The notes below the pieces were generated by a model. It was not told where the DNA came from. It worked only from the letters and a program-made list of their open reading frames with translations, and did no database searches. Shown piece after piece: positions 1-64,000 of a stretch of 64,000 nt of DNA. The stretch covers positions 1,054,001 through 1,118,000 of the forward strand of contig CP073216.1 of assembly GCA_020342235.1 (NCBI GenBank), given 5' to 3'. Each line of letters begins with the position of its first letter. Within the stretch, counting starts at the first letter, position 1. This DNA comes from Saccharomycopsis phalli. Its lineage: Eukaryota; Ascomycota; Saccharomycetes; Ascoideales; Saccharomycopsidaceae. The translations under genes were made by a program, and so were the position numbers.

Positions 1-478
1 GTACCAAATGAGACCGGTACAAGGTTTCAATACAAGTCCCTGACACTTTGAAGAGATTGTATAAAATGTTCCGGTACATTATCCTAAGAACAGGACCCAC
101 GGTTTTGTGGTAAATTATTTTCCACGCCACCTCTCCAAATCGATGGTCCACTAGCCATTTGACCTTGTTTTTGGAACTTAGTGCTCCTTGGCTCAAAGGG
201 TCCAACATGCGAATCACCGGACCAGTATCGTTAAACAGCAGGAGAAGTAAAGACATTTCTTTTAGGAACCCACTCTTGATTACAGAATCAATTATTGGCT
301 GATTTGAGCGGTTCAGAGTAAACAATTCCATCATAAACTGTAGGCCTTCTTCATAAGCAATGAATACCGGTTTGGCTAAAATCAGCGAAATGACCGCGGT
401 ATCAAACCCATCCTGATGAAGCTGGGCCAGCAATGACTCTAGTCCACAATAGAAATAAGATGCTGGATGACTTGACAT
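1..478 (-). CDS. Partial gene of unknown function, cut by the left edge
   Basis: On the minus strand an open frame starts at an ATG (478-476) and runs 159 codons without a stop off the window. An in-frame TAA lies eleven codons before this ATG, so it is the first possible start. A TATAAAT sequence lies about 30 bases upstream. The visible protein begins MSSHPASYFYCGLESL and is moderately hydrophobic, with runs such as SLLLLLF, and no motif I recognise. Codon use is more A/T-rich than in PCM1 or MNN9, as in the secreted-protein genes elsewhere in the window, which suggests a fast-evolving or lineage-specific gene. The open length and the upstream TATA make a real gene likely; its function is unknown. 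Confidence 0.55.
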   Translation of the reverse strand, partial: MSSHPASYFYCGLESLLAQLHQDGFDTAVISLILAKPVFIAYEEGLQFMMELFTLNRSNQPIIDSVIKSGFLKEMSLLLLLFNDTGPVIRMLDPLSQGALSSKNKVKWLVDHRFGEVAWKIIYHKTVGPVLRIMYRNILYNLFKVSGTCIETLYRSHLV

Positions 479-1628
479 ATAAACTTTAGCATCCAGGGAG
501 TTCTGTATTTATAATGAGCCAATATTTTGGGTCTTACGTCACAACGCACCTATCACATGAGCATGAAATAAATATCATGTGACACATATGATAGAGTGAT
601 CATGATGTAGTTTGATGGAGTCACATGTCTAGCTGACTGAATTGGAACGAGACGTTAATTAGTTCTCTGTAATGAGAATTGAAGATATAGGCTTTGCTTG
701 GGCTGTATTGTGACAATTGGTGAAATATGATAGAATTGGCATATATTTGATTCACACTTTGATTCCAATTCAATTTAAGAGAGATTGTACCGTGTATCAT
801 AATTGGTTGCCCTCGCATCAGTGAGCAAGAAGTTATCACATGGTAATATCCAACGAGTTGTAATAAAAATGGTTCCGCTTCTTTCTTGGAGCTACACCAA
901 ATCGTTAGTTTCTCACACGCTCCTTGGATTCTCACAATTTGCATATTTTTCCAGTAATTGAATCTTTTATCAATTGTGCTCGTCTTTTGGTATGCTATCT
1001 TTTATCCGTGTGCTTTGTTTCTTACTGGGACTATCATTGAAAAATTAACACCAATAGGTCCTAGTTTTTTTCTAGCAAATGATTACCTCATTTTATTTTC
1101 AAGTATAGTCAGACATTTTGCTGGATAGTAAAGCGAATATTTTAGCCATTTTACCAACTCGTATCCCAGTTGCTATATTACACGAGTCAAGGCTGTACCA
1201 ACACACCAATTTTTGGAGGAACTTGCCGTAGTTTTATAGTTTTTCTGAAATTTCTATTAGATTGTCATTTGTATGAGGCCGAGCCGTGACTAGGAAATTG
1301 AGAATCGCTTGCTAAATATTCTCTAAAAGAGGCAATATGATACTGTGAAAGATGTACAAGGGCACCATCAGGGGAATATTTATTTTACTAGCATGATCAA
1401 CACCATTGGCGAAAATTAGGAGCTTGTACTGTACTTTCTAAAGCACTTTGCACGCATATTTAACTCATTTGAGAATATTCGCATAGGCACAGGTGCCGTT
1501 GTGCTAAAGAAAAGCCGACATTTTTGAAGCATAATTGGGCATAATTAAGATCCAATATAAATAATGACGTACTTAGTGTTCATACAGCGTATGATGTCAA
1601 GTAATGACTATACATGAGGCAAAAAATA
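479..1628. other. AT-rich spacer with an LTR relic
   Basis: No convincing gene. A 107-codon minus-strand frame at 621-944 has no recognisable content and is probably chance. At about 1090-1185 the sequence resembles one end of the beta-type LTR seen intact at 32019-32376 (GCGAATATTTTAGCCATTTT near the start, then the ATATTACA end), so it is an old LTR relic. Confidence 0.5.
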
Positions 1629-1711
1629 TGCGAATTCTGTGGATTGAACACAGGACCTTCAGATATCGACTGAACTTCAGTCTGACGCTCTCCCGACTGA
1701 GCTAAATCCGC
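1629..1711 (-). tRNA. tRNA-Phe (GAA) with a 10-nt intron
   Basis: The minus strand reads GCGGATTTAGCTCAG..., almost the same as yeast tRNA-Phe. The acceptor stem GCGGATT pairs with AATTCGC (one G-T pair), followed by discriminator A at 1629. The D arm GCTC/GAGC, anticodon stem TCAGA/TCTGA and T arm CTGTG/CACAG all form. Anticodon GAA is at 1678-1676. A 10-nt intron (1674-1665) sits after base 37, the standard position, giving 73 nt after splicing. The A and B boxes are intact. It is divergent from PCM1. Confidence 0.95.
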
Positions 1712-1776
1712 TCGACGAACTCAAATTTTTCCTCAGGTCATATGACGCAAAAGGTTTTCTGCGCCACTGCTCTGAG

Positions 1777-1792
1777 CACGTGGGTATATAAT
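1777..1792 (+). promoter_or_regulatory. PCM1 promoter: CACGTG site and TATA box
   Basis: CACGTG (1777-1782) lies immediately before TATATAAT (1785-1792), about 43 bases ahead of the PCM1 ATG at 1835. Since the TATA box lies between an in-frame ATG at 1742 and the one at 1835, the downstream ATG is the likely start. CACGTG is the core site of Cbf1/Pho4-type bHLH factors; which factor binds here is not known. Confidence 0.6.
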
Positions 1793-1834
1793 GCGGTGGC
1801 CCGAAAAACAAAAGTGACACTTCATCATTATACC

Positions 1835-3415
1835 ATGGACAAGATTTTACAAGCGGCACAAGCACACCGAAAGCCCGAATCGCACAAGTACCAATACGGT
1901 ACTGCTGGGTTCCGGATGAAGGCTGATCTTTTGGACTCTGTGATGTTCACGACTGGAATCTTGGCGTCGTTGCGGTCGAAGTTCCTTGGCGGCAAGTACA
2001 TTGGAATTATGATTACTGCGTCGCACAATCCGCCGGCTGACAACGGAGTCAAGTTGGTTGATCCAATGGGGGAGATGTTGGAGCAGCACTGGGAGCTTTA
2101 TGCGACAAAACTTGCCAATGCCGAGTCGCCTGAAGCCTTGGTGAAGGAGGTCCGGGAGATCATCTCAAACCTCAAGATCGACCTCAAGGTGCCTGCAAAC
2201 GTGCTTGTGGCTCGGGACTCGCGCGAATCAGGCGAGCGGTTAGATCGTGCTACTCAAGACGGACTTGTGGCTATGGACGCACACGTGAAGCAGTATGGGC
2301 TTCTCACCACGCCGCAGCTCCATTATTTGGTGCGGAGCTTGAACACAAAGGAGGCGTACGGCAAAGCCAGCGAGACCGGGTACTACGAGAAGCTCTCTGG
2401 GGCATTCAAGGAGCTCTACCAGTTGAACGGGTCGGAGTCGCCAATTGAGGTTGTGGTTGATGCTGCCAACGGCATTGGGGCACCAAAGATCGAGGCGTTG
2501 GTGCAAGGGTACTTGAAGGACGAGTTCCGGAAGTTTTCCGTTGTCAACGGGAATTATACCCACGCAGAAACATTGAACAGCGACTGTGGAGCCGATTACG
2601 TCAAGACGAACCAGAAGTTGCCAAAGGGACTTGGCGATGCAGAAGACGACCGATTGTATGCGTCGTTCGACGGCGATGCCGACCGGGTCGTGTTTTACTT
2701 CCAGTCGCACGGCCAATTCCACTTGTTGGACGGCGACAAGATCCTGACTCTTTTGGCCCGCTACTTCATTGGACTTATTGAAGCTACCGGGTTGCCATTG
2801 ACCGTGGGAGTCGTCCAGACAGCCTATGCAAACGGCTCGTCGACCCGGTACTTGAGCAGCGTTTTGCGAGTTCCAGTCGAGTGCACACCAACTGGAGTCA
2901 AGCATCTCCATCATGTGGCCCAGAAGTTTGATGTCGGCATCTATTTCGAGGCCAATGGCCATGGGACGGTGTTGTTTAGCGACAATCTCATTGGTGCTGT
3001 GGAAAAGTCAGACACAGTTGCCGGCAAAAAACTCAAGTGGTTTGCCCAGTTGATCAACCAGACCGTTGGAGACGCCATCTCAGACTTGTTGGCGGTTCTT
3101 ATCATTCTCAACGACCTTGCCTTGGGGCCAGACGGATGGAACCAGTTCTATCAAGACTTGCCAAACCGGTTGGCAAAGTGTGTGGTTGGCGACCGGAACC
3201 GGTTCAAGACCACTAACGCCGAACGCACTTTGATTGAGCCCCAGGGCTTGCAGGCCAAGATCAATAACGAGGTTGCAAAGTATCGTTCTGGCCGGTCGTT
3301 TGTTCGTGCTAGTGGGACTGAAGATGCAGTTAGAGTGTATGCCGAGGCTGCTGAGTTGGAGGATGTGATTAGTTTGTCCAAGGCTGTTTCCGACCTTGTC
3401 TCGGAGTACAAGTGA
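1835..3415 (+). CDS. PCM1: Phosphoacetylglucosamine mutase
   Basis: Converts GlcNAc-6-phosphate to GlcNAc-1-phosphate in the cytosol, a step toward UDP-GlcNAc for chitin, N-glycans and GPI anchors. The 526-residue product has the order of an AGM1/PCM1-class alpha-phosphohexomutase: the phosphoserine loop TASHNP near residue 63, the metal-binding DGDADR loop in the middle, the sugar-binding EANGHGT loop, and the C-terminal phosphate-binding RASGTED. Length fits fungal PCM1. The frame opens at 1742, but that start would place the TATA box inside the gene and add 31 residues unlike the family, so I start at 1835 (context ACCATGG). Divergent from the tRNA-Phe gene. No break seen. Confidence 0.93.
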   Translation: MDKILQAAQAHRKPESHKYQYGTAGFRMKADLLDSVMFTTGILASLRSKFLGGKYIGIMITASHNPPADNGVKLVDPMGEMLEQHWELYATKLANAESPEALVKEVREIISNLKIDLKVPANVLVARDSRESGERLDRATQDGLVAMDAHVKQYGLLTTPQLHYLVRSLNTKEAYGKASETGYYEKLSGAFKELYQLNGSESPIEVVVDAANGIGAPKIEALVQGYLKDEFRKFSVVNGNYTHAETLNSDCGADYVKTNQKLPKGLGDAEDDRLYASFDGDADRVVFYFQSHGQFHLLDGDKILTLLARYFIGLIEATGLPLTVGVVQTAYANGSSTRYLSSVLRVPVECTPTGVKHLHHVAQKFDVGIYFEANGHGTVLFSDNLIGAVEKSDTVAGKKLKWFAQLINQTVGDAISDLLAVLIILNDLALGPDGWNQFYQDLPNRLAKCVVGDRNRFKTTNAERTLIEPQGLQAKINNEVAKYRSGRSFVRASGTEDAVRVYAEAAELEDVISLSKAVSDLVSEYK

Positions 3416-5160
3416 TGGCCGATACAAGTGATGGCCAATGCAAGTGATTGCCACTGCATGTTTTGATACCTTTGGGATTCTGTTTGGTTTTGCTACTTGG
3501 TTTTTACATTTTGTCGGCCAAAAGTGGCTTCTTGCCAATCTCCGCTGCTTTTGGTTGGTTATTTACTGCACAAATGACTCATGAATAACATGGTACTTTG
3601 TATCGTACATACGTAGCTTGTCTAGTACTATCTCGACCACTTACAGCAAACAAGTTTTCTGTACCCATTGTGTTTGCAATGTGATTAATGTGGTGAAATT
3701 GTTTTTAAAATACACAACTGCTAGGTTATTCAGTCGATTGAAATGTCTTTGAGAGGTGATATTTGAAGTCATTGATGACAGTGTTGCAAAGTAGACAGCC
3801 GGCATGTTATAGTTAGCAATACATACAATACATACAATACAATACAACCGTGGGACTGTTTCTGACATTGATCGTTTCATTGCTACTCTATCGGGTGAGT
3901 CTTTATACAACACTGGCAACGTTGGACTAGACTTTTTAGGGGAATAGCCAAATACACATCATGACATTATCAATTAACCAAATTGTTTTACGGATTTAGA
4001 AAATGTTAGACGACTTTGTCCATGCGACTATAATATATATAGTAACATGTCAGAGTTTAAAACATAGTTGAGGTGTTTATTGATTAACTTGTATTATAAA
4101 CTCCATGTATTTTGCTGCTCCCTTGGATTTGAATGATTGGTGAAATATCCCAACGGTCCTTTAATCGATAAATGTCATGATGATTTTCTACCTGGCTTTA
4201 TATAATCGTTTCTCCAGGCATTTCTTTTCGATAGATTGAGTATTCCCCTTGTATCAATGAGATGTCTCATTATACCAGCTACACCGGAGAATACATATCC
4301 TTGTCACGCAACTCAAAATATCTAGTGGTCACGACAGTAATATCCTTGCCACGCTACTCAGAATATCTACTGTTTACGACAATAATATCCCAATTCAAAT
4401 TTTACAATGATGGACTACGGCTGAACAGGTTGTGAAACTGATCTAGTCTTGGTCAAAGGGAATGGACTTGGCTAACCATTGCCATTGACTAGAAGATTGG
4501 GTAAAATGCAAGTATAAAGACAAAGAACAAAGAAAACAAAGTTTCAAGGAGAGCAATAATGTTCTTGACTATGATTCGAGGTCATGAGAAGACGTGGTGC
4601 TATTTTGGTTGGGGAGCAGATGGACTTTGCTAGGCCATTTCCTGAGAACCAAACAGACGATAAATAGATTTTTAGGCCAAGCCTTTTATATTCTTCATTA
4701 CAGTTTATTATAATAATAATATTTGTTAAGTGTATTATAGCTGCTATGGGTCATGCTTTAAATCACGTGCATAGACACGTTGACTGCTTCTTAATTCTAA
4801 ATTACTCCAGTCACATGACTAGCTTATTGGTGTAAGCTGAATCTCGACATTTACAACTGCTGGAGGGTACTTTTCTGTTGATTTGGCTGTTGTAATGGAC
4901 GTAAACTATTTTATATTATTTAGATTTAAGATTGAATAACTGGATGTACTGGGTAATTGGTAAAATCTGGTGGATGTCGTATCTCAAGAGTGGAATTCTC
5001 TTTTTGCAGTGTCCAGATTCCCTTAAACAGAATATACAATAAAGCAACGGTGTAAATGGTGATTTCTTGAATTCTATTCTGTTTGCGTAGTTTTGGATTG
5101 ATTGATTCTTGATTTGGAGCTGGTGTGAAGATTTTTTGGTGGCTTGTAGTACATTGTACC
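3416..5160. other. Spacer after PCM1
   Basis: AT-rich. Just after the PCM1 stop a GCAAGTGAT/ACAAGTGATGGCC motif is repeated in tandem. A short (ATACA)n run lies at about 3820-3848. Around 4300-4390 there is an imperfect direct repeat (ATATCCTTGCCACGC-ACTCA). No gene recognised on either strand. Confidence 0.4.
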
Positions 5161-5738
5161 TGTAATATAGTAACTAGGATACGAGTGGTAAAATAGCTAA
5201 ATATATTCGCTTGACAATTGATAGAAAAGTCAAAATATTTATAATTGAAGTGAAGGGAAAGGAAAAGGACAGAAAGAATCAGCAAAGTGCCAAGAGTAGC
5301 GTTATTGCCAAAACGAGCGGGAAGGGTGCGTTGCCAAGGGACTAATTATGGACTAAATGGATTAGTGTAGCTTCAGAAACAAAATGTGTCGATGTCAAAT
5401 TCATCTTTCATTGAGTGTGACATCGTTACAAACTTATGCTCAGATATTTAGTTAATTATAGATGAGTTTTGTTCCTTTTATAATTGAATAATCGGAACGG
5501 TAGTGATGATTGAATTGATATTCTTCGTTACCCTTCTACTACGGAAATAACTCTCCTTTTATAGTAGAAATATCCACTCGTAAATCTACTCAGCCATGAT
5601 CTTCACATTCCTTTACAACTGCATTAACTGCATGTTGTGCAGGGTTGTGAGTTCATTCTAACGGAGACTCGATCTCCGTTATCGGTGACTTACTCGTGGT
5701 GTTCAACCTCAACAAAATGTGAGTCTCATTTTATTACA
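5161..5738 (-). mobile_element. Solo LTR fossil, family beta, split by an alpha LTR
   Basis: It begins TGTAATATAGTAACTAGGAT and ends TTTTATTACA, the same ends as the copies at 17500-17847 and 32019-32376. The alpha LTR at 5387-5714 is inserted into it, so the beta copy is older. Orientation is taken from the TATAAATA box seen in the 32019 copy. No internal coding region is present. A clear target duplication was not found. Confidence 0.75.
5387..5714 (-). mobile_element. Solo LTR fossil, family alpha
   Basis: A 328-base element with TGT...ACA ends, flanked by the 5-bp target duplication AAATG (5382-5386 and 5715-5719). The minus strand carries a TATAAAAGG box, which sets orientation. The same family occurs at 13948, 22782, 50229 (part), 56492 and 59361. 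A 5-bp duplication fits Ty1/copia or Ty3/gypsy elements; the LTR alone does not decide. Confidence 0.85.
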
Positions 5739-6198
5739 GTGTCAAATATAATGTATTTTCAAAGAGTTATTATTTAATCAATTGTGTAATTATTGTATAG
5801 ATGCGATTGTTCAACTGTTGTGATGTAGTATAGGATGCGAGTTGGTAGTGGTTGAAATACATCACTAGACTATTTAACAAGTCTGCTTGAAGGTGGAGTG
5901 ATTGATTATTTGATAATGAACCAGGATATTGGTGATTGATGGAAGTTTGTAAGAAATGAAATGAGAAAGAGAAGGAAGAGAAAAGGCAAGAGAAAAGAGA
6001 GACATGGTAAACGAGACGCAAGATAACCGAATCTAGATAATCACAACACATCCAGTCTAGCTAAACAGCACTACAAAAACAACCCAATGGCCTATATGCT
6101 GGATACAATGACAAAAGACTCATACAAGTCGAGTAATTGTCTAATTACTGCGTAATATACAACTGTATAATCACGGCCACCTGGCCTATGCTTCATGG
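5739..6198. other. Spacer between LTR and MNN9
   Basis: AT-rich with no gene recognised. It presumably includes the MNN9 3' untranslated region. The minus-strand frame at 5770-6051 shows no recognisable content. Confidence 0.4.
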
Positions 6199-7422
<1,224 letters not shown>

Positions 7423-7434
7423 TTATTGTCGATG

Positions 7435-7680
7435 ATATTTATCATTAGTGTTTATCGACGATATTTATCATTGGTGTTTATCGACGATATTTATCGTTGA
7501 TATTTATCGTTGATATTTATCGTTGATATTTATCGTTGATATTTATCGTTGATATTTATCGTTGATATTTATCGTTGATATTTATCGTTGATATTTATCG
7601 TTGATATTTATCGTTGATATTTATCGTTGATATTTATCGTTGATATTTATCGTTGATATTTATCGTTGATATTTACCATT
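7435..7680. repeat. 13-bp minisatellite upstream of MNN9
   Basis: About 13 or more near-perfect tandem copies of TATCGTTGATATT, with less regular units at both ends. It lies about 120 bases upstream of the MNN9 start, in the likely promoter. Confidence 0.9.
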
Positions 7681-8830
7681 GTCATTTTCTTGATTCTTGA
7701 TTTTTATCATTGATTCATCAATATTTTCTTGATATTTCTTCAATTCCTCACAATTCAGGTATGTCTTATTCGAGCTAAATGATGAGAAATATTTAATACA
7801 GTTATCCCTGTCTTAATAAACTATGTCGAGGATCTTGGTATTTCTGAATAGCTCCATTTCCCACACAATTCTAACATTAGTCTTTTCAATGCAACATAGC
7901 TTAATATACAAAATCAACTCACTGTAGACACTCTATGCAACACAACGCCCTTTGGCTTGTCGTACTTGATCAATGTCGTGCCTTGCCTCATGGTGCCTAT
8001 CTTTTCCTCGTATTTTCTTAATTTAGCGGGTTTGCCCATCTTTTCGTTCTGTCCAATTCCAAAGGAGCAATAACAATTCAATTTGGACGCTAGTACTATT
8101 TCTATACGGTTGATTTACCACTGGCCAAACCAATATAACATACAACAATATCACATACAAAAATATAGCACATGAAAATATAACACATGGCAATATAATA
8201 ACATAACCAAACAACAATATAATACCATTTATAATGGCAACTTTACAATGCGTACCAACTTGACAATACAACCTCACAATACAAACTTCACAATGCTTCA
8301 CAATACTTGACAATACTTGACATTGTAATTTTCAATTTCATTCCTAATTAATCCAAAAAATCTGCCTTACCATACTTTCTGTTATCGTATGATATGTATG
8401 TGAAAATCATGGCCTCCATGTATTCTCAACAGGGTATAAGCTTTGCATTTTTTGTATTTTTCATTCTAAAATTGGAAACATTGTATTCTAAACCAGTCTG
8501 TATCCACCACAATTATTCCACATCCACTCTTGAATACTATACTTTCAACAATTATATTCCATTCATATTCTACACATATCCCATCGTATTATCCTATCAC
8601 TTCGTATCATCCCATTACATTGTATTGTCCTATCCATTACATCACTCGTATCCACTCTATCCCACATCCCACATCCCACATATCCATATCCACCTATCCT
8701 ACACCATTTAATCACCCTCAAAGGCATCCATGCATGAAAAATTAATTCGGCTTTGATAGCCTTAATCTAATGTAATTTCAGATCGGCACCAAACTTCTTA
8801 TCCTGCATGCATTTTACCCGGCATACACAC
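7681..8830. other. AT-rich spacer with simple repeats
   Basis: A region of ATAACACA/ACAATATA-like repeats (about 8120-8320) and a pyrimidine-rich stretch with TATCC/CCCATCC units (8570-8710). The frames here are low-complexity. No gene supported. Confidence 0.4.
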
Positions 8831-8831
8831 C

Positions 8832-9480
8832 ATATAAAGCGCCGTATTTCCCATTCAAAATCCGGTGCAATTTCCAGCAATTGATTGTTATCAAGTATTT
8901 CCACTGGCATAGGTTATTGGGCCCTATGTCGGTGCTGTTTTGCCCTGGAAATTGCACCCCAGTCGGCAGCATGACTCACTTTTCTGCAATTGTGCTTTTA
9001 TTGGGGTTAAGCACGTTTGCTTGGTAAATTCGTCCGGTTGCCGCCTGGTGGAGGGGCCATTCGAGGTGCCTGAATATGCTCATTGGACTTTGGAAACACC
9101 CCGGGACCTTGTTCCATTCCTGGGGCTTCCAAGTGTTGCGTATCGGTCTTTTTTGTGCGTTTGAAGGCTTTTGCATCAACTCCCTTGAGTATCAGCACAG
9201 TATGGAGTCCTCACGGCTCCAAGGAACTGGATTTGTGGGCTTTGTTTGGAGGTCTGCGTTTCGGGGTCTTGGGACCATCAGCAGAAAGCCGGGGACAGAA
9301 GCCTTTGCTTGATTTGTTTGGTTGCAAGTGTATGGGATTCGAATTGACCATTGGTACATGGATTTTTTGTTTGGGTCCAGTGCCAATGGAAGAGTCCTCT
9401 TGGTTTTCGCATTGCATTTTCCGTTTTGCAAGAAATTTGATTTCTTGTGTTTCATGTTTGCTTAAGTTTTGGGGCTTTGG
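8832..9480 (+). ncRNA. GC-rich structured island, possible non-coding RNA gene
   Basis: An island clearly richer in G+C than its flanks, preceded by TATAAA (8832-8837). It contains a perfect 14-bp inverted repeat, GGTGCAATTTCCAG (8864-8877) with CTGGAAATTGCACC (8945-8958). Nested inside are CATAGG/CCTATG (8908-8913, 8923-8928) and CAC/GTG. Further on, GTGCTT/AAGCAC and CCATTGG/CCAATGG can pair, the latter around a T-run (GATTTTTTG) like an Sm site. Overlapping frames exist on both strands, but none resembles a known protein. I compared it by eye with U1, U2, U3, U5, SRP, RNase P and MRP RNAs and could not match it. Strand is chosen from the TATA box; a decayed gene remains possible. Confidence 0.35.
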
Positions 9481-9795
9481 TATGTTTTTGGATAGATATT
9501 TTTATTGTTTTATTGTGTATTTAGCGATATATCTTCTGACCTTTTGGTTAAGCTATATTATCTGTGTAGTCATGGGTTAGCCGAGTCAATTTTGGTAGGT
9601 TGCAAGTACCTTGGTATTCAGTTGTGTTTTTGAGTCATGATGTATAGTGGTGATATTCATTACTGTTTTGTGGCCTGGTTAAGTTGTTGTCTTGTATCTT
9701 GATTCCGTCTCGCTGCTTTGTTCGATTAGTCTTTTAAAATGTACTATGCTTATTGTCTCCAGATATACTTACAAGTACCAATTCTCTCGTCCTTT

Positions 9796-10330
9796 AATAA
9801 TAATATTTATTTTTGTATTTAGCTATATATTGTCTCCGGCATTACGGTTATTCGACAAATATATTTTCACTCAGGAACATCCTGAGGCAGCATTGCTATT
9901 GAAGAAAACTCCTTGTCAACCCTCATTTGGTTGCTTGGGATTGAAAACTTCAATGTGACCAGTCGTATTGCTGATGCTTAGTGCTTGTATTGATTGTGTA
10001 AGAGACCTGGTCACCCATGTTGCCAAGTTTGACCGCTGAATCTCGCCATGTGTTGGAGTAGTATGTTCCAACACCTTCAGAAAAACTCAAAGTCTATGGA
10101 CTAATTTTTGGTCGGCAAACACTTTTCCAAGCGTATTGCGTATACTATGAGTGAAGTCTAGTATTTCATCAATGTGCGATAGAATTTGAGCTTCTAAGAG
10201 CTCTAGACATCAGAGGTCATGTATGACGGAGGGGGAGTGAATCCCGCATCTTTTGAACTTGGGGTCATCATTGCTAAATAGTTTGAGCAATAAGACGGCC
10301 TCTTGTCTTTTGAATATTCAACAAAATATT
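9796..10330 (-). mobile_element. LINE-A fragment, 5'-truncated
   Basis: The plus strand begins (AAT)n then ATTTATTTTTGTATTTAGC and reads through GTCTCCGG...TTTTCACTCAGGAACATCC, the reverse of the LINE-A 3' end. The part at about 10080-10320 matches the coding-end region of the better copy at 32634-33270. Coding strand is minus. No open frame is left. Confidence 0.7.
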
Positions 10331-10705
10331 CCTATGAAATTCCTCACCGAAGCTTTGTAAATTGACAAGCCACAGACTTTTGTATGCAGACTACTTTTGT
10401 CGTATTTAAATGAAATTCCCATCTTCCATCTAGAAGTCACCAATTGAGGTTTTATTATGTGTATTCACGTGGTTATCTCGTATTCAAGATATGCAATACC
10501 GCATTTTTAGGTTTCTATTGTGTTGTCTAAGATGTGAAACACTGCCAACGTTTAATTATGGACTATAGGCACAGAAAAACCCACAAGACACTCGGAAAAA
10601 CTAAAAAAAATTGAGGAGATTAGTACTTCACCCAAGACAACCCAGATAGGATAAAACCCTTGGTTTGAAGATTAGAGCCAATGGTCTCACTTTGGCAGTC
10701 CTTGT

Positions 10706-10970
10706 AAATAATAATAATAATAATATAATAATAATTATTATTATTATTGTTATTTCCGTATTTAGGTATATATTGTCTCAGAGAGTACGAGTATTCAGCA
10801 AGTATATTTTCAGGAACATCCTGGGGCAGCCCTTGCAGAAAATCCTTTGTCAGTCCTCGTTCTGCTGCTTGGGATTAAAACTTCTATCTAGGAGTAAGCT
10901 CAATTTGAGAAAGTTTGTCAATAGCTGGTACTTGAGGTTTGTAAGTCTAGTGCCTTGCCAAGTTTGACTG
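10706..10970 (-). mobile_element. LINE-A 3'-end fragment
   Basis: The (AAT)n/(ATT)n start is followed by a diverged GTATTTAGGTATATATTG...TTTTCAGGAACATCC tail, then sequence shared with the blocks at 13760-13947 and 59171-59360. It forms the edge of the segmental duplication carrying the small secreted gene. Confidence 0.6.
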
Positions 10971-11125
10971 CCGTCTCACCATTTGCAGAAGTATCATGTT
11001 GTAACACTCAATGAGCTTATGGCCTTGTGATTACCACATATTTATTAAATTATAACAAGCCCCAATACACTTACATTTTCACGGTAAATTCTATACTTGT
11101 TTCTATATAATCAAGACCAGCTCGA

Positions 11126-11509
11126 TTACAAAAAGATACCCTTGATGAAACCCCAAATCTTCTTCATGACAGACTTGAATGACTTTTGTTGGACATCGTC
11201 CATTGAAGCATAAGCAGTACTGTTGTTCAACATGTCATTTAATTCTGGCAAGTTAGATACTGAAGCTTGAGCAGCAAAGTCAGTAGGAGCAGCACCAGTA
11301 TACTCAGCAGGAGCAATAGAAGTAGCAGCAGGAGCAACAGGAGCAACAGTATTTGGAACAGCGACAGCTGTAGAAGCAGCAGTTGGGATGATAGAGACCT
11401 CAGTTGGAGCATTAGCCTGAGCAACACTTCCAGCAGCCTCGGGTTGGATTGGAAGAGAAGCAGCAGTCAAAGCGATAGCAGAGATAATGATAGACTTTTG
11501 GAACAACAT
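11126..11509 (-). CDS. Small secreted protein, copy 1 (amphipathic C-terminal tail)
   Basis: Unknown family. The 127-residue product has a signal peptide (MLFQKSIIISAIALTAASLP), then a low-complexity Ala/Pro/Thr/Val segment (about 25-75), a short acidic/polar segment, and an 18-residue tail SFKSVMKKIWGFIKGIFL. On a helical wheel the tail is cationic on one side and hydrophobic on the other, as in membrane-active peptides. No Lys-Arg processing site precedes it. There are no cysteines. Copies 2 (14358-14741) and 3 (56902-57276) are nearly identical except in this tail. The 5' flank is also conserved between copies. Secretion is well supported by sequence; a membrane or antimicrobial role is inference only. 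Confidence 0.75.
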   Translation of the reverse strand: MLFQKSIIISAIALTAASLPIQPEAAGSVAQANAPTEVSIIPTAASTAVAVPNTVAPVAPAATSIAPAEYTGAAPTDFAAQASVSNLPELNDMLNNSTAYASMDDVQQKSFKSVMKKIWGFIKGIFL

Positions 11510-11972
11510 ATTGAAGATTGAGATTGAAGATGTTTTTTTGATGCCTGACTAGCAAATATTGACAGCTTTTATATCATTCACTTGAAGTCAATTTCGACTT
11601 ATTCTTGGGGAAAGAAAATGCTACGCATATGCTTCCATGCAAATATGTCTTACTACTACACTACATTAGCTATAGGAAACGTTTCTGGTACCTCGATTAT
11701 GTCTTACTTGCTATTGTTGAATACTCACATTGATGTTGGCCGTTAGCTGCATCTAAGTTACCCGGTACAAAAGGTCTCGTATGCTGCACCTTAGACCTTC
11801 CTAATCAACGGTTTCTGACGGATGTATTCCAATGAGTGAATTTCAGTTGCCGCAATGTACTATATTTTAGTGTATTTCAGTTACCACGACGTAGCATGAC
11901 GTACCACAATATATTGTATTGGCTATAGTATTATTGTATTTTCATAATATAGTCATATTAAATAATTATCAG

Positions 11973-12430
11973 GGGCAGGAGGTTTGGCCGAATGGAAAAC
12001 ACCTCATGCCTTATGGAGGGCGCATCATGAGGTAGTTACCGGGTTCGAGCCCCACCAAACCGCCCCAATACTCAAGAAAGTCTCCAGAAAGAGCACACTA
12101 CGCCTCAGAAGGGCAATACAAGGAAGTCTCGCAAACGAGCAATGAACGACCCCGACGAGTCGTGCGCCCATCGTCACGAGATTCAGCGGCCGGATAGCGC
12201 CGGCATTTAGCCGAAGGATGGCCAGGCTTCTCGCATAACCAATAGCCAGTCACGTTAAACCACTAACAACACTGCTCCCATTGAAGTTTTTCAGCCCATA
12301 TAACCGTTTAGGGTTATAAAGGGTTTTCTTCAATAGAATGCTGCCTCAGGATGTTCCTGAGTGAAAATATATCTGTCGAATCACCGTGTTTCCGGAGACA
12401 ATATATAGCTAAATACAGAACTAAATATAC
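11973..12430 (+). mobile_element. SINE with tRNA-like head and LINE-A tail
   Basis: The head (11973 to about 12067) has a Pol III A box TGGCCGAATGG and B box GGTTCGAGCCC but does not fold into a sound tRNA. A unique body follows. The last 100 bases or so (TGCCTCAGGATGTTCCTGAG ... GTTTCCGGAGACAATATATA) match the 3' end of local LINE-A copies. A perfect 15-bp target duplication, TTAAATAATTATCAG, flanks it (11958-11972 and 12431-12445). This is the signature of target-primed reverse transcription using LINE-A machinery. Length is 458 bases. Confidence 0.8.
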
Positions 12431-12710
12431 TTAAATAATTATCAGCTCCTGGTCTTTGGACGATGTAATTACTACACTGTGCGACTAATTTGCGCGGAAA
12501 TTCTGAATTTCTAAATAGATTCCAAGGTGAATTGCTAAATGGATTCCAGGGTGTATTCAACTGTTCCAGAGAACTAAATTATCTTCAGTAAATTGTAGCG
12601 CAATCCAAAGAAGCAATTTTGCACGGTTGCAAGTCATGACGATTGGATACCACCACTACAGCCTATGGAAGATCTGGTGGTAATAATTATGATGCAGCTC
12701 ATGACTGGTT

Positions 12711-13268
12711 TTGGGTGTTGATATTTGCCAGACAATGAAATCCGTCTACGGCAATATGAAACTATTTCCAATTCACACATTCAAAGGTACGGCTTGGTTG
12801 CTTTTTACTTGCTTTGGCCATTTATCTTTCCAAAATTCCGAGTTCCGCCCTATAATCCAAGAGAGCTTTCAAACTCTTGAAATGGGCGCAAATATCAAAG
12901 ATCATGAAGCCGGATCAACCCCAGATTGCTATGCGGAGGTGTTACTTCAAGTCGTGTCAGTACAGGTGGAAGACCAAAAGACAAGAAACCAACTACTTAA
13001 TGGCAAAGGCTAGTAGAGACCAAAAGTGACACACACTACCGGATCATATGGAAAACAGATTCACCAAAGCACCGCTAAAGATATGTTTCTACTCGCTGAA
13101 GCCTTTGATGGCCCAAAGAAAAGTAAAAGATTAGTCTACTTGGAAAATTTTGGTATCGAGTACCATCCGGATGACAGAATCCAACTTGCGACCAAGCACC
13201 TCGTAACGATTCTCTCTAGCATCTTGAAGTATAAAACCATGTGTACAACCACTCTTGCAATACATTAG
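12711..13268 (+). pseudogene. Gene-like relic inside unit R
   Basis: Two successive open stretches (12711-13013 and 13026-13268) give peptides beginning MGVDICQTMKSVYGN and MTHTTGSYGKQIHQS. Matching DNA in the other two copies is interrupted at different places: small insertions in copies 2 and 3, a stop in copy 2. That argues against a conserved product. No homologue recognised; chance open frames are also possible. Confidence 0.3.
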
Positions 13269-13409
13269 AATCACTAGTATGATTGGATTCAAGGTAAAAC
13301 GTAATAACAATAATAAGTATTTTTGTATTTAGCTACATTGTCTCCGGGATCACGGTTATTTGACGAATATATTTTCATTCAGGAAAATACTGGGACAGCT
13401 GTTGAAGAA

Positions 13410-13757
13410 TGTCGTAGTTAATAGTTTCGTCTGAAGACATAGTATTACAATGAACTATAAACTACTTAATTTTTTGTTTTGTTCCTTTAGGATTTGGATA
13501 ACAGGATTGGACTCTACTAGATATAATGTCTAGCTGAACTGTTCAGTTGAAAATTGTGTGTTTACTATAAGGAGGAAGCCCTCCTTATAAAGACTTTTCT
13601 GGACCTCTTATCAGATCTTTATCCTCCAATAATATCTTAACAAAAATATTATTGGTTGGATTACTTTAGTCTAATCAACACTGGGAGTCGGCAATATCCT
13701 TGCTGACACCGATGTTGCACTAGTGAACTTGTTCTGTAGTGGTTGTTAACCACGACA
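13410..13757 (-). mobile_element. Solo LTR fossil, family delta, inside LINE-A tail
   Basis: A 348-base element with TGTCG...CGACA ends and the 5-bp target duplication AAGAA (13405-13409 and 13758-13762). The matching place in unit R copy 2 (about 15922) reads straight through and shows the empty site. A twin with the same insertion point lies at 58850-59170. Orientation is from the TATATAA box in the opposite-facing copy at 50438. Confidence 0.85.
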
Positions 13758-13947
13758 AAGAAAACCCTGTGACAATCCTCAATCGGTTCCTTGGAATTAA
13801 ACTTCTGTCTAGGACTAAACTCAATTTGAGCAGATTGTCGATCCCCAATACTTGAGGTTTGTAAGCCTAGTGCCTTGCCAAGTTTGACTACCATCTCACC
13901 ATTTGCAGAAGTATCATGTTGTAACGCTCAATGAGCTTATGGCCTTG

Positions 13948-14274
13948 TGTCGATGTCTAAATCCTCGTCCATCGAGTGTGACATCGTTACAAACTTATGC
14001 TCAGATATTTAGTTAATTATAGATGAGTTTTGTTTCTTTCATAATTGAATAATCGGAACGGTAGTGATGACTGAATTGATATTCTTAGATATTTTTAATT
14101 ACGGAAATATCACCCCTTTATAGGATAGATATTCCCTTATAAGAACCTATCATCATGAGTGTCACATTACGTCACAACTGCACATTGTGCCTATTGTGCC
14201 GTCCTGTGAGTACATTTCAACGTAGAATAGCTTCTCCGTTATAGGTGTCTTACTTGTGGTTTTCAACCTCAACA
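13948..14274 (-). mobile_element. Solo LTR fossil, family alpha (type 2)
   Basis: TGTCGATG...CAACCTCAACA, 327 bases, lying between unit R copy 1 and the second small secreted gene. Both ends are of one sub-type, unlike the hybrid copies at 56492 and 59361. The 5-bp flanks do not match. Confidence 0.8.
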
Positions 14275-14357
14275 TATTAAATTAAAACAAGCCCCAATAC
14301 ACTTACATTTTCACGGTAAATTCTATATTTGTTTCTATATAATCAAGACCAGCTCGA

Positions 14358-14741
14358 TTAAAAAAAGATACCCTTGACGACATTCCAAATCGTCTTCATG
14401 ACAGACTTGAATGACTTTTGTTGGACATCGTCCATTGAAGCATAAGCAGTACTGTTGTTCAACATGTCATTTAATTCTGGCAAGTTAGATACTGAAGCTT
14501 GAGCAGCAAAGTCAGTAGGAGCAGCACCAGTATACTCAGCAGAAGCAATAGAAGTAGCAGCAGGAGCAACAGGAGCAACAGTATTTGGAACAGCGACAGC
14601 TGTAGAAGCAGCAGTTGGGATGATAGAGACCTCAGTTGGAGCATTAACCTGAGCAACACTTCCAGCAGCCTCGGGTTGGATTGGAAGAGAAGCAGCAGTC
14701 AAAGCGATAGCAGAGATAATGATAGACTTTTGGAACAACAT
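14358..14741 (-). CDS. Small secreted protein, copy 2
   Basis: A 127-residue paralogue of the product at 11126-11509, with the same signal peptide and Ala/Pro-rich middle. Only about two residues differ before the tail, but five differ in the last 18 (SFKSVMKTIWNVVKGIFF). The tail is still cationic and amphipathic, with fewer lysines. The gene lies between an alpha LTR (13948-14274) and unit R copy 2. About 300 bases of 5' flank match copies 1 and 3, so the promoter was duplicated too. It looks intact. Function unknown. Confidence 0.75.
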   Translation of the reverse strand: MLFQKSIIISAIALTAASLPIQPEAAGSVAQVNAPTEVSIIPTAASTAVAVPNTVAPVAPAATSIASAEYTGAAPTDFAAQASVSNLPELNDMLNNSTAYASMDDVQQKSFKSVMKTIWNVVKGIFF

Positions 14742-15068
14742 ATTGAAGATTGAGATTGAAGATGTTTTTTTGATGTCTGACTAGCAAATATTGACAGCTT
14801 TTATACCATTCACTTGAAGTCAATTTCGACTTATTCTTGGGGAAAGAAAATGCTACGCATATGCTTCCATGCAAATATGTCTTACTACTACACTACATTA
14901 GCTATAGGAAACGTTTCTGGTACCTCGATTATGTCTTACTTGCTATTGTTGAATACTCACATTGATGTTGACCGTTATCTGCATATAAGTTACCCGGTAG
15001 AAAAATCTCGTATGTTGCACTTTAGACCTTCCTAATCAACGGTTTCTGACGGATGTATTCCAATGAGT

Positions 15069-16160
15069 GAATTTCTAAATGGATTCCAAGGTGAATTGCT
15101 AAATGGATTCCAAGGCGTATTCAACTGTTCCAGAGAACTAAATTATCTTCAGTAAATTGTAGCGCAATCCAAGGAAGCAATTTTGCACGGTTGCAAGTCA
15201 TGACGATTGGATACCACCACTACAGCCTATGGAAGATCTGGTGGTAATAATTATGATGCAGCTCATGACTGGTTTTGGGTGTTGATATTTGCCAGACAAT
15301 GAAATCCGTCTACGGCAATATGAAACTATTTCCAATTCACACATTCAAAGGTACGGCTTGGTTACTTTTTACTTGCTTTAGCCATTTATCTTTTCTGACA
15401 CCCCCATATTGTATTAATTTTTCCAAGATGCCGATTTCCGCCCTATAATCCAAGAGAGCTTTCAAACTCTTGAAATGGGCGCAAGTATCAAAGATCAGGA
15501 AGCGGGATCAACCCCAGGCTGCTATGCGGAGGTGTTACTTCAAGTCGTGTCAGTACAGGTGGAAGACCAAAAGACAAGAAACCAACTACTTAATGGCAAA
15601 GGTTAGTGGAGACAAAAAGTAACACACGCTACCGGATCATATGGAAAACAGATTCACCAAAGCACCACTAAAGATATGTTTCTACTCGCTGAAGCCTTGG
15701 ATGGCCCAAAGAAAAGTAAAAGATTAGTTTACTAGGGAAATTTTAGTATCGAGTACCATCCGGATGACAGAATCCAACTTGTGACCAAGCACCTCGTAAC
15801 GATTCTCTCTAGCATCTTGAAGTATAAAATCATGTGTACAACCACTCTTGTAATATATTAGAATCACGGTTATTTGACGAATATATTTTCATTCAGGAAA
15901 ATACTGGGACAGCTGTTGAAGAAAACCCTGTGACAATCCTCAATTGGTTCCTTGAGATTAAACTTCAGTCTAGGACTAAACTCAATTTGAGCAGATTGTC
16001 GATCCCCAATACTTGAGGTTTGACTGCTGAATCTAGTATTTCATTCATGTGCAATAGAACTCGGGCTCCGATCTGAGCATCTGAGGTCGTGTATTATGGA
16101 AGAAGAGGGCGTTCCATATAATTATGGGTCTTTACCAAATAGTTTGAGCAGCGAGCCGTC
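15069..16160 (+). repeat. Segmental duplication unit R, copy 2, with LINE-A end
   Basis: Matches 12505-13947 and 57950-59360 and ends in LINE-A sequence (about 15855-16160). It lacks the delta LTR of the other two copies, so it keeps the pre-insertion site. Its gene-like segment carries a stop relative to copy 1. Confidence 0.65.
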
Positions 16161-16741
16161 GGTGAGGCTTGTTTCACTGAGTAATGGAGCATGAAGTATC
16201 ATACAAATACACTCTACGTCATGTACGTTTCTTGTGTCAACGCATCTCGTTTGCTCCAGTGAGGTTCAAGAACAAAGAGTGTTAAATCTGAGCATAATTT
16301 GTAACAATGTCAAACACTACCAATGTTTAAATTGGTATTGTATTTTTACCTAGTACGTTAGTATTCCCAAGTAGAGGTAGTATTGAATGGCCAGAGTGTT
16401 GGCATTTCCAGCTCGTGCCTTGGTTATTCTTTTGTCCATTTGCTGCTCAGAGTCAATTCCGGAGACCTTATAGCTAAATAAAATGAATATTCTTTTTCTT
16501 CTTTCCTTCTTCTTTTCTTCTTCTTCTTCTATGCCTCTCAAGTGCAGATATTTCTGTTGTAGTTTCAGTTGTTGGCGGAATTGGTGTTTGTAAAACCATT
16601 TTGACGAGCTTAATACCATATATTACGGCATGATAGTTTTTTGATAGCACATAATCACTTGGCTTTTATTTTATGTCTTGTTGCTGAAATGGCCACCTTG
16701 AAGGAGATGATCAAACCATGTACATTTCCACTTTGAGACTG
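16161..16741. other. Spacer
   Basis: AT-rich with a TTC-rich microsatellite near 16495-16530. The minus-strand frame at 16350-16619 is lysine/glutamate-rich only because of this repeat. No gene supported. Confidence 0.35.
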
Positions 16742-17110
16742 TAATAATATTTATTTACTTCTATAGTAGTATAAATTGTCACCGGTATTATGGTTATTTG
16801 ACGAATATATTTTCACTCAGGAATATCTTAGGCAGTTTTTGAAGAAAACCTTTTGTCGGCCCTTATTCAGTTGCTTGGGATTGAAAAGTTCAATGTGAGC
16901 GGTCTTATTGTTGATGCTTAGTGAATGTATCGATTGTATAAGAGGCCTGGTTACTCATGTTGCCAATTTTGATTGCTGAATCTCGCCATGTGTTGAAGTA
17001 TAATATTGCAACACGTTCTGGTAAAACTCAATGAGTTTGTAGAATGATTGGCACGTACTTTCCGCGTGTTGCCTATTCCATGAGTGGAATCTAGTATTTC
17101 ATCAATAATA
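16742..17110 (-). mobile_element. LINE-A 3'-end fragment
   Basis: Starts AATAATATTTATTTAC and contains the diagnostic GTATTATGGTTATTTGACG and TTTTCACTCAGGAATATC, followed by sequence matching 9880-10160. 5'-truncated and without an open frame. Confidence 0.6.
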
Positions 17111-17250
17111 GTAATAATAATTATTCAAGGCTATAGCTATACTAGGATCCCAGAGGAGATTTCTACACCTCCGTCTACGACTGGTTAGAGGTGTGATGCT
17201 TTCGTTGAGGTCCCATTTTATAGAGTGACCTGCTGGCAAGGCCATGGCTT
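17105..17250 (-). mobile_element. LINE-B/SINE-B-type 3' tail fragment
   Basis: AATAATAATTATTCAAGGCTATAGC-TATACTAGG, then a decayed stretch related to the tails at 57573 and 61642. Probably an old fragment. Confidence 0.45.
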
Positions 17251-17499
17251 TAGTTGTACAATTTTAAGATATGTTCACATACTATGGATTCTCTTGCCCA
17301 TTCAGAGGGATGTTTTGGTTTGGACGAGGTATCAATCTCCTGAGTCTGGAATAGTTGTAGAAGTGAATATATATGGGCCTTTAGTGTCGAGGCCAATTGT
17401 TTCTGTCATTAACCAGATGTATATGATATTAATGCCAACAGTCTGGCATTTGCCAAATCTATCCACAATTTGACATTGATATCGCCATGAAATGATTAC

Positions 17500-17847
17500 T
17501 GTAATATAGTAACTAGGATACGAGTGGTAAAATAGCTAAAATATATTCACTTAACAATTCAGAGAAAAGTCGGACTATTTATACTTGAAATGAAATGAAA
17601 GGAAAAGGACGGGAAATAAAAAGGAGATGAAATAACCTTTCGTCAGAGAAGAGCTAATCCCAAAAGTTATTGGTTCTTATCTTTGGAATGGTGATTTCGG
17701 AAAAGATAAGGTATAAAAAGGATTAAGGCAATAAGTAACATGCCAAGTTGAGCATAATCGTCTGATGGGTGCGTTTGTCAAGGGATTTGCGTTGTCGTAA
17801 CTTGGTTTAGTAGAACTTTGAAAGATAAGAACCCCACTTTTATTACA
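17500..17847 (-). mobile_element. Solo LTR fossil, family beta
   Basis: TGTAATATAG...TTTTATTACA, 348 bases, the same ends as 5161 and 32019. The flanks ATTAC and ATTCC could be an aged 5-bp target duplication (four of five match). It ends about 80 bases from the stop of FAP1. Confidence 0.8.
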
Positions 17848-17927
17848 ATTCCAGTTGCAGTGACTATACGATAATCTAGAAGCTGACGAGAATGTACGAT
17901 GATTGACACGGACTTCTGGTTGGTTTA

Positions 17928-20900
17928 TTAATTTGAGCTACTTTTATCTATAGTAATTTCACCTTGAATACCAGGTGGATTTTGTTCTGTTGTACCATTT
18001 TCTTTCTCCTCTTGCTCCTTCTCCTCTTGCTCCTTCTCCTCTTGCTCCTTCTCCTCTTGCTCCTTCTCCTCTTGCTCCTTCTCCTCTTGCTCCTTCTCCT
18101 CCTCTTTCTCCTTCTCCTCCTCTTTCTCTTCCTCCTCTTTCTCTCCCTCCTCTCCCTCTTCTCCCCCTCCCTCTTCTCTCCCTCCCCCAATTTCCCCTCC
18201 ATACTTTACTATCGTCTCACCATTGAAATCCACCTTGCACAACTTCCCTCCGCCCAATCGCCGGGCCAAACCACCCAACAGCGCCCCCGACAACGTCGCA
18301 AACCCGTCGGGAACCACCAAATACCGCTCTTCCATCCGCTTCACCGTACACCCCACCACGTCCTGCGGGTCGCGCTCTACAATCAAGGCATTATACTCGG
18401 CCATTGTGTCCAAACTGACCACCAACAGCGCAAGCGTCATTTCAGGAAGTCTGCTGGACGCAGTAATCTCCACAAACACCGACCGGTGCGGCTCAGGGTC
18501 CTGTGACTGTGAGAAGAGCCCATACACGTCGCTGAGGTGGTGCACAAACGTCCGCTGGGCCGCCCGCATCGGCGGGAACCGATGGTACTTACGGGCCGCC
18601 GGGTCGCCGAGCCACCCGCGCACAAGCGCCTGGAACCGCGTCTCGATCTGGGCGCACCAGGCCGGTTGCCGCGCGTACACCCCGAGGAGGTACTCCGAGT
18701 ACGGGCAGTCTGGGCGGCGATCCAGGATGTTGAGGGCGGCCATGAGCTGCTGGTTGCGGCGGATCCGGGCGCATTCTGAGTTACAAGGGAGGGATGGGAG
18801 AGACTGTGAAGGGAGAGACTGTGAAGGGAGAGACTGTGAAGGGAGAGACTGTGAAGGGAGAGACTGTGAAGGGAGAGACTGTGAAGGGAGAGACTGTGAA
18901 GGGAGAGACTGTGAAGGGAGAGACTGTGGTTTTGGTGTTTTATTAGAGTCCAAGTTTTTCTCCAGCTTTCCCTCCAGCTTATCTTTTAATTTTTCCAATT
19001 TTTCCAATTTTTCTTTTTCCTTTTCTTCCAACGTTCCCTCCAGCTTATCTTCCAGCTTATCTTCCAACTTTTCTTCCAACTTTTCTTCCAACTTTCCTTC
19101 CAACTTTCCTTCCAACTTTCCTTCCAACTTTCCTTCTTCCATCTTCTCCCTTTCCCTCTCCTCTTCTTCCATCTTCTCCCTCTCCCTCTCCCTCTCTCTC
19201 TCATCACATGTCATCACCTTCTTTATCCGGCCACACCCACAGGTAATCTCCACCGGCTCACGGCAGGAAGCGCCGCATGGCGCCGGCCAGTGGCACGCCA
19301 GGCGGTCCGGGTGCAGGCACTTCCGCGGGCGCCCGCAGCTCGACGTGCACGCGCTCGCGGAATGCGGGTCCGACTCCGGGCAGCACACCCGTCTGCACAG
19401 ATGCCCGCAGGCAAGCGGCCGCCCGCAGACCTGTCCGCACGACGGGTCGGTCTGGTAGCAGTACACCGCCTTGACGCGGTTTTTCCCGCACCGGCACCGT
19501 TTCGTGACGCTCGCGGTGCATTTCGGACACGCCTGGCTGTCGTCATGGCACAAATGCAGCATCACGTGACCACAGGCTGTTGGGCGCAGGCACTGGTGCT
19601 CGCACCGTCGCAGGGGCCGGGCGCCACAACGCACCGGCGCGTCAAGCAAGACCGTGCGGCCGCAGCTGCACAACAAGTCGTCCGAAGAGCTTTCCAAGCA
19701 CGGCGGGCATTTACCCGGATGGTCCTGCCACTGGCACCGGTGGATCTTACAGGCCAAGAGCCGGTTGCACGGTTCGAGACAGAGGTGCTCCGGCTCGATT
19801 TCGAGGTCAAGCGGCGCGCCGGTGCGCGCGCTCCGCTTGTGCGCACGCTCACGCAGGGCCGCCGGTTTCTCGGCGGCACAGCATATGGCGCCGCAGCGGT
19901 GCCGGCGGCAGCTCATAAGCGCCAGGCACTTGCGCCGGCAGCGCGGCACCCCGCCCAGCTGAAGGAACTTGCATGGCACAGAAAACTTGCCAAACCCGCA
20001 CCGGCACGTGACCTCGACCACCTGGAAACACTCTGCGTGTTCGCCCGGGTGACACTTCCAGTAGCACGTGTGCCCGCACGTGAGCGGTTTCCCGCACACC
20101 TCGCCGCACGTGGGCACGGGGTCCGTGCAAGCCGCCCGAACAGACCCGCCCACGGGACTCCGTCCGCACGGGCAGCACGTGACGCGCGCCGGCGCAAGCG
20201 GGCACTCGTGGGCGGCAGGGTGGCACTGGGGCGAGTCGCACGAGTGGAGGCCGCAATCGAGCAACACTGAGCATTTTTGCGAGTCACATTGGTACCCGCC
20301 GGTCCAGGAGGCTGCGTTGCCTGCGCATTCGCGCGGAATGTACTGGAAACAGGGGATTTGCGCGGTGTGCCGGCCGCAATAGCAGCGTGCTTCCACCGGG
20401 ACGGTGCAGTCGCCACAGAGGCCCGAGTGGCATTTTTCCTGGTGGCGGTGGGTCAAGCAGGGCATGAGCTCGTCGCAGACGGAGTCACACTGCCATCCGT
20501 CGCGGTATGGCGCGATAATACACGGGAACTGCTTGCGGTGTTTTCCGCACCGGCAGGCCACCCATGGGAGCGCGGCGCACGCGGCGGGGTGCGGCCCAGG
20601 GTGGCAGGGCATCGGGCAGGCGTGCGGGCAGTCTGGGCGGGGTCTGCTGCAGGACTGGCCGCAGGAATGCGGGTGGAACGGGTTTGCGGGCGGATTGTTG
20701 ATTTTGCCGCACCAGCAGGTGTAGGACGCAGGGATTTTCGAGGACTTGCCGTTGCACGACGGGCAGCGCCACTGGGCGTCTTTTCTGTCCTTTTTCGCCC
20801 ATCCCCGGATGCATTCGAGGTCGTATACCCGGAAGCAGAGTTTGCAGGACCATACTTTGGAGTCGCTGTCGATTTCCTCGGTGCAAACGAGGCAGGTGTA

Positions 20901-21032
20901 GGAGGAGTTTTTGATTTCCTCGAGGATCAGCTGGGCGAGGTCTGGTGAGTTGGGCAGGTCAATTTGGGTGGGCATATTGGAGAGGTCAATTTGTTCAAGG
21001 GTTGAATTGGAGTCAATTGGTTCGAGACCCAT
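17928..21032 (-). CDS. FAP1: NFX1-type zinc-finger protein
   Basis: Member of the NFX1/FAP1 family; S. cerevisiae Fap1 binds the FKBP12 homologue Fpr1. The 1034-residue protein has a RING/PHD-like cysteine cluster (C47, C50, C63, C66, C74, C90, C93), then a long series of NFX1-type C-x-C-G...C-H-P-G zinc knuckles (about 110-630), and a C-terminal basic region with an R3H-like domain (about 800-920). The last knuckles are separated from the rest by a low-complexity insert: charged Glu/Arg runs, KLEG/KLEE repeats and nine SLPSQ repeats. The C-terminus is EKEQE repeats. All repeats are in frame, multiples of 12 or 15 bases. The start at 21032 gives a plausible N-terminus before the RING. Confidence 0.9.
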   Translation of the reverse strand: MGLEPIDSNSTLEQIDLSNMPTQIDLPNSPDLAQLILEEIKNSSYTCLVCTEEIDSDSKVWSCKLCFRVYDLECIRGWAKKDRKDAQWRCPSCNGKSSKIPASYTCWCGKINNPPANPFHPHSCGQSCSRPRPDCPHACPMPCHPGPHPAACAALPWVACRCGKHRKQFPCIIAPYRDGWQCDSVCDELMPCLTHRHQEKCHSGLCGDCTVPVEARCYCGRHTAQIPCFQYIPRECAGNAASWTGGYQCDSQKCSVLLDCGLHSCDSPQCHPAAHECPLAPARVTCCPCGRSPVGGSVRAACTDPVPTCGEVCGKPLTCGHTCYWKCHPGEHAECFQVVEVTCRCGFGKFSVPCKFLQLGGVPRCRRKCLALMSCRRHRCGAICCAAEKPAALRERAHKRSARTGAPLDLEIEPEHLCLEPCNRLLACKIHRCQWQDHPGKCPPCLESSSDDLLCSCGRTVLLDAPVRCGARPLRRCEHQCLRPTACGHVMLHLCHDDSQACPKCTASVTKRCRCGKNRVKAVYCYQTDPSCGQVCGRPLACGHLCRRVCCPESDPHSASACTSSCGRPRKCLHPDRLACHWPAPCGASCREPVEITCGCGRIKKVMTCDEREREREREKMEEEEREREKMEEGKLEGKLEGKLEGKLEEKLEEKLEDKLEDKLEGTLEEKEKEKLEKLEKLKDKLEGKLEKNLDSNKTPKPQSLPSQSLPSQSLPSQSLPSQSLPSQSLPSQSLPSQSLPSQSLPSLPCNSECARIRRNQQLMAALNILDRRPDCPYSEYLLGVYARQPAWCAQIETRFQALVRGWLGDPAARKYHRFPPMRAAQRTFVHHLSDVYGLFSQSQDPEPHRSVFVEITASSRLPEMTLALLVVSLDTMAEYNALIVERDPQDVVGCTVKRMEERYLVVPDGFATLSGALLGGLARRLGGGKLCKVDFNGETIVKYGGEIGGGREEGGGEEGEEGEKEEEEKEEEKEKEEEKEQEEKEQEEKEQEEKEQEEKEQEEKEQEEKENGTTEQNPPGIQGEITIDKSSSN
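18000..18110. repeat. 15-bp coding repeat (EKEQE) in FAP1
   Basis: About seven tandem copies of CTCCTTCTCCTCTTG on the plus strand, encoding Glu/Lys/Gln units at the FAP1 C-terminus. Confidence 0.85.
18785..18925. repeat. 15-bp coding repeat (SLPSQ) in FAP1
   Basis: Nine near-identical tandem copies of GGGAGAGACTGTGAA on the plus strand, encoding SLPSQ. Near identity at DNA level points to recent expansion. Next to it (about 19030-19140) are 12-bp units encoding KLEG/KLEE. Confidence 0.9.
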
Positions 21033-22497
21033 GATTGTATTGCCACGCGAGTGATGATGTGGGAAATGTATTGATTTGATTAGTTATCTGGTTAAATGTG
21101 GGCAATGGACAATCTGGTGATTATGTAATGTCTGCAAATGACTTGATTGTCGTGATTAATGGTCTGTGATAGTTGTGATTAATAGTCTGATAGTCTGATA
21201 GTCTTAATAGTCTGATAGTCTTAATAGTCTGATAGTCTTAATAGTCTGATAGTCTGATAGTCTTAATAGTCTTAATAGTCTTTAATACCAGTGAATGCAC
21301 AGTGGACGTAGTGGACGTATACCAAGTATTTTACCAATCTTCAATACCAATAATATCACCAATATATTTCAAAGTCTCACTAATATCTTCAAATAGTCTC
21401 GCTATTATTTCAAAGCCCCACTAATATCTTCAATACCTGCAATTTTCAACCGAATTTTCAACCGAATTTTCAACTGGATTGCAACTGGATTTTCAAAATT
21501 CTTCAACAAATATGCAGCCTCTGCGTAAAGGCAATTTCCAATAAATTCTCGTCACTTTTTAATTCCAGCCAATCTCTTCAACTTCCAGTTCTTCAAATGC
21601 TGATTCTTCAACTTCCAGTTCTTCAAATGCTGATTCTTCAACGGCCAATTCTCTGCCTGCTGCTAGTCTACTCTGGGTTATATACCCCGGGCACTACTTA
21701 CCCGGACATGATTCGTAATCATAAATTGCGAAATTTCAACCTTTTTTTTCAACGCATTTTTCACAATTGACATCAACAAAAATTCTTTTCGAGGTCGGCA
21801 TTTGCTTGACCCAGGACCCAATGAATTGTTGTATAGTTATATTGGAGAGTAACCATATTGATCTTGGGTGCAATTTCTCCGAGGTTTTCCTATGGGGGGA
21901 GTTGCAATGATTGATATAACAAATGGTGTAAATTGTAGTGGCAAGTGTACAACTGACATGGCACTATGTTGATATCAGAGTATTTTGGATGTTGAGTCTC
22001 GGATTGAATATTTTGTAGCTGCTGAAATGTTTTGCAGATGTCAGAATATTTTCATGTTTGAATATTACATGTTTGTATATTGCATGTTTGAATATTGCAT
22101 GTTTGAATATTACATGTTTGAATATTCTCAAGTGTTTGAATGTTCTCAAATGTTTGAATATCTTAGATGTTTGATTATTTCCTGATGATTATTTTTCCTG
22201 ATATATTTTGCTGATGGATATTCCTGATTATTTCCCTGATGAATTTCCCTGATGAATATTCCTGATCATTTCCGAATCATTTCCGAATCATTTCCGAATC
22301 ATTTCCTAATCATTCGCCTTGTTGCATGACTTGCCCAAAATCCGGGATGTAAACCATCACAACTAAACCGTTGGACTGGTATTCGGTTATCCAAGAGAAT
22401 TTCCGCAATGCACATCAGTCAGATCTGAAAATGGCTGGTCAATGTCTTTGAATTGCATAACAGAATTGCATCTCAGTCGTATATTTGAATTGCATAA
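21033..22497. other. FAP1 upstream region with tandem repeats
   Basis: Contains AGTCTGATAGTCTTAAT repeats (about 21180-21290), repeated TTCAAC/TTTTCAACC motifs (21440-21660), ATGTTTGAATATTAC repeats of about 15 bp (22050-22160), and TTTCCGAATCA repeats (22260-22310). No gene supported. Confidence 0.45.
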
Positions 22498-22660
22498 TAA
22501 TAATATTTTTCAAGGCTATAGCTATACATGGCTCCAAGGGGAGATTTATACATTGCCGTTTACGACCAAGGACAGTATGTAGCCGTCGAAAACTCTGCGA
22601 CAGATTACTTTTGACTGGTGCTTATGAATATGTAGAGTAATTGACGTTGGAGGACAGTGA
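22498..22660 (-). mobile_element. LINE-C 3'-tail fragment
   Basis: The plus strand starts (AAT)n then CAAGGCTATAGCTATACATGG. Reversed, it contains CTGTCGCAGAGTTTT and the GGAGCC...TATAGCTATAGCC tail shared with 46490-46740 and 38850-38960. Confidence 0.6.
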
Positions 22661-22781
22661 GCTTTTCCTAGGTCGTATGTGACTTGAGTCACTCTGATCC
22701 AGAGTCCATTCTACGGTTGACTCTTAGTGTGCTGTAGCAAAGAGAAAAACTGCCATCCGGCAGACGAGTAGAATTCTACAA

Positions 22782-23108
22782 TGTCAATGCCGTATTCCTC
22801 TTCTATCGAGTGTGACATCGTTACAAACTTTTGCTCAGATATTTAGTTAATTATAGATGAGTTTTGTTCCTTTCATAATTGAATAGTCGGAACGGTAGTG
22901 ATGATTGAATTGATATTCTTCGATTCTCTCTACTACGGAAATATTTCTCCTTTTATAGTAGAAGTATTCCCTCATAAGCCTATATACCTAAGATCTTTAC
23001 ATTCCTTTACAACTGCATTAACTGCATGTTGTGCAGTATCATTGGTTCATTCTAGCGGAGAACAGATCTCCGTTATCGGTGACTTACTTGTGGTGTTTAA
23101 CCTCAACA
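22782..23108 (-). mobile_element. Solo LTR fossil, family alpha (type 3)
   Basis: 327 bases, TGTCAATG...CAACCTCAACA-type ends, with the perfect 5-bp target duplication TACAA (22777-22781 and 23109-23113). The minus strand carries TATAAAAGG. It serves as the non-hybrid type 3 reference for the copies at 56492 and 59361. Confidence 0.85.
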
Positions 23109-23114
23109 TACAAG

Positions 23115-23345
23115 TTTAAGCTTCGCTCTATCAGAGAAAGCAGGTTTGATTCCAATGGTGATTTCCTGATTCCAGTGGTGATTTCCTGATTCCAGTGGTG
23201 ATTTCTTGATTCCAATGGTGATTTCTTTACATCTGTTCTCGGGCTCAAAAGGTCAAGAGTGTTGGACAGGTAAAGTCGTGGAAGGTGGTGCGGGATCGTC
23301 ACAATACATAATGGGCTAGCCTATGTGTTGAATAAAGTGTTTTAT
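23115..23345 (-). mobile_element. LINE-C fragment with an internal 20-bp tandem repeat
   Basis: Matches the minus-strand LINE-C piece at 32440-32633 (GGGCTCAAAAGG, GACAGGTAAAGTCGTGGAA, ATGGGCTAGCC, GTTGAATAAAGT). It is interrupted by four tandem copies of TGATTTCCTGATTCCAGTGG (about 23140-23225). Confidence 0.55.
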
Positions 23346-24366
23346 GTGAAACTATGCTTTGGCTGATGAGTAGTTGGCTGATCTTGCTGGTATTCGCTTA
23401 GGTTCAAGTAGAGCTTCTGAAAGTAGTAATTTTGACTGTTTGGTAGTCATTTAATTGAGCCTTGGGGAGGGTATAATATAATTGCATGTTAAATTTATGT
23501 ATTGATGGTGATTTAGGGAATTTAGGGCAGTCTATGGGAATCTAGGGCAATTTGAATTGCCATCACCAGGGCAATGTAAATTGATATGTAAATCACACAT
23601 GAATCGCAGCACTAATTATATTCAATCGCAACACTAATCATATCTGAATTACGATAAATTATATTCAATCGCAACAATAAGTTATATACAATCCCGACAC
23701 TAATATCCCATCCCAACTAATCATATCTGAATCCCAACACTAAATCATATCCATTCCCAACACTAATATCCATTCCCAACACTAATCATATCTGAATTAC
23801 ACGTGGAATCAGACATGGAATCGCATAATATTAAATCACCATCCTGTTGAATCAGCAATACCCGGCAACGTGTTGACCAGTGGAATGCATATTATTTAAA
23901 GTGTCAATTAAACAGCCTTGATTGTGTAAATGGTACGTCTTTCAACCAATTGGCATACTCCAATCTTTGGACATGGTCAGGGCAATAACTACAGTTGTAT
24001 TGTCATTTATTTTCTCGTGACATTTTACGTATATTACAATGCAAATTCTTGCAAATGCATCCACCTATGTAGCTAACACCTTGTCTTGGTAACACCTTTG
24101 GCCAACACATTTGGTCAATACCTTTGGTCAACACCTTTGGCAAACACCTTTGGCCAACACCTGTGGCTGTTCATCCACCTACGCTCACCAAATACATTTT
24201 CTTTTTGCTTCTTGTTTCTTGTTTCTTGTTTCTTGTTTCTTGTTTCTTGTTTTTCTGCTTCTTGCTCTTGCTTCTTGCTCTTGCTTCTTGCTCTTGCTTC
24301 TTGCTCTTGCTTCTTGCTCTTGCTTCTTTACTCTCTACTCTCTACTCTTATTCTGTCTCACCTTGC
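23346..24366. other. Spacer with several tandem repeats
   Basis: CAACACTAATCATATCTGAAT-type units (about 23600-23810), CACCTTTGGCCAA units (about 24090-24165), then TTCTTGT and CTTGCTCTTG microsatellites (24205-24330). No gene recognised. Confidence 0.45.
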
Positions 24367-25096
24367 CTACCAAAACCACCCTTTGGCCTCTTTGGCCTTC
24401 TCTTGACCATCTTCCACCCATTCAACTTCCCTCTCCTCTCTCTCTCCTCGTCGCACCACCTCCCTCTCAGCAATATCCACGGCCCGCAAATACTTCTCCT
24501 CCCGCTCCTGAGCAATCCTCTCGGCCATCATCATATGCTTCTTGGACGGCCTCTGCAACGAAAACTTCGTCTCTCTTGAAACCCCATCGCCCTCGACCAT
24601 TGCCAGCGTCATGCCGCGCTGCTTCGGCGTCAAGTCGTCAAAGTCGCGCTTCGACAACCCGCCTGTGAAAAACCACTTGACACGCAACTGGAACCGGTAA
24701 AACTCGCTAAACACATTGTCGTAGCCGTCATTCCACCGGTGGAAAAACACCCCGTATAATATCACTCCGGAAACCAAGCCACCGGCCATCCATTTTGACC
24801 CGACATTGAACCGCCGATTGCTGTCCACGCGCCGGAGAATCTTGTACTGCCCCGGATATATCTCGCTGGCCGGCCGCGGCGCGTATTTCAACGCCCCCAT
24901 GGCCAGTTTGACCTTCTGGAACTCGCTGGCGGGTTTCACTGCCCCAGTTGGGGTCAATCTTCCAGGGACGTTGTACTCGCTCGGATACCCGCCAATTGGC
25001 CTGTGCTCGTGGGGATCGTGCGGATTGTACGGCGCCTTCCCCTGAAACCTGAGTTAGTCGTCTTGTGAATCAAGTACCCACTTACTGTTTGCCCAT
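24367..25096 (-). CDS. Small single-pass membrane protein with one 37-nt intron
   Basis: Proposed as complement(24367..25048, 25086..25096). Exon 1 is ATGGGCAAACA. The intron (25085-25049) runs GTAAGT ... GACTAACTCAG, with the branch sequence three bases before the AG. Exon 2 starts GTTTCAGGGG. The protein begins MGKQFQGKAPYNPHDPHEHR, is about 230 residues, has one hydrophobic segment (WMAGGLVSGVILYGVFFHRW) and a charged C-terminal half. The exon 2 frame has no suitable ATG of its own near its 5' end. An alternative, an ATG at 25163 with AG used 7 bases further on (44-nt intron), also keeps the frame. Family not recognised; a mitochondrial inner-membrane role is only a guess. Divergent from RMD9. 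Confidence 0.7.
25049..25085 (-). other. 37-nt spliceosomal intron
   Basis: Donor GTAAGT, branch GACTAAC, acceptor CAG directly after CTAACT. Removing it joins ATGGGCAAACA to GTTTCAGGGGAAG in frame. Confidence 0.65.
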
Positions 25097-25197
25097 ATGA
25101 TCCAAGTTGCAACTTTCCCGCACTCAACAAAATTATGCTCGTTAGTCCGGGTAACCTTGTCATGCCGGGGGTTCTCCTCTTTTTTTTTCCTGCCCGT

Positions 25198-25203
25198 TAT
25201 AAA
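25198..25203 (+). promoter_or_regulatory. TATA box of RMD9
   Basis: TATAAA lies 28 bases before the ATG at 25231, after a T-rich tract. It supports starting RMD9 at 25231 rather than at the in-frame ATG at 25135. Confidence 0.55.
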
Positions 25204-25230
25204 GAGGTTATTCCCTTAAAATTACACTAC

Positions 25231-26991
25231 ATGTTTCGAATCATTTCGCAAACAGGGATTTCCGCAGTCAAGACCAAGGTCGGTGGCCAGGTCGGACAGG
25301 CTGCTACCAGAAATACCCTGCTCAACATCACGACCCGGCGGTTGAACAGCACAGTACACACTGCTATTGAGCAGGACATTTTGAAGCCCCAGAACAACTA
25401 TCGGAGCTACAGAAAGCCGAACCAGGCGCGGAGGGGCGCGCGCAAGCCGTTTGTGTCGAACGAGATCCCCTTGGGCAAGGACAATCCGTTGTACCACCAG
25501 CTCCGGGCGTTTGAAGACTGTGTGAACTACACCTCCAAGAGCCAGCAGCCGGGGTACAATCCCGAGTTTTGGGAGCGGATCCGCAAGGCAATGGCATTGT
25601 ACCACGAGCTCAGCGGCACGCCGGACTTTAACGCCGAGCGCTTGTCGCGACTCGTGTATCTTCTCCACACTGGTTTGCGCCAGGGGCGCAGTCTGACGCT
25701 CCGGTTGGACAAGAAGCCGGACTTTGACGCCAAGAACTTCCACAAGGACATGATGGACTACATCTGCGTGTCGTTGCGTGAGATTGCCAACGACATCATT
25801 GCCAACAAGAACGAAATCAACGAGTACGGGGCAATGCACCTTGTGACGTCGTTCAAGGAGTTGCAGCTTGTCTCCGAGGCAATCTCCATCTGGGAAAACG
25901 CGCGCAACTCCAAGTCCGGGCTGATTTTCCTCGACCCGCGAGTTGTTGGCGTGATTCTCCCGTTGATGTATGAGAACGGGCACTCATTTGAGGACGTGCA
26001 GGCGCTTTTTGAAAACTCCAAAGGACGCATCAGCTACTACCATCCAAACTTGGGCGTGGGCATGATCCGAGTGTGTTTGCTAGCGAACGAAATCAACTTT
26101 GCCTTGAAGTTGTTTGAGGAGTTGTGCCTGAACTCGCAGTCCAAGAAGTTTGGGTACCTCACCGAGACGCACTTGAGCTTCATTGGCGAGAGCAACGACC
26201 TCAGCGTGGCCAACACGTTTTTTGAAAAGGCGCTCAATGACGAAATGCCCTACAAGATCGAGCTTCAGGTGCCGTACATTAAGAAGTTCATTGTCAACAC
26301 CTGGAACCAGACCAACGATTTCAACCAGGTGCTCGACATCTGGATCAAGTGCTGGAAGAACTACGGCACAAGGGTCAACAAGGGCGTGTCCTCGTCGCTC
26401 AATGAGCTCTTTCTCCTGATCTTCTTCAACTGCTACGAGTCGTCCAAACAACAGGGTTTTGCCAAGCTCAGAGACATTGTCGCGCTCTACGGCTCAATCA
26501 AGCCGCTCGACGAGCCGTTCTTGAACATTGTCATGAGCAAGTGTGTCTGTTGGAACGACGAGGCGATCATCAACGAGGTCTTGAACTATTATTATGTCTA
26601 CAACGTCGATCGGACCCAGGTGGCGTATCGCGTGGCTCTTAAAGCCATGGGCGCAGTCAACGTCAGCGAGGACAAGATCATCGCCAAATGGAACGATTTG
26701 CTCCAATTTAGCGACTTTCAAGGCGCAACTTTTATCCACAATGCCGACTGGGCCGCGCTCCGAGACGCGACCATTGGGTCACGTGACTACGGAGAGACGC
26801 GGGTCAATCTCTATGCGGCAATTGTAAAGAAGTTTTCCGTCTTGTCAAAGGACATGTACCAAATCAAGGTGTTGACGGACACAAACCTGACGCGGTTTCC
26901 ATTTATTGAGGAGGCAATGTCGCGGTTGGATGGGGTGGACACTTCGCGGTTGGGGATGCCTGAATTTAAGAATATTCGGCAATTGTATTAA
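25231..26991 (+). CDS. RMD9: Mitochondrial mRNA-stability factor, Rmd9-like
   Basis: Rmd9 is a mitochondrial matrix/inner-membrane helical-repeat RNA-binding protein that protects the 3' ends of yeast mitochondrial mRNAs. The 586-residue product starts MFRIISQTGISAVKTKVGGQ, an Arg/Lys-rich, acid-free presequence. It then has a long alpha-helical PPR-like body. Blocks such as YNPEFWERIRKAMALYHELS and NEYGAMHLVTSFKELQLVSE look like the yeast Rmd9 family from memory. I could not align the whole length, so a related PPR-like mitochondrial factor is the alternative. The upstream in-frame ATG at 25135 is rejected because it would precede the TATA box. Divergent from the small membrane-protein gene, with about 135 bases between the two ATGs. 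Confidence 0.7.
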   Translation: MFRIISQTGISAVKTKVGGQVGQAATRNTLLNITTRRLNSTVHTAIEQDILKPQNNYRSYRKPNQARRGARKPFVSNEIPLGKDNPLYHQLRAFEDCVNYTSKSQQPGYNPEFWERIRKAMALYHELSGTPDFNAERLSRLVYLLHTGLRQGRSLTLRLDKKPDFDAKNFHKDMMDYICVSLREIANDIIANKNEINEYGAMHLVTSFKELQLVSEAISIWENARNSKSGLIFLDPRVVGVILPLMYENGHSFEDVQALFENSKGRISYYHPNLGVGMIRVCLLANEINFALKLFEELCLNSQSKKFGYLTETHLSFIGESNDLSVANTFFEKALNDEMPYKIELQVPYIKKFIVNTWNQTNDFNQVLDIWIKCWKNYGTRVNKGVSSSLNELFLLIFFNCYESSKQQGFAKLRDIVALYGSIKPLDEPFLNIVMSKCVCWNDEAIINEVLNYYYVYNVDRTQVAYRVALKAMGAVNVSEDKIIAKWNDLLQFSDFQGATFIHNADWAALRDATIGSRDYGETRVNLYAAIVKKFSVLSKDMYQIKVLTDTNLTRFPFIEEAMSRLDGVDTSRLGMPEFKNIRQLY

Positions 26992-28580
26992 TATTCAGTA
27001 CGTAATGATAACGGGTTGTAGGTATATAGTACAGATGGCATTGACGGGCATAATCAAGGCATCATATGAGAATGTAGAAGCTGTTGGATGAGTTGGAGGA
27101 GGTTGGATGAGTTGGAGGAGGTTGGATGAGTTGGAGGAGGTTGGATGAGTTGTATGAGGAGGTTGGATGATGTGATGATTAAATTGTAGTGAGCAAAAAC
27201 GGCATCAGGATAATCAGATGATTGAGTTGTACACTGTGGCAAAAGGTATCAAATAATCAGATTGAGAATGTAATGAGAAACATGGTATCAAGATAATCAG
27301 ATGATCAATTTGTAGCGAGCAAAAAGGATCAGATGATTGAATTATAGCGAGCAAAAAGAATCAGATAATCAGATGATTGAATTGTAGCGAGCAAAAATAA
27401 TCAGATAATCAGATTGAGAATGTAGTAAGAAACATGATATCAAATAATCAGATGATCGAATTGTACTGAGCAAAGGATTAGATGATTGGATGATCGAGTT
27501 GTACATTGTGAGCAAAGTATCAAATAATCAGATTGAGAATTGTAGTGAGAAACATGGTATCAAGATAATCAGATGATCAGATAATCAGATGATCGAATTG
27601 TAGTGAGCAAGGTCAGCTAATCAGATGATTGAATTGTAGCGACCAAAACAATATCAACATCATCGAGCTGCAGTCTGAGCAATTTATTTCCAATGGCCAT
27701 TCAAGACGTGGTAGATTACCCATGGATTTGCACTGCTGATTCATTGTACCAATCTTGAGACGGCAATCATCATGTGCTTGGTCAATATACATTGCAAATT
27801 GGCTGATTAATCAAATTGGCTGATTTTGCATCCCATTTCGTAAGCAGCCATGCTGGATGTGATTTTTAAAAGTTGGAGTACTTGAATGTGTCCAGTATAA
27901 CTTGTGGATTTGATTGGCATAAAGTAGTCGTTTGGTAGGTCACTTGGTAGGTCGTTGGAATTAGGCTTGGATTGTAGTGGATCTCTTTAATTTTCCATCA
28001 CTTGAGTGTGGCTGGATGCCGGTTATGGTTTGGACGGACAAATGCCTGCATTGGTTGATGTCTTGTGTTTGCCAGCAAATATAACATTGTACAGCCTAGC
28101 TTGGAAAGGCGGGTGGTGAATGGCGAATGACAAATGGTGAATGACAAATGGTGAATGGTGAATGGTGAATGGCAAATTGTATTGACGGCATTGCTTTGAT
28201 ATCCATAGCTTGGAGGATCGAGTGGTTGATTGATGAATTGGAACTTGATGCACTTGATAGCAATTTATATTTTGCTTGTTTTGAAGAGCATGGTTTTATA
28301 TTGAAACAGCGACTTGGAGAGGCGACAATTTGGAAAGGCAATGGCTTGGAAAGGAATGACTTATTGAAATTTCCGAACATGTATTGAAATCTCAATGTAA
28401 TTCAATCATAATTCATACCACGTAATCAAGCCTTGTGTAATTCAATCATAATTCATACCACGTAATCAAGCCTTGTGTAATTAATCATGATTAATTTCAT
28501 GTCTTCCAAGTCTTTATATCATACGCCTTCTTGCCTCCAACTCATATCTTATACCTTGTACCATTCTTTTCATATTCAAC
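26992..28580. other. Spacer between RMD9 and KIP3 3' ends, with tandem repeats
   Basis: GTTGGATGAGTTGGAGGAG units (about 27080-27165); a run of roughly 35-bp units built on AATCAGATGATTGAATTGTA and GCGAGCAAAA (27290-27640); GGTGAATGACAAAT units (28110-28180); and a perfect two-copy repeat of about 40 bases ending ACCACGTAATCAAGCC (28395-28475). No gene recognised. Confidence 0.5.
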
Positions 28581-30776
28581 TCACATTTCGCCAACACCAA
28601 CCTTTCCATCCACCATGAACTTGTCCATCTCAAAATCCGCGCCAAACTTTTCAAGCCCAAGTTTGCGGTTGAGTCGCCCGTTGAGTTTTCCAAGATCCGC
28701 AAGCTTGCCGAGTTTGCCAAATTTGCCAAATTTGCCCACTTCCCGCTCGATTCCACGTTCCTTGCCCATTTGACCAGTTTCCATTTGACGAATTTCGTTG
28801 CCACGTTCTTTGCCAATATTTTCCTTGCCAATTCGCCCACCCTCCTCTTTTCCCTCCTCCTCCTCCTCCTCCTCCTCCTCCTCCATCTCAACATCTACAT
28901 CACCCTCGGGCAAATCCCACCTCACCTTCTTACCCCCTTTGCTCCGCACCAGAGTCCGCTTCACCTCGTCCAGCGAGTGACTCGCAGATTGTAACGTCAA
29001 GACTCGCTCGCTTATAAGAGCCAGGTAGCAGTCGTTGAGCAAGTCGCTGATAAGACTCAAGTTCTGGTCACGAACAATCTCAATATCGCCGCTAGTGTTG
29101 ATGAACGCCAACCGCTTAAACACACGGAAAAACGCGCTGGGCAAGAACTCAAACGCAGCACTGCTGCTCTGGGCCACTAGGTCCCATTGTTGCTCGCTCC
29201 GGCGCGCGATTTCGCACTCGATTTGCAACTCTGCGTATGACCGCACCAACTGGCTATGGCCGTCAATAGCTACTGGCAAACGACGTTCCTGCTCGAGATG
29301 CCAGATCTCGTTGTCGAGCCGGGCAATGAGCTTGGTGATGCGCGAGCGCACGTCCAAAAGATCCGCTGGAATGTCGTCGAACCGTGATCCGTAGCTGTGG
29401 CCAAAGCATCGGAGCAACGAGCCTAGTTGTGCCCGCTGAAGCACAAAGAACTTTTCAAGGACTCTGCCACGGGCCTTTTCCGCGATCTGTGGCTCGAGCT
29501 CGAGGAGAATTGCTGCGGCTTGTTGCACGACACCTCCAGCCTGTGACGACTCGCCGGCCTTGAGCCGCTCGATCTCGAGTCTCTGCTCGGTGATCATCTT
29601 CAAGTACGACGACACATGCCGGTCGAGGTTGTGGCTATTGCGTACGATCTTGGTTTTGATTTCCTTGGCCCGATTCGCGTACATGAGAGTGTTGAGGGTC
29701 TCGTCATAATGCTGTGACGACGGACTCACGCACACAATCATCACGGTCTTGCAATTCCCGCCCAAGGAGAACTTGAGGAGTCGCGTGAGCTTCGAGTCGC
29801 GATAGGGAATGTGTGCGTGACGTTTTGGGTCGCAGAGCGCATTGATACAGTTGCCCAATGCTAGCAACGACCGGTTGATGTTTGCGCCCTCATTGAGCCG
29901 CTTGCCAATGTTTTTCGTCGCCGACGCCCGCTCACTGCCCGCAAGATCGATGATCGAGAGCGTTGCGTAGTAGTGCTGCTCAGAAAGCGTCGACGCCCGG
30001 TCCTTCTGATCGATGCTGATTTGGAGCACGGCATGCGATCGGGACGAGGCCAAATTCGCAGCAGTGGAATTGACGGTCCGGTTGCTGCTTCCCCGCTCAA
30101 TAAGCCCCATGAGATCTGCCACCGAGTGAAGCTTGTGGCTCGACAAGTTGCGCACCGAGATCCGGCTGGTGCTATCTTCGCGAATCGTCAAGAGCCGCGG
30201 CTCGGTGTCTGGCGAAAGAAGGTCGCGGATCGTCTCGTTGTAGATCTCCAAGTAGCTCAAGCTCACCTCCACCACTTTTGTCTGGCGGAGCTGTCGAATC
30301 CGGTTGAACAACTCAGTGCCTGTGAGGTAAATGATCCCAGGACTTCCCGATGTGCCCTGGATCGTGTGTGTCTTGCCACACCCAGTGGCCCCGTATGCAA
30401 ACACCGTGGCATTGTACCCATCCAACACGCTATCGAGCAATGGCCGTGTGGTATGGTTATACACCGTCTGCTGTCCTGCGTCCTGGTCAAAGAGCCGGTC
30501 GAAATGGAACCGGTGCTCTCTGATGCGGGCCGTTGAGTTTGGGAACTGCGGCTTTTCGTCGTTGGCCGGGTCGAAGATCAACATCTTTTCGTCCACCACA
30601 CGCACCACTTTTCGGATCCCTGTGGCTTTGGACGCGGAAAACCGCTTTGAGAGCGCGCCGTCACTGTATATCTGGTGGTCGGCGACATGTGCCGTGAGTT
30701 TTGTGGTTTCGCCGTCGGTAAATGGGCGGATTCGCACGGCCACTGTGATGGAGGACTCCTTTTGAGAGTTTGCCAT
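28581..30776 (-). CDS. KIP3: Kinesin-8 motor, Kip3-like
   Basis: A plus-end-directed motor that depolymerises microtubules and positions the spindle. The 731-residue protein has its motor at the N-terminus: VAVRIRPF near residue 12, P-loop GATGCGKT at 129-136, switch I SSRSH, switch II DLAGSE, and the end of the motor YANRAKEIKTK. The next segment, with LDRHVSSYLKMI, is typical of kinesin-8. Then come coiled-coil and basic regions, a long Glu run and GKFGKLGK-like repeats at the C-terminus. The frame opens at 30824, but the ATG at 30776 (context CACCATGG) starts close to the motor and is preferred. The low-complexity tail is unlike the usual Kip3 tail. No breaks. Confidence 0.88.
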   Translation of the reverse strand: MANSQKESSITVAVRIRPFTDGETTKLTAHVADHQIYSDGALSKRFSASKATGIRKVVRVVDEKMLIFDPANDEKPQFPNSTARIREHRFHFDRLFDQDAGQQTVYNHTTRPLLDSVLDGYNATVFAYGATGCGKTHTIQGTSGSPGIIYLTGTELFNRIRQLRQTKVVEVSLSYLEIYNETIRDLLSPDTEPRLLTIREDSTSRISVRNLSSHKLHSVADLMGLIERGSSNRTVNSTAANLASSRSHAVLQISIDQKDRASTLSEQHYYATLSIIDLAGSERASATKNIGKRLNEGANINRSLLALGNCINALCDPKRHAHIPYRDSKLTRLLKFSLGGNCKTVMIVCVSPSSQHYDETLNTLMYANRAKEIKTKIVRNSHNLDRHVSSYLKMITEQRLEIERLKAGESSQAGGVVQQAAAILLELEPQIAEKARGRVLEKFFVLQRAQLGSLLRCFGHSYGSRFDDIPADLLDVRSRITKLIARLDNEIWHLEQERRLPVAIDGHSQLVRSYAELQIECEIARRSEQQWDLVAQSSSAAFEFLPSAFFRVFKRLAFINTSGDIEIVRDQNLSLISDLLNDCYLALISERVLTLQSASHSLDEVKRTLVRSKGGKKVRWDLPEGDVDVEMEEEEEEEEEEGKEEGGRIGKENIGKERGNEIRQMETGQMGKERGIEREVGKFGKFGKLGKLADLGKLNGRLNRKLGLEKFGADFEMDKFMVDGKVGVGEM

Positions 30777-30829
30777 GGTGGAATTGCAAAAATAAACAGA
30801 TCCACAGAAATGGTCTACAGCCACGAGTG

Positions 30830-32018
30830 AGACAGTGGTAGAGTTTATGTATGTTTATGTTTATATATGTTTATATATATGTTTATATATGTTTATATAT
30901 ATGTTTATATATATTTATTTATATATTTATTTATATATATATATATATATTTGTATATATATTTGTATATTTATTTGTATATTTATTTGTATATATATTT
31001 ATATATTGGTATATTCATGTATTTATTTACCATGTATTTATTTATTTATATTATTCATATTCATATTCATTTATATTCATTCACGTTGTTTATCATTCCT
31101 GCTTTATTCATTCCATTTATTCATTCATGCATTTACACACTCCCAAAGTTGTTTCTCCTCATTCTTTCTCATTCTTTCTCATTCTTTCTCATTCTCTTAT
31201 TCCTCTATTCCTCTATTCCTCTATTCCTCTATTCATCTCCTCTTTTCTTTCTCCTCCTCCTCTCTCCCACACTATTCACCTCCCTGTCATTACCTGTACA
31301 TTATCCTCATTCAAATTTCATTTACATGCACTCCTTCCATCTCTTCTCATCTCTCATTGTTTTACATAAAATTTTGCTCATGCATGTCCAAGCCTCGCGT
31401 ACAATCTTCTCTCCTCCTGTTTCCACAATACAATGGCCCATTTCAACACCCAATCTTTTCTCTTGCCTCTCTCTCTCTCTTGCCTCTTCTCTCCCCTCCC
31501 ATTTCCTAAACCTTCCTCTCTTTATCCTGTGTCACTCCCTTTTGCTCCGCTCAAATGCCGCAACCTGCATGGTCACGTGTATGTCAATGCCGGCTTGAAA
31601 CGTTGTACGCGTCGCCACACATCTTCACTGGACACTGGCTCAACTGACTTTTGACACTCACTTTCTGATTCTCCACCTCCTCATAATCTTATATCTCCTC
31701 ACAATCTTATTTGTATCATCTATTTTGTACATCCTCTCCGTACAGTTGACAGGTATACTCTCTCAGAAACATCTCCAGCTGTTGCAGCTCTTGACCAACC
31801 TTTATCTACTAGAATAAACTCAGTTTGCAGGTTTCCCAATTTATAATTTTATCGACTCGTAGATTTCTCAATTTGTAGATTTGTCGACTCGTAGATTTGC
31901 CAATTTGCAGACTTTTCAACTCGTAGATTTCTCAATTTGCAGACTTTTCAACTCGTAGACTTTTCAATTTGCAGACTTTTCAACTCGTAGACTTCTCAAT
32001 TTGCAGTTTTATCGACTG
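30830..32018. other. KIP3 upstream spacer, simple repeats
   Basis: A long ATATATTTATTT-type repeat (30845-31080), TTCTTTCTCA units (31150-31195), TTCCTCTA units (31200-31230), and a roughly 32-bp minisatellite with ACTCGTAGA and TTTGCAGACTTTTCA (about 31845-32010). Several hydrophobic frames on the plus strand are by-products of these repeats. No gene supported. Confidence 0.5.
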
Positions 32019-32376
32019 TGTAATAAAAAGGGATTCACATTTTGTTTCCGATGCTACATTAATCCATTTAGTCCGTCTTTAGTCCCTTGGCAACGCACCC
32101 TTCCTGCTCTTTTCGGCAATTATGCTACTCCTGGCACTTTGATTCTTCTTGTCCATTTTATGTTTTATCTCTCCAGAAATTACCATTTTGAGGATAAAAA
32201 CTATTCCCTATCGGGACTGGTTCTTCTCCGACAAAAGGTTATTTCATCTTCTTTTTATTTCCCGTCCTTTTCCTTTCATTTCATTTCAAGTATAAATAGT
32301 CCGACTTTTCCATGAGTTGTCAAGCGAATATATTTTAGCTATTTTACCACTAGTATCCTAGTTACTATATATTACA
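32019..32376 (+). mobile_element. Solo LTR fossil, family beta, best preserved
   Basis: TGTAATAAAA...ATATATTACA, 358 bases, with the perfect 5-bp target duplication GACTG (32014-32018 and 32377-32381). TATAAATAG at about 32290 sets orientation. No internal coding region remains. Confidence 0.85.
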
Positions 32377-32439
32377 GACTGGCATGTTTTGCGATTCTCA
32401 GGTTTTCAACTGGTAGAATCCTACTAGATATTTAGCTTT

Positions 32440-32633
32440 GCGTTGTCTGAAAAGAAGAAGAGGGCTTGATTGCAGTGGCAATTTCTTTGTACATCTGTTC
32501 GTGGGCTCAAAAGGCCAAGAGTACTGGCCAGGTAAAATCGTGGAAAGTACATGGCTCAGCATCCTCGCATCTGCTGGATGATGGGCTAGCTTCTGCGTTG
32601 AATAAAGTCTTTGATTTATGTGAAACTAAGCTT
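32440..32633 (-). mobile_element. LINE-C fragment (C-terminal coding end)
   Basis: On the minus strand it retains decayed coding sequence around AGACTTTATTCAACGC, translating to TLFNAEASPSSSRCEDAEP, parallel to the end of the LINE-B product at 61732-61980. It directly abuts LINE-A at 32634. Confidence 0.55.
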
Positions 32634-33270
32634 AATAATAATATTTATTTTTGTATTTAGCTATATATTGTCTCCGGCATTACGGTTATTCTACATATAT
32701 ATTTTCACTCAGGAACATCAGGCACCATTGCTGAAAACCCACAACTCTCAAATAGCTGCCTGGGATTAAACTTCAATGGGAGCAGTCATATTGGTGGTGG
32801 AATCATATTCCACCACGTTCTGGTAGAACTCTCAATGAGTTTGTGGACTGATTTTTGGTCAGCAAACGCTTTTCCAAGCGTATTGCGTATTCCATGAGTG
32901 GAATCTAGTATGCCATCAATGCGCAATAGAATTCGAGCTTCTAAGAGCTCTGGACATCGTAGGTCATGTATGATGGAGGGGGAGTGAATCCCGCATCTTT
33001 TGCACTTTGGGTCATCATTGCCAAATAATTTAAGCAACGATCCGTCTGTGAGGCTCTTTCCGCTGAGTAGTTGTGGTGCCAAACTGAGGATTGTTTTGGG
33101 GCCTGCAAGAGCTTCCGTGAGGAGGAGCTTGGTCTTGTCTCGGTGCACTTTGATCGGACTGGTGCTGATTTTGCGTGCGTTCCAATACTGGTTTGAAAGT
33201 AAGGTCACTGTTAGAGTTGATCGTTTCTTGCCTCTCTTTGGTTGCCGTTTCTGAGGCCTTTCTCTTGAGC
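32634..33270 (-). mobile_element. LINE-A, 3' end with ORF C-terminus, 5'-truncated
   Basis: A 140-codon minus-strand open frame (33208-32786) encodes the end of a non-LTR retrotransposon protein. It has the C-terminal zinc knuckle CKRCGIHSPSIIHDLRC (C-x2-C-x8-H-x4-C), typical of LINE ORF2 proteins, preceded by PQLLSGKSL. It is followed by a 3' UTR with GTTCCTGAGTGAAAATATAT and GCCGGAGACAATATATAGC and a terminal (ATT)n. The reverse-transcriptase and endonuclease domains are absent. This is the reference for LINE-A fragments at 9796, 10706, 16742, 51014 and 53424. Confidence 0.8.
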
Positions 33271-34829
33271 ATTATACTCCAGTAAACTCAATATATACAA
33301 TGAAAATCTATATAATACAGGTCTCTACATCTTGGCATTCTTGCCAGTTACCTTGAACAACAAGCAAACCTTACATATTACTATACTGATAATTCCTTTG
33401 GGCAACAAGCATCACTCATCGCTCAGCCTATCACATTCTGCAACAAGAACCCTGTACCAGAAATTTGCAATTTCTGACCCTGTGTCCAACTGATCCACAA
33501 AGGTATAATCTCCACCATTTAAGTCTGTCTATTTTCACACAACATAAAGCTTAAAGGCTTGTAGGATTACTCGTCTCTGCCACACCGTAGTCTTTGTCTC
33601 TTTATACTACCTTAGTATGATACTGTGCTACTCTGGACCAGAGACGACTCCCACCTGCAGTTTTTGCAAATTCTAATTACCTCAATCACTCGTCCGTAGC
33701 CGGAAATTTATATCCCGGTTGCAATGTTTTCTTTGACAACTACACATTGCTACGCTTAGGCTAGTACCTAGTCAACCATTGACAGGCCACCTCCTTCTTC
33801 ATTTCTGTGTTTGGAATATCACCCAAGGACAACAAATCAAGTATTTCATAGCTTACCCATTTCATAGCTTACCCATTTCATAGCTTACCCATTTCATAGC
33901 TTACCCATTTCATAGCTTACCCATTTCATAGCTTACCCATTTCATAGCTTACCCATTTCATCTGGTCGTCAATCCCAGAGGAAAAAAAAAAAGTCTGAGA
34001 ACAAAGAAATATGAGAAAAGCAAAAATGTCTGAAAACAGAGATCCGAGAAAAACATAAATGTCTGAGAACCACAGTATGTCTGAGAAACAAAGAAGTTCA
34101 AAAAAGATAAAAAAGTCATGAAAAGACAATAAAGTCGTAGTAACAAATTGGATTCGGCTAAACGATTACCATTGTAACAAAATTTTTAATTAGCCAGAAC
34201 GAAATTGAAAAGTAAAATCTCTCTTTCCATCACAAGCTGCTTCTGCAGCTCATATTAATCCTCAACATTTGCAAATCAAGCCTCATCACTTATCAAAGTC
34301 CCGTCCACTGCTCATCAGCTCATAATAACTCACTATAATCCAACACAACAGTCATTTGGTGCAGTTATTAAAAATTCTTGTCATCTTTGCCAGTTGTTGG
34401 AGCCTCCAGCTTCATAATCTGGTCATGTGACTGTAGTAATTCGACTACGTAGCTGCCAAGTCTGTACATATATTGTCATGTGCCTTTTTCCAGTAGTTTG
34501 CAATCCAGTCTTTGCTCGAGAAATAGTCTGTCGCAAACAACGATGCGATATCCTCTTCGGACTTAAAATACCCGGTAGGCGATGGACGAGAGATTGTATC
34601 CTTCTTGTAGGTGTTTTTGTCCAATGATTAAATATAGATTTCCTCTTCTTCATTATCATAATTATATGAAAACATCACATCGACAGTCTCCTCATTTCTA
34701 CATTGTTTAGGACTATGCTCATAATCTCTATCAGCAGGTGGAGTATCTGGACCAGTGACTTTGAATTTTTTTGAGTAAAGAATTGAATTCTCTGTTGGCA
34801 CCGCCAGGTAGTAATCTACCGACAGGACC
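33271..34829. other. Spacer with a 16-bp minisatellite
   Basis: Eight or so perfect copies of CATAGCTTACCCATTT at about 33845-33960, followed by a purine-rich stretch of GTCTGAGAA units (33990-34130). Minus-strand frames at 34423-34849 have no recognisable content. Confidence 0.45.
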
Positions 34830-35255
34830 AACCGGAGTTGTGTGACCAATCTTCAAAAAAGAAGAGTTAAAAGGATGTCAAAGATGGATAAAATTTTCAT
34901 TAAAGAATTGATGAAATTGATAGTTTATATAGGAAGGAACATGGTGAATATAGCTGATATTTTGAGCCTTGCCTTCACCTGCCCGATGCTATTGGACTCT
35001 CGAGCCCAAGCACAGATTCCTGAAGGAATTACCAACGCTACTCAAGCCCGTGTCTTATTCTCAGATAAGGCGATGCTTAAAAATCTTATAGGATTCTACT
35101 TTTTGGTGCTGGACCGGTAGGTTTTCCCTTTTTGTTACAGCACGTTAGGAGAGCTACCGAGTTAGTACCTCGGGGAGTGGGTGGCTAAAGCCTCCTCTGG
35201 GAGCCTAGTATAGCTATAGCCTTAAATAAATATTATTATTATTATTATTATTTTG
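34830..35255 (+). mobile_element. LINE-C 3' end fragment
   Basis: Shares with 46180-46480 the string of motifs TCAAGCCCG, TTCTCAGAT, GATGCTTAAAAATCTTATAG/GATTCTAC, GTTACAGCACGTTAGGAG, and ends GGGAGCCTAGTATAGCTATAGCC then (ATT)n at 35225-35250. 5'-truncated. Confidence 0.6.
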
Positions 35256-35879
35256 AGCCTTGCAAATGTGCATAATCTGTGAATGGCTAATTCCGCATAC
35301 TTTCAGCTGTCAAGTGGGGATCATTTTGTGAGACTTTTCTCAGGGCTATTTCACATTTGTATTATATATCTAGAAGCTTGGTATTATATTTCATGCTTCT
35401 AGTATCATATCATTTGTTTTTATTTTCATACCGATGTGCTTTAACTTTTCAATCACTTTCAATCTTCACTGTCAGTCATGTTGAATTGACATCTCAAGGC
35501 AAACCACAGCCTAAATCATACACATGGCCATTGATCAACCGTACGGCAAAACTTGTGTTTCCACAAAAGATGTAAGTCACTGTCTCCCTCCATTGTACAT
35601 GATCTCCGACATCCAGGGTTCATTGGAGCCCCACTCTATTGAGAATCAATGAAATACTAGACTCCTCCTACGGAATACGCCATACACTTGGAAAGTTTTT
35701 GCTGACCAGAAACAAAACTATAATCTCATAGTGTTTTGCCAGGACCTTTTGGAACATGGTTCCTCCAGTACATTGCAAGATTCAGCAAAAAAATTGAAAA
35801 AACGGTTATGTAGTTGTCAAAAGAAAACTCTGTCGCAGAGATGAAAACTTACAACTAGTGCTGCTAAAAATATAAAGGA

Positions 35880-36130
35880 ATGGGCATTGGTGGAGCAAAG
35901 AGCTTTGACTTATCTGAAAAGAAGAGGCGAGCTTGATTAGCGGTGGTTATTCTTTCATGGAAAGTGGACAGCTGTCTTCGGCGTTGAAGACAGAGATTTT
36001 CCGTTGTTTCAGCGGGGCCATTTGGATCGGGTCAGTATCAGACTAATCTTGAGTCACTTATTCCGTCCTCTGGTTGATTCTCGATAAGCCGCCTTTGAAT
36101 GATTTTTGGTAGGGAATACTGATGCCAAGG
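35880..36130 (-). mobile_element. LINE-C internal fragment
   Basis: Reversed, the stretch ATTCCCTACCAAAAATCATT...CAACCAGAG matches the plus-strand LINE-C copy at 45945-46010. Decayed, with no open frame. Confidence 0.45.
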
Positions 36131-36616
36131 GCAACAAAATCCTCTTAATACTACAACATTAATAATTTAAATTCTACTGCTTACACAATTGACGGTATAC
36201 AAACGCAACATGTCATTTCCCAAATGATGTTAGACTTCCAGTACATTACATCGTTCAAAATAACCATCAAGAAGCAATCACTCGTGGTGCATATCAATAT
36301 GACGGGGTGTACGGCATCAAGCTACTTGACACAATGTTTTGATTATATTCATTCTCCAGTTGCATCAGCATGCTAATGATACACAGAAATTAAATTAATT
36401 AATGCTTCAGCACTCTTTACTCGAAATGTAAAATATCCATTCAAGATGTTCTGACACAAATCTTTTAGTGCCGTTACAACTTGAAACTGACAGCCTTGAA
36501 ATGGCAGGGGCATGAGACACGAATGATATTCAAGGCACAATGCTTAATATAAAATATCCAAGGCAATTACTGAAATACTATATATATCAACCGTACTCAT
36601 CTTCTTTTCATCATCA

Positions 36617-37600
36617 ATGAACACTTTGGCCATCTTTCACATCCTTTTAGCCATGCTCTTTATGGAGCTTGGCCTTGCGTCTCCAGTCAAAGATACCCTT
36701 TTCGCTCGGGATATTGACATCGATAAATTGCTCAAATCTGGGAGAATGACAGGTGTAAATGCTCCGATAGCCTTTCGGAAAAAGAAAGGTCCGTCATATT
36801 GTCAAAATGAACAAACCCAAGACATTGTTCTTGCACACAGCTATCGGCCTAAAAGCAAGCATATCTTCATTCAAGGATTAGGAAAAAGTCCATATGTGAC
36901 GCTTCCTCTTAGCTCACCGCTTTCTAGTGACCAAGAAACCAAGAAGTTGTTATTGAAGCTGTCTCTATTATGGGATGCTGGCTGGATCCGGACGTATTGG
37001 GGTGGTTCTGAGAATAATATACTAGAGGAGACTATCAGCCATGTTGACGATTTCTCATCATTGCATTCTGAATGCTATAACACGACTGAAATATGGAATA
37101 ATAATAAATTGTATACTAGATTGACCGAGTTAAAGGGAGAAATGAGCAAGGCACAGGTCAAAATATTTGACCAATTAATTGCCCAAGGGACACGAGATGG
37201 GATTTGGAGACAAGCCGCTACTGACTACATTAAGGCCGTCAACAATTTCTTTATATCCAAAGGACGGCTTTATGAAGAAGAACTATTCCAAAATGTGTTT
37301 CAAGTTGGCAAGGCTTACAGCAAGGAAGAATTTGCGTATCTTTTGAATACTATTCCAGATGCAGAATTCATTGGAGAAATCAAAAAAGGCAAAAACGGCA
37401 AGGATCTTTGTGAGTTTAATCAGATTTTGAATTACTACAGCTTCCATGGTCTTTGTGCAGTCATGGACAATAAGGCTTACAACGTTATTGAACTGGTTCC
37501 AGATGGCAGACAGCCAGAGAAGGGTAAATGTGTAGCCAGTAGAAGATCGTTGAGTGACATGGATTACTGTTTCCCAGACGAGGATGGAAAATGCAAGTGA
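36617..37600 (+). CDS. Secreted 327-residue protein, paralogue 1 (possible RNase T2-like fold)
   Basis: Begins MNTLAIFHILLAMLFMELGL, a clear signal peptide ending near ASPV. The mature protein has few cysteines and ends CFPDEDGKCK. By eye, the order of short motifs resembles RNase T2: VLAHSYRPK then IQGLGKS (compare IHGLWPD), GWIRTYW, a region ISHVDDFSSLHSECY (compare KHGTCISTL..SCY), DYIKAVNNFF, and finally LCEFNQILNYYSFHG (compare EIWYYFHLKG). The first catalytic His position is Gln. If the match is real, this is a secreted RNase T2-like protein without normal catalysis. A TATATATA element lies about 40 bases upstream. The paralogue at 52027-53010 shares the promoter. Orphan family remains the alternative. 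Confidence 0.7.
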   Translation: MNTLAIFHILLAMLFMELGLASPVKDTLFARDIDIDKLLKSGRMTGVNAPIAFRKKKGPSYCQNEQTQDIVLAHSYRPKSKHIFIQGLGKSPYVTLPLSSPLSSDQETKKLLLKLSLLWDAGWIRTYWGGSENNILEETISHVDDFSSLHSECYNTTEIWNNNKLYTRLTELKGEMSKAQVKIFDQLIAQGTRDGIWRQAATDYIKAVNNFFISKGRLYEEELFQNVFQVGKAYSKEEFAYLLNTIPDAEFIGEIKKGKNGKDLCEFNQILNYYSFHGLCAVMDNKAYNVIELVPDGRQPEKGKCVASRRSLSDMDYCFPDEDGKCK

Positions 37601-37629
37601 GGCTTGAATTTAACGGGTTTAAATAAAGC

Positions 37630-37700
37630 GCAATGTAGCAGTATGATATGGTAACTAGTATATGTGTTGGTAAAATAGATAAATATATTAGCTTGAATAT
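37630..37700 (-). mobile_element. Beta-type LTR relic
   Basis: ATATGGTAACTAGTATATGTGTTGGTAAAATAGATAAATATATTAGCTTG-like sequence (shown in parts) is the terminal portion of a beta LTR. The same relic sits just downstream of the paralogous gene at 52027, so it was duplicated with the gene. Confidence 0.5.
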
Positions 37701-38084
37701 TCATACTTTGAACAAGGAGACACCCTCGTATTGTAGAAAGGAATTGGACTTGGCTATTCCTTTGCGTTTATATTACATGAAGACAACTCTCTCAGTCTAT
37801 TGTCGTATTACCTAGAATTCAAGTGACACATTCAACAATTACTCAATTCCAAAAAATGCAGGGATTAATGTACTGTTGAGGTTTCTTACCGGAGAATATC
37901 CAGCATACCCAGCCTGGAATGTGCTTCTGGAATGACCCGTGGCTCTTTGGTGACTTTAAAATCTTCCAAAGCCCAAATCAGATGATTTTATACCCATGAT
38001 TTCCGTTTATCATTTGGCAGCGCCGTTCTTGGACGGTGAAGTATCGATTTACTATACATGATCCAACCATCCACAACTTTACCT

Positions 38085-38212
38085 GCCAGTACTCTTGGCC
38101 TTTTGAGCCCAAGAGCAGATCCACGAAGGAATTTACCCTGAGAGTCTAGTATAAATCTCCCCTGAGAGTTTGGTATAGCTATAGCCTTAAATGAATATTA
38201 TTATTATTCTCC
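38085..38212 (+). mobile_element. LINE-C 3'-tail fragment
   Basis: TGCCAGTACTCTTGGCC, TTTTGAGCCCAAGAG, then GTATAGCTATAGCC and (ATT)n. It is an internally shortened LINE-C end. Confidence 0.5.
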
Positions 38213-38739
38213 ATCTTCTATAGAGTGTACTAATTAGGAAACCCACTGAATGCTTCATAATGAAATTACTCGATTGTTTCGAGTGCTCATTGTAATGTAC
38301 TAATTAGGCAACGACAAATTCTTGATGTCAAGTTACCCAATTAAACTTTCCATCTTCCATTGTAGTATACTAATTAGGCAACTAGAGAATTGGGCAATCC
38401 ATAAACTTGCCCAATTATATTTCAAATCACCATTGTAATGTACCAATTAGGCAGACAACTAAATGCTCCAAATCTATAAAATCAACTATAAAAACAGGCG
38501 ATTATTTCAATTTATTCATTAGTCAAAAATGCAAACTCCACAAATCAACAAGTCCTCATCTGACAAAAAAGCTGCTTCAAAAGACGAGCAAAGGGATAAT
38601 CTCTACATGACTGATCATATCAGTCCTGGGTCCAAAGCAATGGATGCTTGTGTTATTGCTTAATGGTATTAGCTAGGTGTGCACCTTGAATATATGTCCA
38701 TGGTAATTGTACTTTCCACCCGTTAATTCTTCCAACGCA
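38213..38739. other. Spacer with a diverged repeat
   Basis: A motif TGTACTAATTAGGCAAC recurs about four times at irregular 60-80 base spacing (38225-38460). No gene supported. Confidence 0.4.
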
Positions 38740-38960
38740 TATTAACACAAGGATAATCCATTACAAGTCTACAATCTACATTATCCAGGCGAGAGCTCAC
38801 TACCCTTCAATGCCCATTAACCTACATATTTATAAACCCCAGTCAACGTAATCTGTCGCAGAAGTTCTTTTGACGACTACTTAACAGCATTGTCATTAGT
38901 CATGGACGGCAAAATATAAAATCTCTGCAGCCTAGTAGATCTATAGCCTTGAATAAAAAT
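38740..38960 (+). mobile_element. LINE-C 3'-end fragment
   Basis: Contains AATGCCCATTAAC, ATCTGTCGCAGAAGTT, TTTGACGACTACTTA and a tail ending CTATAGCCTTGAATAAA, matching 46490-46740. Confidence 0.55.
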
Positions 38961-39283
38961 TACAATATACACGATTTTTTCCGTATAATGAGGTGATTGG
39001 ATTCAATCACCATTTATACAATTGACTCTTGTAGTCACACAATGTTGAAAATAGTAATGTCTCAGTCAAACTAGTCATAGACCACTACATGTTCATTGGA
39101 ATAAAGAGAATCCTGAGAATCCTCACACATATTGTATATTAGATAATTAAATAAATCATGATATAGACCAAAAGAAATCAGGGCTGACTAGCAATCAAGA
39201 CCGGCTCAGCCACAGATGACCAGATCAATTCCCCATCAACCGACATCCCATGGAAAACGCCATCTATATTCCCACCCATTGTC

Positions 39284-40621
39284 CTACGCTAATTCAGGCA
39301 AAAAACCCCACCGGTCAAACACACACCGTGCCCGAATGTACTTGTCGACCTTGTCGTAGTTGTCCACCAACGAGTTTCCAACCTTGATTTTCTCCGCCAA
39401 ATACTTGGCACTGGTATCTGCGTCGGTGGCTTCAATCCACTTTATAGTAATGTCAATGACGCTCTCGATGATCTCAAGCCGCTCTGCCAACAACTTCTCC
39501 TTCTCTGCACACTCGCCAGCAACCAAATCGTTCTCATTTTCCTTTGGAACCGTGTACTTTGGTTCAAAGTCGTCCTTTCCACCCAAACTCACGGGGATGT
39601 TTTCTGGGCCGATAAACTGCTGCAAATCCAGCGTGGTTTTGGTGAAATTCACCTTGGATGCGACCACTGGATCCAACCAGTTCTTGATGATGTTCCAGAT
39701 CCCGCTAAACACCCACGGGGCCTTGTGGATGATAAGAACGCCCAAGGACTCGGGGTAGTGTGCCTCAAACGCCGAGATCATGAACTTCACTGGAGTGTAG
39801 TCCATGTTGCTGAGCGAGAAGTCGCTCATGTCAAACAATATCGACGCCGAGTCAACACGGTCGCGAAGAAACAACCGGCAGTCCTCAATGACCATCAACG
39901 TGTACAAGCTGATTTCCTCGATGGTCTGATCGCCCGAATGATGCAATCGCGGCCGGCATACCACCACAGGCCGTCCCTTGAGGTCGCGTCCTCGGATATA
40001 CGACTTGTTCAACTCAAAGTTCTTGAACAATCCGGCATGCGACTGGTCCTTCTCATACTGCTGGTACAATGCCAATTCGCCGGTACGCAACACTTCGTCG
40101 ATGCCGCTTTCTTTTGTTCGCCAGTACAACGTATTCGAGATCATGGCCAAGCTCTTGTCGACGTCCCATTTTCTCGCGCGCAAAAACCGCAAAACAAGGT
40201 TGTCCGGCGAGTCCCGGCGCAAAAAGTTCCAGAAAATGTCGTAAATGTCATCCGGCTTCAAGTCCTTGAGCGCAGAATGCACCATCGAGTCGGAATACTT
40301 GCTTTCAATCTCCCGGTTCAGCGGGATCCGCTTGATGGACTCGGTCAACGAATTTGTCCGCTTGTGCCCATTCGCCAGAGACACGTCCTTCTTCTTCCGC
40401 CCAAAGAGCTTCCCGAGCTTCAGCGGCTTCTTGTCTTCACTTTCCACCTCATATTCGTTCGAGAGCGACGACGACGCCCGAAGCACCTTTTTCGACTCTT
40501 TCGTCGCCCCAACGCTCACATGACGGCCCCAGAACGTCAACAAGTGCGCCCAGAACTCCTTGAGCCGAAGCTCCTCCTCACTGGTTAAGGTTTCGATTCT
40601 TCCCGGTTGTGCCTCAGTCAT
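39284..40621 (-). CDS. CSR1: SEC14/CRAL-TRIO lipid-transfer protein, CSR1-like
   Basis: A phosphatidylinositol-transfer-type protein acting between membranes. The 445-residue product opens MTEAQPGRIETLTSEEELRL, the N-terminal block of fungal Csr1/Sfh2 proteins. A linker with a basic segment (GKLFGRKKK) follows, then the CRAL-TRIO N domain (LVLRFLRARKWDVDKSLAMI) and the lipid-binding lobe (YIRGRDLKGRPVVVCRPRLH, HYPESLGVLIIHKAPWVFSG, FIGPENIPVSLGG). The frame extends 18 codons further up to 40675, but the ATG at 40621 matches the family start. VAM7, on the same strand, ends 80 bases upstream, and that gap contains two CACGTG sites, probably the promoter. The exact member among the Sec14 homologues is less certain than the family. 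Confidence 0.82.
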   Translation of the reverse strand: MTEAQPGRIETLTSEEELRLKEFWAHLLTFWGRHVSVGATKESKKVLRASSSLSNEYEVESEDKKPLKLGKLFGRKKKDVSLANGHKRTNSLTESIKRIPLNREIESKYSDSMVHSALKDLKPDDIYDIFWNFLRRDSPDNLVLRFLRARKWDVDKSLAMISNTLYWRTKESGIDEVLRTGELALYQQYEKDQSHAGLFKNFELNKSYIRGRDLKGRPVVVCRPRLHHSGDQTIEEISLYTLMVIEDCRLFLRDRVDSASILFDMSDFSLSNMDYTPVKFMISAFEAHYPESLGVLIIHKAPWVFSGIWNIIKNWLDPVVASKVNFTKTTLDLQQFIGPENIPVSLGGKDDFEPKYTVPKENENDLVAGECAEKEKLLAERLEIIESVIDITIKWIEATDADTSAKYLAEKIKVGNSLVDNYDKVDKYIRARCVFDRWGFLPELA

Positions 40622-40658
40622 GTCCCAGCCCGGTTTTTGCAAAAACAATAAATACCCG

Positions 40659-40678
40659 CACGTGATAACACTCACGTG
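40659..40678. promoter_or_regulatory. Two CACGTG sites in the VAM7-CSR1 gap
   Basis: CACGTG at 40659-40664 and 40673-40678, 14 bases apart centre to centre, within the 80-base gap before the CSR1-like start. Likely bHLH (Cbf1-type) sites. Confidence 0.5.
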
Positions 40679-40701
40679 ATTTTTCAGCCCAAGTCACGCG
40701 A

Positions 40702-41595
40702 CTACGCCCCCAACTTCCGGGTTTTGCTGGTAGCGTAGCGGATCTTCAGAGACGTCTTGTCGATATGCTGATCCAAGTCCTTGATAATATCATTCTGGTA
40801 GTCCAACTCTTCGGTGATGGCCATGCCCATTTGCTTCTGGGCGACAATCGTGCGTCGTAGCTGCTCCAATTCGGCGTCCTGGTTCTCAAGCACACTTTGC
40901 TGCTGCTGAAACAACGTCTGGTCGTCTAATCCACGCGTCTCCTCCGACTCAACGTATCGCCCAAGAACACGTCCCCGCGCCTTCCCGTCGTCACGTGACC
41001 TCGTGCCTTCGAGCCTCTGGAGCTCGGTCTCGAGGCTCTGAAGCAAGTCTTGGCGCCGTCGAATCTCCCCGTCGCCTAGCTCAGAGTCTTTCAATGCCTC
41101 CTGGAGCGGCGCAAACCGCAGTTTCGCGCTGTAGAGGTAGCTCCGGTTCGCAGGCTGGCTTCTTGCGTGTTGAAGCAAGCTCCGAAGTTCCGCAGCGGCG
41201 TCAAGCCATTCTGCGGTGGTCAACTTGCGCGGGGACTTGAGTTTTGGCGCGTCAAACACACTGGGCGGCAATTCGAGGAATTCCTGAAACAGGTGCGACT
41301 GACGCCAGCCGCTGTTGTGCAGAACGAGCCAGGCTAACAAGTCTTCAAATTGCAAGCGCCGCTGCTCGATTTCCGCACTGTCTTCTGCAGTAAACCACGA
41401 TGAAACGCTGCGGTTTTTTGGCGGCAAGTCTCTGGGGAACTGAGCGTCAAGCTCAGCTTCCATATCGCTGACTAGTTTGGCAAAGTCGCTGTAGCGCTTG
41501 GAGACTTTGTACTTGCGCAACGGTAGTTCCACCACAATGTGGTACTGTGTGAAAGAGCCGGTGGAGGTGGATGGAATTGAGACGCTGATGTTCAT
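40702..41595 (-). CDS. VAM7: Vacuolar SNARE Vam7 (PX domain, Qc-SNARE)
   Basis: Vam7 is a soluble Qc-SNARE recruited to the vacuole by PI3P for homotypic fusion. The 297-residue protein has an N-terminal PX domain (about 1-120) with KRYSDFAKL, the arginine of which contacts PI3P, and the proline-rich LPPKN loop. A helical linker follows, and then a C-terminal SNARE motif (about 225-290) rich in heptad positions (LENQDAELEQLRRTI, ELDYQNDIIKDLDQHIDKT). There is no transmembrane segment, as expected for Vam7. The length is close to yeast Vam7. Upstream are two CACGTG sites. Confidence 0.9.
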   Translation of the reverse strand: MNISVSIPSTSTGSFTQYHIVVELPLRKYKVSKRYSDFAKLVSDMEAELDAQFPRDLPPKNRSVSSWFTAEDSAEIEQRRLQFEDLLAWLVLHNSGWRQSHLFQEFLELPPSVFDAPKLKSPRKLTTAEWLDAAAELRSLLQHARSQPANRSYLYSAKLRFAPLQEALKDSELGDGEIRRRQDLLQSLETELQRLEGTRSRDDGKARGRVLGRYVESEETRGLDDQTLFQQQQSVLENQDAELEQLRRTIVAQKQMGMAITEELDYQNDIIKDLDQHIDKTSLKIRYATSKTRKLGA

Positions 41596-41636
41596 TATGT
41601 AACATTTCTAGTCTGTGAATGTCAGAGTAATATGCA

Positions 41637-41651
41637 CACGTGAGGCACGTG
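41637..41651. promoter_or_regulatory. Two CACGTG sites upstream of VAM7
   Basis: CACGTG at 41637-41642 and 41646-41651, about 42 bases before the VAM7 ATG. Confidence 0.5.
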
Positions 41652-42970
41652 ACATGCGGCGGTAGACGAGTGGTTGATTTACATTTATTGTATATCGAGT
41701 GTATATCGAGTATATGTCGAGTGAATATCGAGTATATGTCGAGTGAATATCGAGTGTATATCGAGTGTATATATCAAGCGTTGTATAGTATTAAGTGTAT
41801 ATATCAAGTGTATAGTATCTAGGGTATAGTTTTATGTGTATTTATAGCATCAGTGTATTTATAGTATCAGTGTATTTATAGTATCAGTGTATTTATAGTA
41901 TCAGTGTATTTATAGTATCAGTGTATTTATAGTATCTAGCATATGTATAGTCTTACGTGTATACCTATAAGCCACTAATCTACAGACAAATCCACGCGTT
42001 GGATACTTTAGAAACGTCAATAAAACTTTTCACCAAATACAAACTTGGCATTTGAAATAGCAATTCTGATACACGGAGTAACTCAATCCAGGCAACTTGT
42101 ATTTAAAACAGTATGTACATGTATATTGAGTATGGAGCAGATCCTCAACCATGGTCAAGTATTGTCCAGATGAAAAAACCCAAAAAAGATGTAACATCTA
42201 AAAAAGGAAAAAAACAGCACCAGAGGCTCTGACGGCCAGTTATCCAAGAATGGATAGTAATTAACGTTACACAATTCAACACTAGATGACTAGGCAATCG
42301 AATTATAAGGCTAGGCAATTAAATTCTAAAGGCTAGGCAATTAAATTCTAAAGGCTAGGCAATTAAATTCTAAAGGCTAGGCAATCAAATACTAGATATA
42401 CTAGATGGCCAAATAATCCAACAGATGCTAGGAAATTTGGATTTATGGCTGAAAGTTCAACCAGCCACATCTGAATGGTCAAATATCTGCTTAACGAATA
42501 AACACTGCCAGTCATGGCAAAATACACGACAGTCTAATCGTAGAAACTGGCGAATTTCGCCAATTGACAAGAATCGAGATTGACTTGGTCAGACAGTGAA
42601 TATCCAGACAATTAGGTAGTCAATGAATATCAACATCAATGAATATCAGCTATATCAATGTATATCGGTAATATCAACAACATTGAATAACGGTCATTAA
42701 CACTGAATAACGGTAATTAACACTGAATAATGTTAATTAACACTGAATTATCAATGAATTAGCAGTCAATGAATCAATAATCTAGTCATGCTAATAACCT
42801 TCATGGCTCATTCACCAATCCAATTATCCACGTCCCACTATTTCAATCCATTGACTCACTATTCAACTCACATTCAATTGATTCACCTCTTCACTGCATC
42901 CACTTGACCAGTCCATGATTCAATCATCACTCCACAACATTATACCCACCACCTCAATCTTGGTCAACAA
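41652..42970. other. Spacer with several short tandem repeats
   Basis: TATATCGAGTG units (41690-41775), GTATTTATAGTATCA units of about 17 bp (41835-41935), GGCAATTAAATTCTAAAGGCTA units (42310-42380), CACTGAATAACGGTAATTAA units (42690-42760). No gene recognised. Confidence 0.5.
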
Positions 42971-44011
42971 TTATGCATAAAACCTCGATCTATCCGTATA
43001 CTTTGGCATGTATGGATCCTGATATGGCTGCTGCTCGTACATGCTTCGAGCCATGTAGTCACGGTACTCGTCCATCATAGGCTCGTAACGCCCGTTAGAA
43101 GCACTGTCCTGTCGGTAGTTGGCAAAGTAGCTTCCGGCAGAATGCGGCGGCAACAGGTACTTGCTCGAGTCTCTAAAATAGTTGTATGGCGACAGATTCT
43201 GGTAGCCATATGATTTTTGGTAGGCATATGCGGCTTTTTGGCCGGCGTAGTTGTACCCGTAACCATACGCATTGAGGTTGTAAGGCTCGTTTGTGTTTGT
43301 GGACGACGAGGACGAGCTACCAACGCTGGACGTGCTGTCGTTGTACGGGTGATAGTACAGCATGCGTTTTTGGGGCGACCGAAGCGCCCGATTCGGGTTG
43401 TAGTTTGTGTACAACGACTCGATTGCCGAGTAGTCCTGAATACCGCTTTGCAAGAGGCTTTTGGAGGTGTCGTTAGCCCCATATACTTCTTCAAAGCACG
43501 GGACCTGGAAGTGGCGGTGGTTGAAGTGGAGATCGTACTTGCAGCTGAGGAGCCATTCGAGCTCGAGGCGGTTGAGCTCGCTCACCGAGAGGCCGGTGGC
43601 GTTTGACCATGAGCGGTTTGTAAACGTATTATCGTCATTGTACTTGTTGGCGATGATCAACGCGACCACCACGTGCAAGTAGATTGCCCGCTCGTCTCTC
43701 ATGACGTACTGCAAGTCGCCGTGGCGCATCAACTGCGCAAGGCGTTTGCGGCGGTACAAGTACGTCATGCCAAGGAGCACTGTGGCACGTGGAAGCCGCG
43801 TGGCGTCAAGCGCGCTCGCCAATTTGCCAATAATCAGAGGACTGAACGCCGGCACGTACTCATAAAGGAGGTCGTACGCCAACTCGGCCACAAACCGGCC
43901 CATGAAGTAGGAATCGTATCCCTTGGTGTCAGCCGCCTGGTCCGGGACCGGCGGCAACTGCGGAACCGGGGCAAATGGCCGCTGGTAGTAGTATGGTTGA
44001 GCGTGGATCAT
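42971..44011 (-). CDS. PCL/CLG1-type cyclin
   Basis: A cyclin of the Pho80/Pcl group, which partner the kinase Pho85. The 346-residue protein has a Pro-rich N-terminus, then a cyclin box (about 40-170): FVAELAYDLLYEY, RATVLLGMTYLYRRK, the segment VVALIIANKYNDDNTFTNRS, and the closing LNRLELEWLLSCKYDLHFNH. The triad of Lys/Tyr/Asn around IANKYNDD is typical of Pcl cyclins. The C-terminal half is Tyr/Ser/Asn-rich and disordered. CLG1 is the closest candidate by layout, but I cannot separate it from other PCL cyclins, so I give no symbol. Confidence 0.78.
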   Translation of the reverse strand: MIHAQPYYYQRPFAPVPQLPPVPDQAADTKGYDSYFMGRFVAELAYDLLYEYVPAFSPLIIGKLASALDATRLPRATVLLGMTYLYRRKRLAQLMRHGDLQYVMRDERAIYLHVVVALIIANKYNDDNTFTNRSWSNATGLSVSELNRLELEWLLSCKYDLHFNHRHFQVPCFEEVYGANDTSKSLLQSGIQDYSAIESLYTNYNPNRALRSPQKRMLYYHPYNDSTSSVGSSSSSSTNTNEPYNLNAYGYGYNYAGQKAAYAYQKSYGYQNLSPYNYFRDSSKYLLPPHSAGSYFANYRQDSASNGRYEPMMDEYRDYMARSMYEQQPYQDPYMPKYTDRSRFYA

Positions 44012-45939
44012 GGCGCGAAACGAGGGCTTAATTAAAAGCTCGTAACCGCCAGCAGAAAGAGCAAGACGAGTTGCTCAGAAAAGTGCTCAGTAAAGTGCCC
44101 TTTGGCTAAGCTAGGCTCAAAGGAAGTGCGCAAAGATGTTGAAAACCCACAAAACGCTTAAAAGTGAATTTGGGTATATCTAAAAGCTGTGGCCATTAAT
44201 TTATTGGGTGGTAGCCGGCTATATAACCATGTATGTGCCTAGGAAAAATTTTCGGCTTGCGGGACAGGCGCAATATAGTGACGCGTGCCGACGGGCGATC
44301 TGGAATGGCGGCAAACCGCGCCCTAGTGCGATGAAGAACGCGTCATTGCGGCTAGAAACCTCTAGCCAAATGGCTGGCATTTATTATCTACATGTCATTT
44401 CCCTCTGGTATACCTTTTTTTTGTGCTACACTATATCGCCCTTTGGTCCTGAGTTGCCGGTTCACGCGGGACACCGTGGGACACCTCCGTCTTGAGCACT
44501 GGGTCGCGGGCCCGGGTTGTTGGCAATTGGACACACATTAGCCGGCTGTTTATGTTTTATATTTGAGGCAATGCCAATCGACCATGGCATATCGTGTAGA
44601 TCAGAGATTGTCAAGGTGCCACAATACAACAGATTATACCTCTTAGTGCACCGCTAGGTGCTCCTGGTTATGTGCACTGGTACGAGGTGGGCGAGGGCAA
44701 ATAATGTCACCTGTCAATTTGCCACGTGATACAATGATGATGTAATTTGTCGGAATGTTGGATAAGTGAGTGGGTTGTTTCCGGCTGTTTTAGTCATGCA
44801 TGGCTGATTGTAATGTGTCAAGGTTCTCGGATCATGGCCAATTCCATTCTCCGTCCATGGTCTTTGTTTCATTTGTCACTCTCGTATGACCAAGAGCATA
44901 TCTAGGTGTAGTAACTGGTGAGTACCAGCAACCGATGGTCAGAATATGCTGTTGGTGGATGTGAATATCTACCGTTGATCCTTTTGGCTTGTAGAGGTGT
45001 ACTGGTTAGTGATGGATATGAAACCTGGTGATGACATGGTGATGTTGTGGAGTATCATGGTGATGTGATGGTGATGTTATGGAATGTGATGGAGAATGTA
45101 ATAGAGAATGCCATGAAGAATGTAATAGAGAATGCCATGAAGTCATCAAGAATGTCATAAAGTAGGTCATCAAGAATGTCATGAAAGACAAGGATACGAC
45201 GATGAAAGACAAGTATACGACAGTGATACGACAATAATACGACAATAATACGACAATGATACAACAATAAACAACAATAAACAACAATAAACAACAATGA
45301 TACAACAATGATACAAAAATAAACAACAATACAATAACTAATCACAATGACCTCAGCTGTCTGGAATGAGCGGTGGTATTTAAAAACATGCCTAGTCACG
45401 TCTGTCAACCAGTACTCTACACCTCACAAATTTCACCAATGGCACATGGAATTTCCTTGTATAATCTACACATTTCCATTTATTCCTTGGAATGAAAGTC
45501 AGCCCGATTTAGTATGGTCAACCTTTGAAAGACCAGTCGCACTCCATGTTGATTGGCAAATTTATGGAATCCAACGAGGTGGGTAAATTAATGTGCCCAA
45601 CAGGGACTAATTGAGTTTAATCGTGGTCCAAGCGTGGCAATATAGAATAGTAATTTAGTCCTAGCACTTTGTCTTTTGTTTTATCTTGTATTCCATCTTG
45701 TCTTTCATTACGTGAAACAAACGCCAAGCGTTGTAGAATTGTACTCAAGTGCTCTTATAATACCTAGTATGTGAAACTGCCAGCACAGATGTTGCTGAGG
45801 TGTAGTCTGAGGGGTTTTTGCACATTTGGCTTTTGCACAGAGTGAATTGTATCTAGTATTTGGGTAGTGTGATGGTAATTAGCCAGTGGTGGTAATTAAC
45901 TAGGTGTTTGGTAGGTATTGCAAAGCAATGAACAAATAT
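44012..45939. other. Cyclin upstream region and spacer
   Basis: Moderately GC-rich near the cyclin (44200-44520), with no recognisable protein. At 45040-45180 a GAATGTCATGAAG/AATAGAGAATGCC repeat, then ATACAACAATAAACAACA units (45230-45330). No gene supported. Confidence 0.4.
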
Positions 45940-46740
45940 AATCAGCATTCCCTACCAAAGATCATTTGAAGATGTTTCCTCAAGAATCAATCAGAGAGCG
46001 GAACAACTAATTCAAGATCAGACTGGATATTGCCACGCTACAAACTGCCTGCTGAAACAATGAAAAATTTCTGTTTTAAAAGAAGCCACACGGGAAAAGG
46101 TAACCAAAGAGTTGCAAGAGCTCATTGACTCCAATGAGATCCGACTCAGCGAGATTAGCCAACTACTTAGTGGTCAAAGCCTAGTTTCACATAAAAAGAC
46201 TTTATTCAACGCAAAGGCTAGCCCATAATGCAGCAGATGCGAGGATGCCGAGCCATCTAGCTCCACGGCTTTACCTGGCCAGTACTCTTGGCCTTTTGAG
46301 CCCAATAGCAGATGTACAAAATTACCACTGCTAATCAAGCCCGCACCTATTTCTCAGATGTAGCGAAGCTTGAAAATCTTGTAGGATTCTACTCGCCAGT
46401 GCTGGACTGGTTTTCTTTTGTTACAGTACGTTAGGAGGGTTGTAGTGCTATCCTGGTGAGTTGCTCAGGTCACCAATGACCTAGCAAAAGCTCATTGCCC
46501 ATGTAATGCCCATTACTTTATATATTTACAAGATCAAGTTGGAAATTTATCTCTGTCGCAGAGTTTTTGACGACTACATAGTAGCACCGACCTTAGTCTT
46601 GGATGGAAGTATAAATTCCTCTGGGAGCGCAGTATAGCTATAGCCTTGTATAAATTCCTCTGGGAGCGTAGTATAGCTATAGCCTTGTATAAATTCCTCT
46701 GGGAGCGCAGTATAACTATACCCTTGTATAAGTATTATTA
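45940..46740 (+). mobile_element. LINE-C 3' region, longest copy, 5'-truncated
   Basis: Decayed coding sequence around 46150-46250 still reads SQLLSGQSLVSHKKTLFNAK...CSRCEDAEP, parallel to the C-terminal end of LINE-A and LINE-B proteins. A 3' UTR follows with GTTACAGTACGTTAGGAG and CTGTCGCAGAGTTTTTGACG. The end shows three tandem copies of a roughly 36-bp unit (GTATAGCTATAGCCTTGTAT plus AAATTCCTCTGGGAGC), then (ATT)n. Confidence 0.65.
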
Positions 46741-47531
46741 TTAACAAATATGGAAAATGGCTGTTGCGGGAATGGGTGTTGTGGCAGCTATACGAGTTAG
46801 TAACATGGTTGTACATTCACTTGGTTATTTATCTGACTATATACTAGAAGAGAACTGGTATTCTGTAGAAATGAATGGATTGTCATTACCTTGTGAGAAG
46901 CTTGGTCAGAGAGAATGAGTCAAGAAGTAATCTTTTTATTACAGTGATTAAGATATGGACAACTAAGGCACGGCAATGATTATGATGGGCAATAATTAAG
47001 ATCCCAGCGATTAAGATCTGCAGACCACGATTGAGATTGCAACAGGTTGCAAGATATGTCATGTTGCAGTAACATCTTTATGATATTAGTGCCTTGATTA
47101 GGCCAATTGTGATTTTCATCTAGAGATTATTTAATCATCCAGCTAATCCATCTAGCAAGATGAAAATGAGATTTATCACAAGTTTTGATTATCATTAGAT
47201 TATTATTCATGTTCATCCATTATAATATATTATGACATGTTCATTCATTATAATATATTAGATCCATATCCATATCATTCATTATATATCCATTCCATAT
47301 CATTCATTATATATCCATTCCACACCATTCATTATATATCCATATCATCCATTATATATCCATTCCATATCATCCATTATATATCCATTCCACACCATTC
47401 ATTATATATCCATTCCATATCATTCATTATAATATATCCATATCATCCATTATATATCCATTCCACACCATTCATTACCTCCATTTGAAGCCCCGCCGCA
47501 TTTAAACGATTTTTCGCGCTCCAAAAACAAA
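46741..47531. other. RSC1/2 upstream spacer with minisatellite
   Basis: ATTATATATCCATTCCATATC/ACACC units of about 25 bp repeated across 47225-47480, ending about 50 bases before the RSC1/2 start. No gene. Confidence 0.5.
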
Positions 47532-49793
47532 ATGCCAAAGAAAGAAGGGAAAATGGAAGCGCTTCTCGGCCGGCTTTTCCAAGGCATCTACGGACTACGA
47601 GGAAAAGACGGCTATGCGATTTCACCCGTGTTCCAGACACTTCCCGACCGGAAGATCGCCGACTACTACAAGACCATTGACCGTCCGTTGTCGCTCCACA
47701 TGGTGCGCACCAACTTGAAGAAGCAGCGCTACGAGCTGCCTGACGAGTTTGTCAGCGACTTGGCGCAGATTGTGTGGAACGCAAAGACCTACAACGTCAA
47801 AGGAAGCCCGATTTACCAGTATGCGGTGGTGCTTGAGAACTACACTCGGGGCCAGGTGTTGGCGCTGCTCCAGCGCGATTATCCTGGGATCACGTACCCT
47901 GACTTGGGTCCGTTGCCGGAGGATGGTCTGGCGGCGGTTCATGACGAAGAAGAAGAAGAAGATGATGATGATGATGACTCCACCATGACCGACGAGCCGC
48001 GTCCTGCGAGTCAGCGGGCGAATCCGTCGCCAATGGCATCGTTACCTGCGAGCTTGGTGAGCTCGGCGAACGTGTCTGTGCTCAGTTCGCCAAGAGTCGC
48101 GCGCAAATATGGCGGGCAGACGGAATTGACCTATGAAGCATGGTGCAAGCGGGGCCGGCCGCCGATTATCGACCGGCCACACGAGCAGCGGATCAAGAAC
48201 ATCATGCGGATGTTGAAGAAAGTGAAGAATCTGAGCGGCCAGCCGTTGCACGCGTACTTTGAGCGGTTGCCCGACCCAAAGGAGTATCCAGGGTACTTCA
48301 ACCTCATTTCCACGCCAATCTCGCTCGACATGATCCGGATCAAGATCCGGCAGCGGAGCTACGCGACAGTCGAGCAGTTTGTCGAGGATATCAACTTGAT
48401 GTTCAACAACGCCAAGACTTACAACTCCGAGGGTAGTCAGATTTACAACGACACGTTGCTCTTGGAGCTCAAGGCACAGGAATTGATCAAGGAGGAGGCC
48501 CGCAAACCAGACAGCGCGTACCTCTCCACAGATTCGGGCCACAACTTGAAGATCCCATTGGACCAGGTCGAAGTCAATGGCACCATCTACAAGATTGGCG
48601 ACTGGATCTTGGTGCGCAACCCAAACAATCTCGACCGGCCGATTGTGGCGCAATTGTTCCGCTTGTGGCAGACCCAGGACGGAAAACGGTGGATCAACGT
48701 CTGCTGGTACTACCGGCCCGAGCAAACGGTCCATCGGGTCGATCGGCTTTTTTATGAGAATGAGGTGTGCAAAAGCGGCCAATATCGCGACCACAACGCC
48801 GACGAAATCGTTGGAAAGTGCTATGTCGCGTACTTCACGCGGTACCAGCGTGGAGACCCAGGAGTCCAGTACGAGGGACCGTTGTTTGTGTGCGAGTATC
48901 GTTACAATGACACCGACAAGGGCTTCAACAAGATCCGCACCTGGAAAGCCTGTCTCCCCGACGAAGTCCGACATATCGAGGACCCAATCATCCCGCTCCG
49001 GTCGCTCAGAGTCATGGACAAGGTCGAGTCTCCGTTGAAACACCTTCTACCTCCAGATGCCAGCTACGACGACCCGATCCCCGACCCGACTTTGGGCCAT
49101 CCAAACGCTCCACCGCTCATTGGTGCAGTTTACCTCCGTCCACCAGACCCAAAGGACGATTTGGGCCAGTACTCGACCAGCACCAACCCAAACAAAAACA
49201 ACCAGCCAAAGGCCATCAACAACGTGAAGAACGTCACCAACGTGCCGTTGCCCCAGGGCAATCTTCCGGCTTCGGCCCTCCGCCAGCTTCCTCTTCCCCA
49301 GGCCAAAAGTCCGTACCTGGCCCCAAAGAACTTTGGTGTGTATCAATCATACACCCCAAACCAGCCAATTGTTCATCACGCAAACTCGACCTATGGAGCC
49401 GTCAGCACAAACTACGCCTATGTGATTCCCGAGGAAATCGAGCAGCAGTTTGTGGGTGCGTCCAAGGCTCTTGCTCGGCTTGATTCCAGCAACAATCAGC
49501 GCCGCACGGGGGTGAGAAACTCCGACAATCCGCTTGTCTGGATGCGTTCTCCGCCTGTGCTTGTTCCGGGCAAGATCCAGTCGTCTTTATTGAACAGCTT
49601 GAGCAACATTCCCCAGCGGACGCGGAAGCGTGGATCTACGGAGATGGGGCTGGCAGATAAGCGGGCAAAGCATATCCATGAGGACCAGGTGGTGGACTTG
49701 CCAGGGTATGGTTTTGCTGGGCCAAATGTGGTGGGACATTCGGCCAAGTATCTTGCGTGGGCTATAGAAAAGGGTAAGATGAAGGCCCAGTGA
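47532..49793 (+). CDS. RSC1/RSC2: RSC chromatin-remodelling subunit with two bromodomains and BAH domain
   Basis: Rsc1/Rsc2 are alternative subunits of the RSC complex that read acetylated histones. The 753-residue protein has bromodomain 1 (about 15-110, with YYKTIDRPLSL and VWNAKTYN), an acidic run (139-149), an AT-hook KRGRPP (206-211), bromodomain 2 (about 218-320, with YPGYFNLISTPISL and FNNAKTYNSEGS), a BAH domain (about 345-470) and a C-terminal region with QLPLPQAKSP and bipartite basic residues. This is the exact domain order of Rsc1/Rsc2. Only one such gene is in the window, so it may represent the single ancestor of the yeast pair. Confidence 0.9.
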   Translation: MPKKEGKMEALLGRLFQGIYGLRGKDGYAISPVFQTLPDRKIADYYKTIDRPLSLHMVRTNLKKQRYELPDEFVSDLAQIVWNAKTYNVKGSPIYQYAVVLENYTRGQVLALLQRDYPGITYPDLGPLPEDGLAAVHDEEEEEDDDDDDSTMTDEPRPASQRANPSPMASLPASLVSSANVSVLSSPRVARKYGGQTELTYEAWCKRGRPPIIDRPHEQRIKNIMRMLKKVKNLSGQPLHAYFERLPDPKEYPGYFNLISTPISLDMIRIKIRQRSYATVEQFVEDINLMFNNAKTYNSEGSQIYNDTLLLELKAQELIKEEARKPDSAYLSTDSGHNLKIPLDQVEVNGTIYKIGDWILVRNPNNLDRPIVAQLFRLWQTQDGKRWINVCWYYRPEQTVHRVDRLFYENEVCKSGQYRDHNADEIVGKCYVAYFTRYQRGDPGVQYEGPLFVCEYRYNDTDKGFNKIRTWKACLPDEVRHIEDPIIPLRSLRVMDKVESPLKHLLPPDASYDDPIPDPTLGHPNAPPLIGAVYLRPPDPKDDLGQYSTSTNPNKNNQPKAINNVKNVTNVPLPQGNLPASALRQLPLPQAKSPYLAPKNFGVYQSYTPNQPIVHHANSTYGAVSTNYAYVIPEEIEQQFVGASKALARLDSSNNQRRTGVRNSDNPLVWMRSPPVLVPGKIQSSLLNSLSNIPQRTRKRGSTEMGLADKRAKHIHEDQVVDLPGYGFAGPNVVGHSAKYLAWAIEKGKMKAQ

Positions 49794-50228
49794 GGGGAGG
49801 AGGAAGGAGAGGATACATAGGGACTCGAGAAAATTACAAGATGCAAAACTTTATTGTAATATAAACACCCATTTTAATTTAAACCTTCTGTATCGCCAAT
49901 GCCATGGTTCATGGAAAAAAACCTAGACTTATTGACCCACTTGGATTAACTGGAATCCAGGACGTGTTGTAATACAATGCACTGATTATTCCAATGTAAA
50001 TGTCACAGTGTGTTTTATTATTATTTTAAATGTAACATGACTTTACTTTTCCTCATTGGCCGACCAATCTTCTATCAATACAGTGGCTAGTTCAATCCCT
50101 TAACAACAGTATAACCTTTTCATAGTTATCCTTTTTCAACCTTTTCTTGGACTGTATTTCTTTCTAACCAAACCTCTGGCAATAATCAACCAGTCCATTC
50201 TCTTCTACAGCCAACAGTCCATTCTTCC
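49794..50228. other. Spacer after RSC1/2
   Basis: AT-rich with no gene recognised. Confidence 0.35.
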
Positions 50229-50414
50229 CTCCTCTCTACTACGGAAATATTTCTCCTTTTATAGTAGAAGTATCCTCTCATAAGCCTACTCAGCCATGAT
50301 CTTCACATTCCTTTACAACTGCATTAACTGCATGTTGTGCAGTGTTGTGAGTTCATTCTAACTGAGACCAGATCTCCGTTATCGGTGACTTACTCGTAGT
50401 GTTCAACCTCGACA
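50229..50414 (-). mobile_element. Partial alpha LTR fossil
   Basis: CTACTACGGAAATATTTCTCC to TTCAACCTCGACA: the half of an alpha LTR that carries the TATAAAAGG box on the minus strand. The other half is missing. Confidence 0.7.
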
Positions 50415-50437
50415 TTTATAAAAGGCTATAGCTATAT

Positions 50438-50780
50438 TGTCGTGGTTAACTACCACTGCAGAACAAGTTCACTAGTGCAACATCGGTGTCGGTAAGGATA
50501 TTACCGACTCCGGGTTTGATTAGACTAAGTAATCCAACCAATGATATTTTTGATAAGATATTATTGGAGGATAAAGATCTGATAAGAGATCCAGGAAAGT
50601 CTATATAAGAAGGGCTTCCTTATAGAAAACACACAATTCAACTGAACAGTTCAGCTAGACATTATATCTAGCAAAGTCCAATCCGGTTATCCAAATCCTA
50701 AAGGAACTAAACAAATAATTAAGTAGTTTATAGTTCACATAATACTATGTCTAATTCAGGCGATACTATTAACTACGACA
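50438..50780 (+). mobile_element. Solo LTR fossil, family delta
   Basis: TGTCGTGG...CTACGACA, 343 bases, with the perfect 5-bp target duplication TATAT (50433-50437 and 50781-50785). TATATAAG at about 50602 sets orientation. It is inserted in an AGGCTATAGCTATA tail fragment of LINE-B/C type. Confidence 0.85.
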
Positions 50781-50864
50781 TATATGCTCCAGATATAAAC
50801 TTTCGACTAGAGCTAGTGAATATGTAAAGTAATGAGCTTTACATGGGTTATGAGCTTTCCTACC

Positions 50865-51013
50865 TCGTAGAATCCTACAAGACTTTCAAGCTTCGTTACA
50901 TCTGAGAAATGGACACAGGCTTGAGTAGCGTTGGGAATTTTGTACATCTGTTCTTGGGCTCAAAAGGCCAAGAGTACTGGCCAGGTAACGTCGTAGAGGT
51001 AAAAGGCTCGGCA
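50865..51013 (-). mobile_element. LINE-C fragment
   Basis: GTAGAATCCTACAAGA, GGGCTCAAAAGGCC and AAGAGTACTGGCCAGGTAA match the 32440 and 46270 copies. It abuts a LINE-A fragment, as at 32634. Confidence 0.55.
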
Positions 51014-51370
51014 TAATAATAATATGTATTTTGTATTTAGCTATATATTGTCTCCGGCATTATGGTTATTCGACAGATGTATTTTCACTCAGGAACATCA
51101 AGCACCATTGCTGTTGAAGAAACTCCGTCAGCCTCATTCGGTTGCTTGGGATTAAAAACTTCAATGGGAGCAGTCGTACTTTTGGTACTTAGTGCTTGTG
51201 GACTGATTGGCAAACACTTTCCGCGTGTTGGGTATGGCATGAGTGGAATCTACTATTTCATTAATGCCCAATAAAATTCGACCTTCCAAGAACTCTGGAC
51301 ATCGGAGGTCATGTATGGAGGGGGAATCTCACCTCTTTTGCATTTTAGGTTCTTTCCAAATAGTTCACAA
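51014..51370 (-). mobile_element. LINE-A 3'-end fragment
   Basis: Starts (AAT)n, then GTATTTAGC and GTCTCCGGCATTATGG; continues into the coding end (GAACTCTGGACATCGGAGG). Matches 32634-33050. The frame is decayed. Confidence 0.65.
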
Positions 51371-51407
51371 GTACCATAGGTCAAGTCTCTTCTTTCCTGG
51401 CTCCACT

Positions 51408-51487
51408 CCCACTTATATAGCTAATCTCGTCCCCCAATAGGTCAAGCAAATACATTCTATCTTATCAACACGTATCTTAGTTATATA
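51408..51487 (+). mobile_element. Gamma-type LTR relic
   Basis: CCACTTATATAGCTAATCTC, GGTCAAGCAAATACATTC and TCAACACGTATCTTAGTT match one half of the gamma LTR at 55858-56107, in the opposite direction. Confidence 0.5.
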
Positions 51488-52026
51488 TTACCCTTGGCCT
51501 TTTAAGCCCAAGAACAGAAGTCAAAGGAATCACCACCGCTATCCAGCCCACCTCTTCTCAGATTCTACTCGTCTGTGCTGCAAGTGCGGAGGAATGGACA
51601 TTGGAGGAGACTGCTCTAATAGCTGAGATTATCTCAATTTGAGCAGATTCGCAATTCCCAGTACTTTTTGTAAACAACGCCAGTCAACTTCGTGCCATCT
51701 ACACGCTTCGTCAAAGCATACTCACCTCAATAAAGTCCATACTCACCTCAATAAAGTCCATACTCACCTCAATAAAGTCCATACTCACCTCAACTCTTTT
51801 GATAAAAGACCCAAACTCCTACAATCACCACTAGAAATTTACTCAACATCAAAACACTGAGCCTTACCTCCTGTCTCTCCGTCCCGGCCACATCTCCACT
51901 ATACAAAGCCTGCCTTGCTCCCAAATAGGGAAGCAAATATATCGCAATAATTATATCAAATCATATATTAGCTACTATATTTAATACTGCCACATTACGC
52001 TTATTTCAGCCCGCTGAATTCAAGCC
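51488..52026. other. LINE-C scrap, short minisatellite, LTR relic
   Basis: LINE-C pieces at 51488-51600 (CTTGGCCTTTTAAGCCC, CCACCTCTTCTCAGA); four copies of CACCTCAATAAAGTCCATACT (51722-51790); and a beta-type LTR relic (51925-51985) matching the one downstream of the 36617 gene. Confidence 0.45.
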
Positions 52027-53010
52027 TCATTTGCATTTTCCAGACTTGTCTGGGAAACAGTAATATGCGTCATTCACCTTTCCCATTGTGGCCATACAAT
52101 TGGTAAACAGTAGATCTAAGCTTTCTGGAACCATTTCGGCCACGATGTAAGACTTTGGATCCATGATTGGACTAGAACCTTTGAGGTTGTAGTAACTCAA
52201 AACCTCATCAATCTCACAAAGAGGCTTGTTGTTTTTTTCCCTTTTGATTCTTCCGTTGAATTGTACATTTGGAAAGTCCTCTAAAATTTTGTCAAAGTCT
52301 TTCTGACTGTATGCCTTGCCAAGCTTGAACGCCATGTGTAATCTATCTTCGTCACGAAGTTTATCTTCGATTATAAAAAAGGCTTCAGCGGCTTGAAGGT
52401 AATCAATGGTGGCTTGTCTCAGAATCCCATCTTTTGTCCCTTGCAGAATTAACTCATTAAATTTCTTGGCCTGTTTTTGGGTCATTGTGTTGCGTACACT
52501 CATCAAAACCTTATACATTGTATTATCCTTCCATATGTTCTTTATATTGTAGCATTCCGGTCCCAATGATGTGAAACCGTCAAGATTATTGGTAGTCTCC
52601 TGTATTGCAGCATTCTCAGGTTCGTCCCAATATGTCTTAATCCAGCCAGCATTCCATACTGAAGATTGCGGCGGAAACAACTTTCCGATATTTTGGCTTT
52701 TATAAAACTTGTTTCTGCCAGGATTATTCAAATATGAATTCTGGTCTAATCCTTTAATGAAAAAGTCTTCGCGTTGAGACAGATACTTGTATGCAAGAAC
52801 CACGTCGTCGTTCTGTTCAGTGCCACAACCTCCCGAATTGTATTTATTCCGACTGACTTTCGGAGCATTTACACCTGTCATTCCCCCGGATTTGAGCAAA
52901 CTGTCGATGTTAATATCCCGAGCGAAAAGGGTACCATTGACTGGAGACGCAAGGCCAAGCTCCATAAAGAGCATGGCTAAAAGGATGTGAAAGATGGCCA
53001 AAGTGTTCAT
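52027..53010 (-). CDS. Secreted 327-residue protein, paralogue 2
   Basis: The same length as, and clearly paralogous to, the product at 36617-37600: identical signal peptide start (MNTLAIFHILLAMLFMELGL), the shared ASPV, FARDI, GVNAP and GWIKTYW blocks, and the ending CFPDKSGKCK. Between them the middle has diverged strongly. The putative RNase T2-like pattern is again visible (IKGLDQN, SLGPECY, DYLQAAEAFF, CEIDEVLSYYNLKG), but neither catalytic histidine position keeps His. About 250 bases of upstream DNA, with a TATATAT element, are shared, as is a downstream LTR relic, so the gene was copied with its surroundings. It looks whole. Function unknown. Confidence 0.7.
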   Translation of the reverse strand: MNTLAIFHILLAMLFMELGLASPVNGTLFARDINIDSLLKSGGMTGVNAPKVSRNKYNSGGCGTEQNDDVVLAYKYLSQREDFFIKGLDQNSYLNNPGRNKFYKSQNIGKLFPPQSSVWNAGWIKTYWDEPENAAIQETTNNLDGFTSLGPECYNIKNIWKDNTMYKVLMSVRNTMTQKQAKKFNELILQGTKDGILRQATIDYLQAAEAFFIIEDKLRDEDRLHMAFKLGKAYSQKDFDKILEDFPNVQFNGRIKREKNNKPLCEIDEVLSYYNLKGSSPIMDPKSYIVAEMVPESLDLLFTNCMATMGKVNDAYYCFPDKSGKCK

Positions 53011-53423
53011 TGATGATAAAAAGAAGATGGGTGTGGTTGATATATATTGTATTTCAGTAATTGCCTTGGATGTTTTATATTAGGCATTGTGCCTTGGAAA
53101 TTATTCATGCCTCGTGCTGCTACCATTTCAAGGCTGTCAGTTTCAAGTTGCAACGGCACTAAAAGATTTGTGACAGAGCAACTTGGGTGGATAGCAAATA
53201 GAGCTGGAGTCTTGATTAATTAATTTCAGGGTACCTTGAGCATGATAATGCAGTCAGAAAATGAATATAATCAAACTTTGTGACCAGTGGTTTGATGCCT
53301 CGAGACCAAGGCATGTTATGCGCCAAGGTCTTTAGCATGACTGATTGATATTTATCCAAGGATACATATAAGATTCCCTGGAATGGTACTTCATTGCCCA
53401 CGACTAATTACGGCACTATTATT

Positions 53424-53600
53424 TAATAATAATATTTATTCTTGTATTTAGTCAGTCTCTAGAGACTCGGTGATTCGGCCAATATATTTTCACTCAGGAA
53501 AATCCTGAGGCACCTGATGCCTTGTCAAATTTGACTGCTGAATTTCATCATGTATTGAAGGCATCATGCAACACATTCTGGCAATTTTAGCCATTTTCCA
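53424..53600 (-). mobile_element. LINE-A tail fragment
   Basis: (AAT)n, TTCTTGTATTTAG, then TTTTCACTCAGGAAAATCC and GCACCTGATGCC. Short and decayed. Confidence 0.55.
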
Positions 53601-53906
53601 CACATCCTCGTTCTATATTACAACTGGCTTAGCATTAATCTGTTAAAGTATATCAGTCAATTCATTCAGCCAGGAGTATAAATGATTTGGCTGAATAAAT
53701 GTATGATCAATTGTCTATTGATGTCTGATAGATGACCCCATTAATTCATCCATTCAGTACATTATCAGACAAGTACCGTTCAACAACTACTGGCATTTGT
53801 CATGACACTCAATTCACGAGTCGTAGATGCAAAAATCGTAGGAACCTCAATACCCATTTCAAGTCTACACATCCAATGCTTCTATATTTTCCTTACCCAT
53901 ACTACA
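53601..53906. other. Spacer
   Basis: AT-rich. Probably includes the 3' end of the kelch-BTB transcript. Nothing else seen. Confidence 0.35.
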
Positions 53907-55589
53907 TTAATTCATTACTTCATCGCCCTCACTACAGCCTGCTTCGTCCACATCCACCGTCTGAGTTTCCATTGAGGTGCTTTGCAACAACAACACCAAC
54001 TCCTCGCGGGTCATTTCGTCAGCCAAGTACTCTGATCCAACGACCTTGTTCCATTGGTCGGCAATATAGTCGAGTGCCTTTGTCTTGAGAGCAAGGAATT
54101 CCGGTCCGTGCAACTGGAGACTTGCCTGGAAGATTTCAAGACTGAGTTTTGGGTTCATTGGCAAGGTTTCCAACTGCGACAAGACAAGACTGTAGAGCTC
54201 GTTGAGATGGTAGCAGTGGCTGAGGATTAGCAATCCAAGCAAGTGCGGATTTTCCGGTAGTCTGTCGGTGTATAAGAAGAACACCAAGTCTGTGATCCAG
54301 GCAATTGGCTCGTGGAGAAAGATTGACTGGCTGACGGACTCGGACATTCCGGAGCTGAGGATCTTGCTAAAGTATGGCCAGCGAGCCGCAAGAACCGCTC
54401 GATGGACTCTAAGGCCGTGTGATTTTGTGAAGATGGTGCGGCTCGGGTCTTTTGTATTAGAATGGTCCGCTCCATTTTCACCTTCACCCCCCTCGATAAA
54501 CAAATCAGTGGCCAGATCAGGTCGCCTGGAACCTTTTACCCCGACAATTTCAAAGTCTGTATACCGCCCCTCAACAAGAAACCGTGCCAAATCGGTGCTC
54601 AAGCGGCTCTGGGGCAGTGGAACCGCACCAATCCCCAACAGGGGCAACTCAAGACGCAAAATGTCCGTCAATTTTGGGTCCTGCAAATCGTAGTCGTGGC
54701 AACGCGACCCAAGAAGGTACAACGTGGTTCCAGATATCACAGGGTACTTCCAGGCAAACTGCGATGCCTCGGAGCCGACGGATTTGCGGCGGTAGCTTGC
54801 CTCAGAGAGCGAAATCACCGCCAAGCTGAGCAGCTTGTCCTTGGAGTATGGCAACGTGACGTCCAAGACAGTGGGACAAGGCATGGCTGTCGGCAATTGC
54901 AAATACACATGGTCGCCGCCTAGCTTGTTTTCCTCGTTGTAGAGCGTGAGACAGCCCACGAACCCAGTGTCCAAGTCAAAGTAGTATGCAGTGCCGCTGC
55001 TGATGTAGTTCATGCTCTTATCTAGGCCGCCAAACGCCCATAGCTTGTTGTTGTGATACATCAAATAGTGATCGAATCGCTCGACAAAGCGGAACGGACC
55101 CGAACACGTCCCAGAGGCCATGTCATAGTAGTACAAGTCCGAGGACATTTCTCGGTTGACATACCCTCCACTAATAAACAACCGGTTTCCATACAAACAG
55201 CTCGCGTGTCGCGACCGGTGCCGAGCGATTTTCTGCAACCCATTGTGTTCTGGAACCTCCCAGCGGTGGTTGGCGACGCAGTACAAAAGAACCTCCTCAT
55301 GCTGCAACTGGTGCTCGGCACCCTCATCCACAGGAACTCCACCAACAATCAACACTTTGCCGCTCGGCAAGCAATTTGCCGTATGGCCCTCGCGCGAGAT
55401 TTGGTTTTCCCGCACTTGCCAAGCCCCAGAAGCTAGGTCGAGGATATATATGTGGGGGTCCAAGACGTCGTCCTGGTCAAATCCGCCGTACACAAGCAAT
55501 TTCAGGCTGTCAATGACCTCTGCCGACGATTTGAGCCGAAAATAGGCGTCTCCAGAGGTCTGGTTCACCCTAAACTTGGACTTGAGCAT
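53907..55589 (-). CDS. Kelch-repeat and BTB-domain protein, Ral2-like layout
   Basis: The 560-residue protein has an N-terminal kelch propeller (about 25-300), with repeated GG...L...D/Y..W patterns (LLVYGGFDQDD, VLIVGGVPVDE, LFISGGYVN, LWAFGGLDKS). A loop follows, then a BTB/POZ domain (about 340-480; YTDFEIVGV, HRAVLAARWPYFSKIL, LVFFLYTDRLP) and a BACK-like helical end. Kelch first, BTB last is the layout of S. pombe Ral2, an activator of Ras1 signalling; S. cerevisiae has no clear equivalent. Identity with Ral2 is inferred from layout only. Three CACGTG sites lie just upstream. The start at 55589 is followed directly by FRVNQTSGDAYF, with no earlier in-frame ATG seen. Confidence 0.75.
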   Translation of the reverse strand: MLKSKFRVNQTSGDAYFRLKSSAEVIDSLKLLVYGGFDQDDVLDPHIYILDLASGAWQVRENQISREGHTANCLPSGKVLIVGGVPVDEGAEHQLQHEEVLLYCVANHRWEVPEHNGLQKIARHRSRHASCLYGNRLFISGGYVNREMSSDLYYYDMASGTCSGPFRFVERFDHYLMYHNNKLWAFGGLDKSMNYISSGTAYYFDLDTGFVGCLTLYNEENKLGGDHVYLQLPTAMPCPTVLDVTLPYSKDKLLSLAVISLSEASYRRKSVGSEASQFAWKYPVISGTTLYLLGSRCHDYDLQDPKLTDILRLELPLLGIGAVPLPQSRLSTDLARFLVEGRYTDFEIVGVKGSRRPDLATDLFIEGGEGENGADHSNTKDPSRTIFTKSHGLRVHRAVLAARWPYFSKILSSGMSESVSQSIFLHEPIAWITDLVFFLYTDRLPENPHLLGLLILSHCYHLNELYSLVLSQLETLPMNPKLSLEIFQASLQLHGPEFLALKTKALDYIADQWNKVVGSEYLADEMTREELVLLLQSTSMETQTVDVDEAGCSEGDEVMN

Positions 55590-55621
55590 GGTGCAATTGT
55601 ATGCCAGAGCTATAGCAATGT

Positions 55622-55667
55622 CACGTGGGTTTATCGTGTCACATGGATCTTACACGTGTGGCACGTG
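55622..55667. promoter_or_regulatory. Three CACGTG sites upstream of the kelch-BTB gene
   Basis: CACGTG at 55622-55627, 55653-55658 and 55662-55667, within 80 bases of the start codon. The same motif is found upstream of PCM1, VAM7 and CSR1. Confidence 0.5.
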
Positions 55668-55857
55668 AAGTCGATATCCGCACGTATACACATGATCTCA
55701 TCATGTGTAGTAGTGAGTCTTGGAGATTTTGGAGGATTGTGGGTTCTGGTTGATGTGCTGGTGGTTGATAGTGTATTGGAGGAGTTTTTACCTGATCCAG
55801 GGACTTTTTGTAATTTGGAATACTGATGTAGTTGAGATATGCCTGATAGGATAACTG

Positions 55858-56107
55858 TGTAATATAGTAACTAAGATACGTGTTGATAAGATAGTTGAAA
55901 TATATTCGCTTGGCCTATTTGGGGGGCGAGATTAACTATATAAGTGGTGACGGAGTCAGGAAAGGAGAGACGCAAGCGTACGGCACTGCTGCCTTAGTGT
56001 TGCATCGACTGGTCAACGGGATGTGTTTAGGGTAATTATCTAATACTAATCGTGGGAGTTTGAGTCTTGTATCAGAAAGAATTAAGGTAGGTACGAACTT
56101 TATTACA
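55858..56107 (-). mobile_element. Solo LTR fossil, family gamma
   Basis: TGTAATATAGTAACTAAGAT...TTTATTACA, 250 bases, with the perfect 5-bp target duplication AACTG (55853-55857 and 56108-56112). Its ends resemble the beta family but the interior differs. Orientation by analogy with beta. Confidence 0.8.
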
Positions 56108-56491
56108 AACTGTCAGCTATACCTAATTGTAGATTTACCGATGAGACAGTATTACTGTCAACTATATCTAACTGTATATCCACCTGAGACAGTATTACTG
56201 TAACTATACCTAATTGTAAATCCACCGATTAGACAGTATTACTGTAACTATAACTAATTGTAAATCCACCTGAGACAGTATTACTGTAATTATACCTAAT
56301 TTGTATATCCACCTGAGACAGTATTACTGTAATTATACCTAATTTGTATATCCACCTGAGACAGTATTACTGTAATTATACCTAATTTGTATATCCACCT
56401 GAGACAGTATTACTGTAATTATACCTAATTTGTATATCCACCTGAGACAGTATTACTGTCAACTATACCTAATTGTAAATCCACCGATTAG
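56108..56491. repeat. 43-bp minisatellite between two LTRs
   Basis: About eight or nine copies of a roughly 43-bp unit (ACCTGAGACAGTATTACTGT plus AATTATACCTAATTTGTATATCC in parts). The central copies are identical. It fills the whole space between the gamma LTR and the alpha LTR at 56492. Confidence 0.85.
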
Positions 56492-56818
56492 TGTCGATGC
56501 CGAATTCCTCTTCTATTGAGTGTGACATCGCTACAAACTTATGCTCAGATATTTAGTTAATTATAGATGAGTTTTGTTCCTTTCATAATTGAATAATCGA
56601 AATGGTAGTGATGATTGAATTGATATTCTTCTATATTTTTAATTACGGAAATATCTCCCCTTTATAGGATAGATAATCCCTTATAAGAACCTATCATCAT
56701 GAGTTTCACATTACGTCACAACTGCACATTGTGCCTATTGTGCCGTCCTGTGAGTACATTCCAACGTAGAATAGGTTCTCCGTTATAGGTGTCTTACTCG
56801 TGGTTTTCAACCTCAACA
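56492..56818 (-). mobile_element. Solo LTR fossil, family alpha, hybrid (type 3 left, type 2 right)
   Basis: 327 bases. The first 30 bases resemble the type 3 copy at 22782 (GATGCC..ATTCCTCTTCTAT), while the right half resembles the type 2 copy at 13948 (ATTACGGAAATAT, CCCTTTATAGGATAG). It lies left of the third small secreted gene. Confidence 0.8.
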
Positions 56819-56901
56819 TATTAAATTAAAACAAGCCCCAATACACTTACATTTTCACGGTAAATTCTATATTTGCTTCTATATAATCAAAACCAGCTCG
56901 A

Positions 56902-57276
56902 TTACAAAAAGATACCCAGGAAGACATCCCAAATCGTCTTCATGACAGACTTGAATGACTTTTGTTGGACATCGTCCATTGAAGCATAAGCAGTACTGTT
57001 GTTCAACATGTCATTTAATTCTGGCAAGTTAGATACTGAAGCTTGAGCAGCAAAGTCAGTAGGAGCAGCACCAGTATACTCAGCAGAAGCAATAGAAGCA
57101 GCAGCAGGAGCAACAGTATCTGGAACAGCGACAGCTGTAGAAGCGGCAGTTGGGATGATAGAGACCTCAGCTGGAGCATTAGCCTGAGCAACACTTCCAG
57201 CAGCCTCAGGTTGGATTGGAAGAGAAGCAGCAGTCAAAGCGATAGCAGAGATGATGATAGACTTTTGGAACAACAT
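56902..57276 (-). CDS. Small secreted protein, copy 3
   Basis: A 124-residue paralogue of the 11126 and 14358 products. It has the same signal peptide; three residues are missing from the Ala/Pro segment. The last 18 residues (SFKSVMKTIWDVFLGIFL) have lost most positive charge, while the hydrophobic face is kept. It sits between two alpha LTRs (56492-56818 and 59361-59687) with unit R copy 3, and a SINE has inserted upstream of it. It looks intact. Function unknown. Confidence 0.75.
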   Translation of the reverse strand: MLFQKSIIISAIALTAASLPIQPEAAGSVAQANAPAEVSIIPTAASTAVAVPDTVAPAAASIASAEYTGAAPTDFAAQASVSNLPELNDMLNNSTAYASMDDVQQKSFKSVMKTIWDVFLGIFL

Positions 57277-57572
57277 ATTGAAGATTGAGATTGAAGATGT
57301 TTTTTTGATGTCTGACTAGCAAATATTGACAGCTTTTATACCATTCACTTGAAGTCAATTTCGACTTATTCTTGGGGAAAGAAAATGCTACGCATATGAT
57401 TCCATGCAAATATGTCTTACTACTACACTAAATTAGCTATAGGAAACGCTTGTGATACCTCGATTATGTCTTACTTGCTATTGTTGAATACTCACATTGA
57501 TGTTGGTCATTAGCTGCATCTAAGTTACCCGGTAGAAAAGGACTCGTATGCTGCACCATAGACATTGGTAAT

Positions 57573-57901
57573 AATAATAATAATAATGTTTATTTACTTC
57601 TATAGCTATACTAGGCTCCCCAGAAGGGTGAGATTGATATTTCACCGTCTACAAAACTAAGGACGGCGCCGCTATGTTGAGTGTTGAGAGAAAACCCTTC
57701 AAATGGGTAGAAAAACTTTCAACGAGGTCTTAAGTGTGGTCTTTCATGGTTTTGACTCTGGTCGCCTATGGGGTCTCCCTCCATTACAGAAGTACCTGCC
57801 CGGCTGGCTAACCAAAGGGGGGCAGCAGAGGGAGTCGAACTTCGGACATTCCCCGTTTCAGTCGTGGATGGAACGTGCTCCAATTCGGCCATCCTCCAGC
57901 C
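57573..57901 (-). mobile_element. SINE with tRNA-like head and LINE-B tail
   Basis: On the minus strand: head GGGGCTGGAGGATGGCCGAA with A box TGGCCGAATTGG and B box AGTTCGACTCC, a body, and a 3' tail of about 170 bases (ending CTAGTATAGCTATAG, AGTAAATAAACATT, (ATT)n) almost the same as LINE-B at 61642-61996. The target duplication is 17 bp, CCATAGACATTGGTAAT (57556-57572 and 57902-57918). The other two gene blocks (at 11790 and 15030) show the empty site. Length about 329 bases. Confidence 0.85.
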
Positions 57902-57949
57902 CCATAGACATTGGTAATCAACGGTTTCTGACGGATGTATTCCAATGAG

Positions 57950-59360
57950 TGAATTTCTAAATGGATTCCAAGGTGTATTCAACTGTTCCAGAGAACTAAA
58001 TTATCTTCAGTAAATTGTAGCGCATTCCAAGGAAGCAATTTTGCACGGTTGCAAGTCATGACGATTGAATACCACCACTACAGCTATGGAAGATTTGGTG
58101 GTAATAATTATGATGCAAGTTATGACGATTGAATACCACCATTACAGCCTATGGAAGATCTGGTGGTAATAATTATGATGCAGCTCATGACTGGTTTTGG
58201 GTGTTGGTATTTGCCAGATAATGAAATCCGTCTACGGCAATATGAAACTATTTCCAATTCACATATTCAAAGGTACGGCTTGGTTGCTTTTTACTTGCTT
58301 TGGCCATTTATCTTTTCTGACACCCCCATATTGTATTAACCTTTCCAAGACGCCGAGTCCCGCCCTATAATCCAAGAGAGCTTTCAAACTCTTGAAATGG
58401 GCGCAAATATCAAAGATCAGGAAGCGGGATCAACCCCAGATTGCTATGCGGATGTGTTACTTCAAGTCGTGTCCTTACAGGCGGAAGACCAAAAGACAAG
58501 AAACCAACTACTTAATGGCAAAGATTAGTGGAGACCAAAGGCTACACACACACGCTACCGGATCAGATGGAAAACAGATTCACCAAAGCACCACTAAAGA
58601 TATGTTTCTACTCTTTGAAGCCTTGGATGGCCCAAAGAAAAATAAAAGATTAGTCTACATGTGAAATTTTAGTATCGAGTACCATCCGGATGACAGAATC
58701 CAACTTGCGACCAAGCACCTCGTAACGATTCTCTCTAGCATCTTGAAGTATAAAACCATGTGTACAACCACTCTTGCAATACATTAGAATCACGGTTATT
58801 TGACGAATATATTTTCATTCAGGAAAATACTGGGACAGCTGTTGAAGAATGTCATAGTTAATAGTTTTGTCTGAAGACATAGTATTATAATGGACTATAA
58901 ACTACTTAATTATTTGTTTTGCTCCTTTAGGATTTGGATAACCGGATTGGACTCTGCTAGATATAATGTCTAGCTGAACTGTTCAGTTGAAAATTGTGTG
59001 TTTACTATAAGGAGGAAGCCCTCCTTATATAGACCTTTTCTGGACCTCTTATCAGATCTTTATCCTCCAATAATATCTTAACAAAAATATCATTGGTTGG
59101 ATTACTTTAGTCTAATCAACACCGATGTTGCACTAGTGAACTTGTTCTGCAGTGGTTGTTAACCACGACAAAGAAAACCCTGTGACAATCCTCAATCGGT
59201 TCCTTGGGATTAAACTTCTGTCTAGGACTAAACTCAATTTGAGCAGATTGTCGATCCCCAATACTTGAGGTTTGTAAGCCTAGTGCCTTGCCAAGTTTGA
59301 CTACCATCTCACCATTTGCAGAAGTATCATGTTGTAACGCTCAATGAGCTTATGGCCTTG
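57950..59360 (+). repeat. Segmental duplication unit R, copy 3
   Basis: Matches 12505-13947, including the delta LTR at the same base, plus an extra partial internal repeat of GTCATGACGATTGAATACCACCA-type sequence near 58050-58190. It ends exactly where an alpha LTR begins (59361), as copy 1 does at 13948. Confidence 0.7.
58850..59170 (-). mobile_element. Solo LTR fossil, family delta, inside LINE-A tail
   Basis: 321 bases, TGTCATAG...CCACGACA, inserted at the same AAGAA target as the copy at 13410. It was inherited through duplication rather than inserted independently. Confidence 0.8.
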
Positions 59361-59687
59361 TGTCGATGTCTAAATCCTCGTCCATTGAGTGTGACATTGT
59401 TACAAACTTATGCTCAGATATTTAGCTAATTATAGATGAGTTTTGTTCCTTTCATAATTAAATAATCGGAATGGTAGTGATGATTGAATTGATATTCTTT
59501 TATGATTTCCACCACGGAAATATCTCTCCTTTTATAGTAGAAATATCCCCTCATAAGCCTCTTCACCCATGATCTTCACATTCCTTTACAACTGCATTAA
59601 CTGCATGTTGTGCAGTATCATGAGTTCATTCTAGCGGAGAACAAATCTCCATTATCGGTGACTTACTTGTGGTGTTCAACCTCAACA
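59361..59687 (-). mobile_element. Solo LTR fossil, family alpha, hybrid (type 2 left, type 3 right)
   Basis: 327 bases. The first 30 bases match the type 2 copy at 13948 (GATGTCTAAATCCTCGTCC), while the right half matches type 3 (CACGGAAATATCTCTCC, TTTTATAGTAG). It is the mirror image of the hybrid at 56492. Confidence 0.8.
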
Positions 59688-59814
59688 AAAATGTATCTTG
59701 GTTATTATACTACAATTGAATAATTCCTTCTGGTAATCTCGTCTCAAGGAGTGTAGCCGGGCTTTGTAAGAAATGGTTTAGCATTTCAATACGTATCTTA
59801 GTAAATACAGGATG

Positions 59815-60010
59815 CATTGTTTATTCAAGGCTATAGCTATACGGCTCCGGGAAGTGATATTTTACCGTCCAGGATTAGGGATGGCGCTGTACATTGTTGA
59901 TTAGAGAACCCCGTGGGTAGAAAACTCCAGGCTGGATTGAGTAGTGTGGGACAGACTTGCTTGTCTCGGTACTAGCACGGTCTGTCGTAGGGTGTAGATA
60001 CAGGTTACAA
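59815..60010 (-). mobile_element. LINE-B/SINE-B-type 3' tail fragment
   Basis: GTTTATTCAAGGCTATAGCT, ATATTTTACCGTCCAGGATT and GGGATGGCGCTGTACATTG are a decayed copy of the tail at 57573-57700. An LTR-like scrap lies just before it (59690-59800). Confidence 0.5.
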
Positions 60011-60367
60011 CAGTTGTAGTGGGAGCTTCTAAGCAAGTTTTTTGGTGGATTAGATCGCCAGTGACGTGTGTATTGGATGGTTAAATATTGCGCAAATGAA
60101 GGTATTGATTTAGATTCATATATATTCCTTGGGATTCAGAAGCCAGAAAGTTGTGGTTCACCAAGGAGTATCAAAACACAACTCGAGCCACGCGGAATTG
60201 GCATTTTCCACCAACTTTTCATATCACTATCATAATCACTAGATACACTCGATACACTTGATTTCATCATCATAGAATACACGCGATACACTTGATTTCA
60301 TCATCATAGAATACACTCGATTTCATCATCACTCAATTTACTAAATTTACTCAATTCACTCACTCAA
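60011..60367. other. Spacer after SKI8
   Basis: CATAGAATACACTCGATACACTTGATTTCATCAT-type units (shown as one family, about 60235-60330) make a short tandem repeat. No gene. Confidence 0.4.
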
Positions 60368-61531
60368 TTATATCCCACCCGCTTCACGAAACCACCTCAC
60401 TCCTCGGTCCATCCCCACACACACAATCCCATCATTCGTATCACTTCCCGTGGCCCCTCGGACCCCTTTTTTGATAAATTGTACGTCCAAAACCCCATTC
60501 AAGTCATGCCCCTGCGAAGCCTCTTCTCCTTCTGGAAAATCGTCCCGGGACAAGTAGATGGTCGACTCCCGCTCGCGCGAATCGGTGTCCCAGACCCGCA
60601 ACTTGCCGTCAAACCCCCCACTGACAAGCAACAGCCCTGTTTCATTGAATCCAAGCGCAAACACCCAACCCTCATGGGCACATGGAACGACTTTGGTCGC
60701 CGAGGAGCTTCCTGGCGTCGTCATATTGCCGACAAGCTCGCCATATCTGGTGTCATAGAGCGAAATATTGCCATAATTGCCCGAGTCATATCCACAGGCT
60801 AAAAGATCGCCCGAAGGCGAAAAGGACAAGGAACGGACCGCAGAAGCCGATCCGGTGGTGCTTGGCTTGTGGAAGTTGAACACTTGCCGGGCTTTTTCAA
60901 TCTCGCTGACGACAATGTCGCCGTTTGCGTATCCCGTGGCACAGAGATACGCCTTGGACGAAACAGCCAAGGACATGGCAAACAGAGGAGAACGAGGCAG
61001 AACCGTGCCAAACAAGCTGATCAGGAACAGCGGCTTGTCGTCTGCGACGGAAACATCCAAGCTGTGGATCTCGGTGTTTCCAGTAGCAGTGGTGGCTACA
61101 AACTTGTGCTCCTGCTTGAGATCGTCGTACAAAAACTCAATCGCCCAGTACACTGACTTGTCGCCAAGCAGCAACGGCAACTTGTGCAAGCTGCCGTCGT
61201 CGCGCACCTCGAAAAACAACACTTTTCCGGCAAACGTCGTCACCGCCAAAAGCGTCATTTTCACCGAACTCACAACGTCCTCAAACACACTCACGTGGTG
61301 CAATCCGATCCCGTCCACCTGCACCGCAGTCACATGGTCCTTTGGATCCTCTCCGTCGGCAATTCGGTTCTTCCACAACTTGACGTACCCGTCGCCAGAA
61401 ACGGTAATCGTGAATATCTTGGTGACCACAACGCCAAACACATCGCTTCCGTGCGAATTGCCTGCTGCGGCTGTGCTAATGTACTGTTTACCCTGATTAT
61501 TAGTATGTTTCTGCCGTTGAAATACGTACCA
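60368..61531 (-). CDS. SKI8: Ski8 WD40 protein, first exon is only the ATG
   Basis: Proposed as complement(60368..61492, 61529..61531). Ski8 is the WD40 subunit of the cytosolic Ski complex that feeds mRNA to the exosome, and in yeast also acts in meiotic recombination. After removing a 36-nt intron the 375-residue protein starts MGKQYISTAAAGNSHGSDVF, matching the N-terminus of yeast Ski8 (a few residues, then HDADIFSV). Seven-bladed propeller motifs follow: SGDGYVKLWKNR, ATGYANGDI, VRSLSFSPSGDLLACGYDS, WVFALGFNETGLLLVSGGFD, and the diagnostic close VRWFREAGGI. The exon 2 frame has no usable ATG of its own before the first blade, which is why the one-codon exon is needed. Confidence 0.88.
   Translation of the reverse strand, partial: WYVFQRQKHTNNQGKQYISTAAAGNSHGSDVFGVVVTKIFTITVSGDGYVKLWKNRIADGEDPKDHVTAVQVDGIGLHHVSVFEDVVSSVKMTLLAVTTFAGKVLFFEVRDDGSLHKLPLLLGDKSVYWAIEFLYDDLKQEHKFVATTATGNTEIHSLDVSVADDKPLFLISLFGTVLPRSPLFAMSLAVSSKAYLCATGYANGDIVVSEIEKARQVFNFHKPSTTGSASAVRSLSFSPSGDLLACGYDSGNYGNISLYDTRYGELVGNMTTPGSSSATKVVPCAHEGWVFALGFNETGLLLVSGGFDGKLRVWDTDSRERESTIYLSRDDFPEGEEASQGHDLNGVLDVQFIKKGVRGATGSDTNDGIVCVGMDRGVRWFREAGGI
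61493..61528 (-). other. 36-nt spliceosomal intron in SKI8
   Basis: Starts GTACGT right after ATG, contains the branch sequence TACTAAT and ends AATCAG. Removing it joins ATG to GGTAAACAGTACATT in frame. Confidence 0.7.
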
Positions 61532-61637
61532 TTTTGCTTCATGGGAGGTTTCTCAATCGGATAATGCGTGTGGTTGTGAGTGATGGGTTGAACTATGACA
61601 TGTATACATGTATACTAACTATACTAACTATACTAAC

Positions 61638-61641
<4 letters not shown>

Positions 61642-61671
<30 letters not shown>

Positions 61672-61996
61672 TTTATTTACTCCTATATCTATACTAGGCT
61701 CCCCAGAAGGGTGAGATTGATATTTCACCGTCTAAAAAACTAAGGACGGCGCCGCTAATTTTGGAGTCGAGAGAAAACCCTTTGAATGGGGATAAAAACT
61801 TTCGACTTGATTTTTAAGAAACTGTTGAAGAGAGATACATGGGCATGATAGGTCATGGAATATTGTTGGGGAGGGATTGTCGCACCTAGGGCACTTTGGA
61901 TCACACTCAGGATTGAATTGTTTCTTGATGGTACATGATACCAAGCTTTTTCCACTTAGGAGTTGGCTTATCAGGCTCAAAATATTCTTTGGGCCG
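61642..61996 (-). mobile_element. LINE-B 3' end with ORF C-terminus, 5'-truncated
   Basis: The minus strand encodes the end of a non-LTR retrotransposon protein (61980-61732, about 82 codons) with the zinc knuckle CPRCDNPSPTIFHDLSC (C-x2-C-x8-H-x4-C), preceded by SQLLSGKSL. It is followed by a 3' UTR ending in (ATT)n at 61642-61670. A 14-bp target duplication, CTATACTAACTATA, flanks it (61628-61641 and 61997-62010). The reverse-transcriptase domain is absent. Confidence 0.8.
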
Positions 61997-61998
61997 CT

Positions 61999-62152
61999 AT
62001 ACTAACTATACTATACTATACTATACTATACTATACTATACTATACTATACTATACTATACTATACTATACTATACTATACTATACTATACTATACTATA
62101 CTATACTATACTATACTATACTATACTATACTATACTATACTATACTATACC
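61999..62152. repeat. (ACTAT)n pentanucleotide microsatellite
   Basis: About 30 uninterrupted copies of the 5-base unit ACTAT, starting at the target site of LINE-B. Confidence 0.95.
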
Positions 62153-63225
62153 TCTGTCCTACATCTTCATCTTCATCTTCATCTTGTCAGTCTTACGACT
62201 ATCATCAGACGACCTTCAAATGACTAAACATCTCTTGTCAATCATGTCTAGGCCCATTTCCATTATACCGTCTCCTTAAGATAGTCAGATGGATAGTCAA
62301 GCAAATTATTTGGTTAGATTGTAAATCCGTATCCAGTTCTTGCATACATTATACATCCATCTTCATTATACATCTACGCTACCAGTTGCCCTACTTCATT
62401 TACACTACTTCATTTACACTACTTCATTTACACTACTACATTATACATCACATTATACATCTACATCTCTACTATATCTCTACTACACCATCCAACCATT
62501 CTAATTCAATTCTAGGATACAAATTGATTGCTTAATACATTCTCTTGACTATCCACCCGACTATACCCAACAAAACCCATTTCTCAAAGGACATGGCTAG
62601 ACCATTGGGACAAATTTTCACCAGGCGTAATGGCTAATGTGTAAATTCCTTTAAATATACCATCTACACTACATGCTACGCACACTCCATCTACCAAGTG
62701 TTTCATCATTTAGTCAACATTTACAATCCATTGTCAAAGGTCATGTTATCCTCCACATCAACAACACAGACCACTATTCATTTCAGCCAGAATGCTCCAG
62801 AATGAACCTTTGGCGTGGTAAACACACAGCTAGCTTTTGACACTGTTTTAGAAATTGAAAAATGTGCCATGTCCAAATGACATGGATCAAAGGTGCAACG
62901 CCAATGAATCTTTGACCTAGTGTAGTCAATTTCAGATTGGATACGGTCTTGATCTAAATTGTAACCACTGTGCAATTTCAGATTGGATACAGTCTTGATC
63001 TAAATTGTAGCCACTGTGCAATTTCAGATTGGATACGGTCTTGATCTAAATTGTGACCACTGTGCAATTGGCAGGCTGCAACTTGGTCAATTGGTCTGGC
63101 TAGCTCTCTGTCTCCATGTCAAACACTTTGAGGTACTTATTGAGGCGAGCCATGGTATAATGAAACATCTGGTACATTTGTCAATGATCAGGTGTAGTAC
63201 TGTGCTGTGGGTCGCTGCTTCTGTG
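62153..63225. other. Spacer with short repeats
   Basis: CTACTTCATTTACA units (62390-62440) and three copies of a roughly 46-bp unit (CAATTTCAGATTGGATAC, AGTCTTGATCTAAATTGTA) at about 62925-63065. No gene supported. Confidence 0.45.
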
Positions 63226-63436
63226 AGTGAACATGAAGCGGTCAGTATTCAATTTCGTAGTAAAAAAGGGTATAATTTTCATAAACCAATGTCAAACAAT
63301 TCAACAATGCAATTCCAAACTTCTTTATCATTTTCTATTGCTTCAGCAGCTGCTGCTGCTCCTACTGGGAACTACATTGGCTTTGTTCATAGGTCCAGCT
63401 GCTTCTGCTACTAAAGTTCCTTCTGCTCCTGCTGGC

Positions 63437-63535
63437 TCTCTTTTTTGTTCTCTTTTGGCTCTCTTTTGGCTCTCCTTTGGCTCTCCTTTGGCTCTCCTTT
63501 GGCTCTCTTTTGGCTCTCCTTTGGCTCTGATTACG
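63437..63535. repeat. 11-bp minisatellite
   Basis: Tandem TTTGGCTCTCC/T units. A plus-strand frame across it (63227-63646) has a hydrophobic, signal-like start but consists mostly of this repeat, so I do not call a gene. Confidence 0.75.
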
Positions 63536-63789
63536 TCCAAGAAATGGCATGGCAAAATCGAGACCGGTAGTCATGTCATTGGACCAGTTTGGATCTTACT
63601 GGAATTGCTGCCAATCGCGTTGGCCATTTCAAGGCAGGCAAAATGATACTTGGTTTTACAATGCTGGAAGGCACAGATATACAATGGATTTATTCACTTT
63701 CTGAAATGCTACCCTTGGTGATATGAATTCTTGAATGAGTGAGACCTTCAACATCACTCTGCAAAAGTGTTTGAAATCATAATAGACAA

Positions 63790-64000
63790 GGACCACTTAT
63801 TGGTCGTGTTGTGATGAAAAAAGGTCATTGAGACGAAATTACCGAGAATGTACGAGGTTTGATGGCCACATGGTCTGCTATCCGGGCAGGTACTTTTGTA
63901 TGGAGAAAGACCCCACAGGCGTCCAGAATTAATCAATAGGCACACTCAACATAGCAGCGCTGCTCATAGTTTCAGAGTGAAATATCAATATCCTTGGAGC
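63790..64000 (+). mobile_element. Decayed SINE-B copy, cut by the right edge
   Basis: CCGGGCAGGTACTTTTGTATGG, AGACCCCACAGGCGTCCAGA, ACTCAACATAGC, GTGAAATATCAAT (each shown in part) follow the order of the SINE at 57573-57901. The head around 63790-63870 is much decayed. It continues past the window. Confidence 0.6.

Follow-up and report, generated by a model that had tools for sequence, protein, structure and literature searches.

The GAP1 circle of S. cerevisiae is reportedly of the LTR-LTR (long terminal repeat) circle type. Ty circles of the same species are treated in the available part of PMC4751563, together with the speculation that such a circle could move by recombining with a solo LTR in the genome. 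The locus described here, in which a gene for a small peptide and a repeat unit (R) lie between two LTRs, resembles those GAP1/Ty circles in the common orientation of its LTRs and in offering LTR homology as a recombination site, but circular DNA was sequenced there, whereas the block is known from its chromosomal arrangement alone. A Z. bailii segment that is multicopy in wine yeast was given a circular origin from the order of its parts, according to the accessible text of PMC3053389; its integration was inferred to be nonhomologous and it is circularly permuted among strains, while the block has ends of LTR homology and occupies one site in one genome. The wtf genes of fission yeasts, as the available portion of PMC9562144 describes them, evolve rapidly and lie beside solo LTRs or 5S rDNA, their duplication being ascribed to non-allelic recombination, with conversion or circles as alternatives; they are meiotic drivers, with 5 to 83 copies per species and pseudogenes, whereas the peptide gene is putative and has three intact copies. 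In S. cerevisiae, Ty1/2 hybrid LTRs composed of pieces of two subfamilies are ascribed to interfamily recombination in the part of PMC3511429 at hand, but they occur within element copies, while here LTRs with different bodies share their junctions around a gene. Since circle and conversion routes have already been named for repeat-flanked genes in fission yeasts (PMC9562144), and circles have been put forward for Ty (PMC4751563) and for the wine-yeast segment (PMC3053389), the mechanism considered below is of a known sort.

The window is a 64,000-nucleotide stretch of Saccharomycopsis phalli (C5:1054001-1118000), and the genome searched comprises 14.15 Mb in 8 contigs. Among the genes of the window are an Anp1 family member, AMG1, a cyclin and a CRAL-TRIO gene. 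An earlier note on this DNA described a block running from an LTR through a secreted-peptide gene and unit R to a second LTR, and this block is real: the peptide gene and R are bounded by two LTRs in the same orientation, E (56492-56818) and F (59361-59687), which are about 82% alike. The features of the block are, in window coordinates:

56109..56485, no strand: minisatellite with a 43-bp unit in 8.7 copies (Tandem Repeats Finder), stopping 6 bp short of LTR E
56492..56818, minus strand: LTR E, a type-2 solo LTR of a Ty1/copia-like family, without a target duplication (element strand from the ORFs of L046 and Pfam RVT_2)
56902..57276, minus strand: gene 3, for a predicted secreted peptide of 124 aa (ORF and paralogues; signal judged by eye)
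57573..57902, minus strand: SINE-like insertion in the block, the sites in units 1 and 2 being empty
57919..58849, no strand: middle portion of unit R (R3), from repeat comparison with the array
58850..59170, no strand: beta LTR, a solo LTR of a second family, nested in R3 with AAGAA on either side
59171..59360, no strand: R tail (R3), differing from the R1 tail at 1/190 positions
59361..59687, minus strand: LTR F, with a type-3 body and a B-like terminal 26 bp, without a target duplication

The gene 3 peptide had no match in a Pfam scan. The SINE-like insertion, whose boxes are putative, is flanked by a 16-bp duplication (57557-57572 and 57903-57918). Counterparts of these parts form an array at 11-16 kb, in the order R0 tail, gene 1, R1, LTR B, gene 2, R2, and a type-2 LTR does sit between unit R and the next gene copy there, as had been claimed:

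10837..11027, no strand: R0 tail, which joins gene 1 without a full LTR (junction at about 11028-11045)
11126..11509, minus strand: gene 1, array paralogue
12504..13947, no strand: R1, containing a beta LTR at 13410-13757
13948..14274, minus strand: LTR B, type 2, between R1 and gene 2
14358..14741, minus strand: gene 2, array paralogue
15023..16022, no strand: R2, without a beta LTR, its tail ending early at 16022

Repeat identities are 94-99% over hundreds of bp, far above chance. R1 and R3 have the beta LTR in common, flanked in each by AAGAA, and R2 has an empty site there, which ties R3 to R1. At the joint between R0 and gene 1 there is no LTR, and about 15 bp present there are absent at B; this may be an empty site or the place of a deleted LTR. 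Past R2 there is just a 31-bp LTR fragment on the reverse strand (16286-16315). A protein search of the genome gave four matches to the peptide gene, three of them intact and all within about 46 kb in the window; the fourth, on contig C4, is degenerate (42% identity, two stops), and the loci of 2.5 and 3.4 kb around it gave no match to three alpha LTRs (the family of E, F and B), the beta LTR or R. This distribution does not bear out the earlier idea that the gene spreads as circles.

The block is bounded by LTRs that share junctions with LTR B, the proposed donor, as expected of a segmental duplication made by ectopic recombination between LTRs. E joins the gene at exactly the base where B does, between CAACA and TATTAAATTA, and F joins R at exactly the base where B does, between CCTTG and TGTCGATG. 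The bodies of F and B nevertheless differ at 53 of 187 positions, and two such bodies on one R-to-LTR junction, type 2 at B and type 3 at F, mean that F or B was remade after insertion, so that recombination between LTRs is needed somewhere.

Genome searches with E, F and B gave at least 47, 46 and 46 matches, respectively. For the alpha LTRs 52 regions were fetched, with 8 more for other repeats, and 58 rows were aligned, including the window copies. Type labels were assigned by eye from the tree: type 1 (24 rows) includes full-length copies, type 2 (13 rows) includes B and E, and type 3 (14 rows) includes F and the window copies at 5387 and 22782. Five old copies were left untyped and two duplicate readings of the L056 LTR were discarded, while a partial copy (E_L032) was counted in the typing, flank and nearest-neighbour tallies and left out of the trees and the Mantel test. 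The full-length copy L046 has two long ORFs on the minus strand, and in a single ORF a Pfam match to rve (186-263, 26 bits, below the cut-off of 32.6) is followed by RVT_2 (544-755, 109 bits). Integrase lies upstream of reverse transcriptase in L046, the one full-length copy tested, and this order makes the family Ty1/copia-like.

Types 2 and 3 part cleanly only in LTR positions 140-327, where 51 of 51 typed LTRs were nearest to their own type, a score that is partly circular, the labels having come from the tree. Over positions 27-139 types 2 and 3 are poorly resolved: the nearest neighbours belong exclusively to the LTR's own type in 8/13 type-2 and 6/14 type-3 cases. Read in window orientation, the LTR begins with a 26-bp end that adjoins the internal region; the gag-side ORF of L046 opens within the LTR, and these 26 bp encode its first codons (M-D-E-D-I-D-I-D). 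Over this end, nearest neighbours belonged only to the LTR's own type in 2/13 type-2 and 5/13 type-3 cases, and only to another type in 8/13 and 7/13. Among 25 type-2 and type-3 LTRs, distances over the end and over the type region were almost unlinked (Mantel r 0.108, p 0.036, and 0.085, p 0.066), and those over the two halves of the type region agreed (Mantel r 0.92). The outer 26 bp are leader codons that reshuffle among LTR types, and they are no type marker; their nearly independent assortment perhaps comes about through strand transfer in reverse transcription. Because of this assortment, a hybrid look of the outermost 26 bp is normal for alpha LTRs.

These properties bear directly on the proposal of the earlier note that E and F are reciprocal hybrids, to be checked by plotting diagnostic sites along the aligned alpha LTRs. 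E stays type 2 and F stays type 3 across the whole of positions 140-327, with zero switches. Since the ends are hardly linked to type and positions 27-139 separate the types poorly, a switch point can be placed no more finely than about 25-139 in either LTR. The left LTR was said to be type 3 in its outer part and type 2 inside; its body is indeed type 2, but its outer 26 bp mark no type. The ends nearest to that of E belong to L036 (type 1) and L034 (type 3), each 1/26 different, and those of L029, L023_603 and L023_5785 differ from it at 2-3/26. With type-2 LTRs such as L029 (perfect target duplication, end 2/26 from E's) carrying E-like ends, a hybrid origin of E is not demonstrated. Its candidacy as a clear hybrid was dropped as unproven after these end-haplotype controls, and E alone is acceptable as an ordinary type-2 LTR.

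The right LTR was described as type 2 inside and type 3 outside, and here the type-3 body and the B-like end both stand, although that end does not serve as a type-2 marker. The terminal 26 bp of F differ from those of B at a single position (1/26). By its body F pairs with L034 (support 92-94) inside a group of seven (support 61), and five of the six other members carry the EEE[FY] leader, as E does, L062 being the exception; F has the leader of B. Its segment 1-139 falls with B, L026, L027 and L040 (support 68). The end of E placed on the body of F makes a normal type-3 LTR, coherent with most relatives of F. The discordant end of F lends modest support to the idea that an LTR-bounded unit went into a resident LTR of type 3.

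Between E and B, 6 of 26 end positions differ versus 13 of 301 elsewhere (p = 0.002). Six other type-2 LTRs show an excess at the end in 15/15 pairs, with 3-9/26 differences in the ends and 6-14/297-301 in the bodies, so the contrast between E and B is not on its own proof of a swap. B goes with L024 (support 94) in the body tree and E with L025 (support 85), and the two are not sisters. E and B look no closer than LTRs inserted independently, and this weighs against a recent origin of both from one LTR, despite the junction that they share.

The outer 5-bp flanks of the block are ATTAG and AAAAT, which differ at 3/5 positions (by eye) and confirm the earlier observation that they do not match. 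A target duplication with no more than one mismatch is kept in 9/14 type-3, 4/13 type-2 and 17/24 type-1 rows (the L056 row comes from an incomplete reading, and 5 type-1 rows adjoin the interior of an element); B, E and F are all among the rows without one. The target duplication expected of a resident LTR was thus not found at the outer flanks of the block, and 5/14 type-3 rows, F included, also have none.

Sequence divergence between block and array is roughly 3-5% over the body of E, the gene, the middle of R and the beta LTR. The body of E differs from B at 13/302 positions, gene 3 from gene 2 at 19/672 (56820-57500; this count excludes 57501-57572, where there are roughly a dozen further differences) and the middle of R from R1 at 34/626, for a total of 66/1600, and the beta LTRs of R3 and R1 show 11/320 differences. 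The remaining right part of R and the LTR end have 2/394, far fewer than the pool of 66/1600 (p = 7e-5); counting the beta LTR, the right side has 13/714 (p 0.004). A single divergence age over the inserted unit was not found (66/1600 versus 2/394), and later conversion could mask one.

The account that we put forward, at about an even chance of being right, is that the block is a dispersed duplicate of a gene-R unit, placed at a resident LTR by homologous recombination and then modified by conversion tracts. One repeat unit (gene plus R) of the 11-16 kb array would have been duplicated to 56-60 kb, homologous recombination being targeted to an LTR that pre-existed in that intergenic region, between the genes at 53907-55589 and 60368-61258. 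The inner ends of the unit would be halves of the type-2 LTR B. The outcome would be E, with a type-2 body from B on the gene side and an outer end from the resident LTR, and F, with a B-derived end on the R side and the resident type-3 body outside. Later gene conversion in short tracts, between the end of R1-B and that of R3-F, would have kept those stretches near identical, so that the differing divergences are read as one duplication age plus conversion patches. Transport may have been by an excised circle or by chromosome-to-chromosome copying via gap repair. The two routes predict the same final structure, and a circle as carrier is possible and not required. Against this account speak an E that passes for an ordinary type-2 LTR, its distance from B, the unmatched outer flanks and, as given below, sites in R that place R3 with neither R1 nor R2 and a runs test without significance.

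The version with a circle had been offered as giving exactly the arrangement seen: a circle of gene, R and LTR B, arising from exchange between genes 1 and 2, would have entered a resident type-3 solo LTR by a single crossover. It is a special case of insertion into a resident LTR, and a doubtful one. The ends of E and F fit a swap, and the array of today has the one inter-unit LTR that a circle would need for the inner parts of both E and F, but the outer flanks without a target duplication, the two ages and an E no nearer to B than to other type-2 LTRs do not fit. At sites where genes 1 and 2 differ, gene 3 agrees with gene 2 by 8:3 on the left and by 0:8 on the right (p = 0.003, the split having been picked after viewing), as expected if a circle joint between these two genes led into R1 and its beta LTR. 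The gene-1-like cluster on the right falls, however, in a locally fast-changing 50 bp, and a runs test on 49 sites over gene and R gave no significant clustering (p = 0.21; longest run p = 0.12); given that whole-block value, the mosaic was set aside as proof of a circle and is not relied on. In the middle of R, at sites where R1 and R2 differ, R3 goes with R2 at 13 and with R1 at 9 and so sides with neither. The reverse order of events, which we think unlikely, would make E and F the original, independent insertions around gene and R, and B a hybrid of F end and E body, formed as these flanking LTRs recombined to yield a tandem duplication or a circle that entered the array. The same junctions would be shared, and a hybrid LTR lying between tandem units is the usual product of unequal exchange between LTRs at the flanks. 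As leader ends assort freely, F may have inserted with its present end, but it would have had to arrive with one that is rare among its relatives, at odds with 5/6 of them by body. Neither E nor F has a target duplication, the body of B is no closer to that of E than to others, and the array has no full E- or F-like flanking LTRs, R0 abutting gene 1 and R2 being followed by the 31-bp reverse fragment. The evidence from F modestly favours the resident LTR over this mirror arrangement, as a judgement rather than a computed factor.

Ectopic gene conversion alone is possible but improbable. Here the block would be older, its gene side bordered by a type-2 LTR and a type-3 LTR lying close by, and its R side and LTR end would have been partly overwritten from the array. 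The patchy divergence (2/394 versus 66/1600) is what such a process would leave, a tract could have stopped within positions 27-139, where types 2 and 3 are similar, and non-allelic conversion is described for the fission yeast wtf genes in the available part of PMC9562144. The beta LTRs of R1 and R3, however, are about as old as the rest (11/320), which means that the R side was not wholly replaced recently. Conversion of the beta LTR itself was considered as the source of clustered differences and rejected: of its 11 substitutions, 7 depart in R1 and 4 in R3, for which ordinary divergence is enough (polarity was taken from the common state of six other copies, of which just two have a base at one site). 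That the block is a non-autonomous LTR retroelement that captured the peptide gene is extremely improbable. A gene does lie between two LTRs of the same orientation, but such an element would have near-identical LTRs, a target duplication and an internal primer site and polypurine tract, while E and F are far from near-identical and lack a target duplication, and the sequences adjoining them on the inside, judged by eye, are unlike those of the full-length L046. A retroelement copy of the gene was ruled out on these grounds.

Apart from the peptide gene, the window has two members of a family of 327-aa secreted proteins, which gave 66 matches in the genome, or 62 loci once merged. Among the matches listed, 17 of 61 alpha-LTR places (neighbouring pieces and the second LTRs of two elements having been merged) lie within 2 kb of such a locus (2000 shifts: mean 1.6, maximum 8). 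The beta family, again among the matches listed, has 7 of 33 places near these loci (shifted mean 0.84, maximum 6), and the SINE-like repeat showed no enrichment there (1/10 among the matches listed). Enrichment of both alpha and beta LTRs points to a transposon-rich setting and not to a property of one LTR family, and the proximity could reflect a causal link or shared location alike. A profile built from 24 family members and run against PDB matched two sequences weakly, both RNase T2 Actibind (E = 0.011 and 0.013), while a Pfam scan of 8 members gave no RNase T2 match; kinship with RNase T2 is a lead suggested by sequence similarity. A wider reading, to which we attach rather little belief, is that LTRs serve as landing pads through which genes for secreted proteins are copied to new genomic sites, either as circles or by gap repair primed from LTRs. 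A readable example would be the E-F block, and the 327-aa family would have spread in the same manner, as the wtf genes of fission yeasts did.

For the alpha family, the results carry a caution, in that the end of an LTR may look hybrid because of reshuffled leader codons, and end haplotypes are unfit as subtype markers. If the unit did enter a resident LTR, the block would offer a naturally occurring LTR-mediated gene duplication with its junctions still legible, for which population data could tell reintegration of a circle from conversion.

The end of the alpha LTR (Ty1/copia-like) that adjoins the internal region, LTR positions 1-26, carries leader codons of the gag-side ORF, as read in the full-length element L046. 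Two main forms of these codons are found genome-wide, MDED-like and IEEE-like, and they are reshuffled across LTR types. At LTR E, the left LTR of the block, a minisatellite stops no more than 6 bp away:

56109-56485, minisatellite with a 43-bp unit

Two members of a family of 327-aa secreted proteins, with 66 matches in a genome search, lie in the window:

36617-37600, plus strand, family member
52027-53010, minus strand, family member

Searches of Pfam at E 0.001 with one member, and of NCBIfam with two, returned nothing. A profile built from 24 members matched RNase T2 Actibind at E = 0.011, and none of seven further members matched RNase T2 in Pfam. An HGLW-like motif is kept in the alignment of some divergent members. 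Both LTR families occur within 2 kb of family members more often than in shifted controls (17 of the 61 alpha LTRs listed and 7 of the 33 beta LTRs listed). On contig C6 (L084, C6:178500-187500), a family member is tandemly duplicated (2.2 kb, 87%), and each unit ends in a partial alpha LTR.

The peptides encoded by genes 1-3 are most variable in their C-terminal residues, where each looks, by eye, like a short amphipathic helix:

56902-56938, C-terminal codons of gene 3
11126-11162, C-terminal codons of gene 1
14358-14394, C-terminal codons of gene 2

Genes 1 and 2 differ at seven codons, all seven differences being nonsynonymous, and five of these fall within the last 11 codons.

One insertion lies within the block, and another is confined to unit 1 of the array at 11-16 kb:

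57573-57902, minus strand, SINE-like insertion with tRNA-like boxes and a tail of ATT repeats, flanked by a target duplication of 16 bp
11845-12503, insertion carried by unit 1 only

The SINE-like insertion has copies of 99-100% identity on contigs C7, C2 and C6, and units 1 and 2 are empty sites for it. Its boxes are what we take to be tRNA-like A and B boxes, assigned by eye against the consensus. Rfam gave nothing for it up to E = 1, and a non-exhaustive literature search found no similar budding-yeast elements in titles or abstracts. The unit 1 insertion appears, from sequence comparison, to be a repeat that was recently active, because it shares 463 bp at 100% identity with a copy on C2 (L081) and 411 bp at 99% with one on C1 (L054).
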